This document shows, one piece after another, positions 1 through 64,000 of a stretch of 64,000 nucleotides of DNA; position 1 is the first letter of the stretch, and every line of letters begins with the position of its first letter. The stretch is from Pseudomaricurvus alkylphenolicus (GTDB lineage: Bacteria; Pseudomonadota; Gammaproteobacteria; Pseudomonadales; Cellvibrionaceae), in contig NZ_JAAQPI010000003.1 of the NCBI RefSeq assembly GCF_011683955.1, positions 310,001 to 374,000 of the forward strand. The letters run 5' to 3'. The position numbers and the translations under genes are program-made. The notes beneath the pieces are model-generated. The model worked only from the letters and a program-made list of their open reading frames with translations, ran no database searches and was not told the origin of the DNA.

Positions 1-639
1 TCCTCCACCGGTGGCTGGCTGCCATTGCTGTGCACTATGAACTGTACACTCAGTACAGAGCTGCTCAGGGGTTTATTGGATACAGACCTGGAAGAATTTG
101 AAACCGCGCTGAGAGAGACCCGACCCGGAGCAAATGGCGTACTGACACTGCCGTTTTTCAATGGCGAACGCACACCCAATCTGCCCGATGCCAAAGGCTG
201 CATCCTGGGATTGGACAGCTCCAACTGCTTGCCCCGAAACCTGCTGCGCTCGGCCACCGAAGGCGCCAGCTATGGCCTGCGCCTGGGCATAGATGCCCTG
301 CGCGAACAGGGTGTGGAGGTGAAAGAAATTCATCTGACCGGCGGCGGCAGCAACAGCCCCGGCTGGCGCCAAATGCTGGCGGATATTTGCCAGGCACCGG
401 TTACCCTGTTGACCCCCGACGAAGGCGCCGCCTTTGGCGCAGCCATGCAGGCCCTGGCGCTAATACAAACTCAGGCCGGGCAGAGCGTCGATATTAACGA
501 ACTGGTGACAGAGCACCTGCAAAAAGACCCTGATCGCAGCTGTCAGCCCATCGCCGAAAACGTAACCCTCTATGAAAACCTCTACCGCAACTATCTGGAT
601 GCGGTAGAAACCTTAACACCCTGGTTCCAGCGCCGCTGA
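1..639 (+). CDS. xylB: Xylulokinase, C-terminal part (5' end outside window)
   Basis: The frame is open from the first base, so the gene starts upstream and only about 212 C-terminal residues are present. They match the second FGGY-kinase domain: a GVLTLPFFNGERTPNLPDAK segment (the loop with G-ERTP) and the nucleotide-binding stretch LTGGGSNSPGWRQMLADI followed by DEGAAFGAA. Xylulokinase phosphorylates D-xylulose to xylulose 5-phosphate in the cytoplasm. Xylose isomerase begins 48 bases downstream on the same strand, which makes xylulokinase much more likely than another FGGY sugar kinase. The TTG at base 25 is not the start, because conserved sequence continues before it. Confidence 0.9.
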   Translation, partial: SSTGGWLPLLCTMNCTLSTELLRGLLDTDLEEFETALRETRPGANGVLTLPFFNGERTPNLPDAKGCILGLDSSNCLPRNLLRSATEGASYGLRLGIDALREQGVEVKEIHLTGGGSNSPGWRQMLADICQAPVTLLTPDEGAAFGAAMQALALIQTQAGQSVDINELVTEHLQKDPDRSCQPIAENVTLYENLYRNYLDAVETLTPWFQRR

Positions 640-687
640 GCCGACCATCAAACACACAACAGACCAGACACTTTAAGAGAGGTCACT

Positions 688-2034
688 ATGAGCACTTCAC
701 CCTATATCGGCGACCGCGAATACTTCCCCGGCATCGGCAAGATCGCCTATGAAGGCCCCGAGTCCGACAACCCACTGGCATTTAAACGCTACGACGCCAA
801 CAAACGGGTCGCTGGTAAAACCATGGCCGAACACCTGCGTTATGCCACCTGTTACTGGCACAGTTTCTGCGGCGATGGCAGCGATCCCTTCGGCCCCGGA
901 TCGCGCAGTTACCTTTGGAACGACAGTAGCGATCCTATGACCAACGCCCGCCAGAAAATGGATGCCGCATTCGAGTTTTTCACCAAGCTGGGCACCCCCT
1001 ACTATTGCTTCCACGACCGCGACATGGCCCCCGAAGGCGACAGTGTTGCGCAATCGGAAGAAAACCTGTTTGCCATGGTCGAGTTAGCCAAACAGCGTCA
1101 GGCAGAGACCGGCATGAAACTGCTCTGGGGTACCGCCAACGCCTTTAGCAACCCCCGCTACATGAACGGTGCCTCCACCAACCCCAACTTCGACGTCGTC
1201 GCCCACGCCGGTGCCCAGGTCAAAGCCGCCCTCGACGCCACCGTCGCCCTGGGTGGTGAAAACTACGTCTTCTGGGGCGGCCGCGAAGGCTACATCTCGC
1301 TGCTCAACACCTCCACCAAACGCGAGCTGGAGCATATGGCCCGCTTCCTTACCATGGCCAGAGACTACGGTCGCAGCATCGGCTTCAAGGGCACCTTCCT
1401 GATCGAACCCAAACCCATGGAACCCACCAAACACCAGTACGACTTCGACGCCCAGACCGTTATCGGCTTCCTGCGTCACCATGGACTGGCCGGTGACTTC
1501 CAGCTCAACATCGAAGCCAACCACGCCACCCTCTCCGGCCATACCTTCGAGCACGAACTGCAATTGTGCGCCGATGCAGGTCTGCTCGGCTCCATTGATG
1601 CCAACCGCGGTGACGCGCAAAACGGCTGGGACACCGACCAGTTCCCTGTTGACCTTTACGACGCTGCACGAGGCATGCTGGTGGTCCTGGAAGCCGGTGG
1701 TTTCAAAACCGGCGGACTCAACTTTGACGCCAAGGTGCGGCGTGAATCCACCGACAATGAAGACCTTTTCCTCGGACATATCGGTGCCATGGACACCTTT
1801 GCCCATGGATTGGAAGTGGCAAACGCCATTATTGAAGATGAAGCCCTGAGTGCACCTTTGGCCCAGCGCTATTCCAGTTTTGATTCCGGTGCGGGAAAAG
1901 ACTTTGCAGATGGCAAACTGGATTTGGCGGCACTGCGTGACCATGCCGCCAGTGCAGGAGAACCAGAGAAGATTTCCGGTAAGCAAGAACAGCTGGAAAA
2001 TCTGGTTAACCAGTACCTGCTGAAGTCATTTTGA
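688..2034 (+). CDS. xylA: Xylose isomerase
   Basis: A 448-residue protein, close to the usual 440 of the group II enzyme. It converts D-xylose to D-xylulose with two divalent metals. Visible signatures are [12 protein letters not shown] near residues 108-118 (catalytic His109 and Asp112), [23 protein letters not shown] with the metal-bridging Glu and the catalytic Lys, [18 protein letters not shown], and SIDANRGD. The ATG follows a good ribosome binding site (AGAGAGGT). It lies 48 bases after xylB and the two probably share a transcript that ends at the terminator near base 2104. This gene and xylB feed xylose released by the downstream glycosidases into the pentose phosphate pathway. Confidence 0.97.
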
Positions 2035-2041
2035 ACCAGTT

Positions 2042-2066
2042 CCCCCGTGAGGCAGTGTCACGGGGG
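2042..2066 (+). terminator. Stem-loop directly after xylA
   Basis: CCCCCGTGA (2042-2050) pairs perfectly with TCACGGGGG (2058-2066) around a 7-base loop, 8 bases after the xylA stop. There is no T-tract, so it is either a transcript 3'-end stabiliser or part of a double terminator with the next hairpin. Confidence 0.55.
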
Positions 2067-2103
2067 CTGAAATGACATACGGTTCCTTGTCTCTTGGACC
2101 TTT

Positions 2104-2137
2104 GGGCACCGAGCAACTGCTCCAAGTGCCCTTTTTT
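2104..2137 (+). terminator. Rho-independent terminator of xylBA
   Basis: GGGCAC (2104-2109) pairs with GTGCCC (2126-2131), with an inner stem GAGCA/TGCTC, followed immediately by six T residues. This is a textbook intrinsic terminator on the plus strand, 70 bases after xylA. Confidence 0.85.
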
Positions 2138-2217
2138 GGCCCTGAAAAACCTAAAGTTCTCTTCCAGCCCGCCGATAACCCCGTTTGGTGCCAAACAGAT
2201 GCACAGGGAGGGGTTCC

Positions 2218-3909
2218 GTGAACAGCATCGGCTCACAGGGAATAACCAATGTTATCCAAAGCCTGCACAGTCGCAAAGCTGACGAACCGCGCAACGCGGA
2301 CGCGTCCGCTAAACTCGCCTCATCGCAGCGCCTCTCCTCCCAAACTGAGGCAAAAACCGAGCCCACCAACTTCCTCTCCAACCGCCCGCAGAATCTGGCA
2401 ACGGACCACTCCGCCAAACTCTATACCCACCTCGAGCGAGAGCTCACCCGCGAGCAGCTGGACCTGACCGATATTCGAGCCACCCTGGCCCGCGTACAAG
2501 ACTATGCCGGCGACACCAACAGTTTTAAGGGAATTCTGACGGGCGACACCCAGCAATCACAGAACACAGTGGCACTGCAACCGCATCAATCAGATGGCGG
2601 CCGGGAACCCGACAACAAAGCGGCGAACAGCGGCAAACTCTTCAGCCTGACCGTAACCACCGCCGACGGCGACCAGGTAGAAATTGAAATCAACAAAGGC
2701 CACGGCGACGACGAAACCACCATCACCTTCAAAGTCGACGGCGAACTCGACCTCGACGAACAGGAAGCCCTGACCAAGCTTACCAATAAGCTCGGTGCTC
2801 TCGCCGATAACTACCGCAGTGACGCCTGGGTACAAATGGGTAACCTAGATGCCTTCGACCACACTGAACTGACCGGATTCAGTCTGCAGGTAAAAGGAGC
2901 CTCTGACCAAATCTTTAAGCTGCAATACACCATCGACGAAAACGCCGGCTACCGCAGCCTGAGCAGCAACCTCAATGGCTACAACTTCAATATCCGCGTC
3001 GACCTGGACGGCCTCAAACTCGACCCCGATATCGCCACAAATCACCAATACCAACAATACCTCGACCTGATCAGCGAAACCGCCCATGCGTACCGACAGG
3101 GTGAAGACGCAGGCGGAGAAAGCACCAGCCGCACCGCCGTATTCTTCCTCGAAGGCATGAACGCCGTATTTGGCGTAGACCACAACACCCACGCAGACGA
3201 CGCTACAGCCACCTCCCAAACGACAGATACAACTGTGCAGGGCGAAGCCCCCCTATTCCCCCAGCACAATCCAGCGGCCGCAGAACCGTTTGGCGATCTG
3301 ACAACCCGCAATCAGAAACTGATCGACAACTTTACCAGCGGCCTGCCCGACTTTATCGCCTCCTTCGACACTCCAGTATTCAGACCCAACCCGGACCAGC
3401 CGATGGAAATCTCCACCCTGTCACTCGACATCCGGCAGATTACCGAAATCACCAGCCGGCGTGACGACCAACACCGCTATACCAACATCAACCAGAGAAG
3501 TGAATACGAATCCAGAGTCTCCCAACACCTGGGCCTGGCGGGCGACAGCGTTGAACACGCCAACCTCGCCCCCCAGGAAGAAGGCGGCCAATCCTACCTC
3601 TACCGAACCGACATCAGAGCCGCCTCCATCGAACGCTCAATGACCTTCGAAGATCGCAGTAAACTCATCGCTGTCGACCAGATACGGGAACAAGAACATA
3701 TTCGCAAGGAAAAACTGGTGGTGGGCGGAGAAATAGAACGCGCCACCATAGAAGACCTGAGCGCCGCCTTTAAAAATGTCGACCAACACTACAGCATTGC
3801 CAACACGCCGGCACAACAACGCCAAGCCGAAAAATTCCTGAATGACTACCGAACTATCGAGCAACTGAATGACTTTATGGACGGCAACAAAGTAGAGCTC
3901 TTTCTATAA
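2218..3909 (+). CDS. Uncharacterised 563-residue acidic protein
   Basis: Not recognised with certainty. The GTG at 2218 is chosen because AGGGAGGGG sits 5 bases before it; the upstream TTG at 2185 has no such site. The protein is hydrophilic, with no signal peptide or membrane segment. Residues about 140-250 form a beta-rich segment (TVTTADGDQVEIEI, then TFKVDGELDLDEQEALTKL) followed by GFSLQVKG. That layout recalls DUF5610-type proteins, but this is from memory and weak. The C-terminal half is charged and predicted helical. It sits alone between the xylBA terminator and the 325-bp repeat. Codon use looks like its neighbours, so there is no sign of recent transfer. Confidence 0.7.
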   Translation: MNSIGSQGITNVIQSLHSRKADEPRNADASAKLASSQRLSSQTEAKTEPTNFLSNRPQNLATDHSAKLYTHLERELTREQLDLTDIRATLARVQDYAGDTNSFKGILTGDTQQSQNTVALQPHQSDGGREPDNKAANSGKLFSLTVTTADGDQVEIEINKGHGDDETTITFKVDGELDLDEQEALTKLTNKLGALADNYRSDAWVQMGNLDAFDHTELTGFSLQVKGASDQIFKLQYTIDENAGYRSLSSNLNGYNFNIRVDLDGLKLDPDIATNHQYQQYLDLISETAHAYRQGEDAGGESTSRTAVFFLEGMNAVFGVDHNTHADDATATSQTTDTTVQGEAPLFPQHNPAAAEPFGDLTTRNQKLIDNFTSGLPDFIASFDTPVFRPNPDQPMEISTLSLDIRQITEITSRRDDQHRYTNINQRSEYESRVSQHLGLAGDSVEHANLAPQEEGGQSYLYRTDIRAASIERSMTFEDRSKLIAVDQIREQEHIRKEKLVVGGEIERATIEDLSAAFKNVDQHYSIANTPAQQRQAEKFLNDYRTIEQLNDFMDGNKVELFL

Positions 3910-4053
3910 AAAGGTTCCTCCGAAGAATTTGTGGGTATAATTTGCCCGGAAAGATGACTAAATTATTGAAAGTTCGGCTATTCGTGTTGCACATCTAGCT
4001 CTATTACTTGAGCATTATTCACAACAAGCGTTGGGCGGGATCGGATAGGCCGC

Positions 4054-4378
4054 AAAGTGCCATAACCGGTCTTAGAAATTCGCAGGATTGGTACTCTGAC
4101 GGCGTTGTTTATGCGTAGGGCGGATTAGGCGCTTGCGCCGTAATCCGCCGGTTCTGCCGGAGATGTTCGTTGGCTGCGGCCCAGTTTTTAACACCCTTGA
4201 ATGTGCCTGCAGCAGGTGATTTGTACACGGCCGCCGCCAATTTAAACCTTCGGCGGATCGGTGGATTACGAAGCGCAAAGCGCTTCTATTCCACCCTACG
4301 TCGTGCGGCCGTTGCGGACATTATCGAACGCCCATGGTGCCCTGAACCAGGATTATGAACTTCCGGTTATGGCACTTT
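4054..4378. repeat. 325-bp inverted-repeat-bounded element, copy 1
   Basis: Bounded by perfect 16-bp terminal inverted repeats, AAAGTGCCATAACCGG on the left and CCGGTTATGGCACTTT on the right. Inside are two palindromes facing each other: GGCGGATTA/TAATCCGCC (4119-4127 with 4141-4149) and GGTGGATTA with TATTCCACC (4260-4268 with 4287-4295), flanked by GTAGGG and CCCTAC. A second copy of exactly the same length lies at 62936-63260 with about ten substitutions. No convincing reading frame lies inside; the shared 68-codon minus frame is not gene-like. It fills most of the 539-base gap between two convergent genes. Nothing else is recognisable in that gap. Confidence 0.85.
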
Positions 4379-4448
4379 ACCGTCATAGCTTGAACCAAAA
4401 CAACTTACAAATGTTCCCGAAGACCCATGAAAAAAACTCTGATCTCAC

Positions 4449-5885
4449 TTAACGGCCAACATCTCGCCCCAACTCCCGATGCACCTCATCCAAATACCGA
4501 TTCGTCAACTTATAAAGCCGCATCACAACCGCAATCGCCACCCCACAAACGACCCCACTCAACGAAAACACCACCAAAATCCCAGACATCGCCGATTCCG
4601 ACTGCAGCTGATTCGGCACATACCCATAAAAATCCAACAACCACCCCGTCAGTGCACCGCCAATCGCCAGCCCCAACTTAATTGCCAACAAGTGCGCCGA
4701 ATAACTCATCGCCATGTTCTTCTTACCCGTCTTCAGCGCCCCATAATCCACCGTATCCGGAATCATCGAAAACATCAGCGGCACAAGAATCAACTGGAAG
4801 AAATTCGCCAACCCGAACAACAAAAATGCCCCGATCACCTGCCCGGGTGGCAAGAAAAACAACGCCCCATGGAAAACGATCGCTCCCAAAATCGCAAAAT
4901 TAAACAACCGCACCTTACAAACATAGCGAGTCAGGAAATTCGTACAGCAAGCACCGGCAACCCCCGTCAGCATTCCAAAGGTAAAAAACCAGGACACCAA
5001 ATCCTCACGTTGTAAAAAATAAATCACATAATAAGGCGTAGCCGCCCCACGCATGGCCACCAAAATCAACAACAACACCGCAACCAGTGCCACCAGATTC
5101 CACTGATCATTCTTAAGCAATGCGAAAAAGTCCTGCGCAATATTCGACTTGACCGCCTGTGATTCTTCCACCACCCGTTCACGAGTCGTATAAAAACAGA
5201 TCCAGAAGCACAACACCGCGATACTCGCCAAGACACCCATCGTCAACTGAAACCCAAGGGCCTTATCCCCGGCCCCGAGCAAATCCACCATTGGCAAGGT
5301 CAAGGCGGTGACAATCGCACCACCCACCATCGCCATGGCAAAACGAAACGACTGCACAGAGGCCCGCTCTGTGGGGTCCTCTGTTAACACCCCGCCCAGC
5401 GCGGAATAGGGAATATTGATCGCCGTATAGATCGTCATCAACACGGCATAAGTCACATAGGCATACACCAGCTTGGCATTGTCACCCAAATCCGGCGTGG
5501 TAAACGCCAGCACCGCCAATACACCGTAGGGAATGGAAATCCAGATCAGATAGGGACGATAACGCCCCCAGCGGGTGCGAGTCCGGTCAGCGAGCCCTCC
5601 CATCAACGGATCCGTAACCCCATCAAACAGCCTCACCACCAACATCAGTGTTCCTACAGCCGCCGCCTCCAGCCCGAATACGTCGGTATAGAAAATCATC
5701 ATGAAATTGATAACGACCTGAAAGATAATATTGCTGGCTGTATCCCCCAGGCCATAGCCGATTTTCTCTCGAACACCCAGGGTCGTGCTTTCGCCGCTCA
5801 GGGCTGTATTGTTTCCGCTCAAGGCTGTTTTTTTCCCGCTCACGGCTGTGTTTTCCCCGCTCACGGCTGCTCCACTCTCGCTCAT
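4449..5885 (-). CDS. GPH-family (MelB/XynB-like) sugar:cation symporter
   Basis: A 478-residue inner-membrane transporter with about twelve hydrophobic segments. The family signature follows the start: EKIGYGLGDTASNIIFQ, then RLFDGVTDPLMGGLADRT and TRWGRYRPYLIW, typical of the glycoside-pentoside-hexuronide symporters. The ATG at 5885 overlaps the stop of the beta-glucosidase gene (ATGA), so the two are translationally coupled. The pair probably imports a beta-linked disaccharide or oligosaccharide and hydrolyses it in the cytoplasm. Unusually, the first 36 residues carry four copies of a heptapeptide of type SG-x-x-T-A-L before the first membrane segment. An upstream in-frame ATG at 5930 lies inside the glucosidase gene and is unlikely to be used. 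Confidence 0.88.
   Translation of the reverse strand: MSESGAAVSGENTAVSGKKTALSGNNTALSGESTTLGVREKIGYGLGDTASNIIFQVVINFMMIFYTDVFGLEAAAVGTLMLVVRLFDGVTDPLMGGLADRTRTRWGRYRPYLIWISIPYGVLAVLAFTTPDLGDNAKLVYAYVTYAVLMTIYTAINIPYSALGGVLTEDPTERASVQSFRFAMAMVGGAIVTALTLPMVDLLGAGDKALGFQLTMGVLASIAVLCFWICFYTTRERVVEESQAVKSNIAQDFFALLKNDQWNLVALVAVLLLILVAMRGAATPYYVIYFLQREDLVSWFFTFGMLTGVAGACCTNFLTRYVCKVRLFNFAILGAIVFHGALFFLPPGQVIGAFLLFGLANFFQLILVPLMFSMIPDTVDYGALKTGKKNMAMSYSAHLLAIKLGLAIGGALTGWLLDFYGYVPNQLQSESAMSGILVVFSLSGVVCGVAIAVVMRLYKLTNRYLDEVHRELGRDVGR
5778..5861 (-). repeat. Four 21-bp tandem repeats in the symporter N-terminus
   Basis: Residues 9-36 of the symporter read SGENTAV, SGKKTAL, SGNNTAL, SGESTTL. This is four in-frame 21-base units, preceded by a partial SGAAV. 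The units have diverged at the DNA level, so this is not a recent slippage product. Confidence 0.8.
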
Positions 5886-7234
5886 ACCACACCCCTCTGC
5901 TTGCGCTCCAACAGTCGTTGCTGCAGCCATTGACCGCTACGCTTGAGAGTGCGCTCTTGACTATCATAGTCCACATAGACCAAGCCAAACCGTTTGCGAT
6001 AACCCTCAGCCCATTCGAAGTTGTCCATCAGGCTCCAGGCAAAATAACCGCGAACATTCACCCCGGACTCCATAGCCCGCTCCAGCGCAGACAAATGTTG
6101 CTGCAGATAAGTGAGTCGCTGATCATCCACTACCGCTCCGTCGAACAGCTGGTCGTCACTGGCCATGCCATTTTCCGTAATCAGCAGCGGTGGCAGGCGA
6201 TACTCCCGATGTAACTGCTGCAACAGATCTGTCAGACCAGAGGGACAAATCTCCCATCCCATCGCCGTTACCGGTACATTCGATGCAGGCTCCTGCACTT
6301 TGTAGGGAGGCCAATCGACATCGGTCGGCTCACAGGCAAGCACTCGCTGGCAGCTGTAATAGTTAATTCCCAGATAATCCAGAGGCTGCGAAATGATCTC
6401 CATATCACCAGGGCATATCGCCGGCCGAAATCTATCGTAGTAATCCCACACCTTCTGGGGATAACGGCCCTGCAACAATGCCTGTAAATACCAATGGTTA
6501 TTCTCAAGGGCAGCAAACTCCGCCGCGGCCTGGTCACCGGGAGTCTCAGCAGCTGAATAATAAGGAGACAGATTCAGCACAATTCCATGCTGCGCCTGAG
6601 GCGCATTTTTGCGCAGCGCATCCAGGGCCATACCATGGGCCAGCAACAAATGGTGGGCAGCCTGCAGCGCCGCGGCACGATCCTGGATTCCCGGCGCATG
6701 CACGCCAAACCAGTGCCCCAGCACAGCACTGCACCAGGGTTCATTCAACGTGCACCAGGATTGCACCAGATCACCCAGTTCACTGGCAGCCACCTGTGCA
6801 TAATGTCGAAAGGCCAGCGCAGTATCACGATTCAGCCAGCCACCCTGATCCTGCAAAAACTGAGGCAAATCCCAGTGGTAAAGTGTCACATAGGCCTTGA
6901 CACCTCGCTCTGCCAATCCCTCCAGCAGCTGGCGGTAAAACATAAGCCCCTGCTGGTTCACCCTACCGTCCACATCAGAAATAATTCTCGGCCAGGCAAT
7001 CGAAAAACGATACGCATCCACGCCCAGCGAGGCAATCAGGTCGAAATCCTGCTCCCAGCGCCGATAATGCTCGCAGGCGACCCGACCATCGCCGGCATCA
7101 GCGATAGCACCATCCCGGCGGCAAAAAGTGTCCCAGATTGACTCCACCTTGCCGTCGATATCCACCGCCCCCTCTATCTGGAACGCCGATGTAGCCACGC
7201 CGAACACAAATTGGGGATCTTGCCAAAGTCTCAT
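5882..7234 (-). CDS. GH1 beta-glucosidase (family 1 beta-glycosidase)
   Basis: A 450-residue GH1 enzyme, normal length for the bacterial family, with no signal peptide, hence cytoplasmic. The acid/base motif WCTLNEPWC places the catalytic Glu at residue 165; the nucleophile motif LLITENGMA places the second Glu at about 354. The N-terminal FVFGVATSAFQIEGA and the C-terminal YFAWSLMDNFEWAEGY substrate loop are also intact. The ATG at 7234 is preceded by GAGGAG. It is the first gene of a two-gene operon with the symporter and is divergent from a sugar porter, with a LacI operator between them. Substrate may be cellobiose, xylobiose or another beta-glycoside; the sequence does not decide this. 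Confidence 0.95.
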   Translation of the reverse strand: MRLWQDPQFVFGVATSAFQIEGAVDIDGKVESIWDTFCRRDGAIADAGDGRVACEHYRRWEQDFDLIASLGVDAYRFSIAWPRIISDVDGRVNQQGLMFYRQLLEGLAERGVKAYVTLYHWDLPQFLQDQGGWLNRDTALAFRHYAQVAASELGDLVQSWCTLNEPWCSAVLGHWFGVHAPGIQDRAAALQAAHHLLLAHGMALDALRKNAPQAQHGIVLNLSPYYSAAETPGDQAAAEFAALENNHWYLQALLQGRYPQKVWDYYDRFRPAICPGDMEIISQPLDYLGINYYSCQRVLACEPTDVDWPPYKVQEPASNVPVTAMGWEICPSGLTDLLQQLHREYRLPPLLITENGMASDDQLFDGAVVDDQRLTYLQQHLSALERAMESGVNVRGYFAWSLMDNFEWAEGYRKRFGLVYVDYDSQERTLKRSGQWLQQRLLERKQRGVV

Positions 7235-7350
7235 AAGCTCCTCGTGATTTTCCGATACAAGCGGTCATGCCTGGCCAAGACCCCCAAAAGCGTTCTGGTC
7301 GCGTAATTCCGTTGCCAGATGAGGGACTTACTGATACCTTTACGATCATA

Positions 7351-7366
7351 ATGTAAACGTTTACAT
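7351..7366. promoter_or_regulatory. LacI-family operator between GH1 operon and sugar porter
   Basis: ATGTAAACGTTTACAT is a perfect 16-bp palindrome with the central CG typical of LacI/GalR operators. The same 14-bp core recurs at 13555, 13577 and 16513. It lies 32 bases before the sugar porter start and 117 bases before the GH1 start, so one site could control both directions. Confidence 0.85.
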
Positions 7367-7397
7367 CAACAAATACCAGAAACATAATAAAATCGCC

Positions 7398-9011
7398 ATG
7401 ACCCCAAAACTCCCTCTGTTCTCCCCCACTGTCACCATCGCCCTGATTGTCTCCATGGGTGGCTTCCTGTTTGGATTCGACGCCTCCGTCATATCCGGTG
7501 TTATTGGCTACGTCGGCGAGGAATACCGACTGGGGGACTGGGAAATCGGCCTAATGGTAAGCGCCCCCACTCTGGGCGGCATTATCGCAGGCTCCACCGT
7601 CGGCCCCCTGAGCGACCGCTTTGGCCGACGCCGCCTGCTGTTGATTATCGCCATACTCTACACCGCCTCTGCAATAGCCTCCGCGCTGGCCCCCAGCATC
7701 ACCTGGCTGGTGGTCGCACGGTTTATCGGCGGGCTCGGATTCGCCTCACTGGGACTGGCGCCCATCTATATTGCTGAGATCTCCCCAGCCCATCAGAGGG
7801 GCCGCATGATTTCCATCAATCAGCTCAATATTGTGTTGGGATTCTCCGCCGCCTACTTCTGTAACTACTTTTTCCAACAGGTGGCACAGTCCGAAGCCGA
7901 ATGGGTCAGCCAACTTGGGATCGACCGCCACACCTGGCGCTGGATGCTAGGACTCGAAATCATACCGGCATTGATTTACGTCACCCTGCTGACCCGCGTC
8001 CCGGAAAGCCCGCGTTGGCTTCTGACCCAAAAACGCTGCGACGAAGCCGAGCGGGTACTCAATCAACTAAGCAATGGCACATCCGTACAAACCCAGTTGC
8101 AGGAAATCGAAAACAGCTCCGCCCGGGAAACCGCACCCTTACTCGAACGCCTGCGTCGAGTACTCAAACCCAGCATGAGAATGGTGCTGATATTGGGCCT
8201 GTTTCTGGCCATGATTCAGCAAATCACCGGCATCAATGCCATCTACTTTTACGCCCCCAGCATCTTCGAACAAAGCGGCATCGGCACAGACGCCGCCTTT
8301 GCACAGGCCGTATGGGTTGGCATCATCAACGTTATCTTCACCTTGATCGCCATGGCACTGATCGACCACATCGGTCGCAAACCATTATTATTGATAGGAT
8401 TAAGCGGCATCGCGTTGAGCATGCTTCTGTGCGCCTACGGATTCCACAGCGCCAGTTATCAACTTGACGCGGCGGCACTGGCCGCTCTCGACCCGCACCT
8501 GCAAACCGCGCTGGCCCCTCTGCAAGACCAACACTTCGCAAACGACGTCGACTACAAACAGGCACTCGCCGCCCAGCTGGGAGCCACGGAAGCCCGTTTA
8601 CGACACAGCGAACTGATTGCCGCCGCCATCAACATGAACGCCACCATCGCATTGGTCGCCATTCTCGGATTTGTCGCCTCCTTTGCCGTCTCTCTGGGAC
8701 CTGTTATGTGGGTCATGCTGCCGGAAATTTTTCCCAACCAACTGCGCGGCGTAGCCATGGCTATTACCGGCTTTGCCAACAGCGCCGCCAGCTTCGGCAT
8801 CCAATTCTTCTTCCCTTGGCAGTTGACCAATATGGGAGCGGCCTGGACTTTTCTGAACTACGGTGTATTTGCGCTGCTGGGATTTATGGTCGTACTTTGG
8901 TTTCTGCCCGAAACCCGCAACAAAAGCCTCGAACAACTGGAGCGGGAACTGGCAGACAATGCGGTCGAAGAGAATATCCCCCAGGCCGTCGATGCCCGCA
9001 CAACCTTGTGA
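7398..9011 (+). CDS. Sugar porter, MFS (XylE/GalP-like sugar:H+ symporter)
   Basis: A 537-residue inner-membrane transporter of the sugar porter family. Signatures are GGFLFGFDASVISG in the first helix, GPLSDRFGRRRLLL after helix 2, PESPRWLL before the central loop, QQITGINAIYFYAPSIF in helix 7, DHIGRKPLLL, and FLPETRNKSLEQLE at the end. Between helices 9 and 10 there is an insert of about 70 mostly hydrophilic residues, longer than in E. coli XylE. It probably imports a monosaccharide such as xylose or glucose. No strong ribosome binding site precedes the ATG. The oxidoreductase gene follows after 58 bases and is probably co-transcribed. Confidence 0.9.
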   Translation: MTPKLPLFSPTVTIALIVSMGGFLFGFDASVISGVIGYVGEEYRLGDWEIGLMVSAPTLGGIIAGSTVGPLSDRFGRRRLLLIIAILYTASAIASALAPSITWLVVARFIGGLGFASLGLAPIYIAEISPAHQRGRMISINQLNIVLGFSAAYFCNYFFQQVAQSEAEWVSQLGIDRHTWRWMLGLEIIPALIYVTLLTRVPESPRWLLTQKRCDEAERVLNQLSNGTSVQTQLQEIENSSARETAPLLERLRRVLKPSMRMVLILGLFLAMIQQITGINAIYFYAPSIFEQSGIGTDAAFAQAVWVGIINVIFTLIAMALIDHIGRKPLLLIGLSGIALSMLLCAYGFHSASYQLDAAALAALDPHLQTALAPLQDQHFANDVDYKQALAAQLGATEARLRHSELIAAAINMNATIALVAILGFVASFAVSLGPVMWVMLPEIFPNQLRGVAMAITGFANSAASFGIQFFFPWQLTNMGAAWTFLNYGVFALLGFMVVLWFLPETRNKSLEQLERELADNAVEENIPQAVDARTTL

Positions 9012-9069
9012 CTCGCTCAATGCCCTGAGCTTTTCAACAACCTGCTGACCCAACCAACTGGAGACATCA

Positions 9070-10041
9070 ATGACGCCATCCGACAAGAAAATCCGCTGGG
9101 GCATTATCGGCGCCGGCCGTATCGCCCACGCCTTTGCCGGCGACTGTAACTTCGCACCTTCCGCCGAACTGGTTGCCGTCGCCTCCCGCTCTCAGGAAAA
9201 TGCCGAACAGTTCGCACAACAATACAGCCTCGAAAAAAGCTACGGCGATTACCAGAGTCTCTATAGCGACCCAGAGGTAGACGCCGTCTACATCGCCACC
9301 CCCCACACCCACCATCTGCGACAAGCCACCGACGCTATGGAAGCCGGCAAAGCCGTCATGTGCGAAAAACCCCTGGTGATCAGTGCCGAAGAATGCCAGA
9401 CCCTGATAGAAACCCAGAAACGCACCGGCATCTACCTGCTCGAAGCCATGTGGACCCACTTTCTGCCCGCCATACAAAAAGCCCGGCAGTGGGTGGAAGA
9501 AGGACGCATCGGAAAAGTTGAGCATTTGAAGGCAGACTTTGCCTATCCACTGTTGCCTTATCGATCAGACCTGCGCGAATACAACAAAGAACTCGCCGGC
9601 GGTGCACTGCTCGAAATGGGCATCTACCCGGTGGCTATCGCCTGGTGGTTTATGCGGCGCGACCCTGTAAACATGCAGGTAACTGCAGGTTATGCCCCCA
9701 ATGGCGTGGAAGACGATGTGATTGCGGTAATGGACTATGGTGATGCTATCGCCTCCCTCGCCACATCCTTTCGCTGCCGGCTGCACAACTTTTGCCATAT
9801 CATTGGCGACAAGGGCTATATAGCGATTCCGGATTTTTTTCGGGCTTCAGAGTGTCACTTATATGAACTGGATACATTGGTCGATACTTTCAGTGAACCT
9901 CGCGAGACTCACGGATTTAATTACGAGATTGAAGCCGCCAGCCAGGACATACTGCAAGGTCGTACTCAATCTGAAATTGTTCCACTGTCTAGCAGCCTCA
10001 GTTTTCAAAAGCATATGGACCTGATTCGATCGCATTTTTAA
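9070..10041 (+). CDS. Gfo/Idh/MocA-family sugar oxidoreductase
   Basis: A 323-residue NAD(P)-dependent dehydrogenase. The N-terminal Rossmann motif is WGIIGAGRIAHAFA, followed by AVYIATPHTHH and the family's MCEKPL motif with the catalytic Lys near residue 100. Overall it resembles the dihydrodiol dehydrogenase/xylose 1-dehydrogenase branch, which oxidises the C1 of aldoses, but a different sugar substrate cannot be excluded. The ATG is preceded by GGAGA. The gene follows the sugar porter and probably belongs to the same LacI-controlled unit. Confidence 0.85.
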   Translation: MTPSDKKIRWGIIGAGRIAHAFAGDCNFAPSAELVAVASRSQENAEQFAQQYSLEKSYGDYQSLYSDPEVDAVYIATPHTHHLRQATDAMEAGKAVMCEKPLVISAEECQTLIETQKRTGIYLLEAMWTHFLPAIQKARQWVEEGRIGKVEHLKADFAYPLLPYRSDLREYNKELAGGALLEMGIYPVAIAWWFMRRDPVNMQVTAGYAPNGVEDDVIAVMDYGDAIASLATSFRCRLHNFCHIIGDKGYIAIPDFFRASECHLYELDTLVDTFSEPRETHGFNYEIEAASQDILQGRTQSEIVPLSSSLSFQKHMDLIRSHF

Positions 10042-10095
10042 TACCACTTTCAATTCCGAGCAGGGTACTTGCGAAGATTTGTAGCCTAATTTAGA

Positions 10096-10114
10096 GGGGT
10101 CAGAGTCAGACCCC
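10096..10114. repeat. GGGGTC/GACCCC short palindrome
   Basis: GGGGTCAGAGTCAGACCCC forms a 6-bp stem with a 7-base loop. I recall this sequence near REP-associated (IS200-like) tyrosine transposase genes in many proteobacteria. No transposase frame remains here, so it may be a relic or a stray copy. Confidence 0.5.
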
Positions 10115-10237
10115 ATGGTTTTTGACTCAGTGCTTGAACTTATCCTGGCAGCGGGCTGCTACAGAGAAGGTGCCATCGGTCTCAAACCCCATGAAAACTA
10201 TTAATGGGGCAACAAATTTGACGTACTACAGTGTAAA

Positions 10238-10380
10238 GGGTGGCTGGTGTGTTGTTTTCGGAGCATTAAAGAGGGAGCCGAAGGAGTGAAAAAGACCGGC
10301 GTTTTTTGCCGGACTTTTTCGGGACTGAGGGCAGCCCGGAGGGCCGACCGACAGCTCCGAAAACAACACACCAGCCGCCC
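10238..10380. repeat. 143-bp nested inverted-repeat structure
   Basis: A 27-bp left arm (10238-10264, containing GGCTGGTGTGTTGTTTTCGG) is inverted at 10354-10380 with a single mismatch. Inside lies a second hairpin, CCGGC/GCCGG with flanking GAAAAAG/CTTTTTC (near 10288-10321). It lies in the 577-base gap between the oxidoreductase and the receptor gene 3' ends. It does not look coding on either strand. Confidence 0.75.
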
Positions 10381-10518
10381 GTTGAGGCACAAAACCCGAA
10401 GCCTAAGAGCCAACACTCCGTCACCTGTCGAAACACGAAACCCGAAGCCTAAGAGCCAACACTCCGTCCCCTGTCGAGGCACAAAACCCGAAGCCTAAGA
10501 GCCAACACTCCGCCCCCC
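10381..10518. repeat. Three 46-bp tandem repeats
   Basis: Units start at 10381, 10427 and 10473 and share the core AACCCGAAGCCTAAGAGCCA followed by ACACTCCG. A degenerate fourth unit begins at 10519. The array abuts the right arm of the inverted repeat with no gap. The period is not a multiple of three and there are no unique spacers, so it is neither coding nor CRISPR. Confidence 0.85.
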
Positions 10519-10566
10519 GTTAAAGCACTAAACCAAAAACCACTCCAGAACAAACCTGCCACCCAC

Positions 10567-10590
10567 AAAAAAGCCACCCGAAGGTGGCTT
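10567..10590 (-). terminator. Rho-independent terminator of the TonB receptor gene
   Basis: On the minus strand, AGCCACC, a TTCG tetraloop and GGTGGCT are followed by six T residues (10567-10572). It lies 30-50 bases past the receptor stop codon. Confidence 0.85.
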
Positions 10591-10618
10591 TCCCAAACTC
10601 AACGACAGAAGACAACTA

Positions 10619-13471
10619 TCAGAAATTCACCCGAACCCCAGCCGCAAAACGTGCCTCCTGGTCATCCTCATAAATAAACTGATTATCAAAACGCCCATGG
10701 GCCTTGGCATCCTCACCAAAGATATTCAGACCTTCAAAGAACACAGAAAAATTGTCATTGATATCATAACTGGCACTGATATCCCACTGACCATACTCCT
10801 CCACAAACACCGGCTCGTTCGCCTGACGCAACTGGTTCATCGACAGCAAAAACTCATCGCGCCAATTATAAGCCAAACGCACCTGCCAATTATCCGCCTC
10901 ATAAAATCCAACAAAATTCGCAGAATCACTGAGCCCAGTCAGTGCAATCGTCTGATCGAGAGACGTCTCATCATACTCCACGTCCCCATCCACAAACGTA
11001 ACATTCGCCTGCAGGCCGAAACCGGAGTCCCCAAACATATGCTGGACAGCCAACTCGATACCATCCACCTTGGCGGCCTCGCCATTCTCAAAGCTGGAGA
11101 TATCCCACAGAATCACCTCATCATCCGGACCGCCCGCCACATTCGTCGGGAAATTAATATCCGCAGATGGATTCGGATCCGTCAATGCATAACCACCGGC
11201 TCCCATTATCGTATCCTGAGTGATTGTGGTAACTACATAATTATCCACCCACTTCTTGAAGTAACTGATTGCCGCATAACTGCCCTCAGCGTAATACCAC
11301 TCCAGTGACATATCCAGATTGTCCGATTCATAGGGTATCAGGCCGGGATTACCCTGAGCAGCCCCATAAGGACCTCCAGGACGAGCGTCCACAATATTCA
11401 GAGCAGGCTTCATGCTGTTTAGATCAGAACGTGTCAGCGTACGTCCCGCAGAAAAACGAGCCATCAGATCGTGACGGATCTCCAGACTGACATCCAGACT
11501 CGGCAGCCACATGTCATAATCACTTTCCAGAGAATACTCCACCTCTTCAGTCGTGTAATTCGGACGAAACTCCGTTGAACTCACATACTGCATGGAAATC
11601 GGTGAAACCTGCAAGGTCGTGCCAGTCACATCTGTCTGTTCATAACGCATACCTGCCAGAATATTCACGGCCATACCGTTGAACTCAGTCTCCAGCTCAA
11701 ACTGCACGTAATAAGCGTCCGTCTCCTCCGTAATCGTGTTGGTATTGGTAAACAACAGATCAAACACGCTGGGAAGACCATTGTCGCCATCCAGATAAGT
11801 ATTAAATACATCGGCCGCGTTAAAGGACAACAGATAAGGGAAGGTATCGGAAAACTCGGTAGATTCCACACTCAGCATGTTTTCCAACCCGGCACAGCTG
11901 CCATTAACCACACACTGCGGCTGGCCCTGCACACCCAGATCAAAATACCAACCGGTCTGGATCTCGTATTCCGTGCGAGACACGCCAAAATTAATAGACT
12001 TTAAAGCACCCTCATCGGCATTAGCCCACTTGCCGTGCAATTGAAACTGCTCCACATCATTCTTGGCGCTCTTGTTGCGGGCCAGATCAATGTTCGGACG
12101 AATCGCATTGGGGTCCAGATAATCCGCCGGCGTATAAGGTGTATTGGCACCAGTCACTGCCGAAGTATTGTCAATCAACTCAATAGTTGGACGACTGCCA
12201 CTGAAATCGGTAACCGAACTCATACCCAACGGGCCGGACAAAATCACCAGAAAATCGCTGATCTGGTCTCCCGGCTGCGCCTCGGAGGTGGAATCGTGAT
12301 AGTCAAACTCCAGACTCAGATTGTCGGTGACATCCCATTCGAAGTTAAAGCCCACCGACTCGTTTTCGGTTTTCTCCACATCAGAATAGCCCTGCCAATC
12401 CAACGCTCCGTAGCCGGCACCAAAATTCTCCTGAATCATGACCGTAGTCACAGTACCATTGGCATCGGCAATACCGCTCGGAGCGTTAGGGGCACCCACG
12501 CCACCTTCCTCAATCCACAGACCTGCCTGGCTACGCTCAATCTTGTCCTCATAATCCGACATGGTGTAGTCAAGGGTCAAACGCATGCGGTCATTGGGCT
12601 CAAACTGCAACACCCCTTGAAAATTAGTACGCTCGCGCTCATGGTCCGCCTGCTCCACCACCACATTACGGGGCAACCAGATCTGACCCAGACCGGACGT
12701 CACCGCACTGGTATCGATGTTATTACCGTTCACTCGCATCCAGCCATCAGTCTTTGCAGATTCCTGGCGGCTGTGACGCTCGGAATAGGAACCCGTCAGC
12801 AGTATGCCCACGCGCTCATCAAACAGTTTGTGGCTCCAAATACCGGAGATCTCGGGGGTAACTTCATCGCCCTCTTCCACCGTCTGGTCCATATTGCCCT
12901 TGATGGAAAGATTGCCGACGTTTTCGCTCATTTGCAGCGGCCGGGCGGTGCGCACATCAACCGTGGCACCTATGCCGCCAGTGGGCTGGTCGGCGCGGGC
13001 CGTTTTGTAGACGTTCACGCCGTTGACCGATTCGGCAGCAATCTCCGCGAAGTTAAAGGCGCGGCTTTGTTCGGCGCTGCTGTCGCTTTCCTGCTTGGCG
13101 GTGGCAGCGGAGGGCATCTGACGACCGTTGAGGGTGACCATGTTAAAACTGGGTCCGAAGCCTCGCACGGATACCTGGTTACCTTCGTTGTTGCGTCGGT
13201 CGATAGATACGCCAGGAATGCGCTGCAGCGATTCAGCCAGATTGGAATCGGGAAACTTGCCGATGTCTTCTGCGGAGATGGCGTCCACCACGCCGCTGGC
13301 GTCACGTTTGATATCCATGGCCGCCTCCAGAGAGCGGCGGATACCGGTAACTGTGACCTCCTCGATCAGGTCTGCTCTGTCTTGCGTGTCGTTCTGTTGA
13401 GCCAGCACAGGCAGGGCAAAACCTGCGTTGGCCAGCGCTATGGATACTACCAGAGGTTTTATCTTAATCAT
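10619..13471 (-). CDS. TonB-dependent receptor, oligosaccharide-type
   Basis: A 950-residue outer-membrane receptor of the large TonB-Xanth-Caul type. The ATG at 13471 has GGAG about 8 bases upstream and gives a clean signal peptide (MIKIKPLVVSIALANAGFALPVLAQ). Next come a TonB box (EEVTVTGIR, near residue 36), the plug (DIGKFPDSNLAESLQRIPGVSIDRR) and beta-barrel strands ending in the terminal aromatic (GVRVNF). Such receptors carry oligosaccharides across the outer membrane using proton motive force passed on by TonB. Two LacI operators sit just upstream and xylan-type glycosidase genes precede it on the same strand. A xylo-oligosaccharide or similar ligand is likely, but this is inference. 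An alternative ATG lies at 13489. Confidence 0.92.
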   Translation of the reverse strand: MIKIKPLVVSIALANAGFALPVLAQQNDTQDRADLIEEVTVTGIRRSLEAAMDIKRDASGVVDAISAEDIGKFPDSNLAESLQRIPGVSIDRRNNEGNQVSVRGFGPSFNMVTLNGRQMPSAATAKQESDSSAEQSRAFNFAEIAAESVNGVNVYKTARADQPTGGIGATVDVRTARPLQMSENVGNLSIKGNMDQTVEEGDEVTPEISGIWSHKLFDERVGILLTGSYSERHSRQESAKTDGWMRVNGNNIDTSAVTSGLGQIWLPRNVVVEQADHERERTNFQGVLQFEPNDRMRLTLDYTMSDYEDKIERSQAGLWIEEGGVGAPNAPSGIADANGTVTTVMIQENFGAGYGALDWQGYSDVEKTENESVGFNFEWDVTDNLSLEFDYHDSTSEAQPGDQISDFLVILSGPLGMSSVTDFSGSRPTIELIDNTSAVTGANTPYTPADYLDPNAIRPNIDLARNKSAKNDVEQFQLHGKWANADEGALKSINFGVSRTEYEIQTGWYFDLGVQGQPQCVVNGSCAGLENMLSVESTEFSDTFPYLLSFNAADVFNTYLDGDNGLPSVFDLLFTNTNTITEETDAYYVQFELETEFNGMAVNILAGMRYEQTDVTGTTLQVSPISMQYVSSTEFRPNYTTEEVEYSLESDYDMWLPSLDVSLEIRHDLMARFSAGRTLTRSDLNSMKPALNIVDARPGGPYGAAQGNPGLIPYESDNLDMSLEWYYAEGSYAAISYFKKWVDNYVVTTITQDTIMGAGGYALTDPNPSADINFPTNVAGGPDDEVILWDISSFENGEAAKVDGIELAVQHMFGDSGFGLQANVTFVDGDVEYDETSLDQTIALTGLSDSANFVGFYEADNWQVRLAYNWRDEFLLSMNQLRQANEPVFVEEYGQWDISASYDINDNFSVFFEGLNIFGEDAKAHGRFDNQFIYEDDQEARFAAGVRVNF

Positions 13472-13554
13472 CTTACGCTCCAAACCCATTATTATGATTT
13501 TAGTCTCCAGCTGGCTTCTGGGACATTCTGCATCTCACCAGCCTTGACACTGAT

Positions 13555-13590
13555 TGTAAACGTTTACATCTTTAAATGTAAACGTTTACA
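13555..13590. promoter_or_regulatory. Paired LacI operators upstream of the TonB receptor
   Basis: Two perfect copies of TGTAAACGTTTACA (13555-13568 and 13577-13590) with centres 22 bp apart, about two helical turns. They lie between the GH43 stop (13635) and the receptor start (13471). This indicates a separate, tightly repressed receptor promoter rather than simple read-through. Confidence 0.88.
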
Positions 13591-13634
13591 AAAACCGTTT
13601 TTTCATAAAGCCGCACGCTTTTCATAGCCAAAGG

Positions 13635-15269
13635 TTAGTCCTCTGCGCCATGATGTTCGAGATACTCAAAAAACGAAAAATCAGCGTGTTTTCTCTGTCC
13701 GGACAGATCCTGGCAACACAATCCGTAGAATGCGCCGGTAAAACAGGGTTTAAAAATACCACTGCTCACCTCGACATAATCATCGGAGAGAATACTGCCA
13801 TCCAATACCGATCCCACCGGCTGCCAGTCGCCCTCACTCAGCGCGTAGTAAAACTGCAGCTCCGCACCATTGAAGTCCGCCCTCAAGTAGACCTGATCGG
13901 CACCGGTAATATCAATCGGCTGGTCCAGGGCATCACTGACGCGCCCGGAATCACAGCAAGTAATATTCAGAAACTTGCGCACCGACTCACCCTTGGCCCG
14001 GCGACCAAAATCGTCGCCCGTAATGTGCAGGTAATAGTAGTGAGACGTGTTGTAGTAACACACTAAACCTGCCATCTGCTGAAAGGTTTCCGGTTCAAAC
14101 TCCACACAGGTAGACGCTTCCGTCGCGTGATTTTGTACCCGCCGAGCCACCAGGCTTTGCTCAAAGCAGGAACTGAGCGAATCACGCCCCACTACGCGCA
14201 AATACCCCTTGCGTTGCGTCTGGCTCACCCAGTCTGAAGAAAATGGCACACGCAACGACTGGAAGTTGAGATCGATCTCATCGCTGTCAAAGTCCGTGCG
14301 TTGCTTCGGTGCATCAAATGGGTGATCCGGTAAATCCGGCGCCTCAACAACCCGGCGGGCGGCCCTGCCGCCACAGGCCAGGTACAACCAGTCATCCTCA
14401 CGCCACTCTACCCGTTCAATGGCGGTTTCACGGCCGGTAATGCAGCGCCCGCGCTCGGTCAGCGGTCGTCCGGTTAAGAAGGTTGCATACCAATCGCCGT
14501 TCTGAACCTGTACCAGATCACCGTGGCCGGTTTTCTGAAGATAGGCCTCGGGGTTGTACTTTGAGGTAATAAAGGGATTCTCGGGATGCACATCATAAGG
14601 CCCGGTAATGGACCGGGAACGCGCCAATGTCATACAGTGCTCGTAGCCGGTACCACCCTCGGCCGTCATTAGATAGTAGTAACCGTTGCGCTTATAAAGA
14701 TGTGGCCCCTCAGTGCGCCCGTGCTCTGTGCCTTCAAATAGATAATGGACTTCTCCGACCAGCTTTTGCTGTTCCTTGTCGTACTCCTGCATCACAATAC
14801 CGCCAAAAAAACGGCCCTTGCGGTGATCCATAAGCATATTCAGCAGCCAACAGCGACTATCGTCATCATGGAATAATGAACCGTCAAAACCACTGGAATT
14901 CATGTAGATCGGCTCAGACCACTCTCCGAGAATATCATTGGTGGTTACCAGGTAATTGGGCATATCTTTCCAATCGCCCTTAAAGCTTCTTACATTGGTA
15001 TACAGGAGGTAGAAAGTGCCGTCGTTGTAGGTCAAACAGGGCGCCCAGACACCGCAGGAATCGGGCACGCCCCTCATATCCAATTGGCTGACCCGATTCA
15101 GTGGTCGTCCTACCAACTGCCAATTGCGCAGATCCCGTGAATGATGAATCTGATAACCGGGAAACCATTCAAAGGTCGAGGTGACGATATAATAGTCGTC
15201 ACCAACCCGGCAGATACTCGGGTCGGGATTAAACCCCTTGATGATGGGATTGGTAATGTACTTGGTCAT
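13635..15269 (-). CDS. GH43 beta-xylosidase
   Basis: A 544-residue glycosidase without a signal peptide. The catalytic triad of the five-bladed propeller is visible: the base Asp in FNPDPSICRVGDDYYI, the pKa-modulating Asp in SSGFDGSLFHDDD, and the acid Glu in TEGPHLYKRNGYYYL. From about residue 350 a C-terminal beta-sandwich follows (GLVCYYNTSHYYYLHI), as in GH43 beta-xylosidases of the XynB type. It removes xylose or arabinose from the non-reducing end of short chains. The start at 15269 follows AAAGG, only 12 bases after the GH26-like gene, so the two form an operon. Confidence 0.93.
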   Translation of the reverse strand: MTKYITNPIIKGFNPDPSICRVGDDYYIVTSTFEWFPGYQIHHSRDLRNWQLVGRPLNRVSQLDMRGVPDSCGVWAPCLTYNDGTFYLLYTNVRSFKGDWKDMPNYLVTTNDILGEWSEPIYMNSSGFDGSLFHDDDSRCWLLNMLMDHRKGRFFGGIVMQEYDKEQQKLVGEVHYLFEGTEHGRTEGPHLYKRNGYYYLMTAEGGTGYEHCMTLARSRSITGPYDVHPENPFITSKYNPEAYLQKTGHGDLVQVQNGDWYATFLTGRPLTERGRCITGRETAIERVEWREDDWLYLACGGRAARRVVEAPDLPDHPFDAPKQRTDFDSDEIDLNFQSLRVPFSSDWVSQTQRKGYLRVVGRDSLSSCFEQSLVARRVQNHATEASTCVEFEPETFQQMAGLVCYYNTSHYYYLHITGDDFGRRAKGESVRKFLNITCCDSGRVSDALDQPIDITGADQVYLRADFNGAELQFYYALSEGDWQPVGSVLDGSILSDDYVEVSSGIFKPCFTGAFYGLCCQDLSGQRKHADFSFFEYLEHHGAED

Positions 15270-15281
15270 TTGCCTTTATCT

Positions 15282-16421
15282 CTATTGTGCATTTAAAAAC
15301 ATGGGCCGACGAACATAGCTGGCCCAATAGGCTTCAAGGGTGGCGTTATCCTGGAGACGTGAATTGGAGCGGGCAAAAAAGCCGCCGCAATTGTGATCCT
15401 GTTGATCATCCCACATGGGGGCGTAGGTTTTGTCCGACCAGTTTTCGTTGATGTAGGCAAAGCCACCGATCACATCCCGGTGCTTTTCCAGGTAGGCAAA
15501 AAAACTGTCTATCCACTGTTTGCCCAACGCCGTATTTTTGGCAAGATCAATCTGCCGCTGGCAATCACCGGTGTGAGGCGCGACCTCCCCCAGAAACACC
15601 GGCAAGTTTTTACGCCGTGCAAACGCCAGCTCATTGGCCCCCACCGTGTCTGAATCCAGGGCAAAGTAGGAATACCCCACCCAGTCCACATAGCGCTCGC
15701 TAGTGGCGTCGGGTTCGGGAAAGTAACGCTGCAAAGTCTCTTCGCTGGCATAACCAAACGAGTGCCAGACAAACTCCACATTGCTGACGCCAGCGCGATT
15801 GAGAAACCGGTGGATGTATTTGTAGGCCGCGATAAACTGATTCGGGTCATAGCCATTCCAACTGCCATCAAACTCGTAACCAACCCGCAGCAATACACGG
15901 TGACTACGGTATTCGGTGAGCCAGTCCGCCAGTTCCCGCAATTGGGAATCCATTTCACCACGAACCATTTTTTGCGTGTTGCAGTCTGGCCTGGCGCTGC
16001 AGAGGGAGCCATCGTCATAGCGTGGCCCGGCCAGATACATGCCTATGTTGATGATCGCATTACTGAATTCGGGTCGAGCCAGGTTACAGGCCACACATTG
16101 TTCACCGCTGCCCCAGTTGGTGGCCGTTTTGAGCCCATCATTGCCCCGATAGATGGCGGGATAGTCCGGCGCCAACGCCAAGTAGGGCGTGCCAACATCA
16201 TAGGAAATATAATCTGAAAAACCCGCCGGACGCGGAAGCGCCGGTGACTGGTAATAATCCAGTGTGGCACGAACACTCTGGCCGGCCAGCACCAATATGG
16301 AGTCCCTGGTGTGACCAGAAACAGGATCATCCGCTACTGACACGGGTGGCGCGACTGCCAGCAACGCTATGAGTGCCACCAGAATAGTTCTGATCCCATC
16401 GGGGTTGCACCATTTAGACAT
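15282..16421 (-). CDS. Secreted clan-A glycosidase, GH26-like
   Basis: A 379-residue protein. The ATG at 16421 is preceded by GGAGAG and gives a signal peptide (TILVALIALLAVAPPVSVADD), so it acts outside the cytoplasm. The body shows a TIM-barrel layout: VLLRVGYEFDGSWNGYDP near residue 180 (probable acid/base Glu), NVEFVWHSFGY, DWVGYSYF, and PVFLGEVAPHTGDC near residue 280 (probable nucleophile Glu). This is like GH26, but the His-Glu pair usual in GH26 mannanases is replaced by Tyr-Glu. A beta-1,3-xylanase-type GH26 or a related clan-A family is possible. It is the first gene of an operon with GH43 and is divergent from lacI across an operator. Confidence 0.65.
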   Translation of the reverse strand: MSKWCNPDGIRTILVALIALLAVAPPVSVADDPVSGHTRDSILVLAGQSVRATLDYYQSPALPRPAGFSDYISYDVGTPYLALAPDYPAIYRGNDGLKTATNWGSGEQCVACNLARPEFSNAIINIGMYLAGPRYDDGSLCSARPDCNTQKMVRGEMDSQLRELADWLTEYRSHRVLLRVGYEFDGSWNGYDPNQFIAAYKYIHRFLNRAGVSNVEFVWHSFGYASEETLQRYFPEPDATSERYVDWVGYSYFALDSDTVGANELAFARRKNLPVFLGEVAPHTGDCQRQIDLAKNTALGKQWIDSFFAYLEKHRDVIGGFAYINENWSDKTYAPMWDDQQDHNCGGFFARSNSRLQDNATLEAYWASYVRRPMFLNAQ

Positions 16422-16510
16422 AAGGCTCTCCGATTTATTGGCCACACCGCGAGACACAATGAAAACCTGCCCTTATTGTGTTGGAGATTGATTCCACAAA
16501 CTTCCATTAC

Positions 16511-16528
16511 AATGTAAACGTTTACATT
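16511..16528. promoter_or_regulatory. LacI operator between GH26-like operon and lacI gene
   Basis: AATGTAAACGTTTACATT is a perfect 18-bp palindrome and the longest of the four copies. It lies 90 bases before the glycosidase start and 166 bases before the regulator start, so it could serve both repression of the operon and autoregulation. A weaker AAAACGTTAAC at 16621-16631 is not a clear operator. Confidence 0.87.
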
Positions 16529-16693
16529 TAAACGGTCAACACCTATCCAAAAGATCGATACGAACGAGAAGAAACGGCCTGATTGCTATAAATCCTCTCA
16601 AATTGGGGTAAACTAGGCTGAAAACGTTAACAGCGACTAGGCACTCATGATGCCGTGGTCGACTGTAAACCCTCATTTAGGAACAGCTGTTTT

Positions 16694-17710
16694 ATGGTTT
16701 CCATTAAGGACGTGGCCAAAATTGCCGGAGTTTCCATCGCCACTGTCTCGCGATATCTCAATTCTCCGGACCAGGTACGGGAAAACACCCGTAACAAGGT
16801 GGAAAAGGCCATCAAGGACACCGGCTATGCCCCCAACACCTTGGCCCGCAATTTTCGCCGTGGCAAAACCCATATGATCGTGGTGGTGGTGCCTTCCATT
16901 GGTATTCCGTTTTTTGAAGCGGTGATGGAAGGTATCTGGCATGTGGCCGAAGAACAGGACTACAGCATTCTGGTTCGCGACACGCGCTACAACACCGTCG
17001 ACTTCGATGAGTTCAGCAAAATGATCTTCTCCAAAGAGGCGGACGGCATCATCCTGCTCAGCACTTTGTCACCCTTTACCTATGACGAACAGGTCCTTTC
17101 CGGTCGCAAGCACCCGCCGATTGTGCTCAGTTGCGAAAGCGTTACCTCTGAAATGAGTCAATTCCCCAGTGTTCGTATCGACAATGAGGCCGCCGCCAGG
17201 GAGGCCACGCAATACCTGATCTCCCTTGGCCATAAAAAGATCGCCTTTATGAAAGGCCGTTCTGATTCCACTCTCACCCAGGGGCGCGAGCAGGGGTACC
17301 GGCGGGCCATGAGTGATGCCAAATTACCTATTGAACCGGATTGGCTGCTGGAAGGACAGATGTCCCTGGAGGGTGCCCGTCGCAGCACTCGCAAACTGTT
17401 ACACCAAAGCGATCGGCCCACGGCCGTGTTTTGCGCCAATGATGAAATGGCCATGGCCGCTATACACGAAATAAAAACGGCGGGATTGAAAGTCCCGGAC
17501 GACATTTCCATTATCGGCTTTGACGACATTCGTTTTTCAGAAGTCATGGACCCACCATTGACGACAGTTGCCCAACCGGCGGAGGAGATCGGCGAACGTA
17601 CCATGTACCGTCTGTGCCGCGCCATAGAGGGCAAGGAAATAGGTCAGGCCACCGAAACGGTGCCACACAAGCTGGTGGTGCGCCGCTCGACAGCCCCCCC
17701 ACCCGGTTAA
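16694..17710 (+). CDS. LacI-family regulator of the xylan/beta-glycoside genes
   Basis: A 338-residue repressor. The N-terminal helix-turn-helix and hinge are complete: SIKDVAKIAGVSIATVSRYL, then NTLARNFRRGKT. The periplasmic-binding-protein-like domain runs from about residue 60 to the end (MIVVVVPSIGIPFFEAVMEG, ADGIILLS, FCANDEMAMAA, ISIIGFDDI). The ATG at 16694 is preferred over 16655 because it gives the standard family N-terminus and has AGGAAC upstream. By position and by four identical operators it most likely represses the GH26-GH43, receptor, GH1-symporter and porter units. The inducer is unknown, plausibly a xylo- or gluco-oligosaccharide. Confidence 0.93.
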   Translation: MVSIKDVAKIAGVSIATVSRYLNSPDQVRENTRNKVEKAIKDTGYAPNTLARNFRRGKTHMIVVVVPSIGIPFFEAVMEGIWHVAEEQDYSILVRDTRYNTVDFDEFSKMIFSKEADGIILLSTLSPFTYDEQVLSGRKHPPIVLSCESVTSEMSQFPSVRIDNEAAAREATQYLISLGHKKIAFMKGRSDSTLTQGREQGYRRAMSDAKLPIEPDWLLEGQMSLEGARRSTRKLLHQSDRPTAVFCANDEMAMAAIHEIKTAGLKVPDDISIIGFDDIRFSEVMDPPLTTVAQPAEEIGERTMYRLCRAIEGKEIGQATETVPHKLVVRRSTAPPPG

Positions 17711-17762
17711 AAACAGGTCCGCCATATAACTCTTCGCAATCGTACTCGCGTTGCCCTATACC

Positions 17763-17781
17763 TAAGCCTTGTCTAGGCTTA
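17763..17781. terminator. Short dyad between lacI and the diguanylate cyclase
   Basis: TAAGCCT and AGGCTTA form a 7-bp stem around TGTCT. There is no T-tract. It may slow transcription between the two genes or be chance. Confidence 0.3.
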
Positions 17782-17812
17782 GAGGGAGCATCCACGAATT
17801 GAGTACTGAGCC

Positions 17813-18748
17813 ATGCAATCCCAACCACAGCTCAACACCCCCGCTGAAGCCCACCTGCACGAACTGAAGCTGAATCAGATTCTTGAAAAGAAGCTCGAAG
17901 CGGCCTCCACGCGATTACTGGAAAGCGGTGCATACAGTCTGCATGTGGACTTGGAAACCATATGCAGAGATTTCAGCGCCAGCGAACCTTTTGAGCTGAT
18001 GCTGATCGAATTGAACTATAGGGATTTTCATCTCACCTGCGGTGAAATGGGCGGCACTCCCAGTGACCCCCAGGCCAGAGACGCCAGCGCGCCAATTCGT
18101 GACCAGGAGCACCACTATGGTGTTATTCGGTGTCGGTGGATTGCCGATAATGAGCACGAAATCCTGTTGAGCAGTTTGCAGGTATCCATTGCCAACCTGA
18201 TTGCAGCCACGGCCAAGCGCATTGAGCTGGAACAGAAGCTGGAACGATTAACTCGCGAGGATACCCTGACCCGGTTAAATAACCGCGGACAGTTTATACG
18301 GCTTTGTGACAGCGAAGTGGAGAGAGGATTGCGCTATGGTCACAATGCGGCGTTATTGATGATGGACATTGATAATTTCAAACTGATCAACGACCACTAT
18401 GGCCATGACATGGGGGACCGGGTACTACAGGAGCTGGGGCGCATTTTGATTGAAACGGTACGGCCCAGCGATCTTCTGGGCCGCCTGGGCGGCGAAGAGT
18501 TTGCACTGTTCCTGCCAGAGACCAGTTTGAGCGCTGCGATGGAAACTGCCGAACGTATCCGTCAATTGGTTGAGGACAGCCCGATAGCTGTTGAGGATAA
18601 ACTGCTGTCCATTACACTCAGTCTCGGAGTCTGCCCGCTCGACCACAGCGCGGAAGACCCTATGCAACAGGCGTTGGAAATGGCCGACCAGGGGCTCTAC
18701 GACGCCAAGCAGCAGGGACGCAATCGAGTCTGCTCTGTTTGTGTTTAG
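17813..18748 (+). CDS. Diguanylate cyclase (GGDEF)
   Basis: A 311-residue cytoplasmic protein. Residues 1-140 form an N-terminal region that I do not recognise, ending in a coiled-coil linker ([21 protein letters not shown]). The GGDEF domain follows: DTLTRLNNR near 150, [18 protein letters not shown] near 185-202, and the active site GGEEF at 226-230. The inhibitory-site RPSD at 217-220, five residues before GGEEF, is intact. It should make c-di-GMP with product feedback. It overlaps the 3' end of nhaA by 4 bases in convergent orientation. Confidence 0.93.
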
Positions 18749-19935
18749 GCGCCATCTGATGAGGCACTGGTTTTTGGCAGTACCATGGCCAACACCAGAT
18801 AACCGGCTACACCGGACAATAACGAGCCCGCGAGAATACCCAGACGTTCATCGAACAGCAGATTTACACCACTGGCTTCAAACGCCAGAGATCCGATAAA
18901 CAAACTCATCGTGAAGCCAACACCACAGAGCAGCGATACACCATAGAGACTGCGGAAGTTGAGACCGTTCGGCAACTTTACCAGCCCCAAGACCACACTC
19001 AACCAACAAAGCCCGAAGATTCCAATCTGTTTGCCCACCAGCAAACCCAGAGCAATCCCCACCGGTACCGGGTGCAGAAAACTGTCAAAACTGACACCTA
19101 CCATCTGCACTCCGGCATTGGCAAAAGCAAACACAGGAAGAATACCAAAGGCCACTACGCCATGCAGGTCGTGCTCAAGCTCTTTGAGCGGTGACTCGCT
19201 GGAACCTGCTGCCGGTTTTATGGGGATAAACAGGGCCAGAATCACACCCGCCAATGTCGCGTGCACGCCTGACTTCAGCACCGCCACCCACATCACCATG
19301 CCAACAAACAAATAGGGCGAAAACGAAGTCACGTGGCGCTTATTCATAACCGCCAATACCGCAATACAGCCGGCAGCCACAATCAGCGCCGACGTGGACA
19401 GATCACTGGTGTAAAACAAAGCGATGATAACAATCGCCCCGATGTCATCAAAAATCGCCAGGGACACCAGGAAAATTTTCAAGGCGAGCGGAACTCGCGA
19501 GCCCAGCAGTGCCAGAATGCCCAACGAAAAAGCGATATCCGTGGCCGCCGGAATGGCCCAGCCATTCATGGCTGTGGCGTCACCCTGATTAAAATAGGCG
19601 TAAATCAGTGCAGGAGCGACCATACCTCCGACCGCACCAACGCCTGGCAGCACTATGGCGCTGAGGTTGGACAACTCCCCTTCCAACAACTCCCGTTTAA
19701 GCTCCAGCCCGATCAAAAAGAAAAACACCGCCATCAAACCGTCATTGATCCACAACAACAGCGGTTTGGCAATTTCAAAGGCACCGATGCGCACTGCGAC
19801 CGGCATTTCGATCAGGGCGTCATAGAAGATATGCAGCGGTGTGTTTGCCGCCACCATCGCCAGGACCGCCGCAATCATCAATAAGATGCCACTGGCGGAT
19901 TCCGTATTCATAAACTTCTTAAATTCATCAAACAT
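18745..19935 (-). CDS. nhaA: Na+/H+ antiporter NhaA
   Basis: A 396-residue inner-membrane protein (E. coli NhaA has 388). The ion-binding aspartates fall at exactly the E. coli positions: Asp133 in AATDIAFS and Asp163-Asp164 in IFDDIGA. It expels Na+ in exchange for protons and supports growth in saline or alkaline conditions. The N-terminus ([16 protein letters not shown]) matches the family. It has no operon partner, and the candidate small RNA lies upstream in divergent orientation. Confidence 0.96.
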
Positions 19936-20064
19936 GAGTTAGTAGGCGCTCACACATTATACATTGCCCCCTATTCGGGCTCGACAGCTTTACACAAAGT
20001 CTACACGAAACAAAAGCAATATCGGATTAATGATGGGCTATTATTTGGGCGGATATCGGCGGCT

Positions 20065-20082
20065 TGTAGGATATATCTCACA
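20065..20082. promoter_or_regulatory. GacA/UvrY-like upstream activating box
   Basis: TGTAGG, six A/T bases (ATATAT), then CTCACA. The known GacA/UvrY box is TGTAAG-N6-CTTACA; this site matches 10 of the 12 defined positions with the correct spacing. It lies about 70-80 bases before the first GGA motif of the candidate RNA. No clear -10/-35 pair stands out between them. Confidence 0.6.
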
Positions 20083-20144
20083 CTCAAAAAGGATTTTTGC
20101 GACTATCGCCGCCGGCAGCATTGCGAGAGAATACACCCATACAA

Positions 20145-20341
20145 GGAAGTAAACAGGAACGATGCTCCGGGATCGGGCATCACATGACCAGGGAGGTCAC
20201 AGGGACACCAGATTAATGAGACGGCAATCACAGGGACATGGCTAGGGATTGGCTATAGCGGTCAGGGAATGGGATACAATTGATCGTCTCGTGAGGGACC
20301 ACAGGCGGGCTGAACCGAAAGGTTTAGCCCGCTTTACTTTT
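20145..20341 (+). ncRNA. Candidate CsrB/RsmZ-type CsrA-sequestering small RNA
   Basis: There is no credible reading frame. Ten GGA triplets occur in about 155 bases, eight of them as GGGA (ending at 20172, 20194, 20205, 20236, 20248, 20268, 20274, 20298). Several sit in hairpin loops: TGACC-AGGGA-GGTCA at 20185-20199, GATGC/GCATC around a loop with CGGGA at 20161-20181, and GGTCA/TGATC (one G-U pair) enclosing two GGGA at 20261-20285. The run ends in a strong intrinsic terminator, and a GacA/UvrY-like box lies upstream. That is the architecture of RNAs that titrate the translation regulator CsrA/RsmA. The 5' end is approximate, and the assignment rests on motifs only. Confidence 0.65.
20305..20341 (+). 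terminator. Intrinsic terminator ending the candidate small RNA
   Basis: GCGGGCTGAACC (20305-20316), a GAAA tetraloop and GGTTTAGCCCGC (20321-20332) give a 12-bp stem with one G-U pair, followed by TTTACTTTT. No protein gene precedes it on the plus strand, so it must end a non-coding transcript. Confidence 0.85.
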
Positions 20342-20412
20342 CAGCACTGATAAAAATTGGTGCGTTTCTGCCGCGCCAGATTGTCCGTATTAAGTCTCCT
20401 GATTCTGCCCTA

Positions 20413-20570
20413 GTGTCGTGAGTCTGAAGTTCGTTGAATTAATTTCAAAGCCAAAAATTAGAGAACAAGGCGGCTGGACGCAGGCGTAGTGGTGCTACGT
20501 CAAGTTCAGCCAACGCCGTTATCTGATTTTTGGCGAAGAAATTTTTCAACGAACTTCGGATTCACGACAC
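20413..20570. repeat. 158-bp near-complete palindrome (TAGTGTC family)
   Basis: The left end GTGTCGTGAGTCTGAAGTTC is mirrored by the right end GAACTTCGGATTCACGACAC. Pairing continues inward through GCCAAAAATTAGAGAACAAG and its counterpart at 20519-20535, to GGCTGGACG...GTTCAGCC near the centre. It could fold into one long imperfect stem. Its right end overlaps the last codons and stop of the epimerase gene. The ends resemble those of the short palindrome at 25921. Confidence 0.85.
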
Positions 20571-21557
20571 GAGGAAGTGCTGTTGCAATTGTTGCATCGC
20601 CTCGTCAAATCTTGTTGTGGGTGTAAACCCAAGTTTCAAGCGTGCTTTATCCGTGCAGAATTCATTAGCCCCTCCCATCAACCGCAAGGATTGCCGGGTT
20701 AACAATGGGCGCTCTTTTTGTTTCCGCACGCGACCAATAAATTCCAGTATTGGCGCCCCCAAGCGAGCCACAGCATTGGGTATCGAGCGCGGTGGCGGTG
20801 TACCCGCAACACTTGCCAATCTTTGCAGATAGGTTTTCCAGCTAACACCTTGTCCATCAGCCGCAATAAAAATATCCCCTGCATCGGCACGATCACAGGC
20901 CAGAAGCAGGGATACCAGGTTGTCGACATGGCAGAGTCCTGCGTCCCACTCACCACTTCCCAGCAAACAGGGTTTACGCTCGCGAAGCATCTCCACCATT
21001 AGATTTACCCAAGGCCCACTGCCGACGCCGTAAACATTTCCCGGGCGAACAATAACGCCTTTTAATCCGCTCGCCCGAACGGCTTCGAGGGTAATACGCT
21101 CTTGCTCCTGCTTGCAGATCTCGTAGGGAGAAGTGGCTCGACCCAATGGCGTGATCTCATTCACCCCGCCTTTGGCAAGCGCATCACCATAAGCGCAAAC
21201 ACTGGTGGTCACGACAAAACGCGCTTGCCAGAGCAATGCCAGCTCAATGGCTTCTCTGGTGCCGCCAACCGTGATATCCACATGGGTTTGCTGCGCACCC
21301 CAATCACTGACCACCGCTGCCAGATGATAAATCACATCTCTCGGAGCGAGGCATTTCGCCAGAGAAACCAGTTCTCTGACATCGCCGCTAATGATGTCGA
21401 CACGATCTTCCCACTCATCGGGAATGGGCTCGTCCGGCAACATCAGCGCCGTTACTGAATGATTGTGCTGCAGGAGCGCACGCACTAAATGTCGACCGAT
21501 AAAACCACCGGCGCCTGTGATCAAAGCCGAATCCGGCTTACGCTCATTACTGGACAT
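20562..21557 (-). CDS. NAD-dependent epimerase/dehydratase (extended SDR)
   Basis: A 331-residue protein from the ATG at 21557. The Rossmann motif is ALITGAGGFIGRHLVRALL, followed by GDVREL, YHLAAVVSDWG, a TTSVCAYGD active-site Ser, and YEICKQEQE with the catalytic Tyr-x3-Lys. This is a complete extended short-chain dehydrogenase core; the substrate may be a nucleotide sugar or a steroid-like alcohol. It follows the cupin gene by 7 bases, so the two form an operon. The final codons (Val-Ser-stop) come from the end of the 158-bp palindrome, so the native C-terminus has probably been replaced. An alternative start at 21593 overlaps the cupin gene. Confidence 0.85.
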   Translation of the reverse strand: MSSNERKPDSALITGAGGFIGRHLVRALLQHNHSVTALMLPDEPIPDEWEDRVDIISGDVRELVSLAKCLAPRDVIYHLAAVVSDWGAQQTHVDITVGGTREAIELALLWQARFVVTTSVCAYGDALAKGGVNEITPLGRATSPYEICKQEQERITLEAVRASGLKGVIVRPGNVYGVGSGPWVNLMVEMLRERKPCLLGSGEWDAGLCHVDNLVSLLLACDRADAGDIFIAADGQGVSWKTYLQRLASVAGTPPPRSIPNAVARLGAPILEFIGRVRKQKERPLLTRQSLRLMGGANEFCTDKARLKLGFTPTTRFDEAMQQLQQHFLVS

Positions 21558-21564
21558 AATCAGC

Positions 21565-22101
21565 TTATTCGCCGAAGACGATGACATTGTCACAGTTGCT
21601 GCCCTGTGCTTGGCACAGTGCGCGATAGAGCTTCAGAACGGTACGTGCATCGAGAACACTGGTCACGTCTCCATCGTCGTTGATATTGACGTTACTGCCG
21701 AAGATGGCAAACCAGACCACGGCGTCCTCTTTCGCATCGTCGGCAACCGTCAGTGTATGCACAGAGTGTGCAGGTTCGAACAGATAGGAGCCGGCCTTAT
21801 TCACCTTGCCCGGGTATTCCTTGTAGAACCACTCGCCCGATTGAGTGACCGCAAACACCGGCCCCGTGTGATAGTGAGTATCAATACCAAAGCCGGGCTT
21901 GAATCGATTTCGTACTACCCATAGATTCTGGTTCAAATCCACATGCAGAAGCTGCAGGGTGGAACCATCAGGTAGCGGTACCTGTGGCAACTCCTCATCG
22001 TGGATCAGAATTGCCTCGCGGGAGTCCTCGCGATTAATGACTCCGCCAGACATCATCTCGGCCAGCATTTCCAGAACGGGGGTTTTATTCTCGGCATTCA
22101 T
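21565..22101 (-). CDS. Cupin, 2,4'-dihydroxyacetophenone dioxygenase-like
   Basis: A 178-residue protein. The ATG at 22101 is chosen over 22260 because it follows AGGAAC and removes 53 residues that do not resemble the family. Cupin motifs are HYHTGPVFAVTQSGEW near residues 80-95 and AGSYLFEPAHSVHTL near 107-121, giving a His cluster able to bind Fe or Mn. It resembles the 2,4'-dihydroxyacetophenone dioxygenase/ChrR-cupin group, but proteins of this group vary in function, so the substrate is not assigned. It is divergent from an AraC regulator, which probably controls it together with the epimerase. Confidence 0.75.
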   Translation of the reverse strand: MNAENKTPVLEMLAEMMSGGVINREDSREAILIHDEELPQVPLPDGSTLQLLHVDLNQNLWVVRNRFKPGFGIDTHYHTGPVFAVTQSGEWFYKEYPGKVNKAGSYLFEPAHSVHTLTVADDAKEDAVVWFAIFGSNVNINDDGDVTSVLDARTVLKLYRALCQAQGSNCDNVIVFGE

Positions 22102-22172
22102 AGTTGTGGGTTCCTGCAGTGAGGGCTGAAAGTGAAGACAGGGGCAGTCTATGAAAGCAGAGCCTCCTAAAC

Positions 22173-22210
22173 TTGATATTTTACGAACATAAATTGATAC
22201 TTTACGAACA
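22173..22210. promoter_or_regulatory. Direct-repeat operator, probable AraC-type binding site
   Basis: TTGATATTTTACGAACA (22173-22189) is repeated as TTGATACTTTACGAACA (22194-22210): 16 of 17 identical, period exactly 21 bp or two helical turns. It lies between the cupin and the AraC gene, which is the arrangement AraC-family proteins bind. Confidence 0.75.
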
Positions 22211-22234
22211 ATGTCAGTAGATAGGAAGCCCACC

Positions 22235-23269
22235 ATGTACCTGATTAGAAGTGGCGCCATTGAAGGATTTTGGGCACTGATCAGCAGCCTCGGAGAAAAC
22301 CCTCATCCATTGCTGGAATGGGCTGGCATCAGTGCCGCGCAGTTGCGCCAGCCCGACGCTTTGGTCTCCTATACCCGTCTCGCGGACTTACTGGATTACA
22401 GTGCGGGCATCTGCCGGGAGCCCCTGCTGGGGCTGCGCCTCGCTGCAACGCAGAATCCCCTGGTGATTGGCGAATTGGCGCTTTCCAGTGGCCAGCAGGC
22501 GACACTGGAGGAATCCCTTCACTATTCCAACCAGCATCTTCATCTGCACGCACATGGTGTGCATATAGCCCATCATAAGACCGGCGAACGTGTACAGATA
22601 CACCTCCAGTTCGACTTCAGCAATAGCGAGGGTCTGTGCCAACTGCGCCAGATGAGCTGTGGCCACCTGTACATCACCACCGAAGCGATGCTGGATCGCC
22701 GGAACGCCGGATCCCCGGATCGGCAACTGCACATGCACCTGCGGCAAGCTCAACCGCACTCATCCTGGCAGCCTGAGAAGCGCTTTGGCAGCATCCACTA
22801 CGACGCGGAGTTTGACGGTATCTCGCTGCCGGCCCAGTGGCTGGGGCGAAGGCCCAATGCCGACACCATCAGCCTTCGACACCACTTTGAACAAAGGGTC
22901 GAGCTGCTGGAACAGCGTTACCCGGACAACCTTCAGGCCCAGATCAGCTACATCATTGGTAACTTGCTGGGCAGCGGTGAATGCAGTCTCGAACGGGTCG
23001 CCAATGCCCTCAATATGCATCCCAGAGTGTTGCAGAAGAGGCTCGCACGGCAACAGCTCACCTTTCGAAACATACTGCGCGAGAGCCGTCAGCGACTGGC
23101 TGAACAACATCTGCGCTACAGTCATATCAGCGTCACCGAACTGGCTCTGCAACTGGGGTACGCGGAGGTTGCCGTGTTCAGCCGCAACTTCCGTCAGTGG
23201 ACCGGCCAGTCACCCCGCCAATGGCGTCTGCAGTATCAGAAGGGCGCTGCCGCGCCATCTCCTGAGTGA
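22235..23269 (+). CDS. AraC-family transcriptional regulator
   Basis: A 344-residue protein. Residues 1-200 form the arabinose-binding-like domain of the OruR/ArgR-type AraC branch (ALVSYTRLADLLDYSAGI, PLLGLRLAA). The C-terminal 100 residues contain two helix-turn-helix motifs (SLERVANALNMHPRVLQKRL; SVTELALQLGYAEVAVFSRN) and the closing WTGQSPRQWR. The ATG at 22235 has AGGAAG 6 bases upstream and is better than 22211. It is divergent from the cupin-epimerase pair over a direct-repeat operator. The ligand is unknown. Confidence 0.92.
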   Translation: MYLIRSGAIEGFWALISSLGENPHPLLEWAGISAAQLRQPDALVSYTRLADLLDYSAGICREPLLGLRLAATQNPLVIGELALSSGQQATLEESLHYSNQHLHLHAHGVHIAHHKTGERVQIHLQFDFSNSEGLCQLRQMSCGHLYITTEAMLDRRNAGSPDRQLHMHLRQAQPHSSWQPEKRFGSIHYDAEFDGISLPAQWLGRRPNADTISLRHHFEQRVELLEQRYPDNLQAQISYIIGNLLGSGECSLERVANALNMHPRVLQKRLARQQLTFRNILRESRQRLAEQHLRYSHISVTELALQLGYAEVAVFSRNFRQWTGQSPRQWRLQYQKGAAAPSPE

Positions 23270-23366
23270 GCCAAATGGCAATTCGATTGTCACTTTTGGA
23301 TATTGTCTGAAGCCGATACATAGATAAGACTCCGATTGAGTTTTATTACAAAAGTGGCACCCTTCT

Positions 23367-24386
23367 ATGGCGGCATTGCAGTATACCGAACACCAACCGC
23401 CGGAACAGACGCAGCTGGTTGAGCTTAAACCCGGTATTTACTGGGCACGCATGCCGTTGCCGTTTCCGCCCAATCACATCAACGTATACCTTCTCGAAGG
23501 CGACGACGGCTGGACGGTGATAGACACGGGCATGAATCTGGCGGAGGCCAGGGAACGCTGGTTGGGGATTTTCGATCGGTATCTCGGCAACAAACCGGTT
23601 ACCGCTGTAGTCGTCACCCACATGCATTTCGATCATTGCGGGCTCAGTACGTTTTTGACCGATCATTGGCGGGCACCCTTGTGGATGAGCCGGAGTGAAT
23701 ATTTGGCGGCCCGCAGCGGTCGCCCGGAAAATAGAGCCGGCAGTTGGCAGCTTCAGCAACACTACCAGCGGGCCGGTATGGACGAACAATACCTTCAGCG
23801 TGTGGCGGAGAAATTCGAATCATTTGAAAAAGTGCACGAACCTGTACCACTGAGTTTTGAAAGGTTGCATGAAGGTCAGGCGCTTCGGTTTGGGGCGGAT
23901 GAATGGCGTGTGATGATGGGCCTTGGTCATTCTCCCGAACATGTGTGTCTCTATAGCGAAAATAGCAGCGTGTTGATTTCCGGCGACCACATATTGCCGC
24001 GCATTTCTCCCAACATCAGTGTATCGGCGGAGTGCCCTGGCGCCGACCCGCTCGCAGACTATCTGGATAGCCTGCTGCCATTTGCGGAGCTGCCGGAAGA
24101 CACTTTGGTGCTGCCCTCCCACGGGCTGCCGTTCCAGCAATTACATCTGCGCATCGAGCAGCTACGGGAAGATCACCAGGGCAATCTCGATAAGCTGTTG
24201 AGCTTGTGCCAAAACGAACGCAGCTTGAAGCAGATCATACCCGGCATCTTTACCCGTAAACTGTCACCTGTGGAGTATCACCTTGCCATGGGCGAATCTT
24301 TGGCTCTGGTTAATCGCCTGTGGCATTTGGGTCTGCTGCAACGGCGACTCGATGATCGAGGTGTGTTCCTATACAAAACCGGTTAA
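23367..24386 (+). CDS. Metallo-beta-lactamase-fold hydrolase
   Basis: A 339-residue protein. The metal-binding motif THMHFDHCG puts His85, His87, Asp89 and His90 in place; further ligands are in LGHSPEHVCLY and LISGDHILP. A C-terminal helical tail of about 90 residues (VEYHLAMGESLALVNRLW) resembles the winged extension of glyoxalase II/LACTB2-like enzymes that cleave thioesters or phosphodiesters. There is no signal peptide. Two 11-base arms, TGTCACTTTTG (23288-23298) and CAAAAGTGGCA in the leader (one mismatch), lie upstream. The dehydrogenase gene follows after 34 bases, but a functional link is not evident. Confidence 0.85.
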   Translation: MAALQYTEHQPPEQTQLVELKPGIYWARMPLPFPPNHINVYLLEGDDGWTVIDTGMNLAEARERWLGIFDRYLGNKPVTAVVVTHMHFDHCGLSTFLTDHWRAPLWMSRSEYLAARSGRPENRAGSWQLQQHYQRAGMDEQYLQRVAEKFESFEKVHEPVPLSFERLHEGQALRFGADEWRVMMGLGHSPEHVCLYSENSSVLISGDHILPRISPNISVSAECPGADPLADYLDSLLPFAELPEDTLVLPSHGLPFQQLHLRIEQLREDHQGNLDKLLSLCQNERSLKQIIPGIFTRKLSPVEYHLAMGESLALVNRLWHLGLLQRRLDDRGVFLYKTG

Positions 24387-24420
24387 TGCGCTAGGCTGAT
24401 AAGAAAAGGAACCAGGGCCC

Positions 24421-25923
24421 ATGCTCCTGCTGTTAAAACGAACTCTGCTCATCTTGGCCCTGTTGCTGATACTGGCCCTGGCAGCCCTGGCGGGTTACAT
24501 TGCCTTTGGACCGGTCTCCAGCACAGCTATTCTGCACGTGCTACTGGGCTCAGGCATTGAATCTCCGGACCAATCCACCATACGCCAGCGCCTCAAATTG
24601 CCTTCGGGATTCAGCCTGGGTGTCTATGCCCGAGGCCTGAAGAATGTTCGCTTTATGGAATTTTCCGAGACTGGTGATCTGGTGGTAACTCAGCCGCGCC
24701 AGGGACGTGTTGTGCTGCTGCAACGGGATAATAATAGCGATGGGCAGCATGACGGTGAACAGGTTCTACTGGATCAATTGCGTCGCCCCCATGGTTTGGA
24801 GTTTTATCAGGGCTGGTTGTATATCGCCGAGTCACACGCTGTTGGGCGGGTCCGTTTCAATCACACCAAGGGCACTCTCGAAGGCCCCTATGAACATATC
24901 ATTACCGGCTTGACCGACGACGGCAATCACTGGAGCAAGTCGATCCGCATTGGCGATGACCATCTGTATGTGAGCATGGGCTCAACCTGCAACGTTTGTG
25001 AAGAAGACGATCCCCGTCGCGCCACCATTATGCGCTTCAACGCCGACGGCAGTAACGGCACTATTTATGCCACCGGCCTGCGCAACAGTGTGGGGCTGGA
25101 TTTTGCCCCCTGGGATGGCAGCCTCTACGCCACCGACAACGGGCGCGACTTGTTGGGCGACGACTACCCGGTCTGTGAGTTGAACAAGATTGAGGAAGGG
25201 CAGTTTTACGGCTGGCCCTACATCAACGCCTTTGGCGATCTGGATCCGGATTTCAGCCAGGGCCATGAACACCGGCTAGAATCAGCGCGTTCGCCGGTGT
25301 TTGGTTTTGCCGCCCATAATGCACCGCTGGGTATGCGTTTTGTCCGTAATTCCCAGCTGCCCGAACATTTCCACCGCAGCGCCCTGGTTGCTCTTCACGG
25401 TTCCTGGAACCGCAGCCAGCCGGATGGCTACCGTGTGGTCTCCCTGCACTGGCAGGAGGACGGCAGTATTACCCAACAGGACTTCCTCAGCGGATTCGAA
25501 CTCGACGGCCATGTGATCGGCCGGCCAGTTGACATCGCAGAAGGTCGGGATGGCTGTTTCTATATTTCAGACGATTACGCCGGTAGCATCTATCGCGCAT
25601 GTTACGGCATTGAACAGAATCTGGATGACAGCGACCAACAACCGCGAATTGACCCACTCTGGCAGGGGCTGGATAAACAGCAACGGCAACAGCTGGTCAA
25701 TGCAGGTAGGATACTCTACGAAAATCAGGGCTGCGCCGCCTGTCACCGTCTTCAGGGCCGGGGAGCACCCAGTGGCAAAGCACTGGAACAACTGCATCAG
25801 CGTTACGGTCTGGCAGAATTGCAGGAATACTTTCTGACACCGAATCCACCCATGCCCCAATACGCCTTGCCGCAAGCTCAGCGCCAACAGCTGGCCGCTT
25901 ATTTATTGCAGGCCACCCGTTAG
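24421..25923 (+). CDS. Membrane-anchored PQQ-type sugar dehydrogenase with haem c domain
   Basis: A 500-residue protein. Residues about 5-27 form an uncleaved hydrophobic anchor or signal. The six-bladed propeller of the glucose/sorbosone dehydrogenase family follows: GLEFYQGWLYIAESHAVGRV, HWSKSIRIGDDHLYVSMGST, ATGLRNSVGLDF, DNGRDLLGDDYP. A C-terminal cytochrome c segment carries CAACH at 438-442 and a probable axial Met in NPPMPQ at about 478. It should oxidise a sugar or aldehyde in the periplasm and pass electrons through its own haem. PQQ dependence is inferred from the family. The stop codon is provided by the palindrome at 25921. Confidence 0.87.
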   Translation: MLLLLKRTLLILALLLILALAALAGYIAFGPVSSTAILHVLLGSGIESPDQSTIRQRLKLPSGFSLGVYARGLKNVRFMEFSETGDLVVTQPRQGRVVLLQRDNNSDGQHDGEQVLLDQLRRPHGLEFYQGWLYIAESHAVGRVRFNHTKGTLEGPYEHIITGLTDDGNHWSKSIRIGDDHLYVSMGSTCNVCEEDDPRRATIMRFNADGSNGTIYATGLRNSVGLDFAPWDGSLYATDNGRDLLGDDYPVCELNKIEEGQFYGWPYINAFGDLDPDFSQGHEHRLESARSPVFGFAAHNAPLGMRFVRNSQLPEHFHRSALVALHGSWNRSQPDGYRVVSLHWQEDGSITQQDFLSGFELDGHVIGRPVDIAEGRDGCFYISDDYAGSIYRACYGIEQNLDDSDQQPRIDPLWQGLDKQQRQQLVNAGRILYENQGCAACHRLQGRGAPSGKALEQLHQRYGLAELQEYFLTPNPPMPQYALPQAQRQQLAAYLLQATR

Positions 25924-25970
25924 TGTCCGGAGCCTGAAATCATTCAACCCGGTTCGGATTCAGGACACTA
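25921..25970. repeat. 50-bp palindrome between convergent genes (TAGTGTC family)
   Basis: TAGTGTCC at 25921-25928 is mirrored by GGACACTA at 25963-25970, with partial pairing inside (GAGCCTGAA with TTCGGATTC). Its two terminal TAG triplets are the stop codons of the plus-strand dehydrogenase and the minus-strand histidine kinase. It may act as a bidirectional terminator. Its ends resemble those at 20411 and 62898. Confidence 0.75.
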
Positions 25971-28900
25971 CGGCAGATATTGGTCAGCATTTTCCAGGTA
26001 TCGCCGTGCCTCCTGTCGAAAATCTGCAACAGCCTTGACCACTTTGTTCAGGCAAAGCTCTGCTTCGCTCGGCTCGCCCTGCAAAACGTCTTCGCCTTCA
26101 TCGCGAACCAGAGCTTCCAGTTGCGCACTGTATTCACTGACAACTTCAGCGCCGATATTGGCAGCAGCCCCTTTGAGTCCATGGGCTTGAAAACGCAGAT
26201 TGTTGACCTCGCCCTCTTTGAGGGCGTGCTTCATTTGCGCCAGGATGTCGTCCAGACGTTGTGAAAAGGATTGAGTCAGCGTCTGCGCACGATCGCGCCG
26301 ATTGCGAACCCGTTTTTCCAGAGCGCTACTGTCAAAGACCTTGATTACCCTGTCGCTATGTCCTCCAAGGCCAGTCCGTTGTTTCGGCGTCTCTTTGACA
26401 TTAATCACGTCGAGGAAGCGGCTCAATACCGCCGCGAGTTCCTGCTCTGAGACAGGCTTGGACAGATATTCGTTCATGCCTGCCAGCGTCACCTGGCTGC
26501 GGGTCTCTTTGATGACGTCGGCAGTCAAGGCAATGATGGGCACCTCTGCATGACCATGGCGCTGTTCATATCGGCGAATTTCGCCGGCAGCCTGAAGTCC
26601 GTCCATATCCGGCATATGCAGATCCATCAGTACCAGGTCGATATTTTCTCCGGAAGACTCCGTAAACGCTTGCACGGCCTCTCGACCATTGGCAGCACTA
26701 ATAACCTCCAGGCCCAGGCCCCTCAGCATTTCGGTGGCAATATCGCGGTTAAACTCAACGTCCTCCACCAGCAGTACCCGCCCTTTCAACAGGTACTCAC
26801 GCTCCAGGAATGCATTTTCTGATGCAATTGCGTCGCAGTACGTCTTCAACGAATCCACATCTTCAGCCAGGTTTAACAGTTGTCGCAGCTGATCGCTTTT
26901 GAGCCATGCCGGCAACACCAAGCGATAACCCTCAGCTTGGTTGTCGGTGATCAGTTGAATGCTTGACTGATGGCTATCGATGGCGATAACGGCCTTACTG
27001 CCGACACTTAAGCCGAATGCAGGTTCGAGGGCGATAACCGGTAAGGCTCCGGAGGCTGCAGTAACCCTTTGCACACGAAAGCCCCAGTAGCGCAGACGCT
27101 GCAACCAGATATCCGATCCGCCGAGCACCTCAAATTCTCCGCTTCCTTCGTTCCACCCCACATCCACATGGCTTTTCAGCAGGGGTAGCCGCACGCTAAA
27201 ACGGCTGCCCTGGTCAGGCTGGCTGCTGACCTCGATAGTCCCCCCCATCAGTTCTGCCAGCCGCTTGCAGATCGACAATCCCAGGCCGGTGCCACCGTAA
27301 CGACGATTGATGGAGCTGTCTGCTTGAACGAAAGGGTCAAACAAGTGCTTTTGCCCCTCTTCGGAAATACCGATGCCGGTATCATGCACCTCCAAAATCA
27401 GCTGTCGTGACTCTCTGTACAGACAACGAAGGGTGACGAACCCCTCCTCGGTGAATTTAATGGCATTGGACAGCAGGTTAAGGACAATTTGTTTGATACG
27501 TACCTCATCGCCGCGCCAGATTCCTTCGCAGACTGGGTCAAAATCCCAGACCAGCCGCAAGGGTTTACCCTGCAGTCGCAGACTGAACAAACTCAACTGA
27601 TCGATCAATAGCTGTTCCAGGTCGAACTCGACTTCGTCCAACATCAACTCATCGGCTTCAATCTTGGAAAAGTCCAGAATATCGTTAATCAGATCCAACA
27701 AGGTTGCACCCGAGTTTTGGATCAGTGCCAGGGTATCACGCTGGCGCCCGGACAGCTCAGACTTACCTAGCAGGCCAGCGCCACCCAGGACAGCATTGAG
27801 CGGCGTGCGGATCTCATGGCTCATTGACGCCAGAAACAGACTCTTGGCTTTATTGGCCGAATCCGCCTGCTCGGCCAGGTTTTCCGCGGTGCGCTTCTGC
27901 TCCAACAGATGTCGATTAAGTTGTTCCGTTTGCTGTTGGGCCTGAATCACTTCCCTGGTGCGTTTTTCAATCGCCTGTTCCAGCATTTCATTCTGCAGTG
28001 CCAGATTGCCGGCGTTAAGCCGAATATTCTTGACCAGGTAATAACCCAACAGTAGAGCCAATAAAACCATGATGCCCACCACCCAGAGAACGGTATTGCG
28101 CCAACGATTGATCTGCTGCTGCTGTTGGTAATAACTTTGCAGCAATCCCCCCTGAAGATACGCCTCATAGGTGATGGTACGATTAATCAGAAAATCAAAT
28201 TCACCGGCCAGCGACTGCACTTCCTGATTGATTGCTCCGCGGGCTCCTTGCGCTCCCTCAAGCACGCCCGCAAACAGCAAACGACGCTTCTTCTCCAGCA
28301 GTTTTTCCGCGTTGGTCAATAATGCGGACAGACGTTCGGCGAAATCACGGTTGCCGCGTCGTGACAACCACTGGGGATCGAGGTATAAGCGATCGAGCTG
28401 CGCCCGATACTCGATGACCCGATCAATATAGTTTTTTATGGTTTCATTGGTATCAGCATCCACTCTGGCGTTAAGCAAACGCACCATGCCGGCCGCACCC
28501 ACATTGAGATTACCAATCAACGCCGGCAGCAGTTCAGTGACCTGAGTGGCGACAATTCTCGGGGTGGCGTCCTCTCCAGCCTGAAAACGCGAGACCCGGC
28601 CTATTGCAGCAATCAGCTGCAAAAACTCTTCGTTCAGCATTCGCAACTGTTCCAGCTGATAGGCTGAACCGCTGACGTGCTGCCGGCGAACACCCTCTTC
28701 CAGACGCTGCCAGGACCATAATTGTTCGGGGTAGTATTGCTCGACCCCCTGCCTGGAGCGGCTAAGCAGTTGCTCCAGATCACTGGGTAGGGTGTCTGAT
28801 CGTCGGGGTGCATAAATGGTGTCGATACCTGCCGGCATGGTGTACTGGAGACTGCGCCGAACCATCTGAGCCTGTACGCGGCTGATCGAGATCATCAGCT

Positions 28901-29090
28901 CCATGCCCCGGACTTTGCCTTGAATTTCCCGCTGATCGGAAGACAGCTCCCCCATATACAGGTAGACTAACCCCATCAAAGGCAAGATCAACACCAGCGC
29001 CGTAATCACCAGGCGATAGCCAACTCGCCCGGAACGGAATGCCTGTTCTGCCGCAATAGGGTGGTACTCAAGTTCGTCCGACATGCTCAA
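25968..29090 (-). CDS. Hybrid sensor histidine kinase (HisKA-HATPase-REC-Hpt)
   Basis: A 1040-residue inner-membrane sensor. The first membrane segment is at about 27-46 and the second at about 333-355, enclosing a periplasmic helical region of 285 residues. A coiled coil leads to the phospho-acceptor His in SMSHEIRTPLN (about 425). The ATPase domain has NLLSNAIKFT, DTGIGIS and GGTGLGLSICKRL. A degenerate receiver-like stretch (640-770) precedes a full receiver with LLVEDVEFNRD and phospho-Asp in VLMDLHMPDMDG (about 825). A C-terminal Hpt domain has its His in FQAHGLKGAAANIG. The layout is BarA/TorS-like, but I see no HAMP domain. No response regulator gene is adjacent. It is divergent from a YfiR-like protein that may be its periplasmic partner. 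Confidence 0.93.
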   Translation of the reverse strand: MSMSDELEYHPIAAEQAFRSGRVGYRLVITALVLILPLMGLVYLYMGELSSDQREIQGKVRGMELMISISRVQAQMVRRSLQYTMPAGIDTIYAPRRSDTLPSDLEQLLSRSRQGVEQYYPEQLWSWQRLEEGVRRQHVSGSAYQLEQLRMLNEEFLQLIAAIGRVSRFQAGEDATPRIVATQVTELLPALIGNLNVGAAGMVRLLNARVDADTNETIKNYIDRVIEYRAQLDRLYLDPQWLSRRGNRDFAERLSALLTNAEKLLEKKRRLLFAGVLEGAQGARGAINQEVQSLAGEFDFLINRTITYEAYLQGGLLQSYYQQQQQINRWRNTVLWVVGIMVLLALLLGYYLVKNIRLNAGNLALQNEMLEQAIEKRTREVIQAQQQTEQLNRHLLEQKRTAENLAEQADSANKAKSLFLASMSHEIRTPLNAVLGGAGLLGKSELSGRQRDTLALIQNSGATLLDLINDILDFSKIEADELMLDEVEFDLEQLLIDQLSLFSLRLQGKPLRLVWDFDPVCEGIWRGDEVRIKQIVLNLLSNAIKFTEEGFVTLRCLYRESRQLILEVHDTGIGISEEGQKHLFDPFVQADSSINRRYGGTGLGLSICKRLAELMGGTIEVSSQPDQGSRFSVRLPLLKSHVDVGWNEGSGEFEVLGGSDIWLQRLRYWGFRVQRVTAASGALPVIALEPAFGLSVGSKAVIAIDSHQSSIQLITDNQAEGYRLVLPAWLKSDQLRQLLNLAEDVDSLKTYCDAIASENAFLEREYLLKGRVLLVEDVEFNRDIATEMLRGLGLEVISAANGREAVQAFTESSGENIDLVLMDLHMPDMDGLQAAGEIRRYEQRHGHAEVPIIALTADVIKETRSQVTLAGMNEYLSKPVSEQELAAVLSRFLDVINVKETPKQRTGLGGHSDRVIKVFDSSALEKRVRNRRDRAQTLTQSFSQRLDDILAQMKHALKEGEVNNLRFQAHGLKGAAANIGAEVVSEYSAQLEALVRDEGEDVLQGEPSEAELCLNKVVKAVADFRQEARRYLENADQYLP

Positions 29091-29341
29091 ATATTATTTT
29101 CGCTGTAACAAGCGCATTGTTATTCTGTTATCTTTGACTTTGACGTTTTTTCGCCAGACCTTGGGGATGGAGAACATCATATGGGGCTAGCCATAATATA
29201 GCCGTTTGCAATAACGAATACCTTATCCTGCCAGCCACATTTGAAAAGAAGCCATCTTACCTTGAAGTTAAACCAATACCGTCGATCAACACAAGCGAAT
29301 CAAGGGCCGGCTCCAGGAAAGCCGGGGTAGACGCTGCAGTT

Positions 29342-29869
29342 ATGAACGCATCCTTGCGGGAATGGCCGGTTATAAAATGGACAGCCCTGTGGCTCAGCGG
29401 CTGGATTGCCGTGGCCGCCAATGTCTGTGCGAGACCACTGCCCACGGAATTGACATCAGCGCTGTTGCTGAAAGCAGTGGAACTGGAAACCAGGCTTGGT
29501 GCAAAAGATGCCTTGACGATATTGGTACTGGGTAACCGGGAGCTGTTCTCTGCGTTACGGGCCAGGCGCCGGGACGTGATAGGTACAGGCAATCTCCAGG
29601 AGATCCTCCGAGACGAGCTACCCACCAAAGTCAAACCGGATGTCATATTTATCGGCCGACATACCGACCTGACCGCCATTCTTGAGTACGCTCAGCGCCA
29701 TCAAATATTAACAGTCTCCGATAACATTGCGCTTGCAAGTCGCGGTGTGGCAATGATTCTTTACGACGACGACGGCCTGCCCGGCATCCTCTTGAACATT
29801 ACCGTTTCCAAACAGCGGGGACTGGTGTGGAAACCGGAAATCCTGGAATTTGTCGAGCCGATCTACTGA
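29342..29869 (+). CDS. YfiR-like (DUF4154) periplasmic protein
   Basis: A 175-residue protein with a signal-like N-terminus (WTALWLSGWIAVAANVCARP) and then the DUF4154 pattern: ALTILVLGNRELFSALRA, KPDVIFIGRHTD, ILTVSDNIALASRGVAMIL, GLPGILLNITVSKQRGLVW. In Pseudomonas, YfiR is a periplasmic repressor of the diguanylate cyclase YfiN; other members sit beside sensor kinases or receptors. Here the neighbour is a divergent hybrid kinase 250 bases away, with no yfiN-like gene. A role in periplasmic sensing is likely but inferred. No strong ribosome binding site is visible. Confidence 0.75.
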   Translation: MNASLREWPVIKWTALWLSGWIAVAANVCARPLPTELTSALLLKAVELETRLGAKDALTILVLGNRELFSALRARRRDVIGTGNLQEILRDELPTKVKPDVIFIGRHTDLTAILEYAQRHQILTVSDNIALASRGVAMILYDDDGLPGILLNITVSKQRGLVWKPEILEFVEPIY

Positions 29870-29891
29870 ACAGTCCTACCCGATAGCCGGT

Positions 29892-30290
29892 TCATGCGGC
29901 GCGTGTCGGCAGACGATACTGAATCTCGCGTGACTGGTCTTTCAGATTAAAACTACGGGCAATCTCGGCGCAGGCGTTGTAATACATATTGCCACCCATG
30001 CTGCGCATGCGTGACTTCTGCTCTTCCAGCCAATCGCTTTCAAATGCCAGTTCCACCTCATTGAAGGTGCTGTAAAAGCTGGCTGGTTTATCGTCTTCGA
30101 TTTGAAACCAGAACAGACTGCAGTCATCGACATCGAAAGCCATACCCTGGTTGTAGAGTTCTTCCGTGATATTGCGAAGTGCCGGGTCGCGCTTCTCCAA
30201 CGCCCCATTAATAACGGTTGCGCCATTGTGTGAAAATCCTGCTTCCGCGTGATAGTAGGATTTCAGACGCACAGCAATATGTTTTTTCAT
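29892..30290 (-). CDS. Hypothetical 132-residue protein
   Basis: Not recognised. It is hydrophilic, with no signal peptide or membrane segment; a beta-rich N-terminal half (KHIAVRLKSYYHAEAGFS, DDCSLFWFQIEDDKPASF) precedes a helical stretch (DWLEEQKSRMRSMGG). It has an ATG start and is convergent with the YfiR-like gene with a 22-base gap. Codon use looks native and it is probably a real gene. Upstream to 30611 there is no further gene; the only structure I see there is the hairpin at 30557. Confidence 0.6.
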   Translation of the reverse strand: MKKHIAVRLKSYYHAEAGFSHNGATVINGALEKRDPALRNITEELYNQGMAFDVDDCSLFWFQIEDDKPASFYSTFNEVELAFESDWLEEQKSRMRSMGGNMYYNACAEIARSFNLKDQSREIQYRLPTRAA

Positions 30291-30556
30291 GTAAAACTAG
30301 AATGCCACTCTTCAGAAGTACGTGCGAGATACAGGAAATACGCACGGATTACCGCTCAACATGTGCATTAAACGCTCAGGAAGCGATCCATTTAGCACTT
30401 TGCTTGAGTCGAATACAACAGCCTGCATCAAGTCAATAGGGAGAAGCCCCGACCCGATGTTGAATTGACTGAATCACATGGGAGCTGCAGAGAAAATTGC
30501 AACCGACCGGGTGCTGATGATAGCAAGTTGCTGCGGAAAGGTACAGACATGGGAGG

Positions 30557-30581
30557 CCCACTGCACACGCGGTGCAGTGGG
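30557..30581. terminator. Stem-loop downstream of the Old Yellow Enzyme gene
   Basis: CCCACTGCAC (30557-30566) and GTGCAGTGGG (30572-30581) form a perfect 10-bp stem with a 5-base loop. There is no T-tract on either strand. It lies 31-55 bases past the stop of the minus-strand gene, in an otherwise empty 321-base gap. Confidence 0.5.
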
Positions 30582-30611
30582 GAGAAGCTATTGAGGTCAA
30601 AATCGCCAATA

Positions 30612-31721
30612 TCAGACCAGCTCGGCCAACAAACCTTTGTCGTAGGATTTAAGCTGTTCGAAATTGCCGTCACGAACCTGATTGCTCCAATCCGGGTTGG
30701 CAATCAATGCGCGACCCACGGCAACCAGGTCAAATTCGTTGGCATCCATACGCTGTAACAAATTGTCGAGGCTGGCCGGCTCAGCACTGCGGAAATCAGC
30801 AGTTCCGTCCTCCGGCAGAAAATCCGCATTCAGCCCGACGCTGCCCACAGTGATAACAGGTTTACCGATTAACTTGCGGGTCCAGCCTGCCAGATTCAGG
30901 TCACTGCCCTCGAACTCCGGCTCCCAGAAACGGCGGGTGGAACAGTGGAAAATGTCCACACCGGCATCGCTCAGCGGCTGCAGAAACGCCTGCAATTGCT
31001 CTGGAGTTTCCACCAAACGCGCACTGTAATCCTGCTGCTTCCACTGCGACCAACGCAGAATAATCGGAAAGTCGGGACCAACGGCCGCGCGTACCGCACT
31101 GACAATTTCAAGGGCAAAGCGCGAGCGCGCCGCCAGATCGCCACCGTAACCGTCTTCGCGCTGATTGGTGCCATCCCAAAAAAACTGGTCGATCAGGTAA
31201 CCGTGCGCACCGTGAATTTCAACGGCATCAAAACCAATACGCTTGGCATCAACCGCTGCCTTGGCGAATGCGGCCACCACCTCATCGATGTCTTCTTGAC
31301 TCATGGCGTGACCCCGAACCTTTCCGGGCACCGCCATGCCACTGGGACTGTGGCCCGGAGTATCGCCACCGGGGTTCACGCCGGGCTTGCGAATAGCACC
31401 CACGTGCCAAAGCTGAGGCGCTATCTTGCCGCCCTCCGCGTGAACCGCATCCACCACTTTTTTCCAGCCGGCCAGGGCTTCTTCGCCGTGAAAGCTGGGT
31501 ACATTGGGATAACCGTGAGCCGCCTTGTGATCAATACAGGTGCCCTCGGTAATAATCAGCCCCACACCACCGGCTGCACGACGGCGATAATATTCAATCA
31601 CCTTTTCGTTGGGCACGTTACCCGGCGAGTAGGTCCGCGTCATAGGCGCCATCACCACACGGTTTGGCAGCGTCAGTTTTTTCAACTCCAGGGGTTGAAA
31701 CAGGCTATCGGTATTGCTCAT
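30612..31721 (-). CDS. NADH:flavin oxidoreductase (Old Yellow Enzyme family)
   Basis: A 369-residue FMN enzyme. The N-terminus LFQPLELKKLTLPNRVVMAPMTR is typical; other motifs are GGVGLIITEGTCID, GKIAPQLWHVG and the hallmark VEIHGAHGYLIDQFFWDGTN. C-terminal FMN-phosphate contacts are in FDLVAVGRALIANPDW. Such enzymes reduce activated alkenes or nitro compounds and detoxify reactive electrophiles. A TetR gene lies directly upstream on the same strand, with a palindrome between them, as in nemR-nemA. Confidence 0.93.
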   Translation of the reverse strand: MSNTDSLFQPLELKKLTLPNRVVMAPMTRTYSPGNVPNEKVIEYYRRRAAGGVGLIITEGTCIDHKAAHGYPNVPSFHGEEALAGWKKVVDAVHAEGGKIAPQLWHVGAIRKPGVNPGGDTPGHSPSGMAVPGKVRGHAMSQEDIDEVVAAFAKAAVDAKRIGFDAVEIHGAHGYLIDQFFWDGTNQREDGYGGDLAARSRFALEIVSAVRAAVGPDFPIILRWSQWKQQDYSARLVETPEQLQAFLQPLSDAGVDIFHCSTRRFWEPEFEGSDLNLAGWTRKLIGKPVITVGSVGLNADFLPEDGTADFRSAEPASLDNLLQRMDANEFDLVAVGRALIANPDWSNQVRDGNFEQLKSYDKGLLAELV

Positions 31722-31756
31722 TAGTGACCTCCGTCTTTCATGTTGGCCCCACCCAA

Positions 31757-31780
31757 CTAACCTACTAGTAGGATGGTTAT
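31757..31780. promoter_or_regulatory. Probable TetR operator before the Old Yellow Enzyme gene
   Basis: The core CCTACTAGTAGG (31761-31772) is a perfect 12-bp palindrome, with TAA on the left and GGTTA on the right. It shares the phrase ACTAACCTAC with the site upstream of the tetR gene. Confidence 0.65.
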
Positions 31781-31817
31781 CAGGCCAAAAAATTTTGCCC
31801 TGACAGGGGCGGTTCCG

Positions 31818-32399
31818 CTATTGCGAAGCCACCATTAATTGCTTCATCTGCGCCATAGCCTCATCAAACATCTCGCTGCCATGTACGCGTGAATACTGCA
31901 GTGCCGCCTTGCAGGTCAGCACAACAAGTACTGCCTGGGCCCGCACATCTCCCGGAAAGCTCAGCTCACCGTTATCCCGCCCCTGTTGCAGCAGTTCCGC
32001 CACAAACTCCAGCTCATGGTCATCCAGCCGTTTAAGCGCGGGCCGCATGGCCTCCGGCAGTGATGCGATATCAGCCTGCAGGCTGCTGAGGGGGCAAATT
32101 TTTTTCTCGCAACCGCCATAGCGCAGAGTGCCTCGCACATAGCGATCAAGCTTTTCCAGAGCGGAGCCGGCAAAAGCGCGAGACTTACTGAATTCCCGTT
32201 CATGCCAATCCTGAATGGCCTGACACAGGGCCACACCCAGATCTTCCTTTTTGGGAAAATGGTGATGGATACTGGCCTTGGTAATACCCAACTGGCGCGC
32301 CAGGTCCTGGTAGCTGAAATTTTCAAACCCACGGGTCTGCAGTAATTCCAGGGCCAGATCCACGATCTGCTGTTTGCGGTTCTTCAGTCTGACTTGCAT
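31818..32399 (-). CDS. TetR-family repressor
   Basis: A 193-residue protein. The DNA-binding domain is at residues 8-55 (KQQIVDLALELLQTRGFENF, then LGITKASIHHHFPKKEDLG). The C-terminal ligand domain contains a KKICPLSSLQADIASLP segment, common in the AcuR/NemR-like branch, with a Cys that could sense electrophiles. It lies upstream of the flavin oxidoreductase gene and has a palindrome before its own start, so it is probably autoregulated. Confidence 0.92.
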   Translation of the reverse strand: MQVRLKNRKQQIVDLALELLQTRGFENFSYQDLARQLGITKASIHHHFPKKEDLGVALCQAIQDWHEREFSKSRAFAGSALEKLDRYVRGTLRYGGCEKKICPLSSLQADIASLPEAMRPALKRLDDHELEFVAELLQQGRDNGELSFPGDVRAQAVLVVLTCKAALQYSRVHGSEMFDEAMAQMKQLMVASQ

Positions 32400-32410
32400 G
32401 GCCAGCGATA

Positions 32411-32434
32411 CTAACCTACCTCAAGGTCAGTTAG
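32411..32434. promoter_or_regulatory. Probable TetR autoregulatory operator
   Basis: CTAACCTACC (32411-32420) and GGTCAGTTAG (32425-32434) are inverted with 8 of 10 positions matching, centred about 23 bases before the tetR start. It shares CTAACCTAC with the operator at 31757. Confidence 0.6.
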
Positions 32435-32467
32435 CAACTATTGTATGAGACCGGGAAGTCACCGGAA

Positions 32468-34282
32468 TTATTGAGAATCACGCAGATTACTGATCCAAAG
32501 CGTTTGGTAGGGCGCAAGCGCCAGTACGGCGTCATCCTCCGGTAACTCTTCGCTGCCGATCAGATCCCACCACTGGTCCGTGGAAATCAGGTTGATATCG
32601 GACAACTGCAAAGACTGCTCTTGAGCACTGATGTTACTGATGCAGAAGATGCTCTGGCGACGGTCGTGGGACTGGCGCCAGAAGCCGAACAGTTTATCGC
32701 CCAGCTGCAGAGTAAATTGAGTGGCATTGGGATGAAACGCTGGCTGGCGGCGACGGATTGCCAACAGGTTTTTCAGCGCTTTAAACACCCGTGCATGGGA
32801 ACTGCTCTGATTGGCCAGTTCTGACTCAAGGCTATCGTAAGACCACTGGTGACGATTGATGGACCGGTTGTGACCGGTGTGCTCCATGCGGGCGTAGTCA
32901 TTGCGGGTCCCCAACAGACTGTGCACGTAAATTCCTGGAATCCCCTCCAGCCCCAACATAATGGCATGGGCGCAAACAAATCTCTGCAGACCATACCCAT
33001 CAGCGCCGTCGACAGTACCTTGCAAGGCATCGAACAGGGAGATATTAATTTCATAGGGTCGGGTTTCACCACTGCCCAAGGCCCGCCAGGAAATTCGCCC
33101 CCCAAAGTCTTGCATGGTCTTCACAAGTGTATCGGTCTCTGTCTCGGTCAACAGGCCTTCAACAGGTCGTAAACCGATACCGTCGTGGGAGGCGATAAAA
33201 TTAAAGTAAGTGGTGCCGTTCTGAGCCGGTGGCATGCTCATCAGCCAGAGTTTGAGATGATGGCTGCTTCCAGTCACCAGTGTATTGACCAGCAATGGCG
33301 GCAGCGAAAAATTGTAGACACAGTGTGCTTCGTTGGCATTGCCGAAATACGACAGGTTTTCCCGATTGGGGATATTGGTTTCCGTGATGATCACCGCCTC
33401 ACTTTCAGCGTGCTCAATCAACAATCGCAAAAGGCGGATAATTGCATGGGTTTCGTCCAGATTGATGCAGCTGGTGCCGGCTTTTTTCCATAGAAATGCC
33501 ACGGCATCCAAGCGAAAAATACGCACCCCCATATCCAGGTATTGCCGCACAATTGAGACAAATTGTTTAAGAACGGCGGGATTGGCAAAGTCTAGATCGG
33601 CCTGATCGTGACTGAAGGTGCACCAAACATGCCGTTCCCCCTTTGCAGTTTTAACGGGCCGTAACAGATCGCTGGTTCGAGGCCTGACCACATGGGAATA
33701 ATCGTCCTGGGGATCGGCACAAACGAAATAGTCATGGCCCGGCCCTTCACCTTTGATAAAATTCTGAAACCAGAGACTGCGGCTGGAGCAGTGATTGATC
33801 ACAAGATCACTCATCAATCGATACTGACTGGAGATTTCGAAAATATGACTCCAATCACCCAGCGCCTCGTTTACGCTGGAGAAATCGATAACCGCAAATC
33901 CGTCGTCGGAGCTGAATGGAAAAAACGGCAGGATATGCACACTGTTGATGAGGCCATCGCCGTGTTCATCCAGAAATTGTTTGAGCACCTGCAACGGCTT
34001 GGGATCAACATCCGTCCGCGCCTTCTCTTGCGGAATAAACGTATCACCATAGGTAATCAGGATAACGTCTTCCTGACTCCAGGGGTTGTGATGGGGTTCC
34101 GGACAGCTGATTTCCTGATCCAACCGCATTAGCTCGATCAGCTGCTCGGTAAGAGCCTCATAGCCAATATTCAGAGGCGTTTGGTGATAGATTAAATCCA
34201 GATGATGCACCAGTCGCGCTTTAAGGGACTGCAACTGTTGTTCATCAATCGATCGCTGATCAACTGAACCGGAGGCTGTCAT
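32468..34282 (-). CDS. GH13_18 glycoside phosphorylase, probable glucosylglycerate phosphorylase
   Basis: A 604-residue sucrose-phosphorylase-like enzyme. GH13 residues are the nucleophile Asp259 in [11 protein letters not shown], the acid/base Glu301 in ITETNIP and the transition-state Asp367 in [13 protein letters not shown]. The N-terminus has [18 protein letters not shown], shared by the subfamily. Its place in an operon with glucosyl-3-phosphoglycerate synthase and a phosphatase points to phosphorolysis of glucosylglycerate to glucose 1-phosphate and glycerate rather than of sucrose. The ATG at 34282 overlaps the gpgS stop (ATGA) and has AGGAG 11 bases upstream; the TTG at 34291 is too close to that site. 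Confidence 0.85.
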
Positions 34283-35505
34283 TTGATACAAAACTCCTTA
34301 TGGTCCGACTCTACCGCTTCGCGCAGACGCTCCAACACATCCGGCATGGCACTGATTACCCGGTTCCAACTTGGAATAAACGGAGTTTCCATCGGACGAT
34401 CCAAAAATGCCTCACCCGCTTTCATGATATTCTGCGCAAACAGCTCCACCGCTTTTTCTTCCTGATGGATGTCCAGTGTCAAACCATTCATGACTGCATC
34501 GTTGTGATAGGTTTCGATAAAGTCGAGCGCAATACGGAAATAAGTCGCCTTGATAGACCGAAAAGTTTCGGTGTTAAAGGTCTTACCCTGGGTAGCCAGC
34601 TTGCGGAATAACGCCTTGGAAATATCGATGGACATTTTCGACAAGCCGCCATGTTCATTGTCATAGGACAAATCCTGATGTTTGTGATCGTACACATCCG
34701 CGATATCCACCTGGCACAAACGGTTGTTAGCGTAGTTGCGATGCATTTCTGACAACACGCCGATCTCCAGTCCCCAGTCACTGGGAATACGGATATCGTT
34801 CAAAACATCCTTGCGAAAAGAAAATTCGCCGGCCAGTGAATAACGATAGCTGTCCATATACTGCAAATATTCGAGCTCACCAAAGATCTTCTTGAGTGCA
34901 CGCAATAAAGGCGTCACCAGTAACCGGCACACCCGCCCGTTGATTTTCCCATCGGCGACCCGCGCATAAAAACCCTTGCAAAACTCGTAATTGAAACGAG
35001 GGTTGGCCACCGGGTAAATCAGACGCGCCAGTAATTCACGATCATAGGTCACAATATCGCAGTCGTGCAGCGCCACAGATTCTGCCCTTCCCGATGCCAG
35101 TGTATAACCCATGCAATACCAGACATTGCGCCCTTTGCCCAATTCCTTGGGTGCCAGATTGAGTGCCTGCAATTCGGCGTCCAGCGCTTTTAACCGAGGG
35201 CCGTCATTCCACAGCACGCGATGGTCCTGGGGCAGCTTGGAGAAAAATTCCAGGGCATATCGATACTGTTCCTCTGTTGCGCGATCCAGGCCGATCACAA
35301 TTTCCGAGAGATAATCGGCATCGACCAGATGATCGACGATATTGGGAAGAGCCTCCCCCTCCAGCTCAGAAAACAGCGATGGTAAAATAAGGGACATGGG
35401 ACGAGACTTGCTGAAACCGCGCAAATCGTCCTCCAAATCCGCCAGAGGCCGTTTCGACAAATTGTGAAGGGTGGTCACGATTCCGTTCTGATAAAAGTCT
35501 GCCAA
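34279..35505 (-). CDS. gpgS: Glucosyl-3-phosphoglycerate synthase
   Basis: A 408-residue retaining GT-A glycosyltransferase (GT81-type). It transfers glucose from an NDP-glucose to 3-phosphoglycerate. Visible motifs are [26 protein letters not shown], the [12 protein letters not shown] loop, the metal-binding [15 protein letters not shown] (Asp148, Asp150) and [10 protein letters not shown] with [10 protein letters not shown]. It lies between the phosphatase (27-base gap) and the phosphorylase (ATGA overlap), so the three are one operon. Mannosyl transfer is a possible alternative, but this family normally uses glucose. Confidence 0.88.
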
Positions 35506-35532
35506 GGTCTGCTCCTTTAATCCGTAATCAAT

Positions 35533-36375
35533 TTATTGAGAAATACCTAAGTGTCTTAACCAATGTTCGACGCCCTCGCTCCAGCCTTCGGGACCGCACT
35601 TGTGCGAAACCACGCTATTGCCAGCGCCTCGCAAGACCGGAGGTTCCTGCACGGGAGAGCGAACCACAACCGCGTAATCGGCGGCTTCCAGCATCGCCAC
35701 GTCATTGTGGCTGTCTCCCGCCGCGATGGAGACCACGGGCATGTCGGGCTCACGTTGGCGCCACTGCTCGGTTAACCAACGCAGTGCCTGTCCTTTATCG
35801 GATTCGCCGGCCAGGTGCACAAACCGCCCGCCTCGTAGAACCCGAGCGCCACGAGAGCCAAACCACTCGCTGAATGCGGTCAGCTCTTCGTCAGTGCCTA
35901 GCCATCGTAAGGGTTCACCATATTCCCGCGCGCGTGCCCTGCCCGCTTCGACAAGGTTCAATCCGGTCAGCTCCGCCACTCGTGCATCGCCCATGGCGGC
36001 AAAATGCTCGAATAGCCCGCCGAATTGCGGTTTCACCTCTTCTATTAAGGTTAGCCAATGCTGACGGGGAGGGCAGAAATCCCGCACCCAATAATCGTTT
36101 ACCAGTCGCGCACCTTGCGGCGTTGCAGAAAGTTGTTCTGCAGGAATAAAGACGGCGGCCCCGTTTTCGACGATAAAGGGACTGTGATTGCCGATGTGTT
36201 TGCGCAGATGCTCTACCTCAGCCCGGGTTTTGCTGGTACAGAATACGACGGGCACCCCTGCTGCTTGCAGTCGTTCAAGCATGGGCAATGCCGGTTCGTA
36301 GCTGTAGCTATGGTGGTCAAGCAGCGTTCCGTCCAGATCTGTAAATACCATCAATTGCATTTTGTTTGCCGTCAT
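35533..36375 (-). CDS. Glycosyl-3-phosphoglycerate phosphatase (HAD-IIB, MPGP-like)
   Basis: A 280-residue HAD phosphatase. The catalytic motif VFTDLDGTLLDH puts the nucleophile Asp13 and acid Asp15 at the start; motif II is VVFCTSKTRAE, the Lys motif is GQALRWL, and motif IV is AAGDSHNDVAMLEAADYAV. The FIVENGAAVFIP segment is typical of mannosyl-3-phosphoglycerate phosphatases. In this operon it should dephosphorylate glucosyl-3-phosphoglycerate to glucosylglycerate, a compatible solute. It is the first gene of the operon and is divergent from the CvpA-like gene. Confidence 0.88.
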   Translation of the reverse strand: MTANKMQLMVFTDLDGTLLDHHSYSYEPALPMLERLQAAGVPVVFCTSKTRAEVEHLRKHIGNHSPFIVENGAAVFIPAEQLSATPQGARLVNDYWVRDFCPPRQHWLTLIEEVKPQFGGLFEHFAAMGDARVAELTGLNLVEAGRARAREYGEPLRWLGTDEELTAFSEWFGSRGARVLRGGRFVHLAGESDKGQALRWLTEQWRQREPDMPVVSIAAGDSHNDVAMLEAADYAVVVRSPVQEPPVLRGAGNSVVSHKCGPEGWSEGVEHWLRHLGISQ

Positions 36376-36552
36376 AACACCTGTACCTTAGCTCAGCAAT
36401 TAACATGCCCCTTTTGCACAATAGCAGCGGATAGGTCTCTTTGCCCGGGAGCATAGGCCTCCTTATGCACCAAACATGAGCACAGTAAAGGAGCAGCCGT
36501 CCTGTATTCGCTCTTTTTTGAGGCACTTGGATTGGTTTACACTGGCACGTCT

Positions 36553-37671
36553 ATGGATATCGCCAATACCGTTATACTGATTTGCATTGCTTTTTTCGCC
36601 TGGCGCGGCTATCGCGCCGGCGCGTTAAAGGCCTGCGGCCAGATTCTGGCGCTGATTGCCGGTTATGCGGGGTCACTGCGATTCACAGAATCCGTTGCGC
36701 AGACGCTGGAAGCTCAAATCCAGTCACCCGCCATACGTTATCTGACCGTTGCCGTCGGGCTGTTTGTGGCCGCCAGCCTGGCCGTGAAGCTGCTTGTGTA
36801 TTTGATGGCCAAACCCCTGCCAGAAGGCTTTGTCAAAGTGCCCATTGTCCGCTGGGGTGGTGCCAGCGTTGGTGCGGTAGCTGGTTTCGTGATTGCCCTG
36901 TTGGTGCTCTGGTTTTACGGGATTCTGACCGCTGCCCTGCAGCAGATGCCGTCTACCGGGATCTATGCGCAACTGCGTGAGAACAACCCTCCCCCGGACA
37001 GCGACAGTATTGGCCAGAAATTGGTGGATCGGGCATCCCACATGGTGGTCCACCAGATAGTGCAGCTCAGCGATGATACCTCGCCTTCGGGCACGGCTAT
37101 GGCGCAGCTGATGACCCAACCCGCCGAAACATTGCAGACTTTCCAGCGACTTAGCCAGAGCTCTCCTCTAAAAGCCTTGTTAAGTAAGCCTGCCAATCAG
37201 CAAGTACTGCTCGGGGGCGATAAGAACGCCATTACCAACCTCCCGGACTTTCAAGCACTGCGCGAGCAGGAAGATATGCGCTCACTGTTCCCCCCTGGTC
37301 AGGTGAGCGACCAGCAACTGGCTGATGTCATGATCACCTATTTGCAGCGCGGTTTGGCATTGCGACAAGACCCCGAGTTACAGGCCCTGCTACAGGATCC
37401 CGAGGTACAGCAACAATTACAGTCGGGCAACCCTATTGGATTACTGACTCATCCAAAAACCTCTCGTTTGATGACTGCGCTACTTTCTACCGCTGAACCC
37501 TCTGCCGCAGCTTCAGAACAAGAAGCCCCCAGAGGGGAAAGATCACCGCCGCCCGCCGACGTCAGCCAAGAGGACGCTATGCCGGCATTACCTGAGCCGG
37601 CAACCCGTATCTACCGCTGGGTGGACGAAAACGGGCATACTCACTATTCCGACCAAGCGCGCCCCGACTAG
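36553..37671 (+). CDS. CvpA-like membrane protein with DUF4124 C-terminus
   Basis: A 372-residue protein from the ATG at 36553 (the TTG at 36532 is less likely). Residues 1-130 contain four hydrophobic helices and the CvpA pattern (FFAWRGYRAGALKACGQILA, ALIAGYAGS). A long, probably soluble, Gln-rich region follows (DPELQALLQDPEVQQQL). The last 25 residues read IYRWVDENGHTHYSDQARP, a DUF4124 motif normally found at the N-terminus of exported proteins. CvpA is linked to colicin V export and envelope stress; the role of this combination is unknown. No operon partner is obvious. Confidence 0.78.
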   Translation: MDIANTVILICIAFFAWRGYRAGALKACGQILALIAGYAGSLRFTESVAQTLEAQIQSPAIRYLTVAVGLFVAASLAVKLLVYLMAKPLPEGFVKVPIVRWGGASVGAVAGFVIALLVLWFYGILTAALQQMPSTGIYAQLRENNPPPDSDSIGQKLVDRASHMVVHQIVQLSDDTSPSGTAMAQLMTQPAETLQTFQRLSQSSPLKALLSKPANQQVLLGGDKNAITNLPDFQALREQEDMRSLFPPGQVSDQQLADVMITYLQRGLALRQDPELQALLQDPEVQQQLQSGNPIGLLTHPKTSRLMTALLSTAEPSAAASEQEAPRGERSPPPADVSQEDAMPALPEPATRIYRWVDENGHTHYSDQARPD

Positions 37672-37706
37672 GGCAATTCGACCATCTTTAATGTGACCAT
37701 TTAAAC

Positions 37707-38339
37707 GTGACCGACGCTTCCCACGCTCTGATTCCCAGCCAGGACTTGACCGAACTGCTCGGCCAGGTGCGCGACTGCTCGATTTGCGAGGCACATCTGC
37801 CCCTGGGGCCTCGCCCCGTCGTGCAGATAGACCCGAACGCACGTCTGCTGATCATCGGCCAGGCTCCGGGCACACGGGTACACAATACCGGCGTCCCCTG
37901 GAATGATCCGTCCGGTGATCGCCTGCGAAAGTGGCTTGAGATGGATCGGGAGGTCTTTTATGACCCCCGCAAAGTGGCCATCATGCCCATGGGGTTTTGC
38001 TATCCGGGCAAGGGCAAAAGTGGGGACTTGCCACCTCGAAAAGAATGCGCCCCGCAGTGGCACGATGCCCTATTGAGCCGGATGCCCAATATCGAGTTAA
38101 CCCTGTTGATCGGCCAGTACGCCCAGGCCTACTACCTGAGCGCCGACGACAGCGAAAGGGCTGGCAACTACCGTACGCTTACCGAACGTGTCATGGATTG
38201 GCAGGCCTTCACCCCGAAGTTTCTGCCGCTGCCTCATCCTTCGCCACGCAACCTTCGCTGGTTCAAGAACAATCCCTGGTTTGAATCCGAGGTGGTACCC
38301 TGGTTACGGCAACAGACCCAGTCGCTGCTGGTCAAGTGA
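37707..38339 (+). CDS. Uracil-DNA glycosylase superfamily protein
   Basis: A 210-residue protein. The UDG-fold motifs are LLIIGQAPGTRVHNTGVPWN near residue 50 and PLPHPSPRNLRW near 175, with the CSICEAHLPLGPRPV region near the start. Members are usually annotated as UDG-family proteins; activity on uracil has not been shown for most of this short branch. The start is the GTG at 37707; no better start or ribosome binding site is visible. It overlaps the CBS-GGDEF gene by 8 bases in convergent orientation. Confidence 0.8.
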   Translation: MTDASHALIPSQDLTELLGQVRDCSICEAHLPLGPRPVVQIDPNARLLIIGQAPGTRVHNTGVPWNDPSGDRLRKWLEMDREVFYDPRKVAIMPMGFCYPGKGKSGDLPPRKECAPQWHDALLSRMPNIELTLLIGQYAQAYYLSADDSERAGNYRTLTERVMDWQAFTPKFLPLPHPSPRNLRWFKNNPWFESEVVPWLRQQTQSLLVK

Positions 38340-39336
38340 GCTTCTTTACCTCATCGATCCAGACCAACTGATTGCGACCGCCCTCCTTGGCTCTATACAG
38401 GCGCTTATCCGCCGCCTCCACCGCATCCTGCCACTCGGAAATATGGTCATCGCCACCCTTGGCATCCACTGCACTCAAACCTGCGCTGAGGGTCAACTTC
38501 CCAAAAGGACTGTGTTCGTGTGTCACCGATATTTGCTGCAGATTGCCGATAACACGTTCGACCACCATGGCACCATCTTCGATCAACGTCTCAGGCAGCA
38601 GCAGTAACAGCTCCTCGCCGCCATAACGGTAGAGCCTGTCTGAGCTGCGAATGCTGGCCTTGGTACAGCTGGCAACCTCTTGCAGGGCTTCATCTCCGGC
38701 CTGGTGACCGTAATGGTCGTTATACTTTTTAAAGAAGTCCACATCCAGCAACGCCATGCAGTAGGGGCGGTTATAGCGGCTGGCGTTGGAGTGGGTAAAC
38801 TGGATATCAACTTCCATGGCCCGGCGATTGCCAATTCCCATCAGAGCATCCTGCAGAGACAGCGCCTTGAGTTCCTCATTGGCTTCGATCAATTCCTGAG
38901 TGCGTTCGCTGATTTGGCGCTCAATGATCTCCCGCTGCTGCTCTACCGCCTGGAAGTGAGCACCGGCAATATCCCCCTGGGTCAAAATGCCAATAATATT
39001 CTCCTGCGCATCCAACACGGGCAAATGGCGGATACGTCGCGCCTGAGTAATCACCAAAGCTTCATAGAGAGAGGCGTCCTGATTAATGCAGACGGGTGGC
39101 GCAGACATATAGTCCGACACGGTAAACTTGCGCGTCGGACACATCACCAGCAGCTCCGACAGAATCTTCACCATATCCCGTTCTGTAATGATTCCCACGG
39201 GGCTGCGGCCATCAACGATAACGATGCAGGATCGCCGCTTGGTATGCATCAGCTCGATGACGCGGTCCAATGAAGCATCGGGTTCAATACACAATACATC
39301 CCTGGTCATTAAGTCCCGTATCGGGAGTTGATTCAT
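38332..39336 (-). CDS. CBS-pair diguanylate cyclase
   Basis: A 334-residue cytoplasmic protein. Two CBS domains occupy about residues 5-125 (DLMTRDVLCIEPDASLDRVI, VGIITERDMVKIL, RIRHLPVLD, IGILTQGDI) and may bind an adenine nucleotide. A coiled coil (QREIIERQISERTQELIEAN) leads to a GGDEF domain with DVDFFKKYNDHYGHQAGD. The active site reads GGEEL at 239-243, with Leu in place of the usual Phe. The inhibitory RSSD at 230-233 is present. It is probably an active cyclase regulated by nucleotide binding. Confidence 0.9.
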   Translation of the reverse strand: MNQLPIRDLMTRDVLCIEPDASLDRVIELMHTKRRSCIVIVDGRSPVGIITERDMVKILSELLVMCPTRKFTVSDYMSAPPVCINQDASLYEALVITQARRIRHLPVLDAQENIIGILTQGDIAGAHFQAVEQQREIIERQISERTQELIEANEELKALSLQDALMGIGNRRAMEVDIQFTHSNASRYNRPYCMALLDVDFFKKYNDHYGHQAGDEALQEVASCTKASIRSSDRLYRYGGEELLLLLPETLIEDGAMVVERVIGNLQQISVTHEHSPFGKLTLSAGLSAVDAKGGDDHISEWQDAVEAADKRLYRAKEGGRNQLVWIDEVKKLT

Positions 39337-39561
39337 AGAGTCCTCCGTTAGGGCGTGCTTTTGCTTTTATACGCGGACACCACTTTCTAAGTGTAGAAAA
39401 AATCTTGTCCCCAAGTCGCTGACTCCCGGTCTTTTGCCTCTCCGATTTTGTTATTACTAAAGGCAATATCGGCGTTTTTTGTAATAAGTACGGCGGTTTT
39501 GAAGTACAATCCACCTACTTTAGGTACCCGCAAAACCCACTGTTGAGAACGACACTCTGAC

Positions 39562-40107
39562 ATGAAACAACTGATATTCGGCGGTGCCCGCTCCGGTAAG
39601 AGCCGCCTGGCGGAGCAACTCTGTGAGTTGCAGGGCGACTCCGTGGCTTATATTGCCACCGCAGACCCGCGTTTTCACGATGACGAAATGCAAGCCAGGG
39701 TGCGGCATCACCGCAATCAACGGCCGGCGCATTGGCAAACCATAGAGGAACCCCTGGAATTGGGTGCCCGATTACTGCAGCTCGATGGGCAAGTGGACGC
39801 CATTATGGTGGATTGTCTGACGCTGTGGCTGAGTAATTGCCTGCTGCTCCGAAGTGAGGACTACGCCGAGGGTGAGGCCTGGACAAAGCAACGGGCGGCC
39901 TTGTTGGAGGCGCTTACTCAAGTGACGACACCGGTCACTCTGGTCAGCAATGAGGTGGGTATGGGCATAGTGCCTCTGGGAGAAATCAATCGGCGATTTG
40001 TGGATGAATCCGGCTTTCTCAACCAGGCCTGTGCCGGGCTCTGCGATCGGGTCATCTTTACCGCCGCCGGTCTGCCGATGGTGCTAAAAGGTCCACCCCT
40101 GAGCTAA
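39562..40107 (+). CDS. cobU: Adenosylcobinamide kinase / adenosylcobinamide-phosphate guanylyltransferase
   Basis: A 181-residue bifunctional enzyme, normal length. The P-loop FGGARSGKSRLAEQL is at residues 6-20, the IATADPRFHDDEMQARVRHH region contains the GMP-acceptor His, and DCLTLWLSNCLL and VSNEVGMGIVP complete the family pattern. It phosphorylates and then guanylylates adenosylcobinamide for nucleotide-loop assembly. It is the first gene of the rightward cobUTCS unit. The 225-base upstream gap shows no cobalamin riboswitch. Confidence 0.96.
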   Translation: MKQLIFGGARSGKSRLAEQLCELQGDSVAYIATADPRFHDDEMQARVRHHRNQRPAHWQTIEEPLELGARLLQLDGQVDAIMVDCLTLWLSNCLLLRSEDYAEGEAWTKQRAALLEALTQVTTPVTLVSNEVGMGIVPLGEINRRFVDESGFLNQACAGLCDRVIFTAAGLPMVLKGPPLS

Positions 40108-40108
40108 G

Positions 40109-40126
40109 ATCCTTGCCACCAAGGAT
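40109..40126 (+). other. Short stem-loop between cobU and cobT
   Basis: ATCCTTG and CAAGGAT pair around CCAC, 2 bases after the cobU stop. There is no T-tract. It may be an mRNA processing or stability element between the two genes. Confidence 0.35.
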
Positions 40127-40168
40127 TCAACTCACTATTTTCACAACCACTAGCAAGCAGGAAATGTC

Positions 40169-41218
40169 ATGAGCTGGTACCACCTTGAAGCCGCCCCCAT
40201 CAGTGAATCGCATCGGCAAAAGGCCAAAGAGCGTCAAGGCAGCCTCACCAAACCAAACGGTTCTTTGGGTCAGCTGGAACAACTGGCGATTACCCTGGCC
40301 GGCATGCAGGCCAGTGAGACTCCCAACTGCGAACAGGTGGCCATTGATATCTTTGCTGCCGACCACGGCGTTGCCGCGGAAGGGGTTTCCGCATTTCCGC
40401 AGTCCGTCACCGTGCAAATGGTTCAGAATTTCTCCAGTGGCGGCGCTGCCATCTGTGTACTCGCCAAGTCCCTGGGTGCTCAATTGCAAGTTACCAATGC
40501 GGGTACCGCCACTGCTCTGGAACAGCTGCCCGGCGTAAACGACCAACGTATCGCAGACGGCACAGCAAATTTTGTTGACCGCGCCGCCATGTCGGAAGCG
40601 CAGTTACAAACGGCCCTGGGAATAGGCCGTGACCGCGTTCTGGCGGCCGCAGAATCCGGTGCACAATTGTGGATCGGCGGCGAAATGGGCATTGCCAACA
40701 CCACCTCAGCCACAGCTCTGGCCTGTGCCTGGTTCGATCAACCCGCCTCACAGTTTGTCGGGCCGGGCACAGGGCTGAACAACAGCGGCCAGATTCATAA
40801 AGCGGCCGTCATTCAGCGGGCGCTGGATTTATTTCACGCGTCATCCCAAACACCGTTAAAGACGCTTCAGTATCTCGGGGGATTTGAAATTGCCGCGCTG
40901 ACGGGCGCCTATATTGCCTGTGCACAGCGAGGCTTACCGGCATTGGTGGACGGCTATATTTGTAGCGTAGCGGCGCTCTACGCGCGCACCATTAATCCCG
41001 CAGTCGCGCCGTGGTTACTGATCGCCCATCGCTCGGCGGAGCCGGGGCACAAGCGCTTGCTACAGGAGTTTGACCAATCCCCTCTGCTGGATTTGGGCAT
41101 GCGTCTGGGTGAAGGCAGCGGTGCAGCCGTCGCCGTTCCCCTTTTGCGTTTGGCCTGTGCACTGCACAACCAGATGGCGACGTTTGCAACTGCCGGTGTC
41201 GATAACCGCGAGCGGTGA
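40169..41218 (+). CDS. cobT: Nicotinate-nucleotide--dimethylbenzimidazole phosphoribosyltransferase
   Basis: A 349-residue enzyme. Family blocks are TKPNGSLGQLEQLA, DIFAADHGVAAEGVSAFPQ, GEMGIANTTSATAL, FVGPGTGLNN and LGMRLGEGSGAAVA with the catalytic Glu near 317. It makes alpha-ribazole phosphate from dimethylbenzimidazole, the product of bluB in the convergent operon. A clear AGGAAA precedes the ATG. Its stop overlaps the cobC start region. Confidence 0.97.
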   Translation: MSWYHLEAAPISESHRQKAKERQGSLTKPNGSLGQLEQLAITLAGMQASETPNCEQVAIDIFAADHGVAAEGVSAFPQSVTVQMVQNFSSGGAAICVLAKSLGAQLQVTNAGTATALEQLPGVNDQRIADGTANFVDRAAMSEAQLQTALGIGRDRVLAAAESGAQLWIGGEMGIANTTSATALACAWFDQPASQFVGPGTGLNNSGQIHKAAVIQRALDLFHASSQTPLKTLQYLGGFEIAALTGAYIACAQRGLPALVDGYICSVAALYARTINPAVAPWLLIAHRSAEPGHKRLLQEFDQSPLLDLGMRLGEGSGAAVAVPLLRLACALHNQMATFATAGVDNRER

Positions 41219-41220
41219 TC

Positions 41221-41871
41221 ATGACGTATTCTTTCACAGGCTTTGACCTGCTGCGGCACGGCGAATGTACAGATGGCTCTATCTTCCGGGGTCATACGGA
41301 TTCTGCACTCTCTCCGCAGGGATGGCAGCAAATGGTGACCGCTGTGGATAGCGCCCGGCAGCACCCGGCATTTGAATCCTGGGATGTTATTGTCAGTTCG
41401 CCGCTGCAGCGATGCCAAACATTTGCGCAACACCTTGCTGAGAAGCTGGCGCTGCCATTGGACATTGAAACTGATTTGCAGGAAATTTTTTTCGGACACT
41501 GGGAAGGCCGCAATATTGTCGACATCGAGCAACAGGACCCGACAACCCTGGCCCTGTTTTGGAGAACCCCCGATAAGGTAACGATACCTGGCGCAGAGTC
41601 ACTGCAAGACTTTCACACACGGATCGAACAGTGTTTTGCGCGCTTGCAGCAACAATTTCGCCATCGTCAATGTCTGCTCATCACCCACGGCGGGGTCATT
41701 CGCAGTTTGTTGGGCAGCGCTCTGGGCATGCCCCTCAGTCACTTGCCGAGGCTCGCGGTTGCGCACGCCGGCTTCAGTCAACTGCGCATCCACCATCAAC
41801 AAGGTGAACCCGATTGGGTTCAGCTGCAGCAACATATCACAGCCTGGCCGAGTGAAACGCGGAGTGAATAA
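41221..41871 (+). CDS. cobC: Alpha-ribazole phosphatase (histidine phosphatase family)
   Basis: A 216-residue protein. The phosphoglycerate-mutase-type motif LLRHGECTDG at about residues 9-18 holds the phospho-His; the second His is in LITHGGVIRSLLG and an acidic residue in FFGHWEGR. It removes the 5'-phosphate of alpha-ribazole phosphate or adenosylcobalamin phosphate. The ATG at 41221 is two bases after the cobT stop; a GTG at 41215 overlapping that stop is an alternative. It is followed directly by cobS (TAAATG). Confidence 0.9.
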   Translation: MTYSFTGFDLLRHGECTDGSIFRGHTDSALSPQGWQQMVTAVDSARQHPAFESWDVIVSSPLQRCQTFAQHLAEKLALPLDIETDLQEIFFGHWEGRNIVDIEQQDPTTLALFWRTPDKVTIPGAESLQDFHTRIEQCFARLQQQFRHRQCLLITHGGVIRSLLGSALGMPLSHLPRLAVAHAGFSQLRIHHQQGEPDWVQLQQHITAWPSETRSE

Positions 41872-42624
41872 ATGCTGTCACATCCTATCGTACGTGCTTT
41901 TATCACCGCACTCGCCTTTTTGACGCGTCTGCCAGTACCCACCTTGCCGGACTACCGGCCTCAGGATGCGGGCCGTGCATTTCCATTGTTTCCGTTGGTA
42001 GGATTCATCATTGGCGCTCTGCTTGCGCTGGCGGGCTGGTGGCTCCACACGGTATTGCCCGTCACAGCAGTTGCCGCGGTAATGGTAGCACTTTGGGCGG
42101 CGCTAACCGGCGGTTTGCATCTGGATGGATTGGGAGACAGTGCCGACGGTTGGTTGGCCGGCGGCGACCGTGAACGAACCCTGACAATTATGAAAGACCC
42201 CCGCAGCGGAAGCGCGGCCGTGATCGCCATTGTCTGTGTGTTACTGATCAAATTCGCGGCACTGCAGACGCTGATCGAGCATCAGCAGTGGCTGATCATC
42301 GCTGTCACCCCCATGCTGGGTAGAACTGCCGCACTGGCGTTAATGCTGAGTACGGACTACGTCAGCGAGTCCGGCATCGCCACCGATTTTCTGGAATACG
42401 CGTCAGTGCTGGCAATGGCGATCTCTGTTTTGTTGGCGTTAGTTGTGAGCCTGGCATTGTTACCAGGTTCGCAAGTGTTCAGCATGCTAATGGCAGGCAT
42501 TCTATTGTTGTGGGCATTACGCCGGCTGATGTGCCATCGGTTAGGCGGCAGCACCGGAGACACCACCGGCGCCAGCATTGAAATACTTGAGGCCGCACTG
42601 CTATGCGCGGCGCTTATCCACTGA
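41872..42624 (+). CDS. cobS: Adenosylcobinamide-GDP ribazoletransferase (cobalamin synthase)
   Basis: A 250-residue inner-membrane enzyme with about six hydrophobic segments. Signatures are [13 protein letters not shown] near the N-terminus, [37 protein letters not shown] with metal-binding aspartates, and [13 protein letters not shown]. It joins alpha-ribazole to adenosylcobinamide-GDP. GGAGTGA precedes the ATG, which abuts the cobC stop. Its last 11 bases overlap the end of cobQ in convergent orientation. Confidence 0.96.
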
Positions 42625-44167
42625 CAGGTGTTTTTTCCTTTAAAAAGCCAGGCAACGCCGCTTGCCAGGCTTCCCAGTCCAGACGTTGCTCAAGGGTATC
42701 GGCCAACCGGGAAACTTCCCGTTCTCGCAATGCTTCGTAATCGAAAGCTTGCACCTGTTTTAACCCCGCCCACTGCAGCATTTTTTCCAGCGCGGGTGGA
42801 TGGTCGAACAAGCCATGCAAATAGGTTCCGAATATTTGACCATCGGCGGAGATGGCGCCATCGTTTTGTAGCGGTTGCTGTGGCTGACTGTCAGCCACCT
42901 TGTCGTCCCGCAAATGCACCGCCGGGCGCAATAGCGCTTCGCCGCGGGTGCGACCAGCATGAATCTCATAGCCGCTTACCGGTGTTTGACCATCGAACAA
43001 CAGACCGCGACGATTAATCAATTGCTTGGTCGGGTACAGCCGTGTCTTGAGCTTTAGCAGGCCCAAACCGTCACAACTGGCAACATTGCCTTCCACGCCG
43101 TCAGGGTCTTTGATCTTGCGACCCAGCATTTGATAGCCACCGCAGATACCAATCAATTTACCGCCATAACGCAGGTGGCGGTCAATCGCCTCGGGCCATC
43201 CCTGGCTTTTGAGAAATTCAAGATCCGCCATGACGTGTTTGCTGCCGGGCAAAATAATCAGATCGGCAGGAGGAATGGTCTGACCCGGCCCAACATAGGT
43301 GAAATCCACTTGTGGGTGTAACCGCAGCGCATCGAAGTCGGTATGATTGCTGATGCGGGGTATCGCGGGCACCACAATTTTTAACCTGGGCACGCCTTGT
43401 TCAACCGTCGCTTGCGTACTCGCCGTCAATGCGTCTTCTGCCTCCAGGTGAAAGCCCTGCAGGTAGGGTAAAACCGCCAACACCGGCCGACCGGTTTTGT
43501 TCTCCAGCCAATCCAGCCCCGATTTCAGCAAATCGATATCGCCGCGAAAGCGATTAATCACAAAGCCCACCACCCGTTGCTGCTCCGAAGGCGACAAGAG
43601 CTCGAGTGTACCCACCAAATGTGCAAAAACACCGCCTTTATCAATGTCAGCGATCAGAATTACCGGACAGTCGACTGCCTCGGCAAAGCCCATATTGGCA
43701 ATATCGCCTTCGCGCAGATTAATCTCTGCCGGACTGCCCGCACCTTCTACAAATACATAACGATAGTTGGCCTGGAGCCGCTGGTGAGATTCCAACACCG
43801 CATCCATGGCAACACGCTTATAGTCGTGATAAGTCGTGGCCTCCATATTGCTGATAGCGCGACCATGGACAATCACCTGTGCGCCGGTATCGCTGTTGGG
43901 CTTCAGCAATATCGGGTTCATGTCAGTGTGTGGCGGCAAGCCGGCGGCAAACGCCTGTACGGCCTGCGCCCGGCCGATTTCACCGCCGTCTTGGGTGACA
44001 GCACTGTTGAGCGCCATATTTTGCGGTTTAAAGGGAACGACATTGTGGCCGCGTCGGGAAAACAGCCGACACAATGCAGTCACCAGCGTGCTCTTACCGG
44101 CATCAGAAGTGGTGCCCTGAACCATCAGGGTTGTTGGCGAACCCCAGTCTCGGGCGTGTTCACTCAT
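42614..44167 (-). CDS. cobQ: Cobyric acid synthase
   Basis: A 517-residue ATP-dependent amidase. The N-terminal synthetase motif is [20 protein letters not shown], followed by [11 protein letters not shown] and [13 protein letters not shown]. The glutaminase domain has [14 protein letters not shown] and the nucleophile Cys in [12 protein letters not shown], with [11 protein letters not shown] near the end. It amidates four peripheral carboxylates of adenosylcobyrinic a,c-diamide. The ATG at 44167, with GGGAG upstream, is preferred to 44221 and overlaps the bluB stop by 8 bases. It is the last gene of the riboswitch operon. Confidence 0.96.
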
Positions 44168-44855
44168 CGGTTGTCTCCCACTGTTGCTGTGCGCGGATGG
44201 CTTTGTCTTCATCCCAAGCATCCAGCATCACATAATCGTTCAAGTCGCCGCGCTGCGCCCAACCCTCCTTAGCCAGCATCGGTTGATCATAGAATTCCGG
44301 GACTTGTCCGATACACAGAATGGCAATCGGATCGGCTCCGTCGGGCATTCCCAACAGCGATCTGAGATCCTCTGGTTCAAACAGAGATACCCATCCAACA
44401 CCCACACCTTCGGCCCGGGCTGCCAGCCACAGATTTTGAATGGCACAACTGGCAGAGGCGAGATCCATTTGTGGCATGGTGCGCCGCCCGAACAGGTGTC
44501 GCTCCCGGGCCTCCATCAAACTCACCACCCAGACTTCGCCACAATCGAGAATGCCCTGAACTTTCAGCTGCATAAATTCGTCCGAGCGTTTGCCCAGGGC
44601 TTTGGCGGTTGTCTGGCGCTCCTTTTCCACCAGCCCATGCAATGCTTCACGGGTGGCCCGGGCCCGAATTCGCAAAATGCGCCAGGGTTGCATATAACCT
44701 ACGCTGGGGGCAGCGTGGGCGGCCGACAAGAGTTTTTCGATCAGAGCTTCATCAAGAGGGTCTGGCAGAAAGTGGCGCATATCGCGACGCTGGTAAATCG
44801 CCCGATAAACACCGGCCTTTTCCGATTCAGGAAAACTGTCTTTAGAATCGCTCAA
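44160..44855 (-). CDS. bluB: 5,6-dimethylbenzimidazole synthase
   Basis: A 231-residue nitroreductase-fold enzyme that converts FMNH2 and O2 into the lower ligand dimethylbenzimidazole. Motifs are [53 protein letters not shown] and [15 protein letters not shown]. The start is a TTG with GAGGAG 8 bases upstream; the first in-frame ATG falls inside the conserved domain. This O2-dependent route implies aerobic B12 lower-ligand synthesis. It lies between btuF (17-base gap) and cobQ. Confidence 0.95.
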
Positions 44856-44872
44856 CGAAGACTCTCCTCATG

Positions 44873-45778
44873 TCAGTGGGCCTGACGGCCTTGCGCATAA
44901 TGCCGTCGCGATTGCTGCAAGTGTTCACACATCATGGTGGCACCATCAAGTACCCGAGGGGTGTGGCGCTGCAAGATATCCGGGGGAATAAACTTCAACT
45001 GCTCCTGCGCCACTGCCTGCAGTGCCGGCCAGCGACGCCATTCGTCCAGCCACTCCGGTCGCTCCTCGCCCATGCCGCTGGCAAGAATCACCTGAGGGTT
45101 TAACCGCAGCACCGCTTCCACACTCACCTTGGGTGCCAGGGAATGAGCATCGGCGAACACATTGCGCCCGCCACACAACTTCATCACATCACTGATCAAG
45201 TGCTTGCCATTGAGGGTTTGCAGTGGCTGGTTCCACACTTGGTAAAACACACTGATCGGTTCACGGTCGGCGTAACGGGAGCGCAGCGCCTGTAATCTTT
45301 GTTCGAAAGCTTTGCGAGCCGCCGCTGCCCCCGCGCTGCCGGTCAGGCGGCCGATCTTTTCCAGCGAGTGGCCAATATCTTCCAAGGCTCGCGCTTCCGA
45401 GTAGTACACCGGAATACCGAGAGCCTCGATGGGCGCCACCCGCTGGCGGCCATTACCCGATGACCAGGCCAATACCAGATCCGGCTGCAACCGCAGAATG
45501 GTTTCGCTGCTGAATGACTTATAGGTCCCTACCCTTGGCAGCGTTTTGGCCGCCTCAGGATAATTACTGTAGTTCACCGCGCCCACCAGACGCTCGCCAC
45601 TGCCTACCGCGTACACCTGCTCCACGATGTGTGGCGCCAGAGCCACCACCCGTTGGGCCGCCGCCGACAAGGTCACCTCACGACCCAGGTCGTCAGTAAC
45701 ACTCACCGATTGCGCTACCACCATAGGAGTGCACAACACACCCAAGAGCAGCAACAGTTTGCATCCAATTCTTAACAT
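44873..45778 (-). CDS. btuF: Cobalamin-binding periplasmic protein
   Basis: A 301-residue class III solute-binding protein. The signal peptide is at residues 1-22 (LLLLLGVLCTPMVVAQ), then SVTDDLGREVTLSAAAQRVV, LAPHIVEQVYAVGSGERLVG, YPEAAKTLPRVGTYKS and PDLVLAWSSGN. It delivers B12 or corrinoids to the BtuCD transporter encoded upstream in the same operon. An iron-siderophore ligand is excluded mainly by its position among cobalamin genes. Confidence 0.93.
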   Translation of the reverse strand: MLRIGCKLLLLLGVLCTPMVVAQSVSVTDDLGREVTLSAAAQRVVALAPHIVEQVYAVGSGERLVGAVNYSNYPEAAKTLPRVGTYKSFSSETILRLQPDLVLAWSSGNGRQRVAPIEALGIPVYYSEARALEDIGHSLEKIGRLTGSAGAAAARKAFEQRLQALRSRYADREPISVFYQVWNQPLQTLNGKHLISDVMKLCGGRNVFADAHSLAPKVSVEAVLRLNPQVILASGMGEERPEWLDEWRRWPALQAVAQEQLKFIPPDILQRHTPRVLDGATMMCEHLQQSRRHYAQGRQAH

Positions 45779-45799
45779 TGTTTCTGTTTCCGTTTGTTG

Positions 45800-46843
45800 T
45801 CAGTCTTGAGCCAATCGCTCAAGGGCATGCTGCAGGCGCGCGAGTCCCTCAGCATCGGCCAACCCAAACCTCAGGCAGGAGCGACCGTCGACGGGTTGAA
45901 ACAGGCGCAGCCAGATACCCTGTTCAGCCACGCCTTGATGAATGGCTGCAAGTAGGGCCGGATCTCCAAACACAGTCAAAAACAGCGGCCCTCTGTACAG
46001 TGTTGCCCTGGATGCTTCCTGCAACGCCTTTGCCAGCGCCGGGCAGGTGCGCAGCACTGCCTCCAGACGGTTCCGAAAAGTGGTAATGCGCTGCCTTTGA
46101 GCCTGCTGCCAGGCCCGATCCTGCAGCATTCGTTGCCCCGCCCATAGCGCCGGTCCCGATACAGACCACAGCGGAATCCGCTGTGACAATATTTCCTGCA
46201 CTGCGGCATCCGCAACCACAAATCCCAATCGCAGACCGGCCATCCCGAAAAATTTGCCCACAGAGCGCAGCACCAAAACACCGGGTGCTCCCTGCAGACC
46301 CAACCCCGGCGTGGTGGCGTCCACATCTGCAAAAGCGGCATCCAGCAGCAGGTAGCCGTTGTTGCGCAGCAGCCTCTGCCTCCAATTCTCCAATTGCACC
46401 TCATCAATGCAGGCACCGGTTGGATTGTTGGGCTGAATAACCACCACGTACTGCACCCGGCCTTGCTGCAGCCATGTTTCTACCTGTGCAGCATTGTCGT
46501 AATAGTGAACCCGGTGCCCCTGACGCTGCCAGTGACGAGCGTGTTCGCCATAACCCCAGCGGGGTATCGCTACCGATGCCTGATCAAATACCTGGGGAAT
46601 GCCTTCGATGGCCACCTGGGAGCCGGCCACAGTTATCAGTTTTGCGCTATCCACCCCGTAATAGTCGGCCGCGGCCTCACGCAAGGGCGCATCGCTTTCG
46701 GGCAGGCGCTGCCAGATAGCGTTGGGAATCTCCGACACCGGCCAGCTCCAGGGCGCAATTCCCGTGGAGAGATCCAGCCAGGGTTGCGGGGCCCGAGGGA
46801 ACAGTTGCTTTGCTTTATTGAGTTGGCCGCCGTGATTTAGCAA
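45800..46843 (-). CDS. cobD: L-threonine-O-3-phosphate decarboxylase
   Basis: A 347-residue PLP enzyme that makes (R)-1-amino-2-propanol phosphate for the corrinoid side chain. The start is probably the TTG at 46843: GGGAGG lies 6 bases before it, and it yields MLNHGGQLNKAKQLF, the usual family N-terminus. An ATG at 46876 would add 11 residues inside cbiB. Motifs are WLDLSTGIAPW, VIQPNNPTGACI, LLLDAAFADVD and the PLP Lys in LRSVGKFFGMAGLRLG. The TTG overlaps the cbiB stop, so translation is coupled. This is the Salmonella CobD function; in Pseudomonas nomenclature it is called CobC. Confidence 0.92.
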   Translation of the reverse strand: MLNHGGQLNKAKQLFPRAPQPWLDLSTGIAPWSWPVSEIPNAIWQRLPESDAPLREAAADYYGVDSAKLITVAGSQVAIEGIPQVFDQASVAIPRWGYGEHARHWQRQGHRVHYYDNAAQVETWLQQGRVQYVVVIQPNNPTGACIDEVQLENWRQRLLRNNGYLLLDAAFADVDATTPGLGLQGAPGVLVLRSVGKFFGMAGLRLGFVVADAAVQEILSQRIPLWSVSGPALWAGQRMLQDRAWQQAQRQRITTFRNRLEAVLRTCPALAKALQEASRATLYRGPLFLTVFGDPALLAAIHQGVAEQGIWLRLFQPVDGRSCLRFGLADAEGLARLQHALERLAQD

Positions 46844-47739
46844 ATCGAACCTCCCAACAACAGTACAGCCGCCCATAACAGAACCGTACGGTCCACCAGC
46901 GTTACTCCACGTTTGACATCCACCATCGCAGCTCGCTCTCCTTCTCCCATCAAAGGACGCTGCTGAAGGGCACCGTGATAATGGGTGGGGCCGCCCAGAC
47001 TCACACCCAACGCGCCCGCTCCACTGCACATCACTGGCCCGCCATTTGGACTGGCGCAGGAAGACGCTTGTCGGCGCCAGCAATCCAAGGCTGCGCCCGT
47101 GCGCCCCAAAAGCGCATAACAAAGCGCTGTTAAACGGGCCGGAATCAGATTAAGCACATCGTCGGCGCGAGCACTGAAGGTACCGAAGCGTTGGAAGCGT
47201 TGATTGCGATAACCCCACATGGCATCCAGGGTATTGGCGAACCGATACAAGACCGCACCGGCGGGCCCCGCCAGACAGAACCAAAACAAAGGGGCGAAGA
47301 TGGCGTCGCTGCCGTTTTCCAGTACGGACTCCAGCGTGGCACGAGACACTTCGGCTTCGTTCATAGCCTGGGTATCGCGGCTGACAATCAAACTGACTTT
47401 TTGACGGGCCGCTTCGATACCTCCGAGGTCAAAGGCGACGCAAACCGCGGTTGCATGTTCGCGCAGACTTTGCCAACCAATGGTCAGGTACAGGACCGGC
47501 ATGGAAAACAGCCAGAGCGCGATACCCTGCAGGTTTTCTTGCAGCAACCAAAGCACAGCGGGAATAGGCAATACCATTAACAGCCAGGCCACAGCGCCCT
47601 TTAACATCAACCAATGGCCACGATTCAGGTGCTTCTCAACAGCACCGGCAAGATTTCCAAAACCCACCAGCGGATGCCATCGACGTGGTTCCCCTATATA
47701 GCGATCGAGTAACAGCGCGAAAAAAACTGACCAGCCCAT
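46837..47739 (-). CDS. cbiB: Adenosylcobinamide-phosphate synthase
   Basis: A 300-residue inner-membrane protein that attaches the aminopropanol arm to cobyric acid. It shows LLLDRYIGEPRRWHPLVGFG at the N-terminus, SRDTQAMNEAEVSRATLESV, ENGSDAIFAPLFWFCLAGP, DAMWGYRNQRFQRFG and PNGGPVMCSGAGALGVSLGG, all family blocks. The ATG at 47739 follows the btuD stop by 2 bases; an upstream TTG is possible. It acts with cobD, whose start overlaps its stop. Confidence 0.95.
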   Translation of the reverse strand: MGWSVFFALLLDRYIGEPRRWHPLVGFGNLAGAVEKHLNRGHWLMLKGAVAWLLMVLPIPAVLWLLQENLQGIALWLFSMPVLYLTIGWQSLREHATAVCVAFDLGGIEAARQKVSLIVSRDTQAMNEAEVSRATLESVLENGSDAIFAPLFWFCLAGPAGAVLYRFANTLDAMWGYRNQRFQRFGTFSARADDVLNLIPARLTALCYALLGRTGAALDCWRRQASSCASPNGGPVMCSGAGALGVSLGGPTHYHGALQQRPLMGEGERAAMVDVKRGVTLVDRTVLLWAAVLLLGGSIC

Positions 47740-47741
47740 CG

Positions 47742-48512
47742 TCAACTCAACAGCCAGGGTTTGCCGGTTTGCGGATGCGTCACCCGGTGAAAATCCACTT
47801 CGAACACTTCGCGCAGAAGATCCTCCTGCATCACTTCTTCCGGGGTTCCTTCAGCAAAAATACGACCACAGCGCATCAGCACGATGCGATCAGCACAGCC
47901 CGCCGCCAGGTTAAGATCGTGCAGAGCCGTAAGCACGGCGACACCGTTATCCGCCAACCGCCGCATGATATCGCCGACCATGCGCTGATGGGCATAGTCC
48001 AATGCAGAGGTGGGCTCATCCAGAATCAACAGACGATCGCCTTCGCCGCCCGCCTCCCAGATTTGGGTCAGCACCCGCGCCATCTGCACGCGCTGTTTCT
48101 CACCGCCTGAGAGTTGTGTGTACAGCTGCCGGCGCAGGTAATGGGCATCCACGGCCCTGAGCGCTTCATCGACAATGCGTCGATCCGCTTCGATTCCGGT
48201 ATCGTGGGGCGTACGTCCCAGCAACACCACTTCGTCGACCTGAAAAGGGAAATTAAGCAACGATAACTGCGGCAACACTGCCATATGGCGCGCTTTCAGC
48301 TGTACCGGTAATGAGCGCAACGGGTCGCCATTAAACTGTGCGTCACCGTCGACGGGCAATAACTCTCCGCTGGCAACTTTCAGCAAAGAGGACTTGCCGG
48401 CGCCATTGGGACCGAGGACGGCGACCACCTCACCCGCCTGCAAGTGCAGGTCAATGTCCTGAAGGATCGGTACAGAACCGAAGCGCAATTGAATGTTGTT
48501 TAATCGCAGCAT
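47742..48512 (-). CDS. btuD: Cobalamin ABC transporter, ATP-binding subunit
   Basis: A 256-residue ATPase. Walker A is GPNGAGKSSLLKV at about 33-45, the signature is LSGGEKQRVQMARV, and Walker B is LLILDEPTSALD followed by the H-loop LTALHDLNLA. It powers BtuC. The family also includes haem and siderophore importers (HmuV is close), but the operon defines the substrate as cobalamin. The ATG overlaps the btuC stop (TGATG); a GTG one codon earlier is possible. Confidence 0.93.
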   Translation of the reverse strand: MLRLNNIQLRFGSVPILQDIDLHLQAGEVVAVLGPNGAGKSSLLKVASGELLPVDGDAQFNGDPLRSLPVQLKARHMAVLPQLSLLNFPFQVDEVVLLGRTPHDTGIEADRRIVDEALRAVDAHYLRRQLYTQLSGGEKQRVQMARVLTQIWEAGGEGDRLLILDEPTSALDYAHQRMVGDIMRRLADNGVAVLTALHDLNLAAGCADRIVLMRCGRIFAEGTPEEVMQEDLLREVFEVDFHRVTHPQTGKPWLLS

Positions 48513-49528
48513 CACATGGCCCCCGTACTGCCGCCCTGGCGACGCAGCAGAGACAGGAAAAAGGGGGCTCCCAACAGCGCCGTCACCACACCGATGGGTA
48601 ATTCTCCCGGCGCTAACAGATAGCGGGAAAAGGCATCGGCCAGGATCAACAGAATGGCTCCCGCCAGGGCTGAACAGGGAATCAGGTGACGGTGATCAGG
48701 ACCGATCAGCAGCCGTACCATGTGAGGCGTTATCAGCCCCACAAACGCGATAGTACCGGAAAGAGCAACGGCAACACCCACCGTCAACGCCACCAGAACA
48801 ATGATGTGCATTTTGATACGGTCAACATCCACCCCCAGGTGCCGCGCCTCGGATTCCCCCAGCAATAACGCATTTAGCGCCTGACTGTAACGCGGAAACA
48901 GAATCAACATCGCACCCACAGCCAGGGCCGCAAAGCCGGTTTTGGTCCAGGTGGCACCACTGAGCGAGCCCATTTGCCACAGACTGATCTGACGCAGCAT
49001 ATGGTTGTCGGCGATAAAACTCAGAAAGCTGTTCAATGCGCCGGCCATAGCGCTGATGGCGATGCCGGCCAATAGCATAGTGGCAACAGAGGTGCCGGTG
49101 TCGCTGGCAGCCAAACGGTACACCACCAGTGTGGCCGCCATTGCCCCGAGAAACGCCCCCAGCGCAATCAGTGAAACACCCAGCAGAGCCTGGCTGCCCA
49201 ACCAACCGCTGGCCAGCACAATCACAAAACTGGCCCCTGCAGAGGCACCGGATGACACCCCGATCAGCGATGGGTCTGCCAGAGGGTTGCGAAACAGGCC
49301 CTGCATCACCACACCGGATACTGCCAGAGCGGCGCCAATAATCGCGGCGAGCAGTGTTCTCGGCAGACGAATTTGTTCGATGATCATGCGGTTGGATATC
49401 ACCGCGTGATCATTACCGAAACTGAAGGGCAGAATCCATTCCGGGCCGATCATCAACCCGAACACACACGCCACTGGCAAGAACACCAGCAGCGCGAGCA
49501 GGCAATGTCGGGGAAGGATTCTTTGCAT
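48512..49528 (-). CDS. btuC: Cobalamin ABC transporter, permease subunit
   Basis: A 338-residue FecCD-type permease with about ten membrane helices. Motifs are IRLPRTLLAAIIGAALAVSG, MQGLFRNPLADPSLIGVSSG, and the coupling region HLGVDVDRIK with GTIAFVGLITPHMVRLLIGPDHRHLIP. It forms the B12 channel with BtuD. It follows btuB by 9 bases. The ATG at 49528 is preferred; a GTG one codon upstream also exists. Confidence 0.94.
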   Translation of the reverse strand: MQRILPRHCLLALLVFLPVACVFGLMIGPEWILPFSFGNDHAVISNRMIIEQIRLPRTLLAAIIGAALAVSGVVMQGLFRNPLADPSLIGVSSGASAGASFVIVLASGWLGSQALLGVSLIALGAFLGAMAATLVVYRLAASDTGTSVATMLLAGIAISAMAGALNSFLSFIADNHMLRQISLWQMGSLSGATWTKTGFAALAVGAMLILFPRYSQALNALLLGESEARHLGVDVDRIKMHIIVLVALTVGVAVALSGTIAFVGLITPHMVRLLIGPDHRHLIPCSALAGAILLILADAFSRYLLAPGELPIGVVTALLGAPFFLSLLRRQGGSTGAM

Positions 49529-49537
49529 CACATTGAA

Positions 49538-51424
49538 TTAAAGACTGTAAGAAACCCCAACTTTAAAACCGCGACCCTGCTCGTTGTAACCTACGTGCTG
49601 GGTGTATTCCTTATCGAGCACGTTAGTCAGGCTGGCATCAATGCGCAGTGTTTCGCTAAAGCGGTAGTTGGCGCGCAGGTCCAGTACACCGAAGCCGGGC
49701 AGAGTTGGGGTTTGCCAGTCACGGGTTGTCCGATCACCCCGCAGGCGCAGTCCCGCCCCTACCTGCCAATTGCCAAATCCGTAATCGATATCGGCATTAA
49801 AAGTTTTGCGGGGACGATTGGGTAATGGGTCGTCGATTGCCAGATCCACCGCGTCGGTCCAGGCGTAGTTAACCGAGGCCGACCAGGCACCCTGGCTAAA
49901 GGCGTAATCCACTTCAAAACCTTCCACCAGCACGTCATCCAGATTGGATGGCGTCCACTGACCGCCGAAATCGAAAGGAATCACCGGAGCCCAGTTGATC
50001 ATGCCATCCACACGGTTGCGGTACACCGCCAGATTGGCGCGATGCGGACCTTGCGCGAATTTCAAAGCCAGTTCTGAGTTTTCGCTTTCCTCGGGATCCA
50101 GATCGGGATTACCCACTCCGAACGGATTTTCCGGCCAATAGAGATCATTAAAGGTCGGCGCACGGAATGCAGTACCCCAGCTCGCGATCAGTCGCAATTG
50201 GTCGTTCAGACGGTAACCCCAAGCCAATGTCTGTGTGGTGTGAGAACCATAGGCTTCGTTGTCGTCGTTACGCAAACCCAGTTGAATATTGTGGTTGCCC
50301 AGATCGAACTGCCCCTGCACAAACCAGGCAACGTTATCGCGCTCGTCATCGAGATAGGCGTTGGTCGACTCCACTTCATCGTTGTAATACTCACCGCCGG
50401 CAGTCAGTGCCACTTTTTCATTGAGGTTCCAGTGGGCTTGAACGGCGTAAGTGTCTTTGGTGGTTTCGAACGCTGAGTCGCTGCCGGACACCTCTTCACC
50501 GGTCACCAGGTCATCCCCATTGTCGGTTTCATCAATGGTACGGGCGATCTGCGCCTGCAAGCGCAGACTGTCATTGACTTGCCACAGCTCCTCCAGATTC
50601 AGAACCTCTTGGCGAGTGTCGGCGAAAGGAAGGCACGCCACTTGTGCAAACGAACCGTTTCGGCAAATGCTGTCGATTTCGCTATGACCCTCGTTGAGCA
50701 TATAGGTCGCACGAAAGGTGTGGTTTTGGGTCCAGTTATGGGTGAAGCTGGCATTAAATTGAGTATTGCGGTAATTGTCGTCATCGTCATTGCCGAAGGT
50801 ATCTGTCTCGCGACGATCAAAACCGTTCATGGCTTCGTGGGTAGCCCCCAGGGTCAGATGGGTATCGTCGTTACCAAACCCGGCGCGAAAACCGGTACGA
50901 CTCCATTCCTGACTGCCGAATTCCGCCTTCAGAGTCAGCGTATCCGCTTGCTGTTTTTTGGTGAATACCTGTAAAACCCCAGCGACAGCATCAGCACCGT
51001 AGAGCGCCGATGCAGGCCCACGAACCAATTCCACGCGCTCCACATTGGACAGGTCCAGCAACTCAATCTGAGTCTGCCCCAAGGTCGCGGAATTCACGCG
51101 GACACCGTCGATCAGTACCAGGGTATGAACCGTATTGCCACCGCGAATATAAATACTGTTGTTGGAACCAGGCCCGCCGCTGGTAGTGGTATCCACGCCC
51201 GTCATGCGTGACAAGACTTCGTTCATGTTGGTGATCTGCAGCGCCTCGATATCGGCAGCCGTAATCACACTGACAGGGGCCAAGACATCGGTAATCGGGG
51301 TTTCAACCCGGTTGGCGGTTACAATCATGGTTTCGTCAACGGCGGCAGGGGCGGCCTGAACGGCGTGCGTCGCAGAGGCCAGACCAATCGCGGCGGCCAG
51401 AGGTAGTACATTTGATGGTTTCAC
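49538..51424 (-). CDS. btuB: Vitamin B12 TonB-dependent outer-membrane receptor
   Basis: A 628-residue receptor (E. coli BtuB has 614). The signal peptide is at 1-24 (AAAIGLASATHAVQAAP), the TonB box is DETMIVTANR, and the plug contains LSRMTGVDTTTSGGPGSN, IYIRGGNTVHTLVLIDGVR and VERVELVRGPASALYGADAV. The barrel ends in the terminal aromatic pattern FKVGVSYSL. The start codon is GTG with GAGGAG upstream. The long leader carries a cobalamin riboswitch, which confirms the ligand. It is the first gene of the eight-gene operon. Confidence 0.95.
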   Translation of the reverse strand: MKPSNVLPLAAAIGLASATHAVQAAPAAVDETMIVTANRVETPITDVLAPVSVITAADIEALQITNMNEVLSRMTGVDTTTSGGPGSNNSIYIRGGNTVHTLVLIDGVRVNSATLGQTQIELLDLSNVERVELVRGPASALYGADAVAGVLQVFTKKQQADTLTLKAEFGSQEWSRTGFRAGFGNDDTHLTLGATHEAMNGFDRRETDTFGNDDDDNYRNTQFNASFTHNWTQNHTFRATYMLNEGHSEIDSICRNGSFAQVACLPFADTRQEVLNLEELWQVNDSLRLQAQIARTIDETDNGDDLVTGEEVSGSDSAFETTKDTYAVQAHWNLNEKVALTAGGEYYNDEVESTNAYLDDERDNVAWFVQGQFDLGNHNIQLGLRNDDNEAYGSHTTQTLAWGYRLNDQLRLIASWGTAFRAPTFNDLYWPENPFGVGNPDLDPEESENSELALKFAQGPHRANLAVYRNRVDGMINWAPVIPFDFGGQWTPSNLDDVLVEGFEVDYAFSQGAWSASVNYAWTDAVDLAIDDPLPNRPRKTFNADIDYGFGNWQVGAGLRLRGDRTTRDWQTPTLPGFGVLDLRANYRFSETLRIDASLTNVLDKEYTQHVGYNEQGRGFKVGVSYSL

Positions 51425-51565
51425 AGGGGTTTCTCCTCAACCTGAATATTGGATTGAGGGAGGGACAGCAAGCAGGGAGGAAGCACCGGACAAACGGCCT
51501 TCGCAGAATTCCTACCGATAAAGCCCTCCGCTTCATCGTTAAGCGCGCGGTAACGCGCCATTACT

Positions 51566-51800
51566 CGAGGCCGGTATCGGGCTTATCGCCTTAAGGTTTT
51601 TACCCAACAGGGTTTTAACCAAGAGGCGAATTACCGTTGCGGGGGCAGCGTTGGTTTTGTCCGGAACCGTTTTGGGTTCCCAAGTTGGCCTGATCCGTGT
51701 CCGGGCAGGACATCGGCCAAGAGACTCACCACTCTTCCCGTTTACCCTTGAGTCACCTAAATGCTCCTGAAAAGGAGCGCCAGTAACCTCAAGGCACCTT
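51566..51800 (-). promoter_or_regulatory. Cobalamin riboswitch controlling the btuB operon
   Basis: On the minus strand, upstream of btuB. The conserved core GCTGCCCCCGCAACGGTAA is at 51649-51631, the region CGGGAAGAGTGGTGAGTC at 51740-51723, and the B12 box AAGCCCGATACCGGCCT at 51584-51568. Order and spacing fit the AdoCbl riboswitch. Between it and the btuB start, GC-rich pairing near 51541-51560 (GCGCG/CGCGC) may form the expression platform. Bound cobalamin should shut the operon off. Outer limits are approximate; the remaining bases up to the PilZ gene show no other gene. Confidence 0.92.
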
Positions 51801-51998
51801 GAATAACGGCGGGCAGACTAAGTCCGGCGTTGCTTTTAGTCAAGCAGACGTGAGCGTATTTATCCAAATTCCTGCTAAAAAACCACCAATTTGGACATAA
51901 TCGCTCAATTTCTGAGCCAAGGTGGAGCCCTGAAAGCTGGTGACAACAGTCATCTGCCTCTACAATGGGGCAGTATCCACTGTGCGACGACAGATGCT

Positions 51999-52379
51999 AT
52001 GACCCAATCACAGGAGAGACGCCGTTTCAGCCGCGTGCCGTTTAATGCCTGGACGGAGCTGCGCCAACAGCAACATTCCTGGCAGTGCCGCCTGATTGAC
52101 CTGTCACTGAAAGGACTGCTGATCGCCGAGCCGGAAAAGTGTGCTGTAGACCCACACCACATGGCCACGGCCACTATCCGTCTGGCTGACCAGACAGAGA
52201 TTCGTATGAAGGTGAAACTGGTACGTCAGCAGGAGGGCCATTTGGCCTTTGCCTGCCAGGGTATTGATGTGGAAAGCATCAGCCACCTGCGGCGCCTGGT
52301 GGAGCTGAATTTGGGCGACCCGCGTGCCTCGGAACGAGAACTCAACGAACTCATGTCGCCCATCAGCGACGAAGACTGA
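51999..52379 (+). CDS. PilZ-domain protein
   Basis: A 126-residue c-di-GMP receptor-type protein. The RxxxR motif is in ERRRFSRVPF near residue 6, and the D/N-x-S-x-x-G motif is in LIDLSLKGLL near 33. The ATG at 51999 gives a normal PilZ N-terminus; the upstream in-frame ATG at 51891 lies close to the riboswitch region and adds 36 unrelated residues. It has no partner gene, as radA is convergent. Confidence 0.85.
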   Translation: MTQSQERRRFSRVPFNAWTELRQQQHSWQCRLIDLSLKGLLIAEPEKCAVDPHHMATATIRLADQTEIRMKVKLVRQQEGHLAFACQGIDVESISHLRRLVELNLGDPRASERELNELMSPISDED

Positions 52380-52405
52380 TTCGCGCGAGCTTACTGCAGA
52401 GGGGT

Positions 52406-53779
52406 TTATTCAATCGCCGCCAGGGCCTCCTGCAAGGTCTTCACGGCAACGATTTTGATGCCCTCCACGGGCTCACGCGGCGCATTACCTGCCGGAACAA
52501 TAGCCCGTTTGAAACCGTGCTTGGCCGCTTCCCGCAGACGCTCCTGGCCACTTGGGACAGGGCGAATTTCTCCCGACAGGCCCACCTCGCCAAACACCAT
52601 CAGGTCATAACCCAGGGGACGATCGCGAAAGCTGGAAACCACCGCCAGTAGCAGCGCCAGGTCAGCGCTGGTTTCCATGACTTTGACACCACCCACGACA
52701 TTGACAAACACATCCTGATCTCCGATCAATACACCGCCGTGACGATGCAAAACCGCCAGTAGCATACTGAGCCGGTTTTGATCCAAACCAACGGCCACCC
52801 GGCGGGGATTACCGACGTGGCTGTCATCCACCAGTGCCTGAATCTCAACCAGCAGTGGCCGAGTGCCCTCCCACACCACCATCACCACCGAGCCGGCGGA
52901 AATCTCGTCGGCTCGCTGCAAAAAGATTGCGGATGGATTGCTGACTTCCCGCAGCCCCTGTTCAGTCATGGCAAACACGCCGAGTTCATTTACCGCACCA
53001 AAGCGGTTTTTATTTCCGCGCAGTGTGCGAAAACGCGAGTCATGGCCGCCATCAAGCAGAATGGAACAGTCAATCATATGCTCCAGAACCTTGGGGCCCG
53101 CCAGGCTGCCATCTTTGGTAACGTGCCCTACCAGCATCAGTACCGTACCGGTTTGTTTGGCGAAACGGGTGAGGTAAGCGGCACTTTCCCGCACCTGCGA
53201 CACCGAACCTGGCGCAGACTGAATATCCGCCATGTGCATCACTTGAATGGAGTCCACGACCATCACTTTGGGCTTCAGCTTCTGGGCCGTAGCCACCAGC
53301 GCCTCTACACTGGTTTCGGACAGGGTTTTGAGTTTATCCGTGGGGAGATTCAGCCGTTGGGCCCGCATGGCCACCTGTTGCAGGGATTCTTCCCCGGTAC
53401 AGTAGAGCGCTTCCATCGTGCCGGCCAGATAACACATGGTCTGCAGCAGCAATGTCGATTTACCGGCACCGGGATTGCCGCCGATCAACACGACAGACCC
53501 GGGTACCAGCCCGCCCCCGAGCACGCGATCAAACTCGCCCGCTCCCGAGGAAAATCTCGGCAGCGCCTGCAGGTCGATCTGCGCCAGGGTTTGTACATCT
53601 GTGTCAGCCCCGGCATTACCGGCGTAGCCGCTGAATTTTTCTCCGCGATTGGAGGGGGTGGGCCCGAGCTTAACTTCCGTGAGACTGTTCCAGGTGCCGC
53701 AATCACTGCATTGGCCCTGCCATTTGCTGTAATCAGAGCCACATTCGTTGCAAACATAGGCAGTTTTGTTTTTGGCCAA
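52406..53779 (-). CDS. radA: DNA repair protein RadA
   Basis: A 457-residue protein. The N-terminal zinc finger has Cys10, Cys13, Cys24 and Cys27 (YVCNECGSDYSKWQGQCSDC). The RecA-like ATPase has Walker A GGNPGAGKSTLL and Walker B KVMVVDSIQ, and the RadA-specific motif is NKNRFGAVNELG. The C-terminal Lon-like domain follows from about residue 290. It promotes branch migration and processing of recombination intermediates. It is divergent from the DnaT-like gene. Confidence 0.97.
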   Translation of the reverse strand: MAKNKTAYVCNECGSDYSKWQGQCSDCGTWNSLTEVKLGPTPSNRGEKFSGYAGNAGADTDVQTLAQIDLQALPRFSSGAGEFDRVLGGGLVPGSVVLIGGNPGAGKSTLLLQTMCYLAGTMEALYCTGEESLQQVAMRAQRLNLPTDKLKTLSETSVEALVATAQKLKPKVMVVDSIQVMHMADIQSAPGSVSQVRESAAYLTRFAKQTGTVLMLVGHVTKDGSLAGPKVLEHMIDCSILLDGGHDSRFRTLRGNKNRFGAVNELGVFAMTEQGLREVSNPSAIFLQRADEISAGSVVMVVWEGTRPLLVEIQALVDDSHVGNPRRVAVGLDQNRLSMLLAVLHRHGGVLIGDQDVFVNVVGGVKVMETSADLALLLAVVSSFRDRPLGYDLMVFGEVGLSGEIRPVPSGQERLREAAKHGFKRAIVPAGNAPREPVEGIKIVAVKTLQEALAAIE

Positions 53780-53886
53780 GGCGGTGATCTCCGGGAGCTG
53801 AGTTGTTCTGAGAACGATATGTTACATGCAGGCTGCTGCGTCATTCTATAGCGACTTATGGACGGAAAAATGCTACAGTCCGCCCC

Positions 53887-55068
53887 ATGACTTCGTCCCT
53901 CATTCCGGAACGACCGATACTGGTCTCTCCCTCTCTGGCCGCCACCATTGGCCTGGAGGAGGCAACCATGCTCAGCGTTCTGGATGAATTGACCCGCCCG
54001 CTGCATCCGGTGGCCAGTCAGGGCTACCATTGGTTTGAGCTCAATGACGGGCAGCTGCACGCCTCTCTGCCATTCTGGAATGATCACGATATCCAGCGCA
54101 TCAGCCAAAGCATGAGAGCAAAAGGCATCCTCTTGTTGAAATCCGCGCCATTCAGCCAGTGCCAGCAGCTGATCTTCGCCTTTAACGAGCCCGCCTCCGA
54201 GGCTGAACCGGTCATTGTCAGCGGCGTACGCCGCCCTACAGCACCACCGGCGACCACGCCGGTAACTGCCCCCACGGCGTTAAATGCGATAGGCGCAACC
54301 CCGATTGCACCCAATTGGCAGCCCTCCCAGGAAACCCTGGCGCGCATCGCGCAGCACAATATTCCCGAACAATACATGCGCGAACAGGTACCGGAATTCG
54401 TGACCTTTTGGCGTGAAAGCGGAGAAGCACAGCGCTCCTGGGGCTCAAAATTTCACAAGCACGTGGTCAATCAGTGGCGCAAGCGGGAAACATTTACAAC
54501 CCAGAAGGATCAAGAGATTTCCATGCACAACCAGTGGCGCCCAAGCGGCGATGCACTGGATGTACTCTGCCGCCACGCGGGCATCAATGCCCAGTTTGTC
54601 GAGGATGCCATTCCCGAGTTTGTGCTCTATTGGACGGAGAGAGGGGAGCGCTCACGCACCTGGAACAGCAAATTTATTCAACACGTGCGACGTCAGTGGG
54701 CGAGATACACCGCGGCATTGGAACACGACAGCGAACCGCGACGGATTCCAGACAACTGGCAACCGGGCGACGATGTCTACGATATTTTACGCATGGCCAA
54801 TATCGATCTGAAATTCGCCCGTCAGCTGTTGCCGGAGTTTGTGATCTTCTGGCGCGACAGCAATCAGGTGTACGCCTCCTGGAACACCAAGTTTCTGCAA
54901 CATGTTAAATACCACTGGGCCAAGCGACATGCGCTGACCCCGGTCGGAACCACTCAGGGTAAAGGTAATGAAGGACAGCAACCAGCTGCTGCAACAGGTC
55001 ACTCAACAGGTCGCACCCGGGACAGATCCCTCGCCGAAGACCTCAACGACCGCAGCTGGGCCTTCTGA
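53887..55068 (+). CDS. Protein with three DnaT-type domains, probable primosomal/helicase-loading factor
   Basis: A 393-residue protein. After an N-terminal domain (PERPILVSPSLAATIGLEEA, residues 1-100) and a Pro/Ala/Thr linker come three related units at about 145-200, 213-270 and 285-345. Each reads W-x-P ... (V/L/I)PEFV-x(3)-(R/E)-SG-like ... W-x-(S/T)KF-x(2)-HV-x(3)-W, the pattern of the DnaT ssDNA-binding domain. E. coli DnaT has one. Its 3' end overlaps the next gene by 101 bases in a different frame. The ATG at 53968 has a stronger ribosome binding site (GGAGG), but residues before it look conserved. Confidence 0.8.
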   Translation: MTSSLIPERPILVSPSLAATIGLEEATMLSVLDELTRPLHPVASQGYHWFELNDGQLHASLPFWNDHDIQRISQSMRAKGILLLKSAPFSQCQQLIFAFNEPASEAEPVIVSGVRRPTAPPATTPVTAPTALNAIGATPIAPNWQPSQETLARIAQHNIPEQYMREQVPEFVTFWRESGEAQRSWGSKFHKHVVNQWRKRETFTTQKDQEISMHNQWRPSGDALDVLCRHAGINAQFVEDAIPEFVLYWTERGERSRTWNSKFIQHVRRQWARYTAALEHDSEPRRIPDNWQPGDDVYDILRMANIDLKFARQLLPEFVIFWRDSNQVYASWNTKFLQHVKYHWAKRHALTPVGTTQGKGNEGQQPAAATGHSTGRTRDRSLAEDLNDRSWAF

Positions 55069-55675
55069 GGGCCAGCCCTCGGAGGGTCACAAACAAAGAC
55101 CATCGGCCCCCAGCCCCGAACTCATTGATGCCATCAATCAGGTATTCGCCCTGTTTCGCATCAATTACCATAATCAGTACCACAGCGCTTTTGGCGATGT
55201 CTCCACGGTCAATCAGGCGAAACGCCTGTGGGTGGAATCGCTGCAGAGATTTGCGCCGGAGGCCATTTTGCGCGGCGCCAAAAAAGCGATCGAGGATTCG
55301 GAATATTTGCCCACGCTGCACAAGATGATTGGCTTCTGCCAGGGTACTCCGCAAATGCACGGCCTTCCCGATGTGCACAGCGCCTACCTGGAAGCCTGCC
55401 AGGCCCCCTCGCCCAAGGCACAACACCATTGGAGCCATGCTGCCGTCTATCACGCCGGTCGCGCCAGCGACTGGTATTTTCTGGGTAACAATCCCGAGCG
55501 ATTGACCTTTCCCGTCTTTCGCGATCACTACCAGCAGCTGTGTCAACGAGTTGTGGAAGGAGAGCAGTTGCCGGCGCCCGAGATCCAACGTCTGCCCCAA
55601 CATTCCGAAACACCGCTGACCAAAGAAGAAAATGCCGAACGCATGGCAGAGCTGCGCCGACAGCTGGATATCTGA
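54968..55675 (+). CDS. Replication protein P-like helicase loader
   Basis: A 235-residue protein. Residues about 45-150 match the phage-lambda-P-like domain (ELIDAINQVFALFRINYHNQ, GDVSTVNQAKRLWVESLQRF, ILRGAKKAIEDSEYLPTL). Lambda P loads the DnaB helicase. Here no other phage genes are nearby; the partner is the triple DnaT-domain protein upstream, and the pair may replace DnaC. The ATG at 54968, with AAAGG before it, lies inside the upstream gene; no later start keeps the domain whole. Confidence 0.82.
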   Translation: MKDSNQLLQQVTQQVAPGTDPSPKTSTTAAGPSEGQPSEGHKQRPSAPSPELIDAINQVFALFRINYHNQYHSAFGDVSTVNQAKRLWVESLQRFAPEAILRGAKKAIEDSEYLPTLHKMIGFCQGTPQMHGLPDVHSAYLEACQAPSPKAQHHWSHAAVYHAGRASDWYFLGNNPERLTFPVFRDHYQQLCQRVVEGEQLPAPEIQRLPQHSETPLTKEENAERMAELRRQLDI

Positions 55676-55683
55676 GACGCCCT

Positions 55684-56604
55684 ATGTCACCACCTGATAA
55701 TTCGGCCGTAGCGCCGGCCCCTGGAACGCTTCCAGGATTGCTGCTGGTCCTTTTTTGTCTGCTCTGCATCCCCTGGTCCCTGTATCTGGCTCACTGGCCC
55801 AGACCCGAGCCACCCAAGCCTGTTGTCGCAACCCCGCCACCCCCAGTGGTCAGAGAAGATATTCGCGTGGTAAAAAAACGCTTTTATGGACATTTGCTGC
55901 CCGCGATCAAGCGCCAAAACCGGGAGACACGGTCTGAGCGTCAACAACTGTTGGACTCTCGCAATCAGTTGAAGCTGGGCGAATCTCTGGAAGCGGATCT
56001 GATCAACGATATTTCCCGGCTGGCCGTAAAGTATCGAATCAGCAAAACCTCACCCGATAAGGTCAATCCGGAACTGATCGATGCCCTGTTGCTGCGCGTT
56101 GACGAAATTCCACCGTCCATGGCGCTGGCACAATCGGCAATGGAATCCGCCTGGGGCCGCTCCCGCTTTGCCAAGCAAGGCAATAACTATTTTGGTCAAT
56201 GGTGCTTTAGTGCCGGCTGCGGCATGGTACCCGGCCGCCGCACTCCAGGCGCCACCCACGAGGTCGCGCGCTACCACAGCATTGATGACGCCGTCGGCGC
56301 CTACTTGCTGAACATTAACTCCCACCCGGCCTACGAACAGGTTCGCCTGCTCAGGGCGGAGCAACGGCAGCAAGCGGGAACCGCATTGGATAGTCTGCAG
56401 CTGGTCCGAGGATTGGAGAAGTACTCTGCCAAAGGACTGATTTATATCGAAGAACTGCAGAGCATTATCCGTTTTAACCGCCTGCAACAGTACGACGACT
56501 TGCCAATAACGCGCGCTGCTGTTGATTCAAACACTGCAGCGAGCGTAAAGAAAAAGGATCTGCCATCAGGCCAACACAATGGCGAATCCGATCCGGCGCT
56601 GTGA
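55684..56604 (+). CDS. Bax-like glucosaminidase-domain protein
   Basis: A 306-residue protein from the ATG at 55684. Residues 15-35 form a membrane anchor (LPGLLLVLFCLLCIPWSLYL), followed by a Pro-rich periplasmic linker. The catalytic region contains ALAQSAMESAWGRSRFAKQG and NNYFGQWCFSAGCG, with the Glu of the FlgJ/Bax-type N-acetylglucosaminidase fold. It probably cuts peptidoglycan. It follows the P-like gene by 8 bases and may be co-transcribed with it. An upstream in-frame ATG at 55540 lies within that gene. Confidence 0.87.
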   Translation: MSPPDNSAVAPAPGTLPGLLLVLFCLLCIPWSLYLAHWPRPEPPKPVVATPPPPVVREDIRVVKKRFYGHLLPAIKRQNRETRSERQQLLDSRNQLKLGESLEADLINDISRLAVKYRISKTSPDKVNPELIDALLLRVDEIPPSMALAQSAMESAWGRSRFAKQGNNYFGQWCFSAGCGMVPGRRTPGATHEVARYHSIDDAVGAYLLNINSHPAYEQVRLLRAEQRQQAGTALDSLQLVRGLEKYSAKGLIYIEELQSIIRFNRLQQYDDLPITRAAVDSNTAASVKKKDLPSGQHNGESDPAL

Positions 56605-56616
56605 GCCGCTTGTGCG

Positions 56617-57822
56617 TTATAAATAGTCTTCCGGTTTAAGCCCGAATTTATTGGGAGACACCGCCCCTTTGATCTCGCCGAGCCGATCCTCCTTCATCAG
56701 ATCCACCACCTGCCCGGCGAGTTTGACACTGCGCTTGGGATCAAACACCAGCCTCACTACCGGTCGGGTCGGCTTGCGCCTGTTGACCTCTTGCACCACG
56801 GCCACCACACCGCTCTTGAGTTGCACCAGCGCTCCGGCCGGATAGACACTGATGCAACGAATCAGCTGGTAGACCAGATCGCGATCAAGGTGGTCTCCGC
56901 CCCACTCCAGCATCTTTTTCAACGCAGTGGTGGGCTCCATGCCGGAGTGATAAACACGTTCGGCAGTGATCGCATCGTAGACATCCACCACGGAAGCCAT
57001 ACGTCCGTGGCGACTGATCTGCTCCTGTGACAGACCGTAGGGATAGCCGCTGCCATCCAGGCGCTCATGGTGCTGAGAACAGATGTCCATTGCGATGGGG
57101 GGAATTTGTTCAACCTCCTTCAAGGCTTCGACACCATACTCCACATGCCGCTGCATCTCCGCCCACTCTTCCGCCTCCAGACGACCGGGCTTGTGGAGGA
57201 TATTCTGATCCACACGCATCTTGCCGATATCGTGCACAAATGCACCAAACACCAACTGGTGCAATTCCTCACCGGCAATGTTCATGGAACGCGCGAGCAC
57301 ACCCATCAACACCGCGACATTCATGGAATGCTCCAATAGGTACTGATCCTTGTGCCGCATGCGCATCAAACTGCTGAGGGCGTTTTGATTGTTGATCAGA
57401 GAGTGATTGATTTCTTCAGTAATGGCGTTGACCGCTCCACGGTCAAAGGAGCGCCCCATCTTGACGTCCTGCATCACATCACTCACCAGAGACAGGGCCT
57501 TTTCCCGCACCGCCTGGGCCTGTTTACGTTCTTGCTCGAAAGGCACTCGGGCCTCAAGCGGATCACCCGTGGTGGAGCGCAACTGCTCACCGCTGCGGCG
57601 ATGCAGCTCGGAGACCGGCTCCCCGCCAGCACAATCGGCGCCCTTTTCGACATCAATGTAAATCTGGCGGATACCCATGGCCCTGATGTTGTCCACGGTA
57701 TCCTGGCGGCTGACCAGCCCTTCGGCTCTGAGATTGGATTCTGTGGCCCATTCATCGTTGAGCTCGGCAATGTACATCCCCACCTTGAGCTGATCTATCG
57801 AGATCCTTTTGATGTTATCCAT
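56617..57822 (-). CDS. HD-GYP c-di-GMP phosphodiesterase with DUF3391
   Basis: A 401-residue cytoplasmic protein. The N-terminal DUF3391 region (KRISIDQLKVGMYIAELNDE) is followed by an HD-GYP domain: EHSMNVAVLMGVLAR, FVHDIGKMRVDQNILHKPG, SQHHERLDGSGYPYGL, DVYDAITAERVYHSG. All metal and GYP residues are present, so it should be active against c-di-GMP. The ATG at 57822 is preferred over 57876, although its ribosome binding site is weak. Confidence 0.92.
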   Translation of the reverse strand: MDNIKRISIDQLKVGMYIAELNDEWATESNLRAEGLVSRQDTVDNIRAMGIRQIYIDVEKGADCAGGEPVSELHRRSGEQLRSTTGDPLEARVPFEQERKQAQAVREKALSLVSDVMQDVKMGRSFDRGAVNAITEEINHSLINNQNALSSLMRMRHKDQYLLEHSMNVAVLMGVLARSMNIAGEELHQLVFGAFVHDIGKMRVDQNILHKPGRLEAEEWAEMQRHVEYGVEALKEVEQIPPIAMDICSQHHERLDGSGYPYGLSQEQISRHGRMASVVDVYDAITAERVYHSGMEPTTALKKMLEWGGDHLDRDLVYQLIRCISVYPAGALVQLKSGVVAVVQEVNRRKPTRPVVRLVFDPKRSVKLAGQVVDLMKEDRLGEIKGAVSPNKFGLKPEDYL

Positions 57823-57915
57823 AGACGTCACTTGATACCCTTCTACCTGATGCAAGTATAGGTGCATTCGGGTCATTGCAAAGAGAATTTAGCCCTCATA
57901 TCTGCTGCCGAAGTA

Positions 57916-59037
57916 CTACTCCGGCAGCCAGTTTCCTTCCGCATCCGTGCTGACGAAAGGCCGAGAGAACCAGTAGAAACGCCCCTTCCCTGCGGGTGCG
58001 GTGCAGTTAAAACGCTGCCTGCCTGGTGACAGCGGCCTGGCACTGGTGACCTCGACAGTCGTCTCTCGCCTGTTCATCAACGCCTTGCCCTGGCCACTGA
58101 CAAAACAGGTCAGCCGCGTCGCCACGGAGGCGTCCGCCAGCGTCAGGCGCAAACGGGGGGCCATCAACTCCCCCTCGGCATTCGGGTGAATAAGAGGGTG
58201 TTCCTCGCCCCGCCACTTGCCCCTCACAATATCGTACTGGCTCACGCCCACCAGTGGCAGCGGCAGGGTCGCCACTTTCAAACGAAAGTCATCGAGAGTG
58301 CCGTAGTCACCGCCCATGGGAAATCTGGGCAGTGCTTGCTGTGACTGCCAGCCAGCGGACGATGGCAGAGCCCCTGAATGCTGGCCAAAGGCGGTGAACC
58401 GCTTGCCGTTCAACAGCTGTAGCAATTCGGGATCATACTCACCATAGGGATAAGCCAACAGGCGATGAGCCTGACCGGTTTCTTGAGTGATGCGTTGTTC
58501 CGCCTGATACACATCCTGCCACACCCGATCTTGCCAGTGTTCCTCTGACTCGTCCGGGCGACGACGAACCAGGTGGTCATGGGTAACCGTGTGATTGGCA
58601 ATACTGGCGCCATGTTTTGCCATTTCACGCAACTGATCCCAGCTGACAAATTGATTCCATCCTTCGTCAATGGGTTTGGTATTCACAAATACCGTAAATG
58701 GCCAACGCCGCTCTCGCAGCAGCGGAAACGCTTCCGTGAAGACACTGAGATACCCATCATCGAAGGTGATTGCCAGAGTGCGATCAGGCAGCGCTTCGCC
58801 TGCCTTTAAGCTCGCTACCAGCTGTGGCAATGGCACCACCTTGAATCCCTGCTGCTGAATGTGTTCGAGATGCTGCCGAAACAATGCGGGAGATGTGGAC
58901 GTACTGCGGGGGGAATGGTCGTCGATATGGTGATATTGCAAGACCACTGCCGCCTCTGCGTATGGCGAGAGAAGCAATTGCCAACAACACAAAAAAACGA
59001 ACAGTTTGAGCGAAGCTGATACTGGCGCAGACGACAT
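57916..59037 (-). CDS. Secreted polysaccharide deacetylase (NodB domain)
   Basis: A 373-residue protein. A signal peptide (LFVFLCCWQLLLSPYAEA) is followed by VVLQYHHIDDH and the NodB motifs: LAITFDDGYLSVF (catalytic and metal-binding Asp) and IANHTVTHDHLV (metal His). It resembles PgaB/IcaB-type deacetylases at the start. A C-terminal beta-rich segment of about 100 residues is of unknown role. Substrate could be poly-N-acetylglucosamine, chitin-derived or acetyl-xylan sugars. No polymer synthase gene is nearby. Confidence 0.87.
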   Translation of the reverse strand: MSSAPVSASLKLFVFLCCWQLLLSPYAEAAVVLQYHHIDDHSPRSTSTSPALFRQHLEHIQQQGFKVVPLPQLVASLKAGEALPDRTLAITFDDGYLSVFTEAFPLLRERRWPFTVFVNTKPIDEGWNQFVSWDQLREMAKHGASIANHTVTHDHLVRRRPDESEEHWQDRVWQDVYQAEQRITQETGQAHRLLAYPYGEYDPELLQLLNGKRFTAFGQHSGALPSSAGWQSQQALPRFPMGGDYGTLDDFRLKVATLPLPLVGVSQYDIVRGKWRGEEHPLIHPNAEGELMAPRLRLTLADASVATRLTCFVSGQGKALMNRRETTVEVTSARPLSPGRQRFNCTAPAGKGRFYWFSRPFVSTDAEGNWLPE

Positions 59038-59084
59038 AACATCCTGATCCTCGGAACGGATGTCTATCTTATTTTATTGGGATT

Positions 59085-59897
59085 CTAATAACTATTCACG
59101 ATCTGCTGCAGCCGACCATCGGATTCCAGCCGTTCCAGCGCGCGATTCATTGCCATCACATATTCAGACGGCATATCACCAGACATAACCATGGCCACCT
59201 CACGTGCCGGCAGCGCCAACACCGCAAAATTGAATGCATTATCAGCCGCCATGGAAGCCTCTAACTGGCGGGCGCGAGCTACGAATCGCGCCCGCCGCAG
59301 ATCCTCCAGATACACATCTGCGCGCCCCATTTCCAACATACTGAGAGCATCATAGGAGTCTTCTGCATACTCCAGCCGGGTACCGAGCTTTTGCAACTGG
59401 GACAACACCGGACCGTAATCGAAGCCACGAATCAACACCACAACTTTATCAGCCACATCGTCCAAAGAACGAATTTCCAGGCGGCGATCCGCTCTGGTCA
59501 CCACGCCCGGTTGAAAACTGAACAGATTGATTTTGGAAAAATGGTGATCTTGCCAAGCCGGGTCGTTTTCCCAGGCGCGTTGACCATAGCTGATCCAACG
59601 CTGATAGCGTTTGCTGGCAATACTGCGCTTGAGGCGCCGGGCCGGTTCTTCCAGAGAAAGAATCTGAAAGCCGGCCTCCCGGGCGATTTCTTCCGCCAGG
59701 CGACAGACAATACCCACCGTCGCAAGCCCCAGCTCTTTGAGCTGCGGATTGGAAAATTGGTAGGGCGGATTTTCCGCACCATAGACCAAGTACTGGACCT
59801 GCTGTGGCGTTTTCTGTTCCGTGCCCCACACCTGGCACGCACAGCACCACAACGCCAGCCCTATAGGCCAGAGTTTAAGGCTCTTAACGCTTTTCAA
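59085..59897 (-). CDS. Family 3 periplasmic solute-binding-like protein
   Basis: A 270-residue protein with a signal peptide ending near VWGTEQ. The body shows the family 3 binding-protein pattern: QYLVYGAENPPYQF, GIVCRLAEEIAREAGFQIL, VVLIRGFDYGPVLSQL, YDALSMLEMGRADVYLED. No permease or ATPase gene accompanies it, so it may be an orphan sensor-type protein rather than a transporter part. It lies 47 bases before the deacetylase gene on the same strand. Confidence 0.8.
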   Translation of the reverse strand: MKSVKSLKLWPIGLALWCCACQVWGTEQKTPQQVQYLVYGAENPPYQFSNPQLKELGLATVGIVCRLAEEIAREAGFQILSLEEPARRLKRSIASKRYQRWISYGQRAWENDPAWQDHHFSKINLFSFQPGVVTRADRRLEIRSLDDVADKVVVLIRGFDYGPVLSQLQKLGTRLEYAEDSYDALSMLEMGRADVYLEDLRRARFVARARQLEASMAADNAFNFAVLALPAREVAMVMSGDMPSEYVMAMNRALERLESDGRLQQIVNSY

Positions 59898-59933
59898 GAG
59901 TTTCTTCCTGCCGTGAAACCTGAACTTATTTTC

Positions 59934-60263
59934 TTATATAAATTTTAAGCCCAGTCCCTCGGGGTCGGAACGCACCACCTGCAGCTGTAAAAGAGGGCCA
60001 TCACCGCCTGGCAAGTCCAATACCTGTGCCTGTAACACCTCGCCCACCGAGGGCGCCGGATTACGGTTAAACAACAGGTACACACCGCCGTCGGAGATAT
60101 CCCGTGTAGTGGTTTCCACCTTGCCAATGGCTTCGTGAAGAATACTGATGCGACACCGAAATGGCGTGCGTACGCCAATTCGCTCTCCTCCCAGGCCTGC
60201 AGATTTTTGATTATGTTGCTGCTGATCCGAACTTTCTGGTTTATCAGTTATTCCCGGATTCAT
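59934..60263 (-). CDS. PilZ-domain protein, second copy type
   Basis: A 109-residue protein from the ATG at 60263. GERIGVRTPFRCRISIL carries the Arg pair and TTRDISDGGVYLLF the D-x-S-x-x-G motif of PilZ. The first 25 residues are polar and Gln-rich. The longer in-frame start at 60428 would add 55 basic, non-conserved residues. It is followed by the solute-binding protein gene, 36 bases away. Binding of c-di-GMP is likely from the motif. Confidence 0.8.
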   Translation of the reverse strand: MNPGITDKPESSDQQQHNQKSAGLGGERIGVRTPFRCRISILHEAIGKVETTTRDISDGGVYLLFNRNPAPSVGEVLQAQVLDLPGGDGPLLQLQVVRSDPEGLGLKFI

Positions 60264-60430
60264 TGGTCGCTCGTTTTTTTTCGCGTTTTTGTTATAACCG
60301 CTTTTCGCGTTTACCAATTTGCTATTGCAGCAGGTCTGTACAACTTTTTTTGCCTGGTGGTGCCGATCAAACGAAGTCCGTTGACGCTCCGAACGACCAG
60401 TATAACCACACAACTGAATAAAAATCACCC

Positions 60431-60465
60431 AAAAAATAAGGGACGAATGTTCTAATTTCGTCCCT
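60431..60465 (-). terminator. Rho-independent terminator of parC
   Basis: On the minus strand GGGACGAA (60464-60457) pairs with TTCGTCCC (60447-60440), followed by TTATTTTTTGGG. It lies about 70 bases after the parC stop. Confidence 0.8.
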
Positions 60466-60531
60466 TCGGATTTCTAACTGTCGAGCAAATCTGACATTAA
60501 CCGTTTAAGCCATTCGGGAAGTGTGGATAAA

Positions 60532-62781
60532 TCAGGCTTTGATTTCCGCGCCGTCCACCTTCTGGAATCCCCTTGGCAGTTTATTGCCCCGTCGCCCACG
60601 TTCCCCCATATAGTGGTCAAGATCGGTGATTTTCAGAGTCAGATGACGCTTACCGGAGAACACTACCAACTGCTCGCCAACACTGATCACCTCCAGGGCG
60701 ACCACATACTCCTCACGGGCCTGAACTCTGGCGGAAGGAATATTCATGATCTTATTGCCCTTACCGCGGGCCAACTCCGGCAATTCACTGACAGGGAACA
60801 CCAACAAGCGCCCCTCGCTGCTGATCGCCGCCAGCAGATCCGTAGTGGCGTCCTTCACCATTAACGGCTTGAGCACCCGGCCCCCTTTGGGCAGCGTAAG
60901 CGCCGCTTTGCCGGACTTGTTTTTACTGTAGAGGTCACCCAGATTACCCACAAAACCGTAACCGGCATCCGAAGCCAACAACACCTTCTGGTCATCCGGC
61001 CCCATCAATGCTCCCTCGGGCGTGGAACCACTGGGCAAGTTAAGGCGGCCACTGACCGGCTCCCCCTGCCCCCGCGCCGACGGCAGAGTATGTGCCCCCA
61101 AGGCGTAACTGCGGCCGGTAGAATCGAGCAGAATCACATTTTGATTCGACTTGCCCTGTGCAGACAATTTGTAGCTGTCACCGGATTTATAATTCAGTGC
61201 CGTCGGGTCAATATCATGCCCCTTGGCGGCGCGAATCCAGCCCTTCTCGGAAATCACCACCGTGACCGGATCACTGCCCAGAAGATCGCTCTCGCTAAAT
61301 GCCTGAGCCTCTGCGCGACTGACAATGGGAGAACGGCGCTCATCACCGAACTCCTCCGCAGCGGCCAATAGCTCCTTCTTCACCAGCGTTTTCAGACGAC
61401 GGGCGGAATCCAGAGTCTGCTTCAGGTTCTCGCGTTCCTTCTCCAGAGCCTCCTGCTCCTCACGGATTTTCATCTCCTCCAGTCGCGCCAACTGACGCAA
61501 TTTGGTATCGAGAATATACTCCGCCTGCATCTCGGTCAGATCAAAGCGCTTGATCAAAACCGGCTTGGGATACTCCTCATTGCGGATGATATGAATCACT
61601 TCATCCACATTCAGGAACACGATCATCAACGCCGCCAGGCGCTCCAGACGCTCCTCAACCTTGGTCAGACGATACTGCAAACGCCGACGCACCGTAACCA
61701 TACGGAAGCTGAGCCACTCCGTCAGGATCTTATCGAGCGACTTCACCTGAGGCAGACCGTCAATGCCGATCATATTCAAATTGACCCGGTAGGTACGCTC
61801 CAGATCCGTGGTGGCAAACAAATGATTCATCATCGCATCGATATCAATACGATTGGAGCGCGGCACAATCACCAGACGGGTCGGATTCTCATGATCCGAC
61901 TCATCGCGCAAATCCGCCACCATCGGCAACTTCTTAGCCTGCATCTGAGCCGCGATCTGCTCCAGCACCTTGGCGCCACTGACCTGGTGCGGCAATGCGG
62001 TGACCACTACGTCACCCCCATCCGTGGACCACAGCGCCCGCATTCGCACACTGCCGCGCCCGGTTTCGTATAGTTTCTGCAGATCCGCCTTGGGCGTAAT
62101 AATCTCCGCCTCGGTCGGCATATCAGGACCGGGGATAAACTCCACCAGATCCGCCACCGTGGCAGCCGGGTTTTCCAGCATATGAACCGTGGCATTCACC
62201 ACCTCTCGCAGGTTATGCGGCGGGATATCCGTCGCCATACCCACTGCGATACCTGTGGTGCCATTGAGCAATACATTGGGAACCCTGGAGGGCAAAACCG
62301 AAGGCTCGTCCATGGTGCCATCAAAGTTCGGCACCCAGTCAACCGTGCCCTGACCCAGCTCCGAGAGCAGCGCCTGACTGTACTTCGTCAATCGGGATTC
62401 GGTGTACCGCATCGCCGCAAACGACTTGGGATCATCCGGAGAACCCCAGTTACCCTGCCCGTCCACCAACGGATAGCGATAGGAAAACGACTGCGCCATC
62501 AGCACCATTGCCTCATAGGCAGCAGAATCACCATGGGGATGGAACTTACCGATCACATCACCCACGGTACGGGCGGACTTCTTGAACTTGGCCGTCGCAC
62601 TGAGTCCCAATTCGCTCATGGCGTAGACAATACGCCGCTGCACCGGCTTCAGGCCATCGCCGATATTGGGCAGGGCCCGATCCAGAATCACGTACATGGA
62701 ATAGTCCAGATAGGCCTTTTCCGCGTAAGTCTTCAGGGAAATCTGTTCAGTGGCGTCCTGAGAGGTCACCTCGGTGGTCAT
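60532..62781 (-). CDS. parC: DNA topoisomerase IV subunit A
   Basis: A 749-residue protein (E. coli ParC 752). The active-site Tyr is residue 126 in [10 protein letters not shown], equivalent to Tyr120 in E. coli. The quinolone-resistance region reads [11 protein letters not shown], with the Ser (86) and Glu (90) of the susceptible type both present. C-terminal pinwheel repeats follow from about 500 ([40 protein letters not shown]). It decatenates sister chromosomes with ParE, which is not in the window. It is followed by a terminator and preceded by the 325-bp repeat gap. Confidence 0.97.
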
Positions 62782-62897
62782 AAAACATCCTAACTGTGCA
62801 AAAGACGAATTCCCCTGCTGATTATTTGAGCCAAAAGCGGCGTTATTGCGGGGGACTGCAAGGGAGTAAGCTTATACCAGAACCTGGGGGGAGACTC

Positions 62898-62920
62898 TAG
62901 TGTCTTGATTCCTAAGCTCG
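62898..62920. repeat. Single arm of the TAGTGTC palindrome family
   Basis: TAGTGTCTTGATTCCTAAG (62898-62916) resembles the ends of the palindromes at 20411 and 25921 (TAGTGTC-x-TGA-x-TC-x-x-AA). I see no matching inverted arm nearby. It lies 15 bases before copy 2 of the 325-bp element. Confidence 0.4.
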
Positions 62921-62935
62921 ATATGAAATGGCAGC

Positions 62936-63260
62936 AAAGTGCCATAACCGGTCTTAGAAATTCGCAGGATTGGTACTCTGACGGCGTTGTTTATGCGTAG
63001 GGCGGATTAGGCGCTTGCGCCGTAATCCGCCGGTTCTTCCGGAGATGTTCGTTGGCTTCGGCCCGGTTTTTAACACCCTTGAATGTGCCTGCAACAGGTG
63101 ATTTATACACGGCCGCCGCCAATTTAAACCTTCGGAGGATCGGTGGATTACGAAGCGCAAAGCGCTTCTAATCCACCCTACGTCGTGCGGCCGTTGCGGA
63201 CATCATCGAAGGCCCATGGTGCCCTGAACCAGGATTATGAACTTCCGGTTATGGCACCTT
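62936..63260. repeat. 325-bp inverted-repeat-bounded element, copy 2
   Basis: Same length and orientation as copy 1 at 4054-4378, with about ten single-base differences and no gaps. The left terminal repeat is identical; the right one has one change (CCGGTTATGGCACCTT). The inner GGTGGATTA/TAATCCACC palindrome is perfect here, whereas copy 1 has one mismatch. It occupies most of the 519-base gap between parC and the porin gene; nothing else but the TAGTGTC arm is recognisable there. Confidence 0.88.
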
Positions 63261-63300
63261 GCCGACAACGCCCGAGTTCCATTTCTTTAGGGTTTAAAGC

Positions 63301-64000
63301 TTAAAACTTGGCAGAAGCGGTCAACCACAACTTATCGGTATCCACACTGAAATCATCCGCGGAATAATCGGAATACTTCAGACTCAAACCAACAGGACCA
63401 AATTTCTTGGCAACCACAAAGCCAATTTCGCTACCCAAATCATCCATACCAGACGCATCGGAATCATCGGACGCAAGACTGTGATAAACCACACTCAACT
63501 TCACACCAGCCAATTTGGTGGAAGCCGACACGTACAAATCCTCGATGCCACCCGTGATATTGCCGGTACCGCCACCCAAGAACTTATCATTCCAACCCTG
63601 GAACTTATGCAGTGTTGCCAACGGAGTACTAAACTGACCGTCAGTACCATCAGCACCCAACAACTCATAACCACCCTTCAGAGTGACACCACCCAGCTTA
63701 TAAGAAGCCTCGGCAAACACATAATCTGCATCATAGCTGTTAGGGTTATCACCGCCATCAGACTGAGTCGCGTACTCCAATGCATAACCGAAATCACCAC
63801 TCTTACCGGCAAAACGCAGACCATAAGTATCCGACGAATAGTGCAGCGCATTCTCGTTATCAATCAAATACGCATAACCCGTCAAAGTACCTGCCGACAG
63901 ACCCGTATACTTAACATTCAAAAGATAGGTGTCATTCTCGTGATCACCAATCGCACTGTCTTCACCGAAGATGCGATTCACATTGTTAATGTTGGCGAAA
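63301..64000 (-). CDS. Outer-membrane porin, C-terminal part (5' end outside window)
   Basis: The frame is open to the window edge, so about 233 C-terminal residues are present. Alternating beta-strands with aromatic girdles are clear (ALHYSSDTYGLRFAGKSGDF, YVFAEASYKLGGVTLKGGYE, GLSLKYSDYSADDF), and the protein ends in Phe (WLTASAKF), as outer-membrane barrels do. It resembles the alginate-export/AlgE-like or hypothetical porins of marine gammaproteobacteria. The phrase PLATLHKFQGWNDKFL is, as I recall, conserved in that group. The substrate is not assigned. The GTG at 63981 is not the true start. Confidence 0.75.
   Translation of the reverse strand, partial: FANINNVNRIFGEDSAIGDHENDTYLLNVKYTGLSAGTLTGYAYLIDNENALHYSSDTYGLRFAGKSGDFGYALEYATQSDGGDNPNSYDADYVFAEASYKLGGVTLKGGYELLGADGTDGQFSTPLATLHKFQGWNDKFLGGGTGNITGGIEDLYVSASTKLAGVKLSVVYHSLASDDSDASGMDDLGSEIGFVVAKKFGPVGLSLKYSDYSADDFSVDTDKLWLTASAKF

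Follow-up and report, generated by a model that had tools for sequence, protein, structure and literature searches.

Csr-type RNAs are well known: they soak up CsrA, a repressor of many mRNAs, when a sensor system switches them on. In E. coli, UvrY binds TGTGAGAGATCTCTTACA at csrB (PMC4682653, partial text), and the RsmX, RsmY, and RsmZ RNAs of Pseudomonas are controlled by GacA, carry several unpaired GGA/ANGGA motifs, sequester RsmA-type proteins, and have a palindromic upstream activating sequence (PMC2375449, partial text). Among marine bacteria, Pf2 and Pf3 of Pseudoalteromonas fuliginea were recognised by their GGA motifs (nine in Pf3), promoter, and terminator (PMC11882849, partial text), and CsrR1 and CsrR2 of Alcanivorax dieselolei are CsrA-related sRNAs that were found through RNA-seq (PMC9788540, partial text). 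Among the open-licence papers listed in our literature searches, none reports a Csr sRNA for Cellvibrionaceae. The genome paper for Teredinibacter turnerae describes GacS, GacA, and two CsrA homologues, and csrB or rsmZ go unmentioned in the portion of it consulted (PMC2699552).

We analysed a 64,000-nucleotide stretch of the Pseudomaricurvus alkylphenolicus genome (the window) and find that the plus strand from 20139 to about 20340 is very probably the gene for a Csr/Rsm-type, CsrA-titrating RNA of ~200 nt, lying behind a GacA/UvrY-type box. This reading is built on what the sequence itself contains, namely the box, the display of GGA motifs in the predicted fold, the terminator, homologues and siblings of the RNA, and genes for CsrA and GacA. 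The features of the locus are as follows.

18745-19935, minus strand: nhaA (NhaA by NCBIfam)
20065-20082, plus strand: GacA/UvrY-type box TGTAGG-ATATAT-CTCACA (sequence match; equivalents at two orthologues and two siblings)
20100-20108, plus strand: CGACTATCG, putative promoter element (recurs as variants at sibling loci, by eye)
20127-20132, plus strand: -10-like GAGAAT (compared with G023 and L317, GAGAGAATA)
20139 to about 20340, plus strand: predicted Csr/Rsm-type small RNA, ~200 nt (both ends placed indirectly)
20139-20181, plus strand: 5' module common to the sibling RNAs, diverged in the window copy (best match of model R2 in the window)
20161-20181, plus strand: hairpin GATGC..GCATC exposing CGGGA (predicted fold)
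20185-20199, plus strand: hairpin TGACC-AGGGA-GGTCA (predicted fold)
20218-20224, plus strand: 5' arm GAGACGG of a long-range stem, pairing with 20284-20290 (compensatory changes in G004)
20238-20256, plus strand: hairpin ATGGC..GCTAT with loop AGGGA (predicted fold and pair comparison)
20284-20290, plus strand: 3' arm TCGTCTC of the long-range stem, pairing with 20218-20224 (compensatory changes)
20291-20302, plus strand: hairpin GTG-AGGGAC-CAC with an ANGGAN hexaloop, conserved (sequence and pair comparison)
20305-20332, plus strand: intrinsic terminator stem-loop, followed by TTTACTTTT to 20341 (sequence and terminator scan)
20562-21593, minus strand: NAD-dependent epimerase-type gene (Pfam PF01370)

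The candidate lies on the plus strand of the 626 bp gap between nhaA and the epimerase-type gene, a stretch upstream of nhaA that the original prediction had described as gene-free. No ORF of at least 63 aa is found in the gap, and a 62-aa TTG ORF (19964-20152, plus strand) ends where the RNA begins; translation of a three-species alignment, covering the plus strand, gave no frame that is open in all three species across the RNA, which is consistent with a noncoding transcript. The start at 20139 is placed by the match to model R2 and by the spacing from the box to the first GGA, and the end by the terminator. Ten of the 12 fixed bases of the box are identical to TGTAAG-N6-CTTACA, close to that sequence as had been claimed, and variants of CGACTATCG appear by eye to lie ~18-26 nt 3' of the box at sibling loci. 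A consensus scan for sigma-70 promoters passed none, and an intrinsic terminator was found at the same locus. Its stem, GCGGGCTGAACC-GAAA-GGTTTAGCCCGC, has 12 pairs including one G-U, in agreement with the 12-bp, GAAA-looped terminator originally described, and its tail TTTACTTTT is modest. Beside the RNA gene, positions 20408-20578 form an imperfect palindrome of ~170 bp with ends TAGTGTCGTGAGTCTGAAGTTCGTTGAA and near-complement; it occurs at eight places in the source genome including its own, three of them partial, and therefore looks like a small mobile (MITE-like) repeat.

The RNA sits immediately upstream of nhaA both in the window and in two relatives, which raises the question of a cis-acting leader or riboswitch of nhaA in place of a trans-acting RNA, for which nhaA-I and nhaA-II are riboswitch kinds that could be considered. 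However, nhaA is on the minus strand, and the box, the displayed GGA sites, and the terminator, the conserved features of the locus, point away from it on the opposite strand. No nhaA-associated riboswitch family of Rfam matches either strand, even at E 10, and siblings of the same layout are present elsewhere in the genome. We therefore consider an nhaA leader extremely unlikely, and favour the Csr/Rsm-type RNA.

Ten GGA motifs, eight of them as GGGA, had been reported for this locus, and both counts are correct for 20130-20302, which also holds seven ANGGA and six AGGGA; the full interval 20065-20341 has 12 GGA because two fall in the box and the promoter. The raw GGA count is not exceptional, as 403 of 2000 dinucleotide shuffles reach ten and one minus-strand stretch of the window reaches 11. 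Eight or more GGGA occur in 4 of 2000 such shuffles, seven or more ANGGA in 12 of 2000, and six or more AGGGA in 0 of 2000. The plus-strand maxima of the window for both ANGGA and AGGGA are at this locus, and none of the 173-nt minus-strand stretches of the window attains its count of either motif. The proposal that GGGA loops depart from the usual AGGA or ANGGA was mistaken: AGGGA is ANGGA with G as N, and the CsrA SELEX consensus includes ARGGA (PMC7652899, partial text), so that these loops are not unusual.

The predicted folds suggest that the GGA motifs are displayed and not buried in stems, as had been anticipated. The RNA fold is more stable than its shuffles (z = -4.8; -2.9 and -3.2 for the orthologues), and in the predicted ensemble the unpaired probability averages 0.5 or more for nine of the ten GGA triplets. 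The overall mean is 0.82, compared with 0.55 in shuffles of the body that preserve the GGA triplets, of which 0 of 300 reach the observed mean. The hairpin TGACC-AGGGA-GGTCA, the clearest of those originally noted, is present at 20185-20199. The GTG-AGGGAC-CAC hairpin would present an ANGGAN hexaloop of the kind described for RsmE binding (PMC7652899, partial text), although the window RNA leaves this stem unformed at minimum energy. As for the long-range stem GAGACGG/TCGTCTC, one fold has it in its centroid but not at minimum energy, and the folds used for GGA accessibility lack it. When a 25-pair structure of the 3' domain is applied to the three sequences, 98.7% of cells are paired and five pairs have changed on both sides, whereas at most 46.7% of cells are paired if the partners are slid by 1 to 3 columns. 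Because there are three sequences and the structure was partly derived from them, this covariation supports the structure and does not prove it.

Two genomes of the same genus (G003 and G004) keep the box, the GGA-rich RNA, and the terminator upstream of nhaA, with equivalents of the 20065-20082 box upstream of both orthologues (L002 and L003). The window copy has ten GGA and each relative eight. Five of the ten triplets align in all three species and, in the three-species alignment, conservation of the GGA columns does not significantly exceed that of the others (19/30 versus 68/135, p = 0.14); the RNA therefore drifts. Csr sRNAs are said to be without sequence conservation (PMC11882849, partial text). 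A covariance model of the 3' domain (R1) finds the RNA in three of six genus genomes, a patchy distribution: the box and GGA-rich RNA expected in relatives are kept by two diverged genomes of the genus, and R1 does not detect the RNA in the other three. Among 30 nhaA loci examined (L035-L064), the box plus GGA-rich stretch is present only in the source genome (G000), G003, and G004; the nhaA locus of G002, of the same genus, is without it. Across 144 family genomes, R1 gives E <= 0.1 in nine, three of them with the nhaA-type copies, and one further site is an RNA between rpsA and ihfB in the source genome; this search used Infernal with stricter filters, so weak copies may be missed. Six other weak R1 sites resemble bare terminators or coding sequence and were set aside. 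When 77 genomes, the source genome among them, were searched at the DNA level with this stretch of the window, 51 had matches at E <= 1; on reading, only two beyond the window are real homologues, and the other matches listed are short. Many of these are to the box, which later proved a useful lead.

This patchiness also bears on whether the locus is a decaying Csr RNA gene, formerly functional and now a remnant. Such decay would fit with the failure of R1 to find the locus in three of six genus genomes, with a 5' module that has diverged further in the window copy than in the other two nhaA-type copies, and with two siblings that could take over. The window copy has nevertheless kept the box, the terminator, and ten GGA against eight in each relative, nine of the ten are predicted to be accessible, and the stems are compensated. 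We regard decay as very unlikely, and a functional titrating RNA as the better reading of the same data.

Standard covariance models had been expected to miss this RNA, and they do. No Rfam family, those for CsrB, CsrC, RsmX, RsmY, and PrrB/RsmZ included, matches the window RNA on either strand or the orthologues L002 and L003 at gathering, and a search of both strands of 19800-20600 up to E 10 gave only eukaryotic microRNA models at chance level. At E <= 0.05, the sole Csr-type match at 14 sibling or related GGA-rich loci is CsrC on one rpsA-ihfB sibling (L189), with 21 bits against a gathering threshold of 61. The sequence is thus outside the described families, and the original assignment to a CsrB/RsmZ family stands for the layout and for the probable mechanism, a CsrA sponge of known kind, and not for Rfam sequence families. 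At gathering, Rfam matches the window just once, at a cobalamin riboswitch (51552-51806, minus strand).

The source genome appears to hold at least three sibling RNAs of this layout, as a box and a GGA-rich RNA are also found at rpsA-ihfB and on contig C23. The rpsA-ihfB sibling, between the gene for an S1-domain protein (rpsA) and ihfB, is GGA-rich with a box (TGTCAGCGATTTCCTACA) and a terminator, and is a weak R1 site (E 0.005). Upstream of ihfB, a box followed by at least six A(N)GGA is present in all five genus genomes that yielded an ihfB locus (L187 for the sibling in G002) and at none of the 25 ihfB loci examined from other genera (ihfB was found in 75 of 77 genomes and 30 loci were examined). 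The C23 sibling adjoins a PilZ-domain gene, with the box followed by 21 GGA in 300 nt, and has counterparts in G003 and G004 whose 3' ends match its own.

These RNAs have a 5' module in common, which we modelled from RNAs of other loci, leaving aside the nhaA-type RNAs (model R2). R2 matches the nhaA-type RNAs of G003 and G004 with E values of 7e-11 and 6e-10, and within the window it ranks 20139-20181 first, weakly (E 0.006 to 0.008, with the next best match elsewhere at 0.34), beginning at the deduced RNA start. The nhaA-type RNA therefore belongs to the same sibling family, with the window copy diverged. Among 390 genomes of the order, R2 gives E <= 0.1 in 43; strong matches (E < 1e-4) are confined to eight genomes, seven of them of the same family, and those at E 0.004 to 0.1 across the order are probably mixed.

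A loose pattern for the box (TGTNNGNNNNNNCNNACA) is unspecific and was discarded, with 109 matches in the source genome and 115 for a reversed control. It becomes specific when a GATAT core is added: TGTNNGATATNTCNNACA is found in 99 of 144 family genomes, compared with 7 of 144 for the reversed pattern. Seven places in the source genome match it, five of them without a GGA-rich RNA beside them (counting as GGA-rich six or more A(N)GGA in 300 nt); many boxes are without such an RNA, so a box by itself is not enough to make a Csr RNA. Among the matches listed outside the genus (122 distinct boxes at 121 loci, with L005, L009, L010, L011, and L020 left out and repeats with identical flanks dropped), a 260-nt stretch to one side holds five or more A(N)GGA at 48 boxes and eight or more at 18; the corresponding shares of random positions, which were drawn from mostly coding loci, are 3.3% and 0.7%. 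In 32 GGA-rich loci the spacing from the box to the first A(N)GGA is 59-63 nt in 20, 42-44 nt in eight, and 71-75 nt in four, in a count that skipped any GGA closer than 42 nt after the box; GGA richness was the basis on which these loci were selected, so the spacing is the one informative feature. In the window RNA this distance is 62 nt.

These data are pertinent to a structured intergenic stretch with no Csr role, be it an sRNA of another kind or AGGGA repeats that arose by chance beside a stray palindrome. The unexceptional raw GGA count (403 of 2000 shuffles) and the five of seven GATAT-type boxes that have no GGA-rich RNA beside them would agree with it, whereas the layout, which is conserved among relatives and siblings, and the distance of 59-63 nt between box and first GGA at 20 of the 32 GGA-rich loci would not; we judge this very unlikely. 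The full layout of a CsrA/RsmA-titrating RNA, as originally proposed, is instead suggested by the GGA display, the two orthologues, and the two siblings.

Several other boxes were observed in different contexts. GacA-type boxes at L174:1374 (plus strand) and on the minus strand of L245 (1501 of the reverse complement) are upstream of two related small ORFs with the motif ARxQxLxxxPSAYESL, and a third related ORF is just before the L174 box; in a regular-expression search of the examined loci, such ORFs were seen only in the source genome. The L250 box (470, reverse complement) is ~100 bp upstream of a frame that reads by eye as a DEAD-box RNA helicase (AHTGTGKT). In L011 (G011), boxes at 1501 and 1832 (reverse complement) are 331 bp apart with a GGA-rich stretch after each, and these are apparently tandem Csr RNA genes.

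The protein partners of such an RNA are encoded in the source genome. Four CsrA matches exceed the Pfam cut-off, one of them a 62-aa ORF beginning MLILTRRIGE, which we take to be the usual CsrA start. A response regulator with receiver and LuxR-type domains adjoins uvrC and pgsA; its best NCBIfam family is UvrY/SirA/GacA at 255.5 bits, below the cut-off of 280, with the next family at 123.9. The four csrA-like genes are on contigs C34, C3, and C7 of one 8.9-Mb genome (G000), and that on C34 adjoins an ATPase gene that by eye resembles a conjugation-type ATPase.

From these components we infer transcription, GacA dependence, CsrA binding, and titration in the following form. The phosphorylated GacA/UvrY orthologue would bind the palindrome at 20065-20082, which lies ~65 bp before the putative start near 20139, and activate a promoter that has a weak -10 and lacks a clear -35. 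A noncoding RNA of ~200 nt would be made, ending at the 20305-20332 terminator, and its ten mostly unpaired GGA sites would bind CsrA dimers, removing them from mRNAs so that CsrA-repressed genes could be translated.

A broader proposal is offered tentatively, as falling a little short of an even chance. Cellvibrionaceae may have an undescribed and rapidly changing set of sibling Csr RNAs, marked by the common 5' module and by a GacA box with GATAT at its centre, ~65 bp away from the start. The nhaA sibling of the host genus could then be one in which a long-range-stem domain presents several GGA sites as a unit, and the occurrence of the same box before protein genes (a DEAD-box helicase and a small coiled protein) could mean that the direct Gac regulon extends beyond sRNA genes. 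Sequence drift makes Csr RNAs hard to find, and here a search by the GacA box and its distance from the first GGA picks them out where Rfam has no match. Many Cellvibrionaceae are polysaccharide degraders, and such finds would open their Gac/Csr switch to study.

The RsmX, RsmY, and RsmZ RNAs of Pseudomonas are similar in size to the RNA described here, and their genomic places differ from the nhaA locus. They share with it the unpaired GGA/ANGGA motifs and an upstream palindrome, although it has no match to the RsmX/Y/Z Rfam models. Like CsrB and CsrC of E. coli (RF00018 and RF00084), the RNA is predicted to be noncoding, with many GGA sites, a UvrY box upstream, and an intrinsic terminator, and the boxes described in this work are similar to that of E. 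coli csrB, TGTGAGAGATCTCTTACA (PMC4682653, partial text). It has ten GGA compared with 22 in CsrB and 14 in CsrC (PMC11882849, partial text), and the geometry differs, as the box is at about -65 from the deduced start here and centred at -183/-182 at csrB (PMC4682653, partial text). The Pf1-Pf3 and CsrR1/CsrR2 RNAs, compared by description, belong to other lineages and genomic sites, and as portrayed in the partial texts they are, like the candidate at nhaA, lineage-specific Csr sRNAs of marine gammaproteobacteria.
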